DNA from: Clostridiales bacterium Firm_05 | GTDB lineage: Bacteria > Bacillota > Clostridia > Oscillospirales > Ruminococcaceae | Reading direction: 5' to 3' | Assembly (NCBI GenBank): GCA_001604035.1 | Contig: LVAK01000105.1 | Location: 1 to 40,198, forward strand | DNA: 40,198 bases | Shown here: positions 1 to 40,198 of the stretch, piece by piece | How positions within the stretch are numbered: the stretch's first letter is position 1 | How the letters are laid out: every line of letters begins with the position of its first letter | Position numbers and translations under genes: made by a program | The notes under the pieces: generated by a model | What the model was told of the DNA's origin: nothing | The model's database searches: none | What the model saw: only the letters and a program-made list of their open reading frames with translations

Positions 1-1359
1 GATAACACGATTCCGGAGACACTGACTTTTGACGTGTCAGCTGGAGGCGCTTTTAAAAAGCTCAACTGCGGATTCAGCATAGGTTCTGGAGATAACTTTT
101 ATCAGTCCTCACCTGATACCGCTATAATGACTGATAGCTCAACCGCAAGTGTAACATGGTTCCTCTCTGCTGCTGCAAAGCAGTATATCTCACCAGAAGC
201 TGAAGTCAGATTCGGTTATTGGTGGAGCGAGCAGCCGACGCTTACACTTAAAAATATATCTGCTCATTACAGCCAGAGTGACGGCGACATATCATATGTA
301 AGTGATCCTTCGCTCAATTCTCCCGACCCTCAGAACCCTTCTTCAAACAGTAACTTCAGATCAGCTTCGCAAATAGTTGAAGCTATGAATGTCGGATGGA
401 ACCTCGGAAACACTCTTGATTGCTACAATACCGGAAAATCAGGCGTTGACACTGAAACCGGCTGGGGCAATCCAAAAACCTCAAAGGAAATGATAGATTC
501 CGTTAAGAATGCAGGCTTTAATTCAATTCGTATTCCCGTAACATGGGGCGAACACATGAATGGTGACCAGATAACAAGTGAATGGATGAACCGTGTAAAA
601 GAAGTTGTAGATTACGCTTACAATAATGATATGATCGTTATTCTTGATATGCATCATGATGATTATATATGGTTCACCCCACAGAACGATGAATATGATG
701 GCGACAGCGCTAAGCTCAAAAAGATCTGGACTCAGATCTGCACAGAATTTGCTGATTATGGCGACAGACTTATCTTTGAGGGCATGAATGAACCAAGGAC
801 AGTTGGAAGCTCTAACGAATGGATCGGTGGAACATCAGACGAGAGATCCCTTATAAATAAGTATGAGCAGGATTTTGTGAACACAGTCAGATCAAGCGGC
901 GGAAACAATCCATACCGTACTATTATAATTACATCTTATGCTGCATCTGCTGAAACTGTAGCGATAAATGATGTTAATATCCCTGTAAATGCAGGAAATG
1001 TTATCTTCTCCGTTCACTATTATGCGCCTTGGAAATTTGCTGATGGTTCAGCTTCTTCTTACTCGCAAAGTGAATTAGATGATGTTGCAAATAAATTCAA
1101 GGTTCTCCATGATAAATTTATTGCCAAAGGAATACCTGTCATCATCGATGAGTTCGGCTGTGTAAATTCAAGTGCAGAATCGATAAGAAGCTCTTATTAC
1201 AATTTTTATATTTCATCTGCAAAGAAGCAGGGAATAAAATGCTTTGTCTGGGATAACGGCCTTTCATCAGGTTCCGGAAGCTATGCTATATTCAACAGAT
1301 CTTCTCTTACATGGGACACGAACATTTTGAATAGTATTATTAGCGCCGCTAATTCATAA
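1..1359 (+). CDS. Glycoside hydrolase family 5 endoglucanase, 3' part (5' end outside window)
   Basis: The reading frame is open from base 1, so the N-terminus lies upstream of the window. The C-terminal ~330 residues form a GH5 (beta/alpha)8 barrel with a GWNLGNTLD entry motif, an NEP motif whose Glu (codon 790-792) is the acid/base, and an IDEFG motif whose Glu (codon 1150-1152) is the nucleophile. The spacing and the GWGNP and RIPVTWG motifs resemble subfamily GH5_4, which cuts beta-1,4-glucan, xyloglucan or related glucans outside the cell. Before the barrel, about 90 residues rich in aromatic and beta-strand residues look like a beta-sandwich carbohydrate-binding module of a family I cannot name, joined by a Ser/Pro/Asn linker. 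There is no dockerin after the catalytic domain, so any anchoring module must be in the missing part. The family is sure; the subfamily and substrate are inferred. Confidence 0.93.
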   Translation, partial: DNTIPETLTFDVSAGGAFKKLNCGFSIGSGDNFYQSSPDTAIMTDSSTASVTWFLSAAAKQYISPEAEVRFGYWWSEQPTLTLKNISAHYSQSDGDISYVSDPSLNSPDPQNPSSNSNFRSASQIVEAMNVGWNLGNTLDCYNTGKSGVDTETGWGNPKTSKEMIDSVKNAGFNSIRIPVTWGEHMNGDQITSEWMNRVKEVVDYAYNNDMIVILDMHHDDYIWFTPQNDEYDGDSAKLKKIWTQICTEFADYGDRLIFEGMNEPRTVGSSNEWIGGTSDERSLINKYEQDFVNTVRSSGGNNPYRTIIITSYAASAETVAINDVNIPVNAGNVIFSVHYYAPWKFADGSASSYSQSELDDVANKFKVLHDKFIAKGIPVIIDEFGCVNSSAESIRSSYYNFYISSAKKQGIKCFVWDNGLSSGSGSYAIFNRSSLTWDTNILNSIISAANS

Positions 1360-1364
1360 AAGAA

Positions 1365-1395
1365 ATACCGCTGCATTACCGCAGCGGTATTTTTG
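1365..1395 (+). terminator. Intrinsic terminator after the GH5 gene
   Basis: A perfect 10-bp stem (ATACCGCTGC at 1365-1374 and its complement at 1381-1390) with a 6-nt loop is followed by TTTTG, five bases after the stop codon. It separates the glucanase gene from the next gene. Confidence 0.9.
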
Positions 1396-1428
1396 TGTAA
1401 ACAATGTGTTGATTCCAGTTACTTCCTT

Positions 1429-1534
1429 TTCACATTAATTCACATTTTCTTCAGGTTAGTGAAAAATAGTTCACGCAATACTTCTGAAATCTATACAATT
1501 ATAGCAAATTTATTTCACATTGGCCATCTATAAT
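1429..1534 (+). promoter_or_regulatory. Repeat-rich upstream region and candidate promoter of the HtrA-type protease
   Basis: The 210-bp gap before the protease gene holds three direct copies of TTCACATT (1429-1436, 1439-1446, 1514-1521). It also holds a short inverted repeat, GTGAA/TTCAC, at about 1459-1474. A TATAAT sits at 1529-1534, without a good -35 box at 17 bp. The repeats could bind an envelope-stress regulator, which would suit an HtrA gene, but no family consensus is recognised. Confidence 0.4.
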
Positions 1535-1569
1535 ATGACCATAGCCTGAGGAAAGGAACTCAGAAATAA

Positions 1570-2919
1570 ATGAAAAGGAAAGTGAATTTTATGATGAACG
1601 ATAAAAATATGAACACAGGAATTGAATACGAAGAGGAAGCTGTTCACCTTCAGTCCAATCCATATGTTAACGAGATAGAGACCGCAAAGTTCTCTGCAAC
1701 TAAAAAGAAACACACCGTACCTAAGATAACTGCTTTTCTTATGGCATTGGCTATAGTATCCGGAGGTTCGATCGCAGCTTATCGTGAGTTCGCTCCTGAA
1801 AGCAAGAATACATCATCTGCCTCTGCTGAATTAACTGAGGTGGACTCTCCGAAATCTTCAAATGCACTTAAAGCTGAAAAATTAAGCGTTATCGATCAGA
1901 AAGACTCAAACAACGAGGAATTGACCACTGAGGAAATTGTCGATAAGCTTCTCCCATCAGTTGTAGGTATTGAATCCAATTTCACATATTCAAATGATAA
2001 CAACGGTTACTATTATGGATTCGGATTTGGCGGAAATACTCCGTCAGAATCAACTGCTTCTTTTACAGGCACAGGCGTTATTATCACAGATGACGGTTAT
2101 ATTGTAACAAATGCCCATGTCATTTACGACAGTGAATACGGCCAGGGAGTTTCAGATGATATATCCGTACTTTTAAATGACGGAAACAGCTATGATGCTA
2201 AAGTTATAGGTTATGATACAGATTGTGATATCGCAGTTTTGAAAATCAATGCAGAGGGACTTACCCCTGCTCAATTCGGCAACAGTGATGAACTTAAACT
2301 CGGAGAAGATGTCGTTGCTATAGGCAACCCGCTCGGTTTTGACCTAATGAATACTGTTACAAGAGGAATTATCTCTGGTAAGGATCGTCAGGTAGCGATA
2401 AACGATCAGTCAATGGAACTGATCCAGACAGATGCTGCTATCAACTCCGGAAATTCCGGTGGTCCTCTTATAAATAAGTATGGACAGGTCATAGGTATCA
2501 ATTCATCAAAAATGAGCAGCAACTACTCCGGACAAGCTTCGATAGAGGGCATCGGATTTGCAATCCCTTCAAATTCCGCCTCAAAGATAATCGATGAACT
2601 TATGGAATATGGATATGTCAAAGAAAAGGCACAGCTTGGAATAAGCTGTCAGGATGTTACTGAAGCAATATCAAGTATGTATAATCTTCCGGTAGGCGTT
2701 TATGTTACTTCAGTATCTGAAAACAGTGCAGCTGAAAAAGCGGGCATACGCATTGGTGATGTTATCACAGCAGTTGATGATGAAGATGTAAAAACATACG
2801 TTGAGCTTAATACAATAAAGAAGAAACATGAGGCCGGCGATACTATCGAGCTGACTATCGTAAGAGAAGGTCGTGAAATGTCCATTGATGTCACTCTCGA
2901 TGAAGCAGATAACAGATAA
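1570..2919 (+). CDS. htrA: HtrA/DegP-like membrane-anchored serine protease with PDZ domain
   Basis: This is a trypsin-like quality-control protease of the S1C family. A cytoplasmic N-terminus of about 50 residues is followed by one membrane anchor (about 52-68), an acidic Ser-rich spacer, the protease domain and a C-terminal PDZ domain (about 350-445). The triad is visible: His183 in TNAHV, Asp220 in DCDIAVL and Ser296 in GNSGGPL. The active site should lie outside the membrane and degrade misfolded exported proteins. A second Met at 1591 is an alternative start; the AAAGG elements ahead of both starts are similarly spaced, so the choice is open. The gene stands alone, with a terminator on each side. 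Confidence 0.95.
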   Translation: MKRKVNFMMNDKNMNTGIEYEEEAVHLQSNPYVNEIETAKFSATKKKHTVPKITAFLMALAIVSGGSIAAYREFAPESKNTSSASAELTEVDSPKSSNALKAEKLSVIDQKDSNNEELTTEEIVDKLLPSVVGIESNFTYSNDNNGYYYGFGFGGNTPSESTASFTGTGVIITDDGYIVTNAHVIYDSEYGQGVSDDISVLLNDGNSYDAKVIGYDTDCDIAVLKINAEGLTPAQFGNSDELKLGEDVVAIGNPLGFDLMNTVTRGIISGKDRQVAINDQSMELIQTDAAINSGNSGGPLINKYGQVIGINSSKMSSNYSGQASIEGIGFAIPSNSASKIIDELMEYGYVKEKAQLGISCQDVTEAISSMYNLPVGVYVTSVSENSAAEKAGIRIGDVITAVDDEDVKTYVELNTIKKKHEAGDTIELTIVREGREMSIDVTLDEADNR

Positions 2920-2957
2920 TAATTGCTTTTTCATTTCTCCTTTCTTGATATAAATAC

Positions 2958-2989
2958 AAAACGGACTCTTAACACTAAGAGTCCGTTTT
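2958..2989. terminator. Bidirectional terminator between htrA and the peptidoglycan-binding operon
   Basis: A perfect 14-bp stem (AAAACGGACTCTTA at 2958-2971, complement at 2976-2989) with a 4-nt loop. T-runs on both strands let it end htrA on the plus strand and the convergent operon on the minus strand. Confidence 0.92.
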
Positions 2990-2994
2990 GCTGT

Positions 2995-3513
2995 TCAGTG
3001 AAGCGTCTTATTGATATGCTCACAGCAGCGTACAAGCATATTCCATGTACTGCTGTCAACCTTGCCGTTCTGTGGCAGACCGGTTTTCTTCTGGAACATC
3101 TTTACAGCATCCATAGTTGTATCATTATAATTTCCGCATACATCTATTACCGGGAAATTCTCATAACTTCCACTTATGTCGTTAAGCATTGCCTGAATAA
3201 TGTATATCAGCTCTCCTTTATCACCTGAACTGCACACGTATTTTGCTGAGGGAAAAACGTTATACGGCACTGGTGCTGAATTGATGTATGACCGATAAAC
3301 ACTTACGACCCTGTTCCATGTCAGAGGATCGGTATTCCCTGTCTCCGGAAGGCCGTATTCCTGCTGAAAAGCTCTTACTGCCGCCACTGTATCTTTTCCG
3401 TATACTCCGTCCGGAAGAACCTGTGGGATATTATTGTTAAAAAGAGATATGGCATATAAATATGTCTGTAATTCATATATATGCTGTTTTTTCTGTGCGT
3501 TTGTATAAGGCAT
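2995..3513 (-). CDS. Small protein with two peptidoglycan-binding (PG_binding_1) domains
   Basis: A 172-residue protein made almost entirely of two PG_binding_1 modules. Each carries the family's DGVYG/CGNYN, A(V/A)..FQ and GLP.(T/N)G signatures and a terminal TW motif (about residues 10-72 and 95-165). Such modules bind peptidoglycan, but no signal peptide, membrane segment or catalytic domain is visible. It is the last gene of a three-gene minus-strand operon, 13 bases after the SpoIID-like gene, with AAAGGGG as ribosome-binding site. It resembles the C-terminal repeats of its neighbour and may have arisen by duplication. The domain call is firm; the role is unknown. Confidence 0.8.
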   Translation of the reverse strand: MPYTNAQKKQHIYELQTYLYAISLFNNNIPQVLPDGVYGKDTVAAVRAFQQEYGLPETGNTDPLTWNRVVSVYRSYINSAPVPYNVFPSAKYVCSSGDKGELIYIIQAMLNDISGSYENFPVIDVCGNYNDTTMDAVKMFQKKTGLPQNGKVDSSTWNMLVRCCEHINKTLH

Positions 3514-3526
3514 ATCATTTCCCCTT

Positions 3527-4921
3527 TCAGCCTGTTATCGTATATCCCGGATTCTGATACGGACGCTTATCGAATCCGAATCTGAGATCAGAATATATTT
3601 CTGTGATCTTATCCCATGTTACAGCACCAACGATACCTGTGGGATTTATTCCGAACTGACGCTGAAATGCGGTTACAGACTGTTTGGTTATTGGGCCAAA
3701 ATATCCGGTATTATTTACTGCCGGGATATTGCTGTAGGTACGGTTGATATATGTAAGGTACTCCTGTATTATCTTTACTGATTCTCCGGAATCTCCCTCA
3801 CGAAGAACTGTTCCAGGATATAAAGCGACAGCAGTATATTTGGGTGGGACCGACTCTGCTATACCCTGATATGCACGATAAAGATCGTTTCTTGTCGCTC
3901 TGTCAACTTCTCCTGTCTGTGGCAGACCGAAAACACGCTGGAAGGATTTTACTGAGCGTTCAGTTTTTTCACCGAAATATCCTGTTATCTCTACAGGTTC
4001 AACCGCAGCATAATACGCTCCAATAACAGCAAGATAGTATTGCAGAACGCTTACCTCTATACTCTGCATACCGATTTTCAGATCCTCGGTATAAGGATTT
4101 TCAATTTCGTCCCAGCGTACTCCTTCGGAATTCAGTTCTGCGATCTTTTTGACGCTTGTATAGATATAGGTTATCCTGTACCATGTTGCAAGATCAACGA
4201 TACCATTGACCTGGAGGCCAAAGACTTGCTGAAAGACTTTTACAGCATTTTCAGTTGCCTGGTCAAAAATCCCGTCAGCAGCCGGGATTTTAGGGATAGC
4301 TGGATAATTTCCGGAGATACGGTTTAGAAAAATCTGTAACGATCTAACGTCGTTTCCGGCTGAGCCAAATTTTAGTTCAATACCGGGATACGAAGGCAAA
4401 GCCGAACGAACAGGTGCATTTTTCACTATATCTATATTTTTCCCATAATAATATTGTAAAATCTCGTATGGTGTAAGTCCTTGGTTGGCAAGTGCAACAG
4501 TCCCCCACTGAGAAAGGCCTGCACAAGTTGTGGTTGTTCCATTGCAAAACGCTGTAAAAAGCGGTTCAACTGTTCCTTGCCGCCGGATGTAATCGTTAAA
4601 AAGTTCGTCTACAAGGTAGCTGATGTTCTGAAAGTATTCCCTGCCGTTTATAAATTTCTGATCGTACTGCGTTGTTGATGTTATATCAAAATCATATCCC
4701 CTGGAACGATACCACTCTGTGTATATACGATTAAGCGCAAATGTTGTTATTGCATATATATTTGCTCTGATCGCATTTTCCGGCCATGTTGGGTATATCT
4801 CGCTTGATGTTACATTTTTGATATAGGATGCAAAATCGAGCGTTACATTCGGAGCGTTGGAATCTGGTGTCCCCAGGTGAACTGTTATTGTTTCAGGAAT
4901 ATATGGTTCTCCTGTAAGCAT
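3527..4921 (-). CDS. SpoIID/LytB-like protein with three peptidoglycan-binding domains
   Basis: This start (codon 4919-4921) is chosen because GGGAGG stands 7 bases upstream and the ATG follows the previous stop by one base; an earlier in-frame ATG at 4951 lies inside that gene. The 464-residue product has a SpoIID/LytB-like N-terminal domain (about 30-166) with VTSSEIYPTWP, then GLSQWGT and an ending like GL.PYEIL.YYYG. Three PG_binding_1 modules follow (about 183-262, 283-350, 374-445). SpoIID is a lytic transglycosylase needed for engulfment during sporulation. This protein has no signal peptide, so its export and activity are unclear. Whether the catalytic Glu of SpoIID is kept (SSEIYP suggests so) needs alignment. 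Confidence 0.78.
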   Translation of the reverse strand: MLTGEPYIPETITVHLGTPDSNAPNVTLDFASYIKNVTSSEIYPTWPENAIRANIYAITTFALNRIYTEWYRSRGYDFDITSTTQYDQKFINGREYFQNISYLVDELFNDYIRRQGTVEPLFTAFCNGTTTTCAGLSQWGTVALANQGLTPYEILQYYYGKNIDIVKNAPVRSALPSYPGIELKFGSAGNDVRSLQIFLNRISGNYPAIPKIPAADGIFDQATENAVKVFQQVFGLQVNGIVDLATWYRITYIYTSVKKIAELNSEGVRWDEIENPYTEDLKIGMQSIEVSVLQYYLAVIGAYYAAVEPVEITGYFGEKTERSVKSFQRVFGLPQTGEVDRATRNDLYRAYQGIAESVPPKYTAVALYPGTVLREGDSGESVKIIQEYLTYINRTYSNIPAVNNTGYFGPITKQSVTAFQRQFGINPTGIVGAVTWDKITEIYSDLRFGFDKRPYQNPGYTITG

Positions 4922-4922
4922 A

Positions 4923-5678
4923 TCACACCTCCCTGCTTGTTGGTCGGTCAAATAAGGGCTCCTGATTATAAACTGTAACTATTTCCGAAGCCTCCCCCAT
5001 CATCAACGGGACCGGAATCATGCTGAAATTCTGGACTGATGTGATTCCGGAAAAAACTGGAACATCGACACTTCTTGTATTAAAAAATCCCTTTGCAGTA
5101 ACGCTTACATCAAATAGATTATACGGACGGCTGTCAGTAACCGGTTTCTGTGAATGGCTTATATCCGGTGCCGGAACCTCAATTTTTCCTGCCGTTCCGT
5201 TCTGGTCGGTCAAAGCAGACGCTATTATAACCTGCTCTCCATTTACAATTGCGGTTATAAGCACAGAGGCACCCTCTACAGCAGATGATTCATCTCCTGT
5301 CCGGACATTGACAAGGATATAACCTTTACCGCTTCCAAGACTTTCTTCCGAGAAATACTCCGGCGGCTTGCTGTCTGCTGCATTGTTTTCTGCATCAATG
5401 ATCTCAAAGTCAGAAAGATCAGGCTCCGGATAACGGTTATTATAATCATTTTCTGCATCTTCAGCATCACTGTTATCCTCTTCGATATTCGAGGAAAATG
5501 CTGTATCATCTGCTGATTTCTCATCTGTTTCATGTATTTCCGGCGACTCAAAATCGTTTTCTTCATCAATTACTGTATCCAACAATCCTCGGTCATTCGA
5601 TGATAAGTCTTGCTGGTGGCTTTTTCCATACATTTTCATCATTTCATTTTTGTATTTATCAAACTCATTTCTATCCAT
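4923..5678 (-). CDS. Acidic protein with carboxypeptidase-regulatory-like beta domain
   Basis: A 251-residue protein. Start at 5678 puts AAGGAGG 8 bases away; the in-frame ATG at 5684 would be only 2 bases from it. The first ~115 residues are strongly acidic and Asp/Glu/Ser/Asn-rich, probably disordered. The second half (about 118-230) reads as a prealbumin-like beta-sandwich (GYILVNVRTGD, VEGASVLIT, DQNGTAGKIEVP), the fold called carboxypeptidase regulatory-like. It is the first gene of the operon with the SpoIID-like and PG-binding proteins and also lacks a signal peptide. It may be a scaffold or adaptor for its neighbours, which is inference. Confidence 0.65.
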   Translation of the reverse strand: MDRNEFDKYKNEMMKMYGKSHQQDLSSNDRGLLDTVIDEENDFESPEIHETDEKSADDTAFSSNIEEDNSDAEDAENDYNNRYPEPDLSDFEIIDAENNAADSKPPEYFSEESLGSGKGYILVNVRTGDESSAVEGASVLITAIVNGEQVIIASALTDQNGTAGKIEVPAPDISHSQKPVTDSRPYNLFDVSVTAKGFFNTRSVDVPVFSGITSVQNFSMIPVPLMMGEASEIVTVYNQEPLFDRPTSREV

Positions 5679-5730
5679 AATCATCGCCTCCTTGAATATA
5701 GTATTCTTAGTTCGGGCGATATATTACAAA

Positions 5731-5764
5731 AAATTGCCTGAGAGCCATAACTCTCAGGCAATTT
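5731..5764. terminator. Terminator after the acyl-CoA synthetase gene
   Basis: A 14-bp perfect stem (AAATTGCCTGAGAG at 5731-5744, complement at 5751-5764) with a 6-nt loop. On the minus strand it is followed by TTTTTTG. It ends the acyl-CoA synthetase transcript just before the acidic-protein operon begins. Confidence 0.9.
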
Positions 5765-5774
5765 TTATACTGTG

Positions 5775-7409
5775 TCAGTTCTTTATCTGCTTTGCAACAA
5801 GACTCTCTCCGCAGTACTTCTCACGGAGCTTTGGTTTCTCGATCTTTCCAGTAGGATTTCTTGGAACATCGGCAAAAATTATCTTGTGTGGTCTTTTATA
5901 TCTCGGAAGCTTCTGACAGAAGTTGTTTATATCCTCTTCTGTGCAGTTACATTCTTCCTTGATAGAGATTATTGCAGCCGCTATCTCTCCGAGACGCTTA
6001 TCAGGAAGACCTATTACAGCAACATCCTTTATAGCAGGATGAGATCTAAGGAAGTCCTCGATCTGAACCGGATAGAGATTCTCACCGCCGCTGATGATAA
6101 CATCCTTCTTACGGTCAACAAGATAAATAAATCCATCCTCGTCTTCCTGTGCCATATCTCCGGTAAGAAGCCAGCCATCCTTAAGTGTTTCAGAAGTTGC
6201 TTTTTCGTCTCTGTAGTAGCAGGTCATTACTCCAGGTCCCTTTACATAAAGTTCACCGACCTGTCCTCGCTCAACAGCATTACCGTTTTCGTCAGCGATC
6301 TTAACTTCCCAGCCGAATCCGGCCTTACCAATAGCGCCGACTTTATGTATATTCTCCACACCAAGATGTACGCAGCCCGGTCCTATAGATTCGCTAAGTC
6401 CGTAGTTGGTATCATACTGATGATTCGGGAAAACCTTCTTCCAGCGGGAAATAAGCGACGGAGGAACTGGCTGAGCACCAATATGCATAAGCCTCCAGCG
6501 GCTGAGATCGTACTGCGAAAGATCAATGTCTCCCCTGTCTATTGCGTCAAGAATATCCTGTGCCCACGGAACAAGAAGCCATACGATAGAACAGCCCTCA
6601 TAATGAACAGTCTCAAGAATAGCTTTAGGCTTGATTCCTTTAAGAAGAACGGCTTTGCTTCCGGAGTAAAGACTTCCGAACCAGTGCATTTTAGCACCTG
6701 TATGATAAAGAGGTGGGATGCAAAGGAATATATCTTCTCTTGTCTGACCATGATGATTCTGCTCGACCTTTGCAGAGTGAACAAGGCTGCGGTGCTTATG
6801 AAGTATAGCCTTCGGGAATCCGGTAGTACCAGATGAGAAATAAATTGCTGCGTCATCGTCATCTGTAAGTGATATTCCCGGTGCAGTGCTCTGACAGTTA
6901 GCAACAAGGCTGTCGTAATGCTCCGCAAAAGTAGGACATCCTTCGCCTACATAAAAAAGAAGACGATTTTTACTTATTTCATCAGCTATTTCCTCGATTC
7001 GACCTATAAATTCAGGGCCGAACATGAGTACATCTACCTCAGCAAGATCAAGACAATACTTTATCTCGTCAGGTGTGTATCTGAAATTAAGAGGGACCGC
7101 AAGGGCTCCTGTTTTAAGAATACCAAAGTATATAGGAAGCCATTCAAGACAGTTCATAAGGAGGATGCCGACTTTATCGCCCTTTTTAACACCTCTGCTA
7201 AGGAGGAGATTTGCAAATCTGTTAGCCTTTTCATCAAATACCTTCCATGTGATCTCACGGCGGTAGAAGCTTATGGGATCTGATTCGATCAGGTCGTAGT
7301 CTCTCCATGTTTTTCGTCTGACTTCAGTTATTTCCGGATTGACTTCAACAAGTGCGACATCACTTCCATAGAGTTCGGCATTTCTTTCGAGTAATTCTGT
7401 AATTGGCAT
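5775..7409 (-). CDS. AMP-forming acyl-CoA synthetase (ANL superfamily)
   Basis: A 544-residue full-length adenylate-forming enzyme. The ATP loop SSGTTGFPKA is at 192-201, YGLSES at 336-341 and TGD at 416-418, with DRKKDVIISGGENLYP in the hinge region. The C-terminal NPTGK places the catalytic Lys at 522. It activates a carboxylic acid as acyl-AMP and passes it to CoA. The nearest well-known groups are medium/long-chain fatty-acyl-CoA ligases, but the substrate cannot be read from sequence. It is a single gene with its own terminator. A palindrome about 75-95 bases upstream suggests a dedicated repressor. Confidence 0.9.
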   Translation of the reverse strand: MPITELLERNAELYGSDVALVEVNPEITEVRRKTWRDYDLIESDPISFYRREITWKVFDEKANRFANLLLSRGVKKGDKVGILLMNCLEWLPIYFGILKTGALAVPLNFRYTPDEIKYCLDLAEVDVLMFGPEFIGRIEEIADEISKNRLLFYVGEGCPTFAEHYDSLVANCQSTAPGISLTDDDDAAIYFSSGTTGFPKAILHKHRSLVHSAKVEQNHHGQTREDIFLCIPPLYHTGAKMHWFGSLYSGSKAVLLKGIKPKAILETVHYEGCSIVWLLVPWAQDILDAIDRGDIDLSQYDLSRWRLMHIGAQPVPPSLISRWKKVFPNHQYDTNYGLSESIGPGCVHLGVENIHKVGAIGKAGFGWEVKIADENGNAVERGQVGELYVKGPGVMTCYYRDEKATSETLKDGWLLTGDMAQEDEDGFIYLVDRKKDVIISGGENLYPVQIEDFLRSHPAIKDVAVIGLPDKRLGEIAAAIISIKEECNCTEEDINNFCQKLPRYKRPHKIIFADVPRNPTGKIEKPKLREKYCGESLVAKQIKN

Positions 7410-7480
7410 TATGATTATTCCTTTCTTGTCATAAACTGCAATAGCTTAGGGACAGTGCCTTAAAGCACCACAGCTTCAAA

Positions 7481-7506
7481 GTGTTAAACTATATATATTT
7501 TAACAC
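7481..7506 (-). promoter_or_regulatory. Candidate operator/promoter of the acyl-CoA synthetase gene
   Basis: An 8-bp perfect inverted repeat (GTGTTAAA at 7481-7488, TTTAACAC at 7499-7506) flanks a 10-base all-A/T centre after the first C. It lies 72 bases upstream of the start codon in a 225-base gap with little else. The layout fits a dimeric TetR- or Rex-type repressor, although the 10-base spacer is too long for the usual Rex site. Confidence 0.45.
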
Positions 7507-7595
7507 AAAAAAGCAAAAAAGTAAAGAGATATCTAAAAGCATAATCAACAAAAAATCCACAAGAATATCAGCACTTTGCATAATACATAACAAAT

Positions 7596-7629
7596 TATCC
7601 GCACCAGCAACGTATTGCCGGTGCGGATA
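7596..7629 (-). terminator. Terminator after the zinc-ribbon protein gene
   Basis: A 10-bp stem (TATCCGCACC at 7596-7605, complement at 7620-7629) continues after one A/C mismatch into GCAA/TTGC. The U-tract on the minus strand is short (AATTTGTT), so efficiency may be moderate. Confidence 0.7.
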
Positions 7630-7634
7630 GAATA

Positions 7635-8171
7635 TTAATCGCCTATTTTAGTTCCGCATTTATCGCAGAACTTCTGTGTTGGATCGAGTTCAGCACTGCA
7701 ATTAGTGCAAAATCTCTTCAGTGGCTCAGTTTGAGAAACAACCTCGACAGGCTGCTGTACAACGTCATTGAAACCTTCAATAATTGGAGGCTCCGGGAAC
7801 TCTATTTTGGTTCCGCACTTGTCACAGAACTTCTGTCCTTTGACTACCTCTGCACCACAATTGGAACAAGGCTGCTTGTCCTCATATGAAGCAAGAAGAA
7901 GCTTGAATTTTTCAATTCTTTCTGTTTTGCTTTTTATGTCACTGATAGGTGCGATATAGTCCTCTTCGGGAGCTTCGGAGTGTTTTTCAAAATATCTCTT
8001 TCCGATAATGAAGTAAGCATTATGGATCTCGCTCTCAAGCTTATTGATCTCATTTCTTACCTTAGTCTTTTCTCCCATTTTCTTTGTACTGTCTGTAACG
8101 GACTTTACTCCGCTTTCCACTGTACCGCTAACTTTTTCTGCAATTCCTTTTACTGAATCCATAAATCCCAT
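7635..8171 (-). CDS. Zinc-ribbon protein with N-terminal coiled coil
   Basis: A 178-residue protein. The first 40 residues are Ser/Lys/Val-rich and amphipathic (DSVKGIAEKVSGTVESGVKS). A likely coiled coil follows (about 38-95), then two zinc ribbons with the pattern CxNCGAE...KFCDKCGTKI (about 100-123 and 153-175). The paired ribbons are typical of small clostridial proteins of unknown role that bind zinc and probably a partner protein. GGAGG stands 9 bases before the start. It is monocistronic between pdp and acyl-CoA synthetase. The structural call is firm; no function is assigned. Confidence 0.8.
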   Translation of the reverse strand: MGFMDSVKGIAEKVSGTVESGVKSVTDSTKKMGEKTKVRNEINKLESEIHNAYFIIGKRYFEKHSEAPEEDYIAPISDIKSKTERIEKFKLLLASYEDKQPCSNCGAEVVKGQKFCDKCGTKIEFPEPPIIEGFNDVVQQPVEVVSQTEPLKRFCTNCSAELDPTQKFCDKCGTKIGD

Positions 8172-8222
8172 GATCAGCTACCTCCATTCAGCTGTTTTTT
8201 TCATTGTATCATATATTTTTAA

Positions 8223-9500
8223 TTAAGTCAAGGGCTTATGGCAATTGACAGATTCAAAATCTATTGCATTCAACGCCCTTACTGCTGCATCAGAGAAATC
8301 ACTGCATAATGTTGAGTAAAGTGTCATAAGCTTGTCACCTGTAGATACGGTATCACCTGGCTGTATATGCATTACAATACCTGCTGTTGCATCAACATGG
8401 TCATCCTTTTTTAGTCTGCCTGCACCGAGAAGCAGTGAAGTCATTCCGATCTCCTCGCTGTCGATGCGAAGTATCTTCATATCCTGCATCGCTCTTACCT
8501 CATACGAACATCTTGCCTGAGGAAGGAGTGATACATCGTCACATACTGCCGGATCACCGCCCTGAAGCATTATTGTGCGGCGAAGTACATCAAGAGCTTT
8601 GCCCGAGGCAACGGACTCTTCTGCAAGTTTTCTGCACTGCTGATTATCACCCTTACCGGCAAGTTCAAGAATATCTGCTGCAAGCTCTATACTTGTATCA
8701 TACAGCCTGCCTTTGCATTTCCCCTGAAGAACTTCTATGGCCTCAGCAATTTCAAGTGCGTTTCCAATGTTCATTCCAAGGGGACTGTCCATATCAGTTA
8801 CTTCAGCCTTACAGCGTTTTTCAGCGCCCTTGCCGATCTTTTCCATAAGCGCTGCAAGCTTTTCTGCATCTTTTTTTGTTTTCATAAAAGCGCCTGATCC
8901 ATATTTTACATCAAGCACAAGGCAGTCAGCGTTAACTGCAAGCTTTTTGCTCATTATACTTGCTGCGATAAGCGGAATGCTGTCCACGGTTCCGGTGGCG
9001 TTCCTTAAATCATACATCTTTTTATCCGCAGGACAAAGATCCTCGCTCTGAGAAATGATCGCAAAACCTGTCTTTCGGAGGATATCTTCAAATTCTTCTA
9101 CAGAAAGCTGAGTACGGAAACCGTTTATGCTCTCAAGCTTGTCAATAGTACCACCGGTGTGCCCGAGGCCTCTGCCTGACATCTTTGCAACACATACTCC
9201 ACAAGAAGCTGCGATAGGACCGATTATGAAGCTTGTCTTATCACCTACTCCGCCTGTACTGTGTTTATCAGCTGTAAGGCCAACATTAAGCCGCATGATA
9301 TCTCCACTGTCACGCATAGCATAGGTAAGAGAAAGAGTTTCCTGCTCAGTCAGTCCGTTCAGTCTTACTGCCATGAGCCATGCAGACATCTGATAATCAG
9401 GAATTTCTCCATCAGTATAGCTGTCTACCAGCCAGCGGATCTCATCATCTGTAAGCTGTATACTTTTTTTAGTTTTATTGATTATATCTATGGCGTTCAT
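8223..9500 (-). CDS. pdp: Pyrimidine-nucleoside phosphorylase
   Basis: A 425-residue member of the thymidine/pyrimidine-nucleoside phosphorylase family. It cleaves uridine and (deoxy)thymidine with phosphate to free base and (deoxy)ribose-1-phosphate for salvage. KHSTGGVGDK (79-88) binds phosphate, and the family signature SGRGLGHTGGTIDKLE spans 108-123. RNATGTVDSIPLIAASIMSKK (167-187) carries the base-contacting Arg, Ser and Lys. Length is normal. AGGAGG precedes the start. No other deo genes are adjacent. Confidence 0.95.
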   Translation of the reverse strand: MNAIDIINKTKKSIQLTDDEIRWLVDSYTDGEIPDYQMSAWLMAVRLNGLTEQETLSLTYAMRDSGDIMRLNVGLTADKHSTGGVGDKTSFIIGPIAASCGVCVAKMSGRGLGHTGGTIDKLESINGFRTQLSVEEFEDILRKTGFAIISQSEDLCPADKKMYDLRNATGTVDSIPLIAASIMSKKLAVNADCLVLDVKYGSGAFMKTKKDAEKLAALMEKIGKGAEKRCKAEVTDMDSPLGMNIGNALEIAEAIEVLQGKCKGRLYDTSIELAADILELAGKGDNQQCRKLAEESVASGKALDVLRRTIMLQGGDPAVCDDVSLLPQARCSYEVRAMQDMKILRIDSEEIGMTSLLLGAGRLKKDDHVDATAGIVMHIQPGDTVSTGDKLMTLYSTLCSDFSDAAVRALNAIDFESVNCHKPLT

Positions 9501-9584
9501 ACTCCACCTCCTGTATATGATATTTATATTTTACCATATTTGCCCCAAAATTTCAATAGTTTTTATAAAAATTTATTCAAGTAA

Positions 9585-9836
9585 TCATAAAATTTTCAAT
9601 ATAACCTCACATATAACAAACGGTACTCCAAGAAGTAAGCTTCCACAGCAATTGAATATATTCATTCCCAGATCCAATCCGATTTTTTCCCCAAAATGTG
9701 AAAGCAGGATCAACGCTGTCAGACCGGTCAAAGAACCATAGAGTAATGATCTCATACGGTTTTTTCTTGTGAAGTAGTACAGCCCCATTATCGCAGCTAC
9801 AGCAAAAACAGTGATTGAAAAAATACTTTTATCCAT
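9585..9836 (-). CDS. BofA-like small membrane protein
   Basis: An 83-residue protein with three hydrophobic segments. Its C-terminal half (GLDLGMNIFNCC..LLLGVPFVICEVILKIL) matches the shape of the BofA family, which in Bacillus inhibits processing of pro-sigma-K in the forespore outer membrane. It is the last gene of a run of four small minus-strand genes, 9 bases after its neighbour, with AAGGTG as ribosome-binding site. The family assignment rests on the C-terminal pattern and size. A sporulation role here is inference. Confidence 0.62.
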   Translation of the reverse strand: MDKSIFSITVFAVAAIMGLYYFTRKNRMRSLLYGSLTGLTALILLSHFGEKIGLDLGMNIFNCCGSLLLGVPFVICEVILKIL

Positions 9837-9845
9837 TATTCACCT

Positions 9846-10130
9846 TCATAATAATATGTATCCGAGAGCAAGGATCAGCTTTTTGTCCCCGCCTTCACGC
9901 AAAAGCAGAAATAACAAAGCTGCTATCAATAATTTATCTTTATCAAGCTTTCCGCCCAAAAATTCATCAAGTACAGTTCGGTCTTTCTTTTTTTCATCAT
10001 CTTTTCCAGGTGCCCCCTCGTCAGTATATGTATTATTAGGAGATGATTGTGAACGGCTGTGCATTACATATGATCGTTCTCTTGCTTCCCGACGCATATG
10101 ATCGAGGTTCTGTCTGTCATATACAGCCAT
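9846..10130 (-). CDS. Small protein of unknown function with hydrophobic C-terminus
   Basis: A 94-residue protein. The N-terminal ~55 residues are charged (Arg-rich, then Asp/Lys-rich). The C-terminal ~30 are hydrophobic (LLIAALLFLLLREGG..KLILALGYILL) and could form one or two short membrane segments. GAGGAGG precedes the start. It lies between the 113-residue Met/Leu-rich protein and the BofA-like protein in one operon. I do not recognise a family. Confidence 0.7.
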   Translation of the reverse strand: MAVYDRQNLDHMRREARERSYVMHSRSQSSPNNTYTDEGAPGKDDEKKKDRTVLDEFLGGKLDKDKLLIAALLFLLLREGGDKKLILALGYILL

Positions 10131-10148
10131 TGCACATCTCCTCCTCTT

Positions 10149-10490
10149 TTATATTATATCATTTAGCAGTCCACTTTCTTTGGCCATATTCCACACAGCG
10201 ATCAACTTCAAGAGTTTGATCGCTTTATCTACTTTCTTTTGCTTTTCTTCATTCAGATGAGGCTTTAGAGCAAGTAAAAACTCAGTATTTTTATCGCTCT
10301 GCGCCGCTGAACCTAATAAGCTTCCAAGCTTTATGATACCACTGAAGTCCGTAATATCCACATCGTTTCCGGCTTCAACTTTATCATTTGTACTTTCATC
10401 CGACATCATCATCTGTGCAAGCTCTGAAAGCTGTTTTACACTTTCTTCGTCGGATAATAGCTCACTGAGCTTTGCTGTTATATCGTCCAT
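10149..10490 (-). CDS. Small helical protein of unknown function
   Basis: Start at 10490 is chosen because GGGAGG stands just upstream; an in-frame upstream ATG at 10508 would precede that site. The 113-residue product begins MDDITAKLSELLSDEESVKQL, with a Met-rich QMMMSDE stretch, and ends in a Leu/Lys helix. It has no signal peptide and looks all-helical. It seems to be a recurrent but uncharacterised clostridial protein type. It is co-directional with three other small genes, 18 bases after the 83-residue protein. Confidence 0.7.
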   Translation of the reverse strand: MDDITAKLSELLSDEESVKQLSELAQMMMSDESTNDKVEAGNDVDITDFSGIIKLGSLLGSAAQSDKNTEFLLALKPHLNEEKQKKVDKAIKLLKLIAVWNMAKESGLLNDII

Positions 10491-10508
10491 TTTTTCGCCT
10501 CCCGGCAA

Positions 10509-10760
10509 TTATTTTTCACCAGATAGTTTTTTATAAAGTGACTTAGCCTGAGGAGTGCTCATCATTTTTTCGATAAGTCCCGGATTATTAAGTGCCTGCT
10601 GAAATTTTGCTGCGTCATTTTTGTTCATTGCTGATAATGTATTATCGAATTTTCCTGATTCGAGTTCACTTCTCAGCTGTTCAGATGAAATACCTATCTT
10701 TTTGCTAAGTACGTTTATCAGTCCGTTTGCCTTTTTAGGATCAATTGAATTTCTGTTCAT
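10509..10760 (-). CDS. Small helical protein, first gene of the four-gene small-protein operon
   Basis: An 83-residue, charged, predicted all-helical protein (KKANGLINVLSKKIG..., DAAKFQQALNNPGLIEKMM). GGAGG is 6 bases upstream of the start. It is transcribed divergently from the phosphodiesterase gene. No known domain is recognised. Its length and its Asn/Gln/Lys helix pattern resemble the second protein of the operon, so the two may interact. Confidence 0.7.
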   Translation of the reverse strand: MNRNSIDPKKANGLINVLSKKIGISSEQLRSELESGKFDNTLSAMNKNDAAKFQQALNNPGLIEKMMSTPQAKSLYKKLSGEK

Positions 10761-10795
10761 AATTACCTCCGATCATATTTCTTTATAAATATATA

Positions 10796-10824
10796 TTGCT
10801 TTTTTCTGTTTTTTATGTTATAAT
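10796..10824 (+). promoter_or_regulatory. SigA-type promoter of the phosphodiesterase gene
   Basis: TTGCTT at 10796-10801 and TATAAT at 10819-10824 are separated by 17 bases and lie about 45 bases before the start codon. Confidence 0.7.
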
Positions 10825-10870
10825 CTACTTGGAATACCTTTTGAAAGACATATAATTTAAGGGGGTCAAT

Positions 10871-11353
10871 ATGCGGATCATTGTTTTGTCTGATTCTCAC
10901 GGAGATTACGCCTCACTTGAAAAAGTAATCCTTAGAAATACAGATGCAGACTGGATAATCCATCTTGGCGACGGAGAACGTGAGCTCGATACTTTTGTTG
11001 CTTCTCATCCAGTCATAGCTCCTAAAATAATTCATGTTGCCGGAAACTGTGATTATGCTTCGCTTTCGCATGATGTATTTGTTCTTCCGGTGATGCATCA
11101 TAAGATCCTTGCTACTCACGGCCACAGATATGGTGTAAAGAGCTCTGTTGAAAGACTCAAAATGCTTGCTGAAGAGCATCATTGCGATATAATCCTGTAT
11201 GGTCATACTCACGCAAGAGATCTTCGATTTGAAGACGGATATCACATTATGAATCCGGGCAGCTGCGCCTGTCCTCGTGACGGCAAAGGACCGTCATTCG
11301 GTCATATCGACATATCAGATGCAGGTGTGGTCCTTAATATTACTGATCTATGA
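10871..11353 (+). CDS. YfcE/MJ0936-family metallophosphoesterase
   Basis: A 160-residue metallophosphoesterase of the small YfcE/MJ0936 type, which hydrolyses phosphodiesters with a two-metal centre. Metal ligands are visible in order: Asp8 and His10 (SDSHG), Asp34 (HLGDG), Asn59 (AGNCD), His83 (ATHGH), and His112/His114 (GHTH). Length is normal. AGGGGG stands before the ATG. It is monocistronic with its own promoter and a shared terminator. The physiological substrate is unknown. Confidence 0.92.
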   Translation: MRIIVLSDSHGDYASLEKVILRNTDADWIIHLGDGERELDTFVASHPVIAPKIIHVAGNCDYASLSHDVFVLPVMHHKILATHGHRYGVKSSVERLKMLAEEHHCDIILYGHTHARDLRFEDGYHIMNPGSCACPRDGKGPSFGHIDISDAGVVLNITDL

Positions 11354-11389
11354 TTACAGTATATTCTTTAGCTGTGTTAATTGTTACAT

Positions 11390-11419
11390 AAAAAAGCCGA
11401 TCAACTGACCGGCTTTTTC
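11390..11419. terminator. Bidirectional terminator between phosphodiesterase and rubrerythrin genes
   Basis: AAAAAGCCG (11391-11399) pairs with CGGCTTTTT (11410-11418), with T-runs on both strands. It sits between convergent genes. Confidence 0.88.
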
Positions 11420-11420
11420 T

Positions 11421-12035
11421 TTATTTATACATATTCGCATCTGTGAACGGGGCTTCAGTCTGGCGAATAAAATATCCCCTCTTTGCTCCACATACCGGGC
11501 ACTCATTTGGTGGCTCACTGCCTTTATGAATGTGTCCGCAATTAAGACACAACCAAAGCTCATCGGTACTTTCAGAGCGCTGAAGCATATCCTTATTCCA
11601 TAAATCGTAATAGTATTCAAAGCGCTTGTGATGTGATTCTTCGATCGCTGAAATCATTTCAAATTTAGCTGCAATATCTGCAAATCCTTCTTCACGGGCC
11701 TTTGCGGCAAAAACTGGGTATACCTCTTTAAATTCGTGGAATTCTTCATCCGCCGATTCCTTAAGAAGTTCACCTATATCTGTGAAAACAGATGCCGGAA
11801 AACTTCCTGTTATCTCAATTTTTTCACCTGCACAATCTTTTAGCAGCTCAAAAAATTGTTTTGCATGACGCTCTTCTTGTTCAGCAGTGAATCTGAACAT
11901 TCTTTCAAGAATGATCTGTTCCTGCTGCTGTGCAATAAGTGCTGCCTGATAATAGCGCTGCCTTGACTGACACTCTCCTGCAAACGCACGCATAAGATTT
12001 ATTTTTGTCTCGCTTTTACAAAAAATAGTCTGCAT
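11421..12035 (-). CDS. rbr: Rubrerythrin
   Basis: A 204-residue rubrerythrin. The N-terminal ferritin-like domain carries diiron ligands Glu21, Glu54-x-x-His57, the Glu98/Glu101 pair and the EESHH segment at 132-136. The C-terminal rubredoxin-like domain has CLNC (163, 166) and CPVC (179, 182). It reduces hydrogen peroxide with electrons from NADH or rubredoxin and protects anaerobes against oxygen. That suits its place downstream of the oxygen-sensitive hydrogenase genes. GGAGG is 8 bases before the ATG. Both signals are inside a strong hairpin (12027-12074), suggesting controlled expression. Confidence 0.95.
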   Translation of the reverse strand: MQTIFCKSETKINLMRAFAGECQSRQRYYQAALIAQQQEQIILERMFRFTAEQEERHAKQFFELLKDCAGEKIEITGSFPASVFTDIGELLKESADEEFHEFKEVYPVFAAKAREEGFADIAAKFEMISAIEESHHKRFEYYYDLWNKDMLQRSESTDELWLCLNCGHIHKGSEPPNECPVCGAKRGYFIRQTEAPFTDANMYK

Positions 12036-12074
12036 ATTTTCTGCCTCCTTTTCCAGAGGTAGTATATGCAGACT
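12027..12074 (-). promoter_or_regulatory. Hairpin burying the rubrerythrin start codon and ribosome-binding site
   Basis: A perfect 11-bp inverted repeat: AGTCTGCATAT at 12027-12037 and ATATGCAGACT at 12064-12074. In the minus-strand RNA the 3' arm contains the AUG. Inside the loop, CCUC can pair with the GAGG of the ribosome-binding site. The arm is followed by AUUUUUUG, so the structure also has the shape of an intrinsic terminator. On the plus strand it is followed by TTGTTTTTT. Confidence 0.7.
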
Positions 12075-12080
12075 TGTTTT

Positions 12081-12659
12081 TTATATTCGTTTGCGGTATT
12101 CTTTCAAAAATTCAGCAATATATCGCCTGTTTGGTGTTATAACTTCTATATTGACATCTGGATGTTCAGCAGCATAGATTTTTAGCTCTGCTCCAATATT
12201 TTCAGCGGTTTTGAGATAGTCGGATATTATATACTCATTGTCATATCCCAACCGACACAGCAATATTGCTGTAAGAACACCTGTCCTGTCTTTTCCGGCA
12301 TTGCAGAAATACAGTACATTGTTTTCAGCGTCAATAATAGTTCTTACAATATTTTCCATTTTTTCATCCGCCATTTCAAGATATGAAGATGAAACATCAT
12401 CAGAAGATGCTGGGATACGATTGCCGCCTGTTACAGGCATATGAAGATAATTTATATCCTCTATCATTTCCAGCGGACATGGCTTACTGACATATTCAGC
12501 CTCTGTACGAAGATCTATTACTGTGAGAACGTTGTTTTCTCTTAACCAGTGAATATCTTCCTGGTTAACTATAGACGGAACATCACTGCGTATCAGCCGC
12601 AGGCTGTCCGGCAGAACAGCTCTCATATTTCTTACCGCAGATAAATACATTTTAGTCAT
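12081..12659 (-). CDS. Tyrosine/dual-specificity-type protein phosphatase
   Basis: A 192-residue phosphatase of the Y_phosphatase3 type. The signature FCNAGKDRTGV gives nucleophile Cys119 and Arg125. The first residue of the usual HC motif is Phe here. Upstream, VIDLRTEAEY is the usual N-terminal strand of the fold. The substrate may be phosphotyrosine protein or a phosphoinositide-like compound. The start codon overlaps the stop of the preceding Cys-rich gene by 8 bases (ATGACTAA), so the two are translationally coupled. Confidence 0.85.
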   Translation of the reverse strand: MTKMYLSAVRNMRAVLPDSLRLIRSDVPSIVNQEDIHWLRENNVLTVIDLRTEAEYVSKPCPLEMIEDINYLHMPVTGGNRIPASSDDVSSSYLEMADEKMENIVRTIIDAENNVLYFCNAGKDRTGVLTAILLCRLGYDNEYIISDYLKTAENIGAELKIYAAEHPDVNIEVITPNRRYIAEFLKEYRKRI

Positions 12660-12870
12660 CTCTCAAGTGTTCAGGATATCTAAGACGGATATTCTGTATA
12701 TGTCCACACTGGGGACAGGCATCGCATATAACCTGGCTCTTCTTGGGATGAAGCTTCTGCTCTTCTCCGGCAGGGTAGAACTGTATAGTATATGGTGATG
12801 CAAGGGTTCCGGATACTACCTCAGTAGCACAAAATTCGCAAACCTTATCAATATAGCTTACTCTGTCCAT
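12652..12870 (-). CDS. Small Cys-rich (zinc-ribbon-like) protein downstream of hydA
   Basis: A 72-residue protein. Start at 12870 fits AGGAGA 9 bases upstream; the frame extends further but lacks a site. Two CxxC pairs, CEFC near residue 11 and CDACPQC near residue 50, suggest a zinc ribbon or small metal site. No signal peptide is present. It overlaps the phosphatase gene and follows hydA after a hairpin. I do not recognise the family; a role linked to the hydrogenase is only suggested by position. Confidence 0.75.
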   Translation of the reverse strand: MDRVSYIDKVCEFCATEVVSGTLASPYTIQFYPAGEEQKLHPKKSQVICDACPQCGHIQNIRLRYPEHLRDD

Positions 12871-12892
12871 ATCTTTTATTCTCCTATAGAAA

Positions 12893-12912
12893 GAGCGGGC
12901 CGAAGCCCGCTC
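12893..12912 (-). terminator. UUCG-loop hairpin after hydA
   Basis: GAGCGGGC (12893-12900) pairs with GCCCGCTC (12905-12912) around a loop that is UUCG on the minus strand, an exceptionally stable tetraloop. Only TTTCT follows, so it may be a partial terminator that lowers expression of the downstream genes, or an mRNA stabiliser. Confidence 0.65.
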
Positions 12913-12931
12913 CAGTGGATCCGGCAATGAA

Positions 12932-14680
12932 TTATATCTCGTTGATCTTTCTCTTTACATATGTTGTATGGAGAACTTCATGTGCCTTATGACTGCCTGG
13001 CTTACCGAAGTATTCTTCGTAAACCTTCTTGATAGCTGGATTTTCATGTGACTGTCTGAGAGGCATTGACTTATCAAGGTTGTAGAGGACCTTAGCTCTC
13101 TCAGCTCTGATATCTACAAAGTTTCTTACGCCCATAGGAACCTGAGGCTGACCACCGCCGTTTACACAGCCGCCGGGACAAGCCATGATCTCAATAAACT
13201 GAGCGTCGCACTTGCCAGCTCTGATATCATCAAGAACCTTACGTGCGTTTGAAAGTCCGCTTGCAACCTTAACCTTAACGTTAAGATCACCAACAGCGTA
13301 CTCTGCTTCCTTGATTCCCTCTGTACCACGTACTTCAGGGAGATCTGTTACTGTCTGACCTGTAAGTGTATTTACGGCTGTTCTGAGAGCAGCTTCCATA
13401 ACACCGCCGGTAGCACCAAAGATTACAGCAGCACCGGTTGAAAGTCCGAGAGGATCATCGAACTTCTCGTCCTCAAGTCCGAGGAAGTTGATACCTGCAC
13501 GCTCGATCATTCTGCCGAGCTCACGAGTTGTGAGTGAGTAATCAACGTCAGGAACACCTGCTGCGCTCTGATTGTCACGGCCGATCTCGAACTTCTTAGC
13601 TGTACAAGGCATGATAGATACCATAACGATATTCTTAGGATCGATGCCCATCTTCTCAGCCCAGTATGTCTTAGCTGTTGCACCGAACATCTGCTGAGGT
13701 GACTTACAGCTTGAAAGGTGATCAAGAAGATCAGGATAGTAGTGCTCACAGAATTTTACCCATCCAGGTGAACATGATGTGATGAGCGGGAGGGTTCCGC
13801 CGTTCTGTACACGCTCGATGAACTCGTTTGCCTCTTCCATGATTGTGAGGTCAGCAGCGAAATCAGTATCAAATACCTTATCAAAGCCAAGTCTTCTGAG
13901 AGCAGCTGCCATTTTACCTTCAACGTTTGTACCGATCGGGAGACCGAATGCCTCGCCAAGGCCGGCACGTACAGCAGGTGCTGTCTGAACAAGAACAGTC
14001 TTCTCAGGATCAGCGATAGCTGCCATAACTTCCTTTGTATAATCCTTTTCTGCAATAGCGCCTACAGGACATACTGCAATACACTGACCGCAGGATACGC
14101 AGCTTGTTTCGCCGAGTCCCATATCAAATGCAGAACCGATATATGTCTTGAAACCTCTCTCGTTTGCACCGATAACACCGATGCCCTGTGTCTTAGAACA
14201 TACTGCTACACAGCGGCGGCAAAGGATACACTTGTTGTTATCACGATACATATGAGCAGCACTGCTGTCGATCTCGTACTCGTTCTTGACACCATCAAAT
14301 ACAGAAGCATCCTCAACACCGTAATCCTTAGCAAGCTTCTGGAGCTCACAGTTACCGCTTCTTACACATGAGAGACACTTTCTGTCGTGTGTAGAAAGAA
14401 TGAGTTCAAGAGTTTTCTTTCTTGAAGAGATTACCTTAGGAGAGTTTGTGAGGATCTCCATATTGTTTGAGCAGGGATATACACATCCTGCAACAAGACG
14501 GAAGCCTCTTCCCTCATTTACCTCAGTAACGCAGATACGGCAAGCACCGATCTCGTTGATCTCTTTCATATAGCAAAGTGTCGGAATTTCAAAGCCAGCC
14601 ATATGAGCAGCCTCAAGAACAGTAGTGCCCTTAGGTACTTCTAATTCAACACCGTTGATTTTAACAGTTATATTTTCCAT
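12932..14680 (-). CDS. hydA: [FeFe] hydrogenase catalytic subunit HydA (trimeric, NADH/ferredoxin type)
   Basis: A 582-residue group A [FeFe] hydrogenase. The order is: 2Fe-2S ferredoxin domain (Cys36, 47, 50, 66), His98-Cys102-Cys105-Cys111 cluster, two 4Fe-4S clusters (Cys151/154/157/161 and 194/197/200/204), then the H-cluster domain. The latter has TSCSPGW (Cys303), MPCTAKKFE (Cys359) and MACPGGCVNGGGQP (Cys501, Cys505). In L1 the second of the two usual adjacent cysteines is Ser. With hydB and hydC upstream it should form the soluble electron-bifurcating HydABC that makes H2 from NADH plus reduced ferredoxin, as known in Ruminococcus albus and Thermotoga. GGAGG precedes the start, 14 bases after hydB. 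Confidence 0.96.
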   Translation of the reverse strand: MENITVKINGVELEVPKGTTVLEAAHMAGFEIPTLCYMKEINEIGACRICVTEVNEGRGFRLVAGCVYPCSNNMEILTNSPKVISSRKKTLELILSTHDRKCLSCVRSGNCELQKLAKDYGVEDASVFDGVKNEYEIDSSAAHMYRDNNKCILCRRCVAVCSKTQGIGVIGANERGFKTYIGSAFDMGLGETSCVSCGQCIAVCPVGAIAEKDYTKEVMAAIADPEKTVLVQTAPAVRAGLGEAFGLPIGTNVEGKMAAALRRLGFDKVFDTDFAADLTIMEEANEFIERVQNGGTLPLITSCSPGWVKFCEHYYPDLLDHLSSCKSPQQMFGATAKTYWAEKMGIDPKNIVMVSIMPCTAKKFEIGRDNQSAAGVPDVDYSLTTRELGRMIERAGINFLGLEDEKFDDPLGLSTGAAVIFGATGGVMEAALRTAVNTLTGQTVTDLPEVRGTEGIKEAEYAVGDLNVKVKVASGLSNARKVLDDIRAGKCDAQFIEIMACPGGCVNGGGQPQVPMGVRNFVDIRAERAKVLYNLDKSMPLRQSHENPAIKKVYEEYFGKPGSHKAHEVLHTTYVKRKINEI

Positions 14681-14694
14681 TACTATTCCTCCGC

Positions 14695-16596
14695 TTACTT
14701 CTTGATGATTGCCTTGAACTTACATGTTGCGATACAAGCGCCGCACTTTACGCACTTGTTTGTATCGATCTCCATTGCAGCAAGCTTCTTGCCGGGAGCA
14801 ATGTAGTCAGTTCTTGATATAGCGGATGCGGGACACTGCTTAGCACACATACCGCAGCCGATACAGCTGTCCTTGATAATCTCGAAGCTGAGGAGATCCT
14901 TACATACACCAGCAGGACACTTCTTATCAACGACGTGAGCAATATACTCATCTCTGAAGCATCTGAGAGTTGAAAGAACAGGGTTAGGAGCAGTCTGGCC
15001 GAGACCGCAGAGTGAATTAGCCTTGATGTGGTAAGCGAGTTCCTCGAGCTTATCGAGATCCTCAAGAGTTCCCTGGCCCTTTGTGATCTTGTCAAGGATC
15101 TCCCACATTCTCTTTGTACCGATACGGCAAGGTGTACATTTACCGCATGACTCGTCAACTGTGAATTCAAGGAAGAACTTAGCGATATCAACCATACAGT
15201 TGTCTTCGTCCATAACGATAAGTCCGCCTGAACCCATCATTGAACCGATGCCGATAAGGTTATCGTAATCGATCGGGATATCGAAGTTTGAAGGATCGAT
15301 ACATCCGCCGGAAGGACCGCCTGTCTGTGCAGCCTTGAACTTCTTTCCGTTAGGAATACCGCCGCCGATCTCCTCGATTACTTCACGGAGTGTTGTACCC
15401 ATAGGTACTTCAACAAGTCCGGTGTTCTTGATCTTACCGCCGAGAGCGAATACCTTAGTACCCTTGGACTTCTCTGTACCCATTGATGCGAACCACTCTG
15501 CACCATTGAGGATGATCTGTGGGATGTTAGCATATGTCTCAACATTGTTGAGGATAGTAGGCTTCTGATAGAGACCTTTCTCTGCAGGGAAAGGAGGCCT
15601 CGGACGAGGTTCACCTCTGTTGCCTTCGATAGATGTCATAAGAGCAGTCTCTTCGCCGCATACGAATGCGCCGGCACCAAGACGAAGGTCGATATCGAAA
15701 CTGAAATCTGTTCCGAAGATATTGTTTCCGAGCATACCAGTCTCACGAGCCTGCTTGATAGCAATGTTAAGACGCTCAACAGCGATAGGATACTCTGCAC
15801 GAACATAAATATAACCCTGAGTTGCACCTATAGCGTAACCAGCGATAGCCATAGCCTCGAGTACTACGTGAGGATCGCCCTCAAGCACTGAACGATCCAT
15901 GAATGCACCCGGATCTCCCTCGTCAGCATTACAGCAAACATACTTCTGATCTGCGTCAGGAACGATGTTTCTTGCGAGCTTCCACTTCATACCAGTTGGG
16001 AATCCGCCGCCTCCACGTCCACGGAGACCAGAATCAAGGATAGTCTGGATAACATCCTCAGGTGTCATCGATGTGAGGACTTTACCGAGAGCCTCATAGC
16101 CGTGACGGCCTATGTATTCGTTGATGTTCTCAGGATTGATAACACCGCAGTTTCTGAGAGCTACACGGTGCTGCTTTTTATAGAATGAGGTATCATCAAG
16201 TGACTTTATCTCATCACCTACAACTGTTTCCTCGTAAAGGAATTCCTTTACAGGATTACCGCCGATGAGGTGCTCATCAACGATGCGTGGTATCTCTTCT
16301 ACCTTAACACGTGAGTAGAATGAGCCCTCCGGGTAAACGATCATGATAGGACCTCTCTCACAGAGACCGAAACATCCTGTCTTTACGATCTGAACCTTAT
16401 CATTAAGTCCTTTTTCTGCGAGTTCCTTCTCGAGCTCCTCTATGATCTTAGGTGAGCCGGAAGATGTACATCCTGTACCTCCACAGACAAGAACGTGTCT
16501 TTCATATTTTGAAGAAGCATTGCCATCTTTAGTTCTGAGAGCAACCTCGCCCTCCATGCTGTCTCTGACAACCTTGAGTTCTTCAAGAGTCTTCAT
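14695..16596 (-). CDS. hydB: Bifurcating hydrogenase subunit HydB (NuoF-like)
   Basis: A 633-residue flavoprotein subunit. An N-terminal thioredoxin-like 2Fe-2S domain has Cys38, 43, 75, 79. The NuoF core has GRGGGGFPTG (193-202) and NADEGDPGAFMDR for FMN and NADH binding. A 4Fe-4S site uses Cys484, 487, 490 and 530. Two C-terminal ferredoxin clusters follow (Cys578/581/584/588 and 615/618/621/625). The extra Cys560 and Cys565 ahead of them match the region where HydB-type subunits have a metal-bound bridge. It oxidises NADH and passes electrons toward HydA and ferredoxin. It lies between hydC and hydA, with GGAGG before the start. Confidence 0.96.
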   Translation of the reverse strand: MKTLEELKVVRDSMEGEVALRTKDGNASSKYERHVLVCGGTGCTSSGSPKIIEELEKELAEKGLNDKVQIVKTGCFGLCERGPIMIVYPEGSFYSRVKVEEIPRIVDEHLIGGNPVKEFLYEETVVGDEIKSLDDTSFYKKQHRVALRNCGVINPENINEYIGRHGYEALGKVLTSMTPEDVIQTILDSGLRGRGGGGFPTGMKWKLARNIVPDADQKYVCCNADEGDPGAFMDRSVLEGDPHVVLEAMAIAGYAIGATQGYIYVRAEYPIAVERLNIAIKQARETGMLGNNIFGTDFSFDIDLRLGAGAFVCGEETALMTSIEGNRGEPRPRPPFPAEKGLYQKPTILNNVETYANIPQIILNGAEWFASMGTEKSKGTKVFALGGKIKNTGLVEVPMGTTLREVIEEIGGGIPNGKKFKAAQTGGPSGGCIDPSNFDIPIDYDNLIGIGSMMGSGGLIVMDEDNCMVDIAKFFLEFTVDESCGKCTPCRIGTKRMWEILDKITKGQGTLEDLDKLEELAYHIKANSLCGLGQTAPNPVLSTLRCFRDEYIAHVVDKKCPAGVCKDLLSFEIIKDSCIGCGMCAKQCPASAISRTDYIAPGKKLAAMEIDTNKCVKCGACIATCKFKAIIKK

Positions 16597-16627
16597 AAGT
16601 TAACCTCCTAAATGGTATTATATGTAA

Positions 16628-17122
16628 TCAGGCGTATTTTGCAATGATCTTGTCAACGTCGTCAACAGTAAGACGGCCGTAAACATCTTCATTAACTGTG
16701 AGAACGGGAGCAAGTCCGCAGGCGCCTATGCAGCGGCAGGCGTCAAGAGAGAACTTGCCATCGGGTGTACACTGTCCTCCGCCGATTCCGAGCTTTTCCT
16801 GAAGCTTATTATAAATATCACCGGAGCCCTTAACGTAGCAGGCTGTACCAAGACAGACTGAGATTGAATATTCGCCCTTCGGATAGAGAGAGAACTGAGC
16901 GTAGAAGGTAACAACGCCGTAGATCTTCTCGAGTGGGATACCAGTTTTGTCGGAAATAATGGTCTGAACTTCGATAGGAAGATAGCCATAGATTTCCTGA
17001 GCCTTCTGAAGGATAGGCATAAGTGCGCCCTTGTCGCTCTTCTTCTCTTCGATAACTTTGAGAAGCTGTGCCTCCTGCTCAGGAGTACCCTTGAAAGGAA
17101 CAGTTGATTTAGCTGAATTCAT
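16628..17122 (-). CDS. hydC: Bifurcating hydrogenase subunit HydC (NuoE-like)
   Basis: A 164-residue NuoE-type subunit with a helical N-terminus and a thioredoxin-fold 2Fe-2S domain. Ligands are Cys90 and Cys95 (CLGTAC) and Cys131 and Cys135 (RCIGACGLAPV). It partners HydB in electron transfer. It is the first gene of hydCBA, with AAGGAGG 9 bases before the ATG, 31 bases ahead of hydB and behind a 374-base regulatory gap. Confidence 0.95.
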   Translation of the reverse strand: MNSAKSTVPFKGTPEQEAQLLKVIEEKKSDKGALMPILQKAQEIYGYLPIEVQTIISDKTGIPLEKIYGVVTFYAQFSLYPKGEYSISVCLGTACYVKGSGDIYNKLQEKLGIGGGQCTPDGKFSLDACRCIGACGLAPVLTVNEDVYGRLTVDDVDKIIAKYA

Positions 17123-17220
17123 TAGATGAACCTCCTTGATTTTAAATGTGAAAAATGTAACAATGCCGGCTATAAAAATTGATACAGCAAATGCATATCA
17201 CACCACACATATCTTTATGT

Positions 17221-17250
17221 ATTATACCATATATTAATAGAAATTTCTAT
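17221..17250 (-). promoter_or_regulatory. Candidate hydCBA promoter with palindromic operator
   Basis: On the minus strand TATAAT (17226-17221) is preceded by TG and one base, an extended -10, about 100 bases before hydC. A perfect 14-bp palindrome, ATAGAAATTTCTAT at 17237-17250, covers the place of the -35 box, which itself is poor. This suggests a regulated promoter. A 6-bp inverted repeat, TTTGTA/TACAAA, lies further upstream at 17281-17299. Confidence 0.5.
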
Positions 17251-17334
17251 TTCTAATTTAGCCTAAATCGGCATATATTTTTTGTAGTTTTTATACAAAT
17301 TTTCTATATCTATTTTTTGCTTTGCTAATTATTA

Positions 17335-17355
17335 TTGGCTAACCATGGTTAACAA
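17335..17355. promoter_or_regulatory. Palindrome in the hydC / membrane-protein divergent gap
   Basis: TAACCATGGTTA (17340-17351) is a perfect 12-bp palindrome with partly symmetric flanks (TTGGC.../...ACAA). Its halves resemble the TTAACAA half-site of clostridial Rex, but the spacing differs from the 18-bp Rex consensus. It could serve either divergent gene. Confidence 0.35.
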
Positions 17356-17443
17356 TGTCTGAATAGGAATATATATAACAATAATCAAATCATCTCACTG
17401 TTGCGAGCACTTGCTACAATGATATTATGTGTGTATTTATGTC

Positions 17444-17472
17444 TTGACATTTAAATATTTCAATGATATAAT
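17444..17472 (+). promoter_or_regulatory. Full-consensus SigA promoter of the four-TM protein gene
   Basis: TTGACA at 17444-17449 and TATAAT at 17467-17472 are 17 bases apart, with TGA directly before the -10 (extended -10). The start codon follows 24 bases later. Confidence 0.88.
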
Positions 17473-17496
17473 AATTTAAGCAAGGAGGGATATATT

Positions 17497-18108
17497 ATGG
17501 AAGAAAAAAACGAATTCGCTTCTAATTATACTTTATTAAAAAAATGCAAAAAATACTATACTATATTATTTTATTATTTTATTGCTTCATCTGTTATGCT
17601 GCTGATATACAGCTTTACAAACCTCGTTTGTATAGGTGTTGATGCAGGTCTTGTTATGAAAGCTGGTGCAGAACCGCTTGCGCCAAGCTACTTTGCACTT
17701 CTTCTCGATGCCCTGATCTTTGCACCGATGGTAGCTTATCTCGGTATAAGGATCACATTGAAGCAGCACGATCTTTCAGCTATACTGATAATAATGTTTC
17801 TTTGTCTTAATCTATGTCTTTTTCTATATAAACGGAACATCTCGTTTTTTGACCGTGTACCTCTTGCATGGTGGACCTTTGTGCTTTACTGCATTAACGG
17901 AATCATAGCTGCACTGATCGGTTTCAGAACAAATACCAAATATCACTGGCTTGAAAAACAGCTTGGTTTTCCATTGTTTAATGAAAGAGTTGAGGAACAG
18001 AAGGTCAAGATTGATAAATTTCAATGTGAATACAATCGCCTGAAGCGGACATCAACTGATAAAATGGAAGAGCTGCCTGTTATTCATAAAAAAGACGATA
18101 ACCAATAA
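17497..18108 (+). CDS. Four-TM membrane protein of unknown function
   Basis: A 203-residue protein with four hydrophobic segments (about 24-50, 65-86, 90-112, 125-142) and a charged cytoplasmic-type tail. AAGGAGGG precedes the start and the promoter is full consensus, so it should be well expressed. No motif identifies it. It is divergent from hydC and ends with its own terminator, so it is a single-gene unit. Confidence 0.75.
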   Translation: MEEKNEFASNYTLLKKCKKYYTILFYYFIASSVMLLIYSFTNLVCIGVDAGLVMKAGAEPLAPSYFALLLDALIFAPMVAYLGIRITLKQHDLSAILIIMFLCLNLCLFLYKRNISFFDRVPLAWWTFVLYCINGIIAALIGFRTNTKYHWLEKQLGFPLFNERVEEQKVKIDKFQCEYNRLKRTSTDKMEELPVIHKKDDNQ

Positions 18109-18113
18109 GGAAC

Positions 18114-18142
18114 ACTGCCTTGTAAAATATTTACAAGGCAGT
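18114..18142 (+). terminator. Terminator after the four-TM protein gene
   Basis: A perfect 13-bp stem (ACTGCCTTGTAAA at 18114-18126, complement at 18130-18142) with a 3-nt loop, followed by TGTTATTT. Confidence 0.88.
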
Positions 18143-18199
18143 TGTTATTTATACATACTTATTAACAAAAAATTACAATCCCTTATTCTTTAAAAAATA

Positions 18200-18228
18200 T
18201 TGACAAAACATACTTATTATTGTATATT
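18200..18228 (+). promoter_or_regulatory. SigA promoter of the DUF4250 / dockerin-protein unit
   Basis: TTGACA at 18200-18205 and TATATT at 18223-18228 with a 17-base spacer. The expected transcript start near 18235 leaves a leader of about 107 bases. Confidence 0.75.
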
Positions 18229-18235
18229 TATTTTG

Positions 18236-18342
18236 TAAAGATAACGCTGAAGGCGATGAACAGCACTTTCATCGACCTTGCAGAAGGAATGTCCTGCACT
18301 GCGTTCCTTCGTTTGTTCATATCATTTTTAGGAGGCAAATCA
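18236..18342 (+). promoter_or_regulatory. Structured leader before the DUF4250 gene
   Basis: Two hairpins are visible: CGATGAA (18254-18260) with TTCATCG (18268-18274), and GAAGGAA (18283-18289) with TTCCTTC (18304-18310). GCAG and CTGC inside the second allow an alternative fold. An in-frame ATG at 18256 also opens a stop-free stretch into the next gene, so the region could instead encode a leader or N-terminal extension. Its ribosome-binding site is poor. Confidence 0.4.
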
Positions 18343-18519
18343 ATGAGTATCCCAAAGGATCCTGCAATTCTTTTAAGCTTTATAAACACAAAATTAAGGG
18401 ATGAGTATCCCTCATTTGAAGAGCTATGCAAAAGCCTGTGCATAGGTCAGAATGATATAGTTAACAAGCTATCTGCACTGGGTTATACTTACGATCAAAG
18501 TAAAAATCGTTTCATTTAA
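18343..18519 (+). CDS. DUF4250 family protein
   Basis: A 58-residue protein beginning MSIPKDPAILLSFINTKLRD, the recognisable start of the DUF4250 family, and ending in GYTYDQSKNRF. AGGAGG stands 8 bases before this ATG, which fixes the start although the frame is open further upstream. The family is small, soluble, helical and uncharacterised, common in Clostridia. It lies 33 bases before the dockerin protein and probably shares its transcript. Confidence 0.85.
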   Translation: MSIPKDPAILLSFINTKLRDEYPSFEELCKSLCIGQNDIVNKLSALGYTYDQSKNRFI

Positions 18520-18552
18520 GAGCCGGTGCTCTGCATCGGGATGGGAGGGAAT

Positions 18553-19905
18553 ATGAAACATAATTTCAAAAAGCTTACAGCAGCTGCCGTATCTGCTGTT
18601 ATGGCTGCATTATCCATCGGCAATCTGACTGTTTTTGCAGAATCAGCTCCTTCTGAGCCTACAGAAGTTGTTCTGCACTTCGACCTCAGCGATAAAGACG
18701 TTTCAGTCAAGCCTGACAAAGATGGCAATCCTCAGGTCATTGAGGATATAACTCTCAAACCAGGCGATTTTGTCAATATTCCAACACCAGAGCTTGTTAA
18801 GGAAGGTTATTACTTCAGCGGTTGGACCGAGGACGGTATCAGAGGATTCAAGCCGAACGAAGTTTTTGGAGTCGGAGACACCGACGTAACTTTAACACCT
18901 GTCTGGTCGGACGAAAACGATCTCAATTACCATAATGTCAACTATAAAGTTGTGCTTGACGGCGAAGAGATCGATACAACGACTGATATAAAGCAGAAGG
19001 CTGTATATCGCAAAGGCGATTTTGTTCTTGTGTCAACAGTGAGATATCAGGAGCCTAATCATGCTGCATCACAGCTTGGATGGATGATGGGCGACTACGA
19101 ATTCAAAAGCGCTGAGTGGATGATCATGGGCGATGAAAACGTTGTATTTACTCCTGCATGGTATGCTTTCCGTACTATCACCTATACAGTCGGAGATGTC
19201 GACCGTGTTTTAGGAGCAAGAGAACAGAGCTACGAAAAGATCGCCACCACTGTTAATGAAGTAGGCGGTACAGATAAATTCTCAAGAATCGGCTTCAAAC
19301 TGATTGGCTGGCAGTGTGATTTCGACGGACAATTCTATCGTCCTTATCAAAAGTTTGAAACTCCGGATCAGGATGTAACTATGACCGCCGTCTGGGAGCC
19401 TAAAAAATTCACCGTTACTTTCGATCCCGGAGCAACCTCTTCTGACAAAATCAGATTATCAGGTCTTACAGATACTTTTGTGACCTGTCCCGAGATCAAT
19501 GTAACAAAGAGTGGATATTATTTCGCCGGCTGGTCATATCTCGGAGAAACATACCAGCCCGGAGATGATTTCCGTGTTTATACTCCGGACGGTTCGTCAA
19601 TAACTGCCACTGCGATCTGGAAAGAAGGCACAAAGCCTGATACAGACATTGTTTACGGAGATGCTGACTGCGATGGTGATGTAAAAATGAATGATGCTGT
19701 TCTCATCATGCAGGCACTCTCAAATCCGGATAAGTACAATGTTGGCGGTACTGACGAAACAGCTCTTACAGAAAAAGGTGTCGTAAACGCTGACTGTTAT
19801 GATCCTGGATCAAAACTTACCCCAAATGATGCATTAGCGATTCAGAAGAAGCTTCTTAAAGTAGTAGAGCTTCCATATATCCCGGCAGATGGATCAGAAT
19901 TCTGA
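18553..19905 (+). CDS. Secreted protein with InlB-B/Flg_new-type repeats and C-terminal dockerin-like domain
   Basis: Start at 18553 follows GGGAGGG. The 450-residue product has a signal peptide (residues 1-29, cut near VFA-ES) and about four beta-grasp repeats of the Listeria-Bacteroides type (about 38-118, 128-203, 208-281, 286-356), each ending in a (T)(P/A)(V/A)W motif. A C-terminal dockerin-like module (367-444) follows. The first calcium loop is DADCDGDVKMND; the second, in NADCYDPGSKLTPND, has an insertion. Dockerins attach exported proteins to cohesins of a scaffold or the cell surface. There is no enzyme domain, so a structural, adhesive or binding role is likely. Confidence 0.85.
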   Translation: MKHNFKKLTAAAVSAVMAALSIGNLTVFAESAPSEPTEVVLHFDLSDKDVSVKPDKDGNPQVIEDITLKPGDFVNIPTPELVKEGYYFSGWTEDGIRGFKPNEVFGVGDTDVTLTPVWSDENDLNYHNVNYKVVLDGEEIDTTTDIKQKAVYRKGDFVLVSTVRYQEPNHAASQLGWMMGDYEFKSAEWMIMGDENVVFTPAWYAFRTITYTVGDVDRVLGAREQSYEKIATTVNEVGGTDKFSRIGFKLIGWQCDFDGQFYRPYQKFETPDQDVTMTAVWEPKKFTVTFDPGATSSDKIRLSGLTDTFVTCPEINVTKSGYYFAGWSYLGETYQPGDDFRVYTPDGSSITATAIWKEGTKPDTDIVYGDADCDGDVKMNDAVLIMQALSNPDKYNVGGTDETALTEKGVVNADCYDPGSKLTPNDALAIQKKLLKVVELPYIPADGSEF

Positions 19906-19915
19906 TATCGTTTCA

Positions 19916-19950
19916 AAAAGCACTTTCGCTGTTATTGCGAAAGTGCTTTT
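19916..19950. terminator. Bidirectional terminator between dockerin protein and mntP
   Basis: A perfect 14-bp stem (AAAAGCACTTTCGC at 19916-19929, complement at 19937-19950) with a 7-nt loop, lying between convergent genes. Confidence 0.92.
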
Positions 19951-19951
19951 G

Positions 19952-20524
19952 TTATCTAAGAATACCAAGACCTTCAAGAAGCAGTTTTATTCCGATAAGA
20001 ATCAGAACTGTTCCTCCGGCAACCTCAGCCTTTGTCTCATATTTGCTGCCGAAGCGATGACCGATGACAACTCCGATAAGGGATAATGAAAATGTTATAA
20101 CTCCTATCATAGTAACCGAAAATACAAGCGCAACATCTTCAGCAGCAAAGACTATACCTACAGCAAGTGCATCTATACTTGTTGCGACAGCAAGCAATGT
20201 GAGTTCACGGAAGTCAAGCTTGTATTCACTTGAACCGGCTTCCTGATCTAATTCTGTCAAAGTTTCGTATATCATTTTACCGCCAATCATTCCGAGAAGA
20301 CCAAATGCAACCCAATGGCTGATTGAACTTATATAGCCGGCAAATCTGCTGCCAAGAAGATATCCTATCAAAGGCATGACCGCCTGAAACACGCCAAAAA
20401 AAAGCGCTGTGATAATTCCGCCTTTAAGACTGAGTTTTTTCATACTCAGCCCCTTACAGACTGATACAGAAAACGCATCCATTGCAAGCCCAAATGATAA
20501 GAGTATTAATTCTGTTATCCCCAT
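19952..20524 (-). CDS. mntP: MntP-type manganese efflux pump
   Basis: A 190-residue, six-TM protein of the MntP (DUF204) family that exports Mn2+. The two internal repeats carry the expected acidic motifs: GLAMDAFSVS near residue 12 and TSIDALAVG near residue 114. AAGGAG precedes the start and the promoter is near consensus. I see no manganese riboswitch in the short 5' region. Confidence 0.92.
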   Translation of the reverse strand: MGITELILLSFGLAMDAFSVSVCKGLSMKKLSLKGGIITALFFGVFQAVMPLIGYLLGSRFAGYISSISHWVAFGLLGMIGGKMIYETLTELDQEAGSSEYKLDFRELTLLAVATSIDALAVGIVFAAEDVALVFSVTMIGVITFSLSLIGVVIGHRFGSKYETKAEVAGGTVLILIGIKLLLEGLGILR

Positions 20525-20555
20525 TATTATCTCCTTGATAGTTTTTTTCTTGAAT

Positions 20556-20584
20556 ATTATATATTATATTAATAAAAAGGTCAA
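20556..20584 (-). promoter_or_regulatory. SigA promoter of mntP
   Basis: On the minus strand, TTGACC (20584-20579) and TATAAT (20561-20556) are separated by 17 bases, about 32 bases before the start codon. Confidence 0.8.
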
Positions 20585-20610
20585 GTTATGAATGTTTGCA
20601 ATCCATAACA

Positions 20611-20638
20611 AAAAGGATCAGCTTTTACTGATCCTTTT
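20611..20638 (-). terminator. Terminator after yebC
   Basis: AAAAGGATCAG (20611-20621) pairs perfectly with CTGATCCTTTT (20628-20638) around a 6-nt loop, ending yebC just before the mntP promoter. Confidence 0.9.
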
Positions 20639-20644
20639 CTCTTA

Positions 20645-21379
20645 TTATTCCTCGTCTGGCATCTCCCAGTTATGGTATACATTCTGCACATCATCATTAT
20701 CTTCAAGATGTTCAAGAAGAAGATTCATCTTCTTGATGTGATCTTCATCTGTAAGAGTAGCATATGTTGAAGGAATCTGCTCAACTTCAGCAGAGATAAC
20801 GTTATATCCTTTCGCAGTAAGTCCTTCACGAAGAGCGTGAACGTTTTCCGGAGAACACTCTATCTCAACTGTTTCCTCGTTGATATCAAAATCATCGCCG
20901 CCGAACTCAAATACATCATCCATAACAGCATCCTCATCAAGGCCTGTATTTTCAAGTATTACAATACCCTTTGTGCTGAACATGAAGGAAACGCAGCCGA
21001 TCGTTCCGAGATTTCCGCCAAACTTATCAAAGTAATGACGAACCTCGCCGGCAGTTCTGTTTCTGTTATCAGTGAGACACTCAACGATAACAGCAACACC
21101 ATTAGGACCATATCCCTCATAAGTAATATTTTCGTAGTTGTTCTTATCTTCTCCGCCGGCAGCCTTCTTGATAATACGGTCAATATTATCATTAGGCACA
21201 TTATTTGCCTTTGCCTTTGCGATAAGATCACGAAGCTTGCTGTTGTTGTTAGGATCAGCACCGCCTTCCTTAACTACAACAGTGATCTCTCTGCCGATCT
21301 TTGTAAAGATCTTTCCCTTTGCAGCGTCTGTTGCTTCCTTCTTACGCTTGATGTTATTCCATTTTGAATGACCTGACAT
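20645..21379 (-). CDS. yebC: YebC/PmpR (TACO1) family protein
   Basis: A 244-residue full-length YebC protein starting with the family hallmark MSGHSKWNNIKRKKEATDAA. It continues with GRDI-like GREITVVVKEGGADP and the EGYGPNGVAVIVE motif. The family was annotated as transcriptional regulator and is now linked to translation, easing ribosome stalling at proline-rich stretches. AGGAGTG precedes the start. It is separated from the upstream kinase by 17 bases. Confidence 0.95.
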   Translation of the reverse strand: MSGHSKWNNIKRKKEATDAAKGKIFTKIGREITVVVKEGGADPNNNSKLRDLIAKAKANNVPNDNIDRIIKKAAGGEDKNNYENITYEGYGPNGVAVIVECLTDNRNRTAGEVRHYFDKFGGNLGTIGCVSFMFSTKGIVILENTGLDEDAVMDDVFEFGGDDFDINEETVEIECSPENVHALREGLTAKGYNVISAEVEQIPSTYATLTDEDHIKKMNLLLEHLEDNDDVQNVYHNWEMPDEE

Positions 21380-21396
21380 TGTTTTTACACTCCTAT

Positions 21397-21873
21397 CTAT
21401 GAAATTATTTTATTTATCTCATACTCTTCCGGTTCCTCGAATATCAAAGCAAATTTTCTTAAAAGCTCCTCATCAACGTAATACGCACTGATTTTTCCGG
21501 CTTTTACAAGTGAATTCCTGCAAGTGATACGCTCTTTCCAAAGTGCATCATCTATTCTGATATAATGCAATTCGCTTTTAATATTTCTTGAACCAAAGAA
21601 TTCTTTAGCATATTTTCTTTCAGCTTTAGTCCAGAAGCCCCAGTCAAGAATAACGTCTATCCCCGCCTGAACTATCTGCACTGATTTTTCAAAAAAATAC
21701 CTCTCAGCTCGCTCCACATAAGTATCATGCATCTCCCCTGCTTCATTATTGAACAAAGCAAGAGTAAGTTCATCAACTGACAACACAACTGCATTCATTT
21801 CACACCGGAGCTTTTCAGCATATATTGACTTTCCGCTGCATATCCTGCCGCAGGTCATTATGACCTTAGCCAT
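21397..21873 (-). CDS. P-loop ATPase/kinase (AAA_33 type)
   Basis: Start at 21873 fits GGAG 7 bases upstream and overlaps the mrnC stop by 8 bases. The 158-residue product has a Walker A motif GRICSGKS (9-16), a DE pair in SVDELTLALF, and a C-terminal basic helix RNSLVKAGK. It resembles small nucleotide/antibiotic-type kinases of the AAA_33 family. The substrate is unknown. Confidence 0.78.
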   Translation of the reverse strand: MAKVIMTCGRICSGKSIYAEKLRCEMNAVVLSVDELTLALFNNEAGEMHDTYVERAERYFFEKSVQIVQAGIDVILDWGFWTKAERKYAKEFFGSRNIKSELHYIRIDDALWKERITCRNSLVKAGKISAYYVDEELLRKFALIFEEPEEYEINKIIS

Positions 21874-22279
21874 TGTCAATCTCCGTTTCATCCGGCATCA
21901 TTGCCGAAAAAAGCTGATCTATTCGATCAAACTGTCCGGTTATATACAGATATCCGAAGAGGCATTCTATAGCTGTCGCCCGTCTGTACTGAGCTGCATC
22001 TGCGTGTTTCGGCACTGTGTTTCCCGTTGCATTGCGTCCTCTTTTAAGTACAGACAGTTCGTGTTCTGTGAGCATCTCTGAAAGCAGACCGTAAGCATCT
22101 GATTGGAACTCAGCACATACAAGTTTGACCTTTGCTGAATGCAGCTTAGCCACAGGCATATTCGCCTGTCTGAGGAGGTATTCCCTTACAAGCGTATCGT
22201 AAACACTGTCACCAAGGAACGCAAGACTCAGAGGACTGTACGAATTGGCTTCACGCTCTGATAAATACTGTCTGTCCAT
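21866..22279 (-). CDS. mrnC: Mini-ribonuclease III
   Basis: A 137-residue RNase III catalytic domain without a double-stranded-RNA-binding domain, which defines Mini-III. LGDSVYD (22-28) carries the active-site Asp; the later VPKHADAAQYRRATAIECLFGYLY holds the second acidic cluster. In Bacillus it matures 23S rRNA ends. The ATG at 22279 follows the obgE stop by one base with no ribosome-binding site, so translation probably re-initiates; a TTG at 22303 is an alternative. Its neighbour obgE is also a ribosome-assembly factor. Confidence 0.88.
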   Translation of the reverse strand: MDRQYLSEREANSYSPLSLAFLGDSVYDTLVREYLLRQANMPVAKLHSAKVKLVCAEFQSDAYGLLSEMLTEHELSVLKRGRNATGNTVPKHADAAQYRRATAIECLFGYLYITGQFDRIDQLFSAMMPDETEIDNG

Positions 22280-22280
22280 A

Positions 22281-23570
<1,290 letters not shown>

Positions 23571-23586
23571 TTAAATCTCTAAAGAA

Positions 23587-23612
23587 AAATCCCAAGCGGA
23601 TAGCTCGGGATT
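23587..23612 (-). terminator. Terminator between rpmA and obgE
   Basis: On the minus strand AATCCC-GAGC pairs with GCTT-GGGATT (one mismatch, 5-nt loop), followed by TTTTCTTT. It should end most rplU-prp-rpmA transcripts and leave obgE partly independent. Confidence 0.82.
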
Positions 23613-23631
23613 AATTTTCTGTAATGCGTGG

Positions 23632-23916
23632 TTACTGCTCAACAGCGTAAACTGAAACCTTCTTACGGTCACGACCGTAACGCTCGAACTTTACCTTACC
23701 GCTTACTGTAGCGAATAAAGTATCATCAGAACCGATACCAACGCCCTCACCGGGATGGATATGTGTACCTCTCTGACGAACGAGGATGTTTCCAGCCTGT
23801 ACGTACTGGCCGTCAGCTCTCTTAACGCCGAGTCTCTTAGCCTCTGAGTCACGGCCGTTCTTTGTAGAACCAACACCCTTCTTATGAGCGAAGAACTGCA
23901 TACTGATCTTTAACAT
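23632..23916 (-). CDS. rpmA: Ribosomal protein bL27 with Prp-cleaved N-terminal extension
   Basis: A 94-residue bL27. It has the Firmicute-type extension MLKISMQFF before AHKKGVGST. In Staphylococcus the protease Prp removes such an extension after FF, which is needed because the mature N-terminus reaches the peptidyl-transferase centre. The prp gene is immediately upstream. Confidence 0.97.
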
Positions 23917-23918
23917 AC

Positions 23919-24227
23919 TTACACCTCCGAATTAGTGATTTTGATTGTTTTCGGGAATTCCTCAAGAATGGACTCAAAATGCTCTCTGAGCACTTTTATC
24001 ATCTGTGATGCATTATCGTCAGGTCTTACCCTGCACTCAATGACATTCCCACCCACCTTCAATTCAGGTGAGTGACCGAATTCCTCCAGCATATTCGCCG
24101 TTAACTGGACCGCCGAAGAAACTGCTGCACAGACAATATCGCTGCCGCTCTCAGCATAGCCGGAGTGACCGCTGAAGCTGAATCCTACAAGGCATCCCTT
24201 TGATTCAAAGAATTCTGCACGGATCAT
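23919..24227 (-). CDS. prp: Ribosomal-processing cysteine protease Prp
   Basis: A 102-residue Prp (YsxB family). Catalytic His21 ([10 protein letters not shown]) and Cys33 (DIVCAAVSS) are visible. It cleaves the bL27 extension. Start at 24227 is the ATG after the rplU stop (TGATCATG); an in-frame TTG at 24233 is a less likely start. It sits between rplU and rpmA, the normal Firmicute order. Confidence 0.93.
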
Positions 24228-24229
24228 GA

Positions 24230-24541
24230 TCAAGCCTTGATAGCTTCGATCTTAACCTGAGTGTAAGGCTGTCTGTGTCCCTGCTTCTTCTTCTCACCCT
24301 TCTTAGGCTTGTAAGTGAAAACAGTGATTTTCTTAGCCTTGCCGTTCTTCAGAACCTTAGCTTCTACTGCTGCACCGTCAACGTAAGGAGCACCGATCTT
24401 AAGACCATCGTCTGCGCCGAGAGCTACTACCTTGTCGAAAGTAACTGTCTCGTCAGCCTCTGCTGCAAGCTTCTCGATGAAGATGATATCACCCTCGTTT
24501 ACCTGATACTGCTTTCCGCCGGTTTCAATAACTGCGTACAT
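24230..24541 (-). CDS. rplU: Ribosomal protein bL21
   Basis: A 103-residue bL21 starting [14 protein letters not shown] and ending in the [15 protein letters not shown] region, the family signature. It is the first gene of rplU-prp-rpmA, behind a near-consensus promoter and an 80-base leader. Confidence 0.97.
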
Positions 24542-24621
24542 ATTGTGGCACCTGCCTTTTCAATAAACTCGCTGTCACGGGTGTGTGCGGACACAACTTG
24601 CCTGACCCGTTCACAAGCGGC
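24542..24621 (-). ncRNA. Structured leader of rplU (L21-leader-like)
   Basis: About 80 transcribed bases before rplU. ACGGGT pairs with ACCCGT (24577-24582 / 24605-24610), enclosing a GTGT/ACAC hairpin. A short GGC-AGGT-GCC hairpin exposes or hides the ribosome-binding site. Firmicutes carry an autoregulatory L21 leader at this position. I infer the same here from place and folding, not from a covariance match. Confidence 0.5.
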
Positions 24622-24627
24622 AATAAT

Positions 24628-24656
24628 ATTTTAGCACAAACAACTGCGTTTGTCAA
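24628..24656 (-). promoter_or_regulatory. SigA promoter of rplU-prp-rpmA
   Basis: On the minus strand, TTGACA (24656-24651) and TAAAAT (24633-24628) are separated by 17 bases. Confidence 0.85.
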
Positions 24657-24720
24657 GGACTTTTCGTTATTTTTTTGCGATTTTTTGCGGAAGAGCTGTA
24701 ATTTTTCCTCCCGGGCATAA

Positions 24721-24760
24721 TATCAGTGACAAATGTCACTGATAAAGTGACAAACGTTAC
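24721..24760 (+). promoter_or_regulatory. Tandem palindromic operators upstream of the lipoprotein gene
   Basis: TATCAGTGACA (24721-24731) and TGTCACTGATA (24734-24744) form an 11-bp palindrome with a 2-base centre. A second, weaker copy, GTGACAAACGTTAC at 24747-24760, matches the core of the first (GTGACAAATGTCAC) at 12 of 14 positions. The two are exactly 21 bp apart, two helical turns. They end one base before the -35 box, the usual position of an activator. Confidence 0.7.
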
Positions 24761-24761
24761 C

Positions 24762-24790
24762 TTTGCAGAATGTTGTAAAAGTTATATAAT
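24762..24790 (+). promoter_or_regulatory. Promoter of the lipoprotein gene
   Basis: TTTGCA (24762-24767) and TATAAT (24785-24790) with a 17-base spacer. The weak -35 box fits activation from the adjacent operators. Confidence 0.7.
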
Positions 24791-24842
24791 GATATCAACA
24801 AAAGAGATGAACCACATCTTTAGAATAAGGAGGAAATAAACT

Positions 24843-26057
24843 ATGAAAAAGAAAAGATTATTGATTTGCGGATTAATATCAGCTTTGTGTTTTTCTACAT
24901 TTGCATCCTGCAATAAAAAACTGAACAATCCACCAACGATGACTCATATACTTTCAACTTTGTCATCAAGGTATTCAAAGCCGTTCATTTTATTGGAGGA
25001 TAATACTAAAGATGATGGTACCGGAACGTTAACATTTGAAGATACTAATGGCGTTCAGTTCACTGTTTATATTAGCAAAGACACTATCGGGGAATTTATG
25101 CCAGATTACAGGTACCGTACATCCGAAAGATACATTCCGGCATATTACAATGCACATCCAGAGTTATTCGAACCTTTCAAGGTAAACGGTCACGATTTCA
25201 AAAACGAGGATAGCAGTCATAATATGTATTATCACAGCTTTGACGAAATAGATGAAACAGTTCGTTTCACCTGCAAAACAGCTTATAATATGGAAAGGAT
25301 ATGCAATAGTGTTTCGGACAGCGATATTTCTCATTCGTCTGCATATATCAATTTTGTTCCAGCCGACTGCAGTGGAATATCTGAGCACAAACAATATTCA
25401 TATATAAGTATCCCAGCCACCGAGGAAAGTCATTGTATGTCCGAAGAAGAAATACAAAATCTGATCTCAGAAATACAGTTAGACTATGTTGAAACACTTC
25501 GTGAGCTCAATGATACAGAAAAGCTTTCAGAACTTACTTATGAACAGATCATGCTCGCTCCTCTGCCTGAGATACATAACGTCACCTTAAACGATAAAGT
25601 AGTTTTTAGTACGATGAAGGATTACTACCCCGCTTCCAACTATCTTGAAGGCGATGACACCGGTTATTGCTACACATTCCAAATCAAGCGTGCAAGCGAT
25701 CCGGACAGTATTTTCACACATCAGAGCTTCTTTGAGGAAATGGGCTGGGAATACTCAAATGACGGCAACGATATTTCTTTCACAAAAGGTGATACGAGCC
25801 TTGTATATCATATAAAACGTTCCATTACTACAGACTATAACGGAAATCTTAAATACGAATTTGAGGCTGTGCCTGAACTGAACGGCGAAACGTGTTACTA
25901 CATAGAAAATTGCCGTACAAGTAACAATACTTGGAATGGGAAGGATTTTGATTTTCAGTTCACTCTTAACGAAAAAGCTTTCAGAGAAATTTTCGGTGTA
26001 GAATTTGAATTCGACCAGGTCAACGGCACCGGGAAAATAGTAAAATACGGTAACTAA
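24843..26057 (+). CDS. Secreted lipoprotein of unknown function
   Basis: A 404-residue protein with a lipoprotein signal peptide (charged MKKKR, hydrophobic core, lipobox FASC with Cys near residue 23). The mature part is rich in Asp, Glu, Asn, Tyr and Ser, mostly beta by appearance, with no recognised domain. AAGGAGG precedes the start. It forms a single-gene unit with its own regulated promoter and terminator. It should be anchored to the outer face of the membrane. Confidence 0.8.
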   Translation: MKKKRLLICGLISALCFSTFASCNKKLNNPPTMTHILSTLSSRYSKPFILLEDNTKDDGTGTLTFEDTNGVQFTVYISKDTIGEFMPDYRYRTSERYIPAYYNAHPELFEPFKVNGHDFKNEDSSHNMYYHSFDEIDETVRFTCKTAYNMERICNSVSDSDISHSSAYINFVPADCSGISEHKQYSYISIPATEESHCMSEEEIQNLISEIQLDYVETLRELNDTEKLSELTYEQIMLAPLPEIHNVTLNDKVVFSTMKDYYPASNYLEGDDTGYCYTFQIKRASDPDSIFTHQSFFEEMGWEYSNDGNDISFTKGDTSLVYHIKRSITTDYNGNLKYEFEAVPELNGETCYYIENCRTSNNTWNGKDFDFQFTLNEKAFREIFGVEFEFDQVNGTGKIVKYGN

Positions 26058-26086
26058 AAAAGCCTGAGCAAAAACTCAGGCTTTTT
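26057..26086. terminator. Bidirectional terminator between the lipoprotein gene and the moxR operon
   Basis: A perfect 12-bp stem (AAAAAGCCTGAG at 26057-26068, complement at 26075-26086) with a 6-nt loop, between convergent units. Confidence 0.92.
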
Positions 26087-26090
26087 ATTA

Positions 26091-27314
26091 TTACCACACC
26101 TTATAATCTGGTGCACCGATCTTGTAGGATGTTCCGGGAACAAAGAGATCTGTAGGCGTGATCTCCTTGCCCTGTTCCTTCATCTGATCTGTAACTTTCT
26201 TCATTTCTCTGAAAGCTACACTGTTAGTAACGATGCGGGTTACATCTTCCTTGTCAGGTCTTGTACCAAGATATTCCAGAACAGCCTGCTGAAGGTAGAA
26301 ATAAGATCTGAGCTGTGTCTTCTTAAACTCTATCTGTGACTGATCGTCGCCTTCACCTTCGATAAGGAAAAGGCTGTCACCTTCACGATAACCAAGTGTA
26401 AGCTTTGCCATGATCTCAGGAATAAATATTCTTATCTCAGATGCAAGTGCCTGATCTCCTAACATATCGTTAAGCTTATCTATCATTGCAAGATAGTCAT
26501 CACGGTTTCTGATATTAACCATTGTTTTAATAGTTTCATTTGCAGCATTTATTACTGTTTCCTTTTTGAAAGGACACTCATCATCTGCACGGTTAACAAA
26601 TATAGCGTACTGCTTTTCGCAAAGGAATGATTCTGAAGCGTCCCAGCTCTCAACATATGGCTTGAGTAGTTCTGTGAGCTGTGAGCATACAGAACCGTTT
26701 ACTCGTACCTCAGCCATCTGCTTGTCCTTAAACTTAGCAAGATATATTCTAACCCAGTAGTACTTTTTAGATCCAAGGTACTTTGGAAGCTCACCCATAA
26801 GATAATTCATTATCATTACAGGCTGCTTTTCCTTAACACCGATCCTGACTACAGACTGGCAGTACATATCAAAATCATAATGCTGTCTGAGGAAATCAAC
26901 AGAGATGTGCTGAGGATTGGTCTTTGTTATTGACTGGTTGAGTGGGTGCCATACACCGCCGAAAAAGATCTCTACTGCCATCTGTGCAGCCTCTTCATAG
27001 GTCTTGCCCTGTGAATCTACCGGGTCAATAAGAGGCTCATCAAAGAGATCATTCTTGATTATGTATATGACCTGAAAAAGATTGATCTCGTCCTTAACTT
27101 CCATTCTTGCGACCTGAACGTCGATAGTGAAGCCCTTTGGCATGATTATGCACTCATCATAAAGAGTGCCATTAAGTTTTTCGTTAAGCTTTTCAAGAAT
27201 AAGAAGCTTCATTTCATGCTTCTTATCGTTTTCAGCTTCCTGAGCAAGTTCTTCTTCTGTCTTTACTTCCTCGACCTCATCTGACTGCTTGTTTTTCTTC
27301 TTAAAAAATGCCAC
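26091..27314 (-). CDS. Soluble protein of unknown function, last gene of the moxR operon
   Basis: The GTG at 27314 is chosen as start: AAGGAG lies 10 bases upstream and gives MAFFKKKNKQ. ATGs at 27347 and 27323 have no suitably spaced site. The ~407-residue protein is charged at the N-terminus, with no signal peptide or membrane segment. Mixed helix/strand segments include WHPLNQSITKTNPQHISVDF and a conserved-looking FVPGTSYKIGAPDYKVW C-terminus. I do not recognise a family. It follows prmA by 41 bases and shares the operon terminator. Confidence 0.75.
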   Translation of the reverse strand: MAFFKKKNKQSDEVEEVKTEEELAQEAENDKKHEMKLLILEKLNEKLNGTLYDECIIMPKGFTIDVQVARMEVKDEINLFQVIYIIKNDLFDEPLIDPVDSQGKTYEEAAQMAVEIFFGGVWHPLNQSITKTNPQHISVDFLRQHYDFDMYCQSVVRIGVKEKQPVMIMNYLMGELPKYLGSKKYYWVRIYLAKFKDKQMAEVRVNGSVCSQLTELLKPYVESWDASESFLCEKQYAIFVNRADDECPFKKETVINAANETIKTMVNIRNRDDYLAMIDKLNDMLGDQALASEIRIFIPEIMAKLTLGYREGDSLFLIEGEGDDQSQIEFKKTQLRSYFYLQQAVLEYLGTRPDKEDVTRIVTNSVAFREMKKVTDQMKEQGKEITPTDLFVPGTSYKIGAPDYKVW

Positions 27315-27355
27315 TGTAATCATTCTCCTTAAAAAAATTTGTTTCATATTTAATT

Positions 27356-28321
27356 TTAATATGTGAAGCGGACTGCCGCCCAGCCTTCTTTTAAATTTGC
27401 CTCCGGGCCTTTAAAGCCTACGGATTCAAGAGCAGATATAACCTCATCCATTCTCTCTTCAATTATGCCTGAGACGATAAGGGTGCCGCCCTTCCTGATA
27501 TATCTCACAAAATGCTCTTTCATTGCAATGAGAACATCTGCAACTATATTTGCAGTGATGATATCATACTTATCATCGATCTCTGATGCCAGTTTTTCAT
27601 CCGTGAGTATGTTACCGAAATATGTTTTGTATACATCCGGCGAAATATGATTCTTTACTGCGTTTTCAAGAGCAGTCTCGGCTGCATTCTGTTCAATATC
27701 TACTGCAACAGCATTTCCAGCTCCAAGAAGCAAAGCGCCTATCGAAAGAATACCGCTTCCACATCCCATGTCAAGAAGCTTATCTCCGCTGTTCAGGCTC
27801 TTTTCCAGCAGTTCAAGGCACAATCTTGTTGTGTGATGCTGACCTGTACCAAAACTCGAGGCAGGATCTATCTCAAGTATGATGCGCTGCCCATCATCGT
27901 TATATTCTTCCCATGAGGGCTTGATAACAAGTTTCTCTCCTACCTTAAGCGGCTTGAAATACTGTTTCCAGTTATTCGCCCAGTCCTCTTCACGAATGCT
28001 TGTCAGTTCCGCTTCAAGTCGGCCATAAGCACCTTCACTGTCAGAAGATTTAAGCTCAGAAAGCATACTTCTGATAGCGCTGAGCATATCTGCGCCCTGT
28101 TCGTTGCAGGGAAGATATACAGTAATACAAGTCTCACAGTGTGAAAGTCCCATAAGATCATCATCGATATAATCCCACTGCCCGTTTTTATTCTCCAGGA
28201 ATTCGTTGAAATCTTCAGCATCCTGTATTGCAAAGCCTTTTATACCGATGTCCATGAGTTTTACTGTAAGCAATTCTATAGCTGCTGTTGTTGTGTAGAT
28301 ATTAACTTCTGTCCATTCCAT
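27356..28321 (-). CDS. prmA: Ribosomal protein L11 methyltransferase PrmA
   Basis: A 321-residue class I SAM-dependent methyltransferase of the PrmA family. DPASSFGTGQHHTT (152-165) and the SAM-binding LDMGCGSG (183-190) followed by VDIE are typical. The N-terminal ~120 residues form the L11-recognition domain. It trimethylates lysines of L11. AGGAG precedes the start. The gene lies only 11 bases after the dockerin peptidase, within an otherwise envelope-related operon. Confidence 0.94.
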   Translation of the reverse strand: MEWTEVNIYTTTAAIELLTVKLMDIGIKGFAIQDAEDFNEFLENKNGQWDYIDDDLMGLSHCETCITVYLPCNEQGADMLSAIRSMLSELKSSDSEGAYGRLEAELTSIREEDWANNWKQYFKPLKVGEKLVIKPSWEEYNDDGQRIILEIDPASSFGTGQHHTTRLCLELLEKSLNSGDKLLDMGCGSGILSIGALLLGAGNAVAVDIEQNAAETALENAVKNHISPDVYKTYFGNILTDEKLASEIDDKYDIITANIVADVLIAMKEHFVRYIRKGGTLIVSGIIEERMDEVISALESVGFKGPEANLKEGWAAVRFTY

Positions 28322-28332
28322 TTATTTTTCTC

Positions 28333-29508
28333 CTAACTGCAAATTAACATCAGGTAAACAAGAATATCTGCTTCATCCGCTTTTCCGTCTCCGTTTATGT
28401 CTGCTGACAAAAGCTCATTCTCGCTGAGCACCGATATTCCATCCGGCAGAGTCTTTGTACATCTTATATGGTCGCTAAGAAGACCAAGATCGTAAATATC
28501 TACCTTTTTATCACCGTTGATATCGCCTGGCTCATTCTCATTCTTAGATGGAGTCTCTTTCATTCCGTCAAGAGGAACCCAACCTACAATACCGTCGCTA
28601 TTTTCAATTAATCCGTATCCGCCACTGGTTGCGGAGATCTTCGTTACGTATCCACTCTTCATGTGTACGATCTCAAGCGCTCCCTCAGCAGGCTGTCCGT
28701 ATACTACAGCCTCATCATCGCCATCGTAGAAATACTCAACAGATGATGTGAGCGTCTTTATCGGCTGTGTAGAAAGAGCAATAGTTGTGGTAGTCGTAGT
28801 AGTAGTTGTTGTGGTGGTAGTAGTTGTGGTGGTTGTCGTTGTTGTCAAAGGAGCCGGACCACTGAATTTTGCAGGCGGATTCTTGCATTTAAGTGCCCAG
28901 TATTCGTTTCTGCCAGCCAGTGTATAATGATCCGAAACAAGTCCGGCACCATAAGCAGGATCAATCATATAGATATCATTACCGATAACGCCTTCGATAT
29001 ATACCCAGTGATGACCATTTACATTTACGATAACATGAGTGCCATTATCCATCATAGTCTTTATCTCAGATGCGATACCAGATTTATTACCGCTGGAGAA
29101 ATAGGAATCTTTAATAAAAGTAACAGACGGAATGATTTTGCTGATTGTTCCCCAGCTGGCGATACCTCCTCCGCTGCTGAAACCATTGTTCTTCGTGTAG
29201 GCCTTTGCAAGTACACCGGGATCGAACTGATCTGCATTCGAAATACCAAGATTCTTCAATGCTGCAGCGTCCAGCGAACCGGATGCTTTCGCCATTATGG
29301 CAAGCGAAGTTATTAGACATCCCGAGCGAGCGATAGTTGTATTACCCATAGGTACATTTCCCCAGCGTGGATCCATCTGACTCCATGTATGGTAATCATC
29401 TGTTGCCGAGAAAGTATACAGTGGTCTGATGTTTCCTGCTGCCATGCCTATAAGCATTAGCAGCGAAAGGACGACGCCAATGATATCGTTTTTGATTTTA
29501 GTATGCAT
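28333..29508 (-). CDS. Secreted C39-like cysteine peptidase with poly-Thr linker, SH3-like and dockerin-like domains
   Basis: A 391-residue exported protein. The N-terminal segment (about 11-35) is a signal peptide. A papain-fold C39-like domain covers about 40-205, with nucleophile Cys64 (RSGCLITS), His in GHHWVYIEG (166/167) and Asp183. A run of 21 Thr (222-242) forms a linker, probably glycosylated. An SH3-like domain (about 255-315, ending VGWVPLDG) and a dockerin-like module (about 325-391: two DINGDxKxD loops) follow. It would act on peptides or peptidoglycan cross-bridges while attached to a cohesin. It starts 13 bases after the transglutaminase gene, GGAGG 7 bases before its ATG, so it belongs to that operon. 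Confidence 0.85.
   Translation of the reverse strand: MHTKIKNDIIGVVLSLLMLIGMAAGNIRPLYTFSATDDYHTWSQMDPRWGNVPMGNTTIARSGCLITSLAIMAKASGSLDAAALKNLGISNADQFDPGVLAKAYTKNNGFSSGGGIASWGTISKIIPSVTFIKDSYFSSGNKSGIASEIKTMMDNGTHVIVNVNGHHWVYIEGVIGNDIYMIDPAYGAGLVSDHYTLAGRNEYWALKCKNPPAKFSGPAPLTTTTTTTTTTTTTTTTTTTTTIALSTQPIKTLTSSVEYFYDGDDEAVVYGQPAEGALEIVHMKSGYVTKISATSGGYGLIENSDGIVGWVPLDGMKETPSKNENEPGDINGDKKVDIYDLGLLSDHIRCTKTLPDGISVLSENELLSADINGDGKADEADILVYLMLICS
28783..28845 (-). repeat. 21-codon threonine tract
   Basis: Sixty-three bases encode 21 consecutive Thr using all four ACN codons in mixed order. Codon mixing argues for selection on the protein linker rather than recent slippage of a pure trinucleotide repeat. 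Confidence 0.95.
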
Positions 29509-29521
29509 AATTACCTCCTGA

Positions 29522-31789
29522 TCAAACTTTAGCGGTGTTTATGCGTCTCTTTTTCCTTGTTTCTTTAAAAGCATAGAAAGCTGAAATATATTCGGTGAGG
29601 GCTTTATTTTTCTGTTCATCACCAAGTGTCAGCTCTCCGTATACAGCCTCGTCAAAAAGCTTTGCTGTATCGAATATATCTGCTCCCGAGATCTCCATTA
29701 CTTTTTCTGCGACCTCATGTGAAGTGAATACACCTGAAATACCATAAAGTCTTGTGATCCTCCGCATTATTGCCTTAACTGTGTCGTTTGAATTTTTTCT
29801 GCGGCTTCTTGATAAAAACAGCTTATGGCTTATGGTCGGATATAAAAGAAGTATGATTATTCCAAACACAAGCATGGCAAGAAGGATCAGCCCGGCTGTC
29901 ATAAGAGTCTGTGCAAGAGAACGCTTTTTTTCCTTTGAAGCAGAATCAGCGATCGTTGGCTCAAAATCCAGCCAGCCGTAACCATTGATATAAAGCTCGG
30001 GATAAGCATGAGCGTGCTGAGGAGTAATAACATAGTTTACATCCTGGTACTCGCCGGAGCCGGTAAAGGGTTCATCTACTAAAAAGCCTTCGCAATATCT
30101 TGCAGGGATGCCTGCTGCTCTTGAAAGCAGGATCATTGCAGTGGCATACTCAACACATACTCCCCTCTTAGTCTTAAAAAGGAAGCTTATTGCGTTCTCA
30201 CCACGGCTCTTCACATAACTTAGATCATACACAAAGTCATTGGCATAAAAGTACATCTCGATAGCTTTCGCTTTCTCGTAATCTGTCTCGCAGCCTTCTG
30301 TGATCTCCATTGCAAGTTCGTAGATCCGATCCTCGTCACCATAGTCGAGATAATCCGCATAATTCCGGTAGCTTTCATATTCCTCATCAAGTATATCTGC
30401 ATACTCTATATATTCATAGTCAGACTCAGAATCATTGAAATATGCATCATACAAAACATCGTAGCCGTCCCTAAGCAGATCTTCATAGTCGGCAGCAGAT
30501 ATAGCATCTATTATCTCACTATTTGTTGGATCAGTAAAGAAAAGATCCGGTGTGTATGTGAATGTTATTTCATCATGCTGACTGAATCTGTCTGCACTTC
30601 TTACAAGTCCCGTCTCCATATATTCCAGCTCTCCGCCGTAGCTTGTTTTCTCTACTGAAACAAGCCCTTCGGGTACAGGAGCATACTGAGTAGGACGTGG
30701 GTAAACCGAATAAACAGATATTTCCTTTGACTCCGGAATATATATTTCCTTTCCTACAAAATTTGTCAGCCCATATTTTTCGGCATATGAACTGTCACAT
30801 TCAGCCGCCTTCATTATCGCTTCGGTAAGCTCTCCTGGCTGTGCAAGAATTTCAGGATAAATGTCAAACGAAGATATCTCGTTGCGTTCACGATCTGATG
30901 CACGCCACACGTCTCCTTCATATTCATATGAAGTAAATGTAGCTGTTTTCATGTGTACTCCATCTTCAGCTTTTACATAGTAAAGAGGAGTGTTATTGTC
31001 AACATCTCTGTATTGTCCGCCGGAGCTCGTGTCCCTGAAAACACTGAGCATTGAAACAAGTCTGTCGGTAAATCGTTCAGCCGAGATCATAGATTCAAGC
31101 AGTGAACGGTCTGTATCAACAGTCGGCTTTGGAACAAGGGACGCAATGACAGCGAAAATCATCGTATACACGCCTACTGTTCGCCATGTTTCATTTCTGA
31201 CAACAAGAACTGTGTTTTCATCATCCTTTAACTGGCGGAAATAGACCATAAGCAATATGTACATCATTGATAGTATGATGATGAACAAAATCGGCATCGT
31301 CTCATTCTCTTTACCATATATAGCAAATGGGATGATGAATACGAGAAAGCTCATAAATATCCTATAACGGATCCGTGTAAAATAATATATAACTGAGCTC
31401 ATGAATATCATAAACAGCAGATATACAGCCATAGTATACCATTTATTGTATTCTACGGCGACTTGAGGAGTAATAAACCATACCGAAAAGGGAAGATAAT
31501 AATCGTTCTGTCCTTTTTCCATGCATATATTTGCAGCCATATAGAACAGTACACCAATAAAACAGTAAGCTATACCTCCGACAAGCTTATGCTTGTTCAT
31601 GTAATCAAATAATCTGAAGAGCAGAAAACCTGCCACAACAGAAATCACACCATAAAATACGATCAATTTATCACGATAATGATACATTATCGCCATCATT
31701 ATCACTACAGTATATATCAATACGGGATCCAACAGATATTTTAACACATATTTCTTGAAGAAAGATACATTATTTTCTGTTTCATACAT
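29522..31789 (-). CDS. Transglutaminase-like membrane protein (TgpA type)
   Basis: A 755-residue protein. About six to eight N-terminal TM segments (to ~residue 210) precede a large extracellular part with a transglutaminase/protease core: Cys545 in RGVCVEYA and His594 in HAHAYPEL, followed by GWLDFEPT, where Glu takes the place of the common Asp. A further TM (about 625-650) and a cytoplasmic DUF4129-like tail follow. TgpA proteins are encoded with MoxR ATPases and DUF58 proteins and probably modify or cleave envelope proteins. It starts 3 bases after the DUF58 stop. Confidence 0.9.
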   Translation of the reverse strand: MYETENNVSFFKKYVLKYLLDPVLIYTVVIMMAIMYHYRDKLIVFYGVISVVAGFLLFRLFDYMNKHKLVGGIAYCFIGVLFYMAANICMEKGQNDYYLPFSVWFITPQVAVEYNKWYTMAVYLLFMIFMSSVIYYFTRIRYRIFMSFLVFIIPFAIYGKENETMPILFIIILSMMYILLMVYFRQLKDDENTVLVVRNETWRTVGVYTMIFAVIASLVPKPTVDTDRSLLESMISAERFTDRLVSMLSVFRDTSSGGQYRDVDNNTPLYYVKAEDGVHMKTATFTSYEYEGDVWRASDRERNEISSFDIYPEILAQPGELTEAIMKAAECDSSYAEKYGLTNFVGKEIYIPESKEISVYSVYPRPTQYAPVPEGLVSVEKTSYGGELEYMETGLVRSADRFSQHDEITFTYTPDLFFTDPTNSEIIDAISAADYEDLLRDGYDVLYDAYFNDSESDYEYIEYADILDEEYESYRNYADYLDYGDEDRIYELAMEITEGCETDYEKAKAIEMYFYANDFVYDLSYVKSRGENAISFLFKTKRGVCVEYATAMILLSRAAGIPARYCEGFLVDEPFTGSGEYQDVNYVITPQHAHAYPELYINGYGWLDFEPTIADSASKEKKRSLAQTLMTAGLILLAMLVFGIIILLLYPTISHKLFLSRSRRKNSNDTVKAIMRRITRLYGISGVFTSHEVAEKVMEISGADIFDTAKLFDEAVYGELTLGDEQKNKALTEYISAFYAFKETRKKRRINTAKV

Positions 31790-31792
31790 ATC

Positions 31793-32965
31793 TTATACCT
31801 GTTTAAAATCATTATTTTCATCAAGATACCACAGCTCTGCGTCTCCGCTGTAAGCATCGTTTATGTATGGAAGCAGGATGTTGAAGTTTCCGTTTTCGGA
31901 AAATCGCCCCGTCATTGATGAGAATACTCCGCCGGCATCTGTTGTTGCAATAACACAGGCGCAAACATTTGAGTTGATGCTGTTCAGGTCAAGCCTGTAC
32001 CCCGGCACGACCTTGACAGACAGCACCTTCAGCAGGAGATTATCAACATAATCTGGATTTTCTACGCTCTCGATAATAACTCTGTTCCCTCCGCCGCAGT
32101 AGGCAAAATTACAGGATATTCCCTGCTTCACAAGAGCCTTCAAAAGGCCAAATACCGATCTGATGAGCTTTTCCTCCTTGATTACTGCACTGTGAGGATC
32201 TTCAGCAGATGCTCTGTAAAGATCAAGGATTATCATCGGCTGTACGGATGAAACAGCTTCATCAAGTCTAACCATAAGCTTGTCTTTTTTAGTTGAAAGC
32301 TTCCAGTTAACTCTTTTAAGAGGATCACCCTGTACGTATTCCCTGTGTTCATAGCCAGGAGCTGAATTGACCGAATATAACATTGCACTGCTCTCATCCT
32401 CTTCTTCGTCACTCGTCATTACAACATTTGCAAGATTACGAAAAAGCGGAGATGAAGCTTTAATGTCAGGAATATCCGGGATAATTCCTACAGAAACAGG
32501 GGCACCGACTGCCTTTTTGTCCTTTAATCTGAGAAATCCAAGGAATCCGCAGCTATACACCTTGCCAACTGATATCTCACCATTGCCTCCTATCCTTGCA
32601 GGTATCCTATAAGTAAACGTCCTGCTTTGTTCAAAAAACAAGGACAGGTGATAATTCTTTTTATGCTCATCGAATACCTCTGATGCAGACGGTGTAATCT
32701 CAATTATAGCAAACGGAAATATACCTCTCTTTTCGACCTTGACTGTAACTTCAAGCTCGCTGCCCTTCTTTACGAAAGCATCGCTGTCAATAGTCACAGA
32801 GATCCTGTTTTTTGATGCAACAGCCGCTATTACCGATATAACAGGCGCAACTATAAGGAAAGTAATGAGAACTACGCCCATTTCACCTTCTATATAGAAC
32901 GCAAATATATACACAAGATAGGCAATGGCTGCTACACTCAAATACCCTCCGAGCTTCCTTATCAT
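31793..32965 (-). CDS. DUF58 (VWA-like) membrane protein
   Basis: A 390-residue protein with two N-terminal TM segments, a beta-rich middle domain and the DUF58 motif EYVQGDPLKRVNWKLSTKK (about 220-240) leading into a VWA-like fold (IILDLYRAS). DUF58 proteins work with MoxR ATPases in assembling or activating envelope complexes. Its ATG overlaps the moxR stop by four bases (ATGA), so the two are coupled. Confidence 0.92.
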   Translation of the reverse strand: MIRKLGGYLSVAAIAYLVYIFAFYIEGEMGVVLITFLIVAPVISVIAAVASKNRISVTIDSDAFVKKGSELEVTVKVEKRGIFPFAIIEITPSASEVFDEHKKNYHLSLFFEQSRTFTYRIPARIGGNGEISVGKVYSCGFLGFLRLKDKKAVGAPVSVGIIPDIPDIKASSPLFRNLANVVMTSDEEEDESSAMLYSVNSAPGYEHREYVQGDPLKRVNWKLSTKKDKLMVRLDEAVSSVQPMIILDLYRASAEDPHSAVIKEEKLIRSVFGLLKALVKQGISCNFAYCGGGNRVIIESVENPDYVDNLLLKVLSVKVVPGYRLDLNSINSNVCACVIATTDAGGVFSSMTGRFSENGNFNILLPYINDAYSGDAELWYLDENNDFKQV

Positions 32966-33903
32966 CGTCCGCTCATTGAAGGAACATCATTTGACGCAAG
33001 AAGATATTCCACGTATTTTTCATTTGTTCCAAAGGCTGTTTTGCCCTGCGGAGAGAGGATTATTCGGTGCGAAAGAACTGCCACAGCAACATTCTTTACA
33101 TCATCAGGTGTTGCATACTCTCTTCCATATATGTAAGCAAAAGCCTTCGCTGCCTTATAAAGCGCAATACTGCCTCTCGGACTGATTCCGAGGACTGCAT
33201 TGCGGTCGCCTCTTGTTACCGTAACAAGTCTGACTATATAGTCCTTGACCTGATCTGTAACTCTGATGCGGCGAACCTCTTCCTGCATGGTTATTACTTC
33301 TTGAATATCAAGTGCAGGTGCTTCGATATTTAATATTGGATTATGCATCTCGGTCCTTTCAAGGATCTTCAGTTCCTCATCAGGTGTAGGATAACCCATG
33401 GATAACTTCATAAAAAATCTGTCCATCTGGGCTTCCGGCAGATGATAGGTACCGTACGTCTCAACTGGATTTTGTGTTGCAAGCACAAGAAATGGTTTTG
33501 GAAGCTTGTGCGTAACACCGTCAAGACTTATCTGCCTTTCCTCCATAGCCTCAAGCAGCGCAGACTGCACCTTAGGCGATGCACGATTTATCTCATCGGC
33601 AAGAAGAAAATTACACATTACAGCGCCGTCACGATATACAAAATCCCCTTTGCTTGAGTCAAGCATTGTAAATCCGGCGATATCAGAAGGCATTACATCA
33701 GGCGTAAGCTGTATTCTGTTGAACTTACCGCCTACTGATCTGGAAAGAGCTGTTATAAGCTGAGTTTTGCCTACTCCCGGCACATCCTCAAGAAGAACAT
33801 GACCTTCGCAAAGCATTGCTGCGATCAGCTTTATAACGGTATCGTCCTTTCCAACGATAACCTTGCCCACTGATTCAGCGAGTTTCGCTATATTATTATT
33901 CAT
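32962..33903 (-). CDS. MoxR-family AAA+ ATPase
   Basis: A 313-residue MoxR/RavA-type AAA+ chaperone. Walker A GVGKTQ is at 43-48, Walker B LLADEINRA places Asp103/Glu104, and sensor 1 LATQNPVE and a C-terminal lid follow. It likely acts on the DUF58 protein and transglutaminase encoded downstream. It is the first gene of the operon; GAGGT precedes the start and a promoter lies about 46 bases upstream. Confidence 0.95.
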   Translation of the reverse strand: MNNNIAKLAESVGKVIVGKDDTVIKLIAAMLCEGHVLLEDVPGVGKTQLITALSRSVGGKFNRIQLTPDVMPSDIAGFTMLDSSKGDFVYRDGAVMCNFLLADEINRASPKVQSALLEAMEERQISLDGVTHKLPKPFLVLATQNPVETYGTYHLPEAQMDRFFMKLSMGYPTPDEELKILERTEMHNPILNIEAPALDIQEVITMQEEVRRIRVTDQVKDYIVRLVTVTRGDRNAVLGISPRGSIALYKAAKAFAYIYGREYATPDDVKNVAVAVLSHRIILSPQGKTAFGTNEKYVEYLLASNDVPSMSGR

Positions 33904-33948
33904 TTAAAATACCTCGTGATCATTGAGTTGAGATTCTACTCAAAGAAT

Positions 33949-33977
33949 ATTATATCATAAAAACGCAATTACTGCAA
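33949..33977 (-). promoter_or_regulatory. SigA promoter of the moxR operon
   Basis: On the minus strand, TTGCAG (33977-33972) and TATAAT (33954-33949) are separated by 17 bases. Confidence 0.72.
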
Positions 33978-33991
33978 GTGAAATATATGTG

Positions 33992-34043
33992 AAATAGGCA
34001 CCCTAAGCATCGTGATTTTACACAAATTTTAAGGTGCCTATTT
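33992..34043 (-). terminator. Long-loop inverted repeat after the two-TM protein gene
   Basis: AAATAGGCACC (33992-34002) is perfectly complementary to GGTGCCTATTT (34033-34043) across a 30-base loop. It probably ends transcription of the upstream minus-strand gene, but the loop is unusually large for a terminator. Confidence 0.55.
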
Positions 34044-34069
34044 GTATTTTTTAACAAGAGTTACATTTT

Positions 34070-34789
34070 TTACCATAATTCAGAGGAAGATTCCTCTTTT
34101 TTCTTCTTTACAAAAAGTACAATAAGTATAACTATCGGAGCTAATGCCATAAGAATTCCGGCAGCAAAAACAAGAACATTTGAAGCCCCCGGTTTGCCGT
34201 CTCTGACCATTAGATCTGCTACTTCTGATGAATGAAGATCTCCTGTTGCAAAAAAGTCATCTCTGATCTTTTTGTATTCTTCATCCTTTGGCTGCTTCAT
34301 CAGCTTGCCCTCGATCTTCAGATGAACATCGGGAACATTAGAAAAATCATTTTTGCTTTGTATTTGCTTAATGTACTTCTCACACTCCGCAACAGCCTTA
34401 TCCGCTTCGGCAACTTTCTTTTTGTCAGTCGCTGAATAAACAAAATAAAAACCATTATATAGTGCATCCTTTTGTCCGTTCTCTACAGCGTTCACAAAAT
34501 CCTCTCTCTTCATATCGAGAGCAAGGTAATAATACGTCTGCTTCTTGCCGGTCGGAACTCCGAAATTTGTAGTTGTTTCTTCATATTCTGCAAACGGTCC
34601 CTGAATAAAGAATATCTCGCCGTCAGCTATAGCAACCTCCCGATAGTCCTTTTTTTCAGCATTTCCTATTTCAACAGTCTTCCCTGTGATAACACATTTA
34701 ACGTCACTGAATCCTGCACCGGCCAATGCAACGCCAATTACGAAAATACAGATTAAAAATACTACTATTTTTGATTTGAACATATCCAT
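34070..34789 (-). CDS. Membrane protein of unknown function with two TM segments
   Basis: About 239 residues. An N-terminal TM (about 5-27), an extracellular or lumenal domain of about 170 residues with a charged helical part (KKKVAEADKAVAECEKYIKQ), a second TM (about 205-227) and a Lys/Glu/Ser-rich tail. Possible starts are ATG 34789, ATG 34783 and GTG 34798; GGTGG lies 5 bases before 34789. No family is recognised with confidence. It is located between tsf and the moxR operon. Confidence 0.7.
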   Translation of the reverse strand: MDMFKSKIVVFLICIFVIGVALAGAGFSDVKCVITGKTVEIGNAEKKDYREVAIADGEIFFIQGPFAEYEETTTNFGVPTGKKQTYYYLALDMKREDFVNAVENGQKDALYNGFYFVYSATDKKKVAEADKAVAECEKYIKQIQSKNDFSNVPDVHLKIEGKLMKQPKDEEYKKIRDDFFATGDLHSSEVADLMVRDGKPGASNVLVFAAGILMALAPIVILIVLFVKKKKEESSSELW

Positions 34790-34808
34790 TTCATCCACCC
34801 CATATACT

Positions 34809-34842
34809 TAAAAAGCGCATTCCTTGCGGAACTGCGCTTTTT
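34809..34842 (-). terminator. Terminator after tsf
   Basis: AAAAAGCGCA (34810-34819) pairs with TGCGCTTTTT (34833-34842), with an inner TCC/GGA pairing, and gives a T-run on the minus strand. Confidence 0.88.
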
Positions 34843-34850
34843 CGATTTTT

Positions 34851-35771
34851 TTACTTCTTGATCATGTTAGCGATCTCGTCAGCGAAGTTATCTTCCTTCT
34901 TCTCGATGCCCTCGCCTCTTTCATAGCGAACAACATCTACAACCTTGATGGAGCCGCCAAGCTTCTTAGCTTCAGCGTCTACATAGCCCTGAACTGAAAG
35001 CTTGTCATCCTTAACGAAAGCCTGCTCAAGGAGACAGTTCTCTGAGTAGTACTTGCCAACCTTACCCTCAACGATCTTAGCACGAACCTGCTCAGGCTTG
35101 GATGCCATCTTAGGATCCTCAGCCATCTGAGCCATCATGATCTCCTTCTCCTTCTCAATTACCTCAGCAGGAACCTGCTCACGGCAGAGATAAGGAGCAT
35201 TGAGCGCTGCGGACTGCATAGCAACATCCTTACCGATAGCAGAAACCTGATCAGCAGAAAGCTCTGTGTCCATCTTTACAAGAACACCGATGCTGCCGCC
35301 GTTGTGGATGTAAGAAGCAAGCGCGCCTTCCATTCTTACAAAACGACGGATAACGATATTCTCTCTGATCTTCATACCAGCAAGCTCTGTAAGAGCATCG
35401 CCTACTGTACCTGTGCCACCAACGATCTGCTCAGCCTTAAGAGCCTCAACGTCAGCAGGATTCTTTTCAATGATTGTCTTTGCTACGTTAGCAACGAAGT
35501 TTCTGATGTCGTCTGTGTTAGCAGCGAAATCAGTCTCAGTGTTTACTTCAAGAAGAACACCAACATTTCCTTCAACAACTGCTGTTACAACGCCCTCAGC
35601 AGCAGCTCTGCCGCTCTTCTTAGCCTGTGTAGCAAGTCCTTTTTCTCTGAGGAATTCGATAGCCTTGTCCATATCGCCGTCGTTAGCCTCGAGAGCCTTC
35701 TTACAGTCCATCATTCCAACGCCTGTAGACTTCATGAGTTCCTTTATTTCTGCAACGGAAACCTTTCCCAT
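34851..35771 (-). CDS. tsf: Elongation factor Ts
   Basis: A 306-residue EF-Ts. The N-terminal UBA domain and the TGVGMMDCKKAL motif (about 16-27) are followed by the TDFAAN motif and dimerisation region. It recycles EF-Tu-GDP. AGGAGG precedes the start. It lies 89 bases downstream of rpsB, the usual order, with a terminator-like hairpin between them. Confidence 0.97.
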   Translation of the reverse strand: MGKVSVAEIKELMKSTGVGMMDCKKALEANDGDMDKAIEFLREKGLATQAKKSGRAAAEGVVTAVVEGNVGVLLEVNTETDFAANTDDIRNFVANVAKTIIEKNPADVEALKAEQIVGGTGTVGDALTELAGMKIRENIVIRRFVRMEGALASYIHNGGSIGVLVKMDTELSADQVSAIGKDVAMQSAALNAPYLCREQVPAEVIEKEKEIMMAQMAEDPKMASKPEQVRAKIVEGKVGKYYSENCLLEQAFVKDDKLSVQGYVDAEAKKLGGSIKVVDVVRYERGEGIEKKEDNFADEIANMIKK

Positions 35772-35809
35772 TGTGATTACCTCCTATTAAATTGTAATAT
35801 AATATCTGC

Positions 35810-35838
35810 AAAAACCCGAAGTGTTAGTTCGGGCTTTT
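35810..35838 (-). terminator. Hairpin between rpsB and tsf
   Basis: On the minus strand AAAAGCCCGAA pairs with TTCGGGTTTTT around a 7-nt loop. It looks like an intrinsic terminator or attenuator that would lower tsf relative to rpsB. Confidence 0.78.
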
Positions 35839-35860
35839 GATTGTTTTCAATGTTTAATGA

Positions 35861-36619
35861 TTATTCAGCGTCAGCCTCTGTCTCGGCAGCTTCCTCTGCG
35901 GGAGTCTCCTGAGCCTGAGCAACATCAGCAGTGTCATCGCCCTGTCTGCCTTCGATGATAGCGTTAGCAACTGTGCCAGCGATAAGCTTTACAGCTCTGA
36001 TAGCATCATCGTTACCAGGGATAACGTAGTCAACTTCATCAGGATCGCAGTTTGTATCAACGATAGCAACTATCGGGATACCGAGCTTCTTAGCCTCTGC
36101 TACTGCGATCTTTTCCTTGCGGGGATCAACGATAAAGAGTGCTGCAGGGAGCTTCTTCATTGTCTTGATACCGCCGAGGAACTTTTCAAGCTTCTCGATC
36201 TCAAGGTTGAGCTTAACAACTTCCTTCTTGGGGAGAAGAGCAAATGTGCCGTCCTCTTCCATTGTGTGGAGCTGCTCAAGTCTCTTTATTCTTGTCTGGA
36301 TGGTCTTGAAGTTTGTGAGCATACCGCCAAGCCATCTTGCGTTTACATAATGTGCGCCGGCTCTTGTAGCTTCTTCCTTAACAGAATCGCCAGCCTGCTT
36401 CTTTGTACCTACGAAGAGAACTTCGCCGCCCTGTGCTGACAGGTCACGAACGAAAAGATAAGCTTCTTCAAGCTTCTTAACTGTCTTCTGAAGGTCGATG
36501 ATGTAGATTCCGTTTCTCTCTGTAAAGATGTACGGAGCCATTTTAGGGTTCCATCTTCTTGTCTGATGTCCGAAGTGAACGCCAGCTTCAAGAAGCTGCT
36601 TCATTGATACTACTCCCAT
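35861..36619 (-). CDS. rpsB: Ribosomal protein uS2
   Basis: A 252-residue uS2, starting [20 protein letters not shown] and keeping [17 protein letters not shown] and [12 protein letters not shown] motifs. An acidic, Ala/Glu-rich tail of about 25 residues follows. AAGGAGG precedes the ATG. A promoter and a 107-base leader lie upstream. Confidence 0.97.
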
Positions 36620-36727
36620 GGTGTAGTCCTCCTTAAATTGGTTATTATTAATCCTCCGCCCGATTTAGCTTACAGACAACGCTCACTGAGCGCACCAATC
36701 CATAAAAATACAGGCGTGCGAATTGCT
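36620..36727 (-). promoter_or_regulatory. Leader of rpsB
   Basis: About 107 transcribed bases between promoter and rpsB. A short hairpin CGCT-CAGTG-AGCG is visible in the middle. Such leaders often bind S2 for autoregulation, but I cannot match this one to a known family. Confidence 0.35.
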
Positions 36728-36732
36728 TTAAT

Positions 36733-36761
36733 ATTATATCACTTTACGCTAAAGATTTCAA
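36733..36761 (-). promoter_or_regulatory. SigA promoter of rpsB-tsf
   Basis: On the minus strand, TTGAAA (36761-36756) and TATAAT (36738-36733) with a 17-base spacer and TGA before the -10 (extended -10). Confidence 0.85.
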
Positions 36762-36781
36762 GTATTTTTATGCAGATCATC

Positions 36782-37075
36782 TCACAGACTTTTTTGCCAT
36801 TTCTTACTATTATTTATCAAATATGACGAATCATGCTGTACCGACAGCTTGACAAGTATAACTTCGCTGCCGATAACACATATATCTGAGCAAGGGATGA
36901 ATATATCCTCTTCCCTGCCAAAAATCCCGAACAAGCGCTGTCTTCCGTAAATAGTAAGTGATTCTATCTTTGATGAATCAAGATCTATAACCGCATCATC
37001 GATATAGCCAAGTCTTTCTCCCGTCTGTATATCAATGACTTCTTTTCTTCTGAGATCTCCGAGTCCACATTTCAT
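36782..37075 (-). CDS. YlmC/YmxH-family PRC-barrel protein
   Basis: Start at 37075 fits GGAGGTGATC upstream and gives MKCGLGDLRRKEVIDI; 97 residues. The PRC-barrel motif (GERLGYIDDAVIDLDSSKIESL) and FGREEDIFIPCSDI are those of YlmC/YmxH proteins, which are widespread in Clostridia and often annotated as sporulation proteins. The function is unknown. The gene follows the mini sorting-signal gene by 57 bases and may share its promoter. Confidence 0.85.
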   Translation of the reverse strand: MKCGLGDLRRKEVIDIQTGERLGYIDDAVIDLDSSKIESLTIYGRQRLFGIFGREEDIFIPCSDICVIGSEVILVKLSVQHDSSYLINNSKKWQKSL

Positions 37076-37132
37076 TAAGATCACCTCCGCATAGTATTAC
37101 ACAATAATGTATGCAGAGGTACATCCTATCTA

Positions 37133-37294
37133 TTATTCATCCTTGTCGTTATTGTTATTTTTGATTTTTGCAGCAATAACTGTTACGGCAGCAACTATAA
37201 GAGCGCCCACACCGATAAGCATGAGCTTGAAAGCTGGAAAATCATCCCCCGTCTGAGGAGCAGTTTCCATAAGTGTCATAAGATCATAAATCAT
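37133..37294 (-). CDS. 53-residue protein consisting mainly of a sortase-type sorting signal
   Basis: A short gene with AGGAGG 7 bases before its ATG. The product reads MIYDLMTLMETAPQTGDD, then a hydrophobic segment (about residues 20-42, LMLIGVGALIVAAVTVIAA) and a charged tail KIKNNNNDKDE. PQTGD plus membrane segment plus positive residue is the layout of a cell-wall sorting signal, yet nothing that would be anchored precedes it and no signal peptide is visible. A full-consensus promoter lies 36 bases upstream. It could be a tiny membrane protein that merely resembles a sorting signal. Confidence 0.72.
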   Translation of the reverse strand: MIYDLMTLMETAPQTGDDFPAFKLMLIGVGALIVAAVTVIAAKIKNNNNDKDE

Positions 37295-37329
37295 TTCTTA
37301 TCCTCCTATCAAGCGAAACTTTTTCTTAT

Positions 37330-37358
37330 ATATTATCACAGAAGATATGTGATGTCAA
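37330..37358 (-). promoter_or_regulatory. Consensus promoter with operator-like spacer for the 53-residue gene
   Basis: On the minus strand TTGACA (37358-37353) and TAATAT (37335-37330) flank a 17-base spacer. The spacer is an inverted repeat, TCACA-N7-TGTGA (37336-37352), filling the gap exactly, as a repressor site would. Confidence 0.75.
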
Positions 37359-37380
37359 GTTTTTCCCGATTTACAAACAA

Positions 37381-37414
37381 ATAAGTTCACCGCAGCCGCC
37401 TGCGGTGAACTTAT
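37381..37414 (-). terminator. Terminator after hydG
   Basis: A perfect 15-bp stem (ATAAGTTCACCGCAG at 37381-37395, complement at 37400-37414) with a 4-nt loop. On the minus strand TTGTTTGT follows. Confidence 0.85.
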
Positions 37415-37429
37415 CAATTATCACGGATT

Positions 37430-38881
37430 TTAGAATCTGAAATCACGCTTGCCGCCGTTCTTTATTTCATCAAGATATTCAATGGCACGCTGTCTGCGCT
37501 TTTCATCAGGCACGTTCTGTATCTCACGCTGGATAAGTGCTTCTCCTACCGCACGAGTCTCCGGAGATGCATAATCTGTAAGATATTCCTGAAGCGTCAT
37601 AAGAGCGTTCGGATGACAGCAGTTCTGTATCTGTCCTACCTTACACAGAGCCATGAATCTGTCTCCGGTACGGCCTTCACGGTAGCAAGCGGTACAGAAC
37701 GACGGTATATATCCAAGATCCATAAGCCACTTGACAACTTCATCAAGTGAACGCTGATCTGATACATCAAACTGTTCTGTATCATGGGGTCGTTCGTCGG
37801 GAGTATATCCTGCATATCCGCCGACAGATGTTCTTGAACCGCCGGATATCTGTGAAACGCCAAGGCCAAGCACTTTCTCACGACAGGCTTCGCTTTCTCT
37901 TGTGGAAATAATCATTCCTGTGTATGGAACTGCAATTCTGATACAAGCAACTATTTTTGCAAAAGTATCATCATCTATTCCGTTGTCAAAAACAGACGGA
38001 TCAATATCGCTTGCACGTCTTATACGTGGAACACTGATAGTGTGTGGTCCAACACCATGTACGGCTTCAAGATGCTCAGCATGCATCAATACTCCCGCAA
38101 ACTCATATTTGTACTTATCAAGACCAAAGAGAACTCCAAGCCCAACATCATCTATGCCGCCTTCCATAGCTCTGTCCATAGCCTCTGTGTGATACGCATA
38201 GTTATGCTTAGGTCCTGCCGGATGAAGCTTTTCATAGCTTTCCTTGTGGTATGTTTCCTGGAACAGGATGTATGTTCCGATACCAGCATCATGCAGCTTC
38301 TTGTAATTCTCAACTGTTGTTGCAGCGATATTTACGTTAACTCGTCTTATAGCACCGTTCTTGTGCTTAATAGAATATATTGTATTTATACATTCAAGGA
38401 TATATTCAATAGGATTGTTCACAGGATCTTCTCCTGATTCGATAGCAAGTCTCTTGTGACCAAGATCCTGAAGGGCAATAACTTCGTTTTTGAGCTCTTC
38501 CTGTGTAAGTTTTTTACGTGGGATCTCCTTATTCTGGAAATGATACGGACAGTAAACGCACTTGTTTACGCAATAATTTGAAAGATAAAGAGGTGCGAAC
38601 ATTACTATTCTGTCTCCATAAAACGCCTCTTTGATCTGACGTGCAAGAGCATATATCTTTTCAACTACCTCGGGATCCTCGCAGGCAAGAAGAACGCTTG
38701 CCTCACGGTGAGACAATCCGGCGCACTCAACTCCCCTGCCAGTCTTTTTGGGAGCAGCCTTGTCAAGTATCTGCTCGATAAGCTCACGGTTATTCTTGTT
38801 CTTTTCAGCGTATTCGATCGTGTCGAGTATCTCCTGATCGTCGATAAAATCCTCGGCCTTCATTGATCTTACATCATACAT
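37430..38881 (-). CDS. hydG: [FeFe] hydrogenase H-cluster maturase HydG (radical SAM tyrosine lyase)
   Basis: A 483-residue HydG. The radical-SAM motif CVNKCVYC (Cys104, 108, 111) binds the first 4Fe-4S cluster, and the C-terminal Cys396-x2-Cys399-x22-Cys422 binds the auxiliary cluster. It splits tyrosine to make the CO and cyanide ligands of the H-cluster, which HydA needs. It is encoded 22 kb from hydA. GGAG lies 10 bases before the start and the TM1266-type regulator gene is 16 bases upstream. Partners hydE and hydF are not in the window. Confidence 0.97.
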   Translation of the reverse strand: MYDVRSMKAEDFIDDQEILDTIEYAEKNKNNRELIEQILDKAAPKKTGRGVECAGLSHREASVLLACEDPEVVEKIYALARQIKEAFYGDRIVMFAPLYLSNYCVNKCVYCPYHFQNKEIPRKKLTQEELKNEVIALQDLGHKRLAIESGEDPVNNPIEYILECINTIYSIKHKNGAIRRVNVNIAATTVENYKKLHDAGIGTYILFQETYHKESYEKLHPAGPKHNYAYHTEAMDRAMEGGIDDVGLGVLFGLDKYKYEFAGVLMHAEHLEAVHGVGPHTISVPRIRRASDIDPSVFDNGIDDDTFAKIVACIRIAVPYTGMIISTRESEACREKVLGLGVSQISGGSRTSVGGYAGYTPDERPHDTEQFDVSDQRSLDEVVKWLMDLGYIPSFCTACYREGRTGDRFMALCKVGQIQNCCHPNALMTLQEYLTDYASPETRAVGEALIQREIQNVPDEKRRQRAIEYLDEIKNGGKRDFRF

Positions 38882-38897
38882 ATTTAATAGTCTCCTC

Positions 38898-39146
38898 TCA
38901 CTTTTTAGAAATTGCGGCTTTTACAGAAACGCCGCTGATCTGTCCAAGTCTTCCTGTAAGACTGCTTATTACATCTGGCTCAGCATCAAGCGCCACCGAT
39001 ATCAATGAGATCCCTCGCTCCTTATACGGCAGTCCCATGCGTCCGATAATTATATCACTGTTTTCGTGCAGAACTTTGTTGACTTCCACCGCTGCGTCCG
39101 GCTCGTCTATAACTATCGCCGCAACAGCTATTCTCTTCTCGTCCAT
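38898..39146 (-). CDS. TM1266-family iron-only hydrogenase system regulator
   Basis: An 82-residue ACT/NikR-like protein. Start at 39146 follows AAAGGAGG; the frame extends upstream without a site. MDEKRIAVAAIVIDEPDAA, HENSDIIIGRMGLPYKERG and a C-terminal GQISGVSVKAAISKK strand are typical of the TM1266 family found with hydE/hydF/hydG. It is thought to bind a small ligand and regulate hydrogenase maturation, but the mechanism is unproven. It is co-transcribed with hydG behind a long leader. Confidence 0.88.
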   Translation of the reverse strand: MDEKRIAVAAIVIDEPDAAVEVNKVLHENSDIIIGRMGLPYKERGISLISVALDAEPDVISSLTGRLGQISGVSVKAAISKK

Positions 39147-39164
39147 ATTACCTCCTTTCAGGAC

Positions 39165-39329
39165 GGTGCAAAAAGCTCCGTCCGCTTTTAAACGGACGGA
39201 GCTTGTATGTATAATAAGTTTACACAAATCTACATTCTATTTGCTGCCATCCGATAACAGAGTTTGCACCCTGATGTCCGAAAACATTTTTTAAAATGCC
39301 AAATGCAGAATAAATCCTGCACTCCGCAT
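39165..39329 (-). ncRNA. Structured leader / attenuator of the hydG operon (unidentified RNA)
   Basis: A transcript starting near 39329 would contain the following. UGCAG/CUGCA hairpin (39303-39321); a hairpin CAGGGU-GCAA-ACUCUG with a GNRA loop (39257-39272); and a perfect 12-bp terminator hairpin, AAGCTCCGTCCG/CGGACGGAGCTT (39173-39204), followed on the minus strand by TTTTTG. GGUGCAAA in the GNRA hairpin is complementary to UUUGCACC across the terminator's U-tract (TTTGCACC at 39263-39270, GGTGCAAA at 39165-39172). GCGGAG at the 5' end can pair with CUCCGU of the terminator arm. This suggests switching between termination and read-through, or a ~160-nt stable RNA. Confidence 0.6.
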
Positions 39330-39334
39330 AAAAA

Positions 39335-39363
39335 ATTATATCTCATTTTCTATCGGATGTCAA
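39335..39363 (-). promoter_or_regulatory. Full-consensus SigA promoter of the hydG-operon leader
   Basis: On the minus strand TTGACA (39363-39358) and TATAAT (39340-39335) are separated by 17 bases. Confidence 0.88.
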
Positions 39364-39393
39364 TTATATTATAGTTAGTATGCGCTAATTAAT

Positions 39394-40198
39394 TTAAGGC
39401 TCATATATGAATTCAATGTCGTCAAAATCCTTACCATATATCCATTCTTCGATAACATCAGTAGATCCGACACCATCAAGATTATCTGCATGAATGTCTA
39501 AATAACCTTCCTCAGCATCAACTATTTGTCCGCCCTTTAAAAAAAGTATCTTATATTCTGTAAAAGACCCCAGATCTTCCTTCATCTGATTTATTGTTAT
39601 ATATAAATGATCTCCGGATATATTCCAGTCTGACATCTCTATAGCATCAGGCTCGCCGTGTTTCATATAATCATCCTGTTGCTTTATCGTAATATCAAAT
39701 ACTGCATTTGATACATCCTCTTCAAAGCTATAAGAAAAATAATTATTTTCTCCTTCAACAAGATAAATTGTATCATCACTTTTTCCTATAACAGCTCCAT
39801 CCGGCGACTTTGCGATGACAGTTGCTGTTACAGAGCCAGTCTTTTTGGCTGCAACCTTATCAATGATTTTTGTGTAGCCAATAATGTTTTCAAATTCTCC
39901 TCTTTGAATAACATCAAAATATGAGTTTGATTCATATGTTTCAGGCTCAGTTGGTGCCTCGGTAGGAGGCTCTGTCGGCGCTTCCGTTGGAGCTTCAGTT
40001 GCGGGTTCAGTTTCCTTTTCTGCTGCCTTTTCAGTAGTTTCCTGAACTTTTTCATCATCTTCAGAAGCTTCCTTAGTTGAACCTACATCCCCGTTAAGAT
40101 CAACATTTGAGGTCTTTATTTTGCTTGATGATGATTTATCATCGGAACTTCCACATCCTGCTGCACTTCCGCAAAGTATACTCAATGCCGATATTAAT
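39394..40198 (-). CDS. Lipoprotein with TEAP-repeat linker, 5' end outside window
   Basis: The reading frame is still open at the window edge, so the first residues are missing. What is left starts in the hydrophobic core of a signal peptide with lipobox SAAGC. A Ser/Asp/Glu-rich spacer, a linker with repeated (P)TEAPTE units and a C-terminal beta domain of about 160 residues follow. That domain (VTATVIAKSPDGAVIGKSDD..., YTKIIDK) resembles FxLYD/DUF4352-type extracellular domains in pattern only. It should be anchored on the outer face of the membrane. No terminator is seen between its stop and the hydG-leader promoter. Confidence 0.8.
   Translation of the reverse strand, partial: LISALSILCGSAAGCGSSDDKSSSSKIKTSNVDLNGDVGSTKEASEDDEKVQETTEKAAEKETEPATEAPTEAPTEPPTEAPTEPETYESNSYFDVIQRGEFENIIGYTKIIDKVAAKKTGSVTATVIAKSPDGAVIGKSDDTIYLVEGENNYFSYSFEEDVSNAVFDITIKQQDDYMKHGEPDAIEMSDWNISGDHLYITINQMKEDLGSFTEYKILFLKGGQIVDAEEGYLDIHADNLDGVGSTDVIEEWIYGKDFDDIEFIYEP

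Follow-up and report, generated by a model that had tools for sequence, protein, structure and literature searches.

A probable transcription-attenuation leader RNA upstream of TM1266 and hydG in a member of the Ruminococcaceae, with similar leaders before H-cluster maturation genes elsewhere in the Clostridia

The BglG/LicT RAT sites are protein-dependent attenuators in which a hairpin competes with a terminator. We know of no riboswitch for hydrogenase cofactor biosynthesis, so that a direct RNA sensor of H-cluster assembly would be the first, and the licensed subset of PMC yielded nothing on how the supply of maturases is adjusted, at the RNA level, to the demand for hydrogenase in anaerobes. 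In Caldicellulosiruptor bescii, Rex also regulates hydG, which there shares a unit with an annotated CopG-family regulator gene (PMC6391272). Unlike the RNA leader described here, Rex is a DNA-binding repressor, and the terms "leader" and "untranslated" are absent from the main text of that paper. We think it likely that an unclassified transcription-attenuation leader controls TM1266-hydG in the genome analyzed here, and that similar leaders across the class control hydE, hydF, hydG, and probably aspA by switching between a conserved hairpin, P2, and an antiterminator.

The window, a 40,198-nucleotide stretch of contig LVAK01000105.1 of Clostridiales bacterium Firm_05, carries the leader and its genes on the minus strand (Table 1). 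The leader spans ~180 nt from the promoter to the TM1266 ATG at position 39146, with hydG as the next gene. A full-consensus promoter, a ~180-base leader, and a perfect 12-bp terminator before TM1266 and hydG had all been claimed in the original prediction, and all were confirmed, with the promoter matching at 12 of 12 positions and the two genes identified as TIGR03959 and HydG. The terminator stem, AAGCUCCGUCCG/CGGACGGAGCUU, extends to 14 bp when one U-G and one U-A pair are counted. The TIGR03959 family is named as a putative regulator, and a relative of the TM1266-family protein has a solved structure (2nzc). The leader folded better than 200 of 200 dinucleotide shuffles when the terminator was included (z = -7.5) and still did so when it was removed (z = -4.6); the full-length window transcript folds into the terminator.

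Table 1. Features of the leader and the genes that follow it, in window coordinates
Feature	Position	Strand	Basis
Promoter, TTGACA-17-TATAAT	39363-39335	minus	12/12 consensus match
Hairpin P1, with conserved GGAUUUAUUC tip	39329-39296	minus	fold; double-sided changes in 9/10 main-stem pairs
Hairpin P2; internal loops (UUUUCGG..../..UUAUCGGAUGGC) conserved	39286-39245	minus	fold; covariation; covariance-model match 39242-39328
Putative switch strand CGGAUGG; candidate partners, basal P2 or terminator 5' arm (antiterminator)	39253-39247	minus	duplex -16.4 kcal/mol; swap test
CCGUCCG, terminator 5' arm, predicted to pair with CGGAUGG	39199-39193	minus	duplex energy; swap test
Intrinsic terminator and U-tract	39204-39170	minus	perfect stem; -24.1 kcal/mol
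TM1266-family gene (TIGR03959), first after the leader	38898-39146	minus	profile 104.8 bits, cut-off 60.8
hydG, H-cluster radical SAM maturase	37430-38881	minus	TIGR03955, 908.6 bits

A blastn search of 125 same-genus genomes returned strong matches, and TM1266 lay downstream on the same strand in all 30 loci that were aligned. The original prediction had proposed looking for conservation ahead of TM1266-hydG in relatives, and a covariance model built from 30 loci (R1; L003 to L032, the window's own included) found it, with one copy of the RNA in each of 95 of the 125 genomes. TM1266 itself was found in 103 genomes, all 95 RNA-positive ones among them, and the RNA was found in none of the 22 TM1266-negative genomes. 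One of the eight TM1266-positive, RNA-negative genomes ends 84 nt before TM1266; when the wider model R2 was run on the other seven without filters, four gave matches at E ≤ 0.02 (one of which, L172, has kept P1 alone), one gave a weak match (0.5), and two gave none. Among 396 genomes of the family, 12 had an R1 match, 6 of them same-genus. TM1266 lay downstream in 97 of 97 loci (95 of the genus and 2 of another genus), either directly or after one gene of ~0.8 kb. A strict pattern searched over the genomes of 84,980 species retrieved 40 stretches, 38 of them titled Ruminococcus; TM1266 followed on the same strand in 36, and the remaining 4 end 2 to 345 nt after the motif. R. flavefaciens is a member of the class Clostridia. 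Three R1 matches (L069, L071, and L072) were dropped as chance hits with no convincing TM1266 nearby. The genome of L072 (G201) has the element elsewhere, before TM1266; of the six matches besides the window in an R2 search of the order's genomes, this is the one that was confirmed.

The promoter and terminator accompany the RNA in these loci. The sequence reaches far enough upstream in 95 of 97 leaders, and 89 of these 95 show a promoter in the same place that matches at ≥10 of 12 positions (12 of 12 in 44 of the 89). A terminator was found in 96 of the 97, that of the window included. In L030 and L101, and imperfectly in L073, the promoter spacer carries an inverted repeat, TTGACA-N6-TGTCAA, around the -35 box; it does not occur in the window and is possibly the operator of a regulator.

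Several of these loci differ in gene content. An alpha/beta hydrolase-like protein of ~275 amino acids is encoded between the leader and TM1266 in L030, L073, L083, L111, and L126 (the L073 protein is Palm_thioest-like, with weak Pfam matches), a position in which the gene would be under the leader's control; we know of no part that such a protein plays in making hydrogenase. In L011, L028, and L098, variable genes separate TM1266 from hydG, encoding a Pyridox_ox_2 protein and, as judged by eye, NUDIX-like and macro-domain-like proteins. Eight genomes (G345, G351, G186, G263, G278, G163, G332, and G129) have a second, weaker TM1266 match, in an open frame of 312 to 461 amino acids. In seven of these genomes it shares a contig with the first match and lies ~2 kb farther downstream; in G129 the two matches are on separate contigs. 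The frames may represent fusions of the TM1266 domain with a larger protein. In the window itself, positions 12932-17122 of the minus strand, 20 kb from hydG, encode a group A6 [FeFe] hydrogenase that is NADH-dependent (NF040763) and has subunits recognized by eye as NuoF- and NuoE-like. Since the window's genome has a single R1 match, this hydrogenase operon has no leader.

The expectation that the leader is structured was borne out by the covariation of P1 and P2 in relatives. In alignment A4 (n = 94), 93.2% of cells pair and double-sided changes occur in 22 of 25 pairs. A4 had been fitted to the structure of the model, and its figure is to be read beside that of an unfitted MAFFT alignment of 30, in which such changes occur in 8 of the 25 pairs. 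Double-change cells in A4 numbered 304, versus 80.6 ± 8.2 after shuffling, and the covariation score was 0.493, versus 0.064 to 0.149 for slid partners. A4 excludes 3 of the 97 sources that are split or truncated (L117, L125, and L129) and four spurious extra matches. The leader thus presents, as riboswitches do, a conserved and covarying 5' domain upstream of the genes of one pathway.

The pairings originally proposed fared less well than the leader itself. The window does contain the complementarity of GGUGCAAA and UUUGCACC and the GCAA-capped hairpin, but neither is conserved, a GNRA loop being found there in 22 of the 94 aligned sequences, and in the two nearest relatives GGUGAAAA stands against UUUUGCGCC in place of the GGUGCAAA/UUUGCACC pairing. 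In addition, UUUGCACC lies 3' of the terminator stem and therefore exists only after the polymerase has read through. We rejected this GNRA-capped switch because the P2 loop varies across relatives. The second proposed pairing, of GCGGAG in P1 with the terminator arm, showed no coupling in a swap test (P = 0.43), although both sequences are conserved and complementary.

A different pairing is coupled across the leaders. CGGAUGG, on the 3' side of hairpin 2, would act as a conserved switch, being complementary both to its partner within P2 and to the 5' arm of the terminator (CCGUCCG); in L011, L023, and L025, the partner sequences differ on each side. When the 22-nt switch region was paired with its own arm or with the arms of other clusters in 53 cluster representatives of 109 leaders, it preferred its own arm (P = 0.00005). 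The 5' strand of P2 gave P = 0.02, and its pairing with the arm is a possible alternative in some subgroups. Against shuffled versions of their own arms, the switch region scored -11.10 versus -7.94 and P1 scored -11.80 versus -10.04. Given that P1 beats the shuffled arms because both it and the arm are conserved and complementary, the shuffled-arm test by itself cannot decide; some of the complementarity follows from conservation alone, which leaves the swap test to discriminate. Pairing between switch strand and arm is weak in some members of the genus (L119, -2.9 kcal/mol; L100, -4.0 kcal/mol; L115, -4.2 kcal/mol).

Folding energies are consistent with a choice between two structures. In transcripts cut at the terminator loop, the P2 and antiterminator folds are near iso-energetic (median difference, 0.2 kcal/mol; interquartile range, -1.7 to 3.4; n = 109). 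The window transcript cut at this point has a free fold that contains the antiterminator and keeps the P2 apex (-43.0, versus -40.7 without the antiterminator pairs), and once the 3' arm of the terminator is present, the terminator fold wins. Judged by sequence and energy, antiterminator and terminator would thus form a mutually exclusive platform of the kind found in riboswitches.

Leaders of a similar plan occur in other genera of the family. Divergent copies recognized by R1 or R2 lie upstream of TM1266, in the right place and on the right strand, in g85, g89, g77, g78, and g6, with weaker ones in g119 and g82. In 69 of 103 other-genus TM1266 loci of the family, the start codon has a terminator ~190 nt or less upstream of it, and many of these loci share an element, CUGAC-NNC-GAA...UGAG-NNG-AAAG, before the terminator. 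After 12 of the 69 leaders had been set aside as window-type, the remaining 57 gave -16.53 with their own arms, versus -14.01 ± 0.33 with swapped arms (0 of 20,000 swaps as low); a far-upstream control for the same leaders was itself about 2 standard deviations low (-10.50 versus -9.75 ± 0.34), so composition explains part of the own-arm fit in this set. A hand-drawn structure for 34 of the elements gave 65 double-change cells, versus 31.2 ± 4.5, and a score of 0.457, versus 0.236 ± 0.024. The same structure and elements showed no excess in the number of pairs with double changes (7 versus 7.2) or of pair types (25 versus 24.2).

A model of the CUGAC..GAAAG element, which resembles hairpin 2 but is simpler, was built from 34 other-genus elements (R3); RNAalifold proposed no structure for its alignment. 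Outside the family and the training set, R3 matched upstream of TM1266 at E < 0.05 in two sets of class-level loci (24 of 60 and 14 of 30), always on the coding strand; 33 of these 38 elements are followed by a terminator no more than 130 nt away. In the 33 leaders, the 3' strand of the element paired with its own arm at -12.98, versus -10.40 ± 0.43 for swapped arms (0 of 20,000 swaps). Of 291 genomes of the class, 47 contained R3 matches at E ≤ 0.05, 48 matches in all. The surroundings of 43 of the matches comprised TM1266 (20), hydE (5), hydG (5), hydF (1), aspA (1), an SsuC-like ABC permease (1), and unrelated places (10, among them L395 and L405, all discounted); by coordinates, the other five lie upstream of TM1266 (four) or just after it (one). 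At the stricter cut-off of E ≤ 0.01, 32 matches are left, 30 of which adjoin a maturation gene. A terminator follows within 130 nt in 27 of the 33 related cases (hydE, 5/5; hydF, 1/1; aspA; permease; TM1266, 17/20; hydG, 2/5). Two of the hydG-linked matches (L404 and L406) end 2 to 3 nt before the ATG with no terminator found, and these may be chance matches or translational elements.

The leaders before the aspartate ammonia-lyase gene (aspA; L414) and the SsuC-like ABC transporter permease gene (L410) both have the element followed by a terminator. aspA is reported as a neighbor and an ammonium supplier in H-cluster maturation (PMC11736057); the permease would be an unexplained member of the regulon. 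Hints of tandem CUGAC..AAAG copies upstream of TM1266, seen as weak second matches or by eye in L319, L290, L307, L294, and L310, recall tandem riboswitches. In L303 (303-345, minus strand; E = 0.0003) and L288 (400-441, minus strand; E = 0.13), a second, weaker match lies right before hydG, downstream of the TM1266 gene of the same cluster, with little space for a terminator.

R3 did not match the window form in L003, L011, L073, or L095 at E ≤ 1, nor anything in the window's genome. Placing the window form and the class-wide form in one family rests on their position, their common hairpin-antiterminator-terminator plan, and two bridging loci that both models match with weak E-values (L180, R2 0.014 and R3 0.0019; L175, R2 0.033 and R3 0.013).

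Given the swap tests and the folding energies, we infer a switch that would act during transcription. As P1 and P2 leave the polymerase, the 3' strand of P2 would have two possible partners, its own complement at the base of P2 and the coming 5' arm of the terminator. A signal that held the base of P2 together would leave the arm free, so that the terminator would form and transcription would stop; with no such signal, the antiterminator would form and the operon would be read. The direction suggested here follows from the energies, since the cut transcripts are near iso-energetic and the terminator wins once its 3' arm exists, such that a signal steadying the P2 base would cause termination. 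The simpler idea that a constitutive terminator merely lowers expression, or marks the 3' end of a small RNA, fits the strong stem (-24.1 kcal/mol) into which the full transcript folds, but in three leader sets the switch strand fits its own arm better than swapped ones, and the same genes follow the leader, and we regard this idea as improbable. Control of translation, by pairing of CUGCC repeats between the terminator and the Shine-Dalgarno sequence with GGCAG of P2, strikes us as more improbable still. GACUGCC or a similar sequence, complementary to GGCAGUU, does stand right after the U-tract in many of the 30 aligned leaders, and the P2 apex is weakly coupled to the post-terminator region (own, -8.31; permuted, -7.77 ± 0.22; 43 of 5,000 as low). 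However, other aligned leaders lack such a sequence, and this coupling is weaker than that to the terminator. HydG uses tyrosine, for which reason we also considered attenuation by ribosome stalling on a leader peptide. A 16-codon ATG frame crosses P2 in the window, as seen by eye, but no conserved short ORF emerged among 96 leaders, ATG frames of ≥8 codons occurred in 22 of the 96, fewer than the 46.1 ± 5.1 obtained by mononucleotide shuffling, and the length differences between conserved blocks are not divisible by three, all of which makes a leader peptide very improbable.

If P2 is the sensor of an attenuator, its signal could be a small molecule or a protein. We favor the reading in which the conserved P2 loops would bind a small molecule, so that H-cluster assembly would be under feedback from one of its products or precursors. 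The same attenuator might instead be governed by a protein that binds P2, such as TM1266 in autoregulation or another RNA-binding protein, a possibility that we hold to be real if on the unlikely side. The occurrence of TM1266 downstream in 97 of 97 loci and its family's name speak for it, as do the two related strands and GA-rich internal loops of the class-wide P2, features that protein binding sites on RNA often have. The class-wide element also precedes hydE and hydF, which speaks against a protein of this kind. Within the genus, the element is restricted to TM1266 carriers (0 of 22 negatives); the class-level exception is a single match before hydG in G838 (L396), a 97% complete genome with no TM1266 match, which counts against TM1266 as an obligatory sensor but is a weak counterexample because no terminator was found there.

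Returning to a small-molecule signal, its most specific form, in which a Clostridia-wide RNA class senses H-cluster assembly directly, with the P2 core binding a pathway intermediate or precursor and setting maturase supply by attenuation, seems doubtful to us and is offered tentatively. The targets hydE, hydF, hydG, and aspA would point to candidate ligands such as an iron-cyanide-carbonyl synthon or an amine or ammonium source, and the ligand would then possibly be organometallic. A conserved RNA before hydE, hydF, hydG, and TM1266 offers a concrete starting point for experiments, connects the so far unexplained TM1266 gene with regulation of the pathway, and could serve as a tunable part for hydrogenase engineering.

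The original prediction recognized no known class in the leader, and the Rfam 15 covariance-model search agrees: no family reached its gathering threshold in the window, the loci of 10 relatives gave tRNAs only, and 12 further loci gave no matches. The leader did not belong to any riboswitch or T-box class in Rfam, either at gathering thresholds in the window and relatives or at E-values of up to 10 in the window region and up to 1 in seven relatives. Sub-threshold matches (small RNA genes, the pyrG leader, a snoRNA, and others) were rejected. The best of these in the window, RF02634 (EF3314_EF3315; 27.2 bits) and RF02452 (ncr1575; 31.5 bits), are alike in having a hairpin followed by a terminator, but they are small RNA genes of Enterococcus and Bacillus with gathering scores, 100 and 60, far above those of the window. 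The likeness to the PyrG leader (RF02371; 20.5 bits versus a gathering score of 65) is confined to the terminator hairpin, the rest of the window leader being without a match. No published description of the leader RNA was found in the licensed PMC subset, with the 2017 survey of candidate RNAs covered through its Rfam entries.

Among the systems compared, a BglG/LicT RAT site overlaps the terminator itself, whereas the conserved hairpins of the window leader stand upstream of it. Although the window leader has no known ligand and no Rfam 15 family, it is like the riboswitches with terminator expression platforms in its conserved 5' domain, in the strand common to that domain and to a predicted antiterminator that overlaps the terminator, and in its association with the genes of one pathway.
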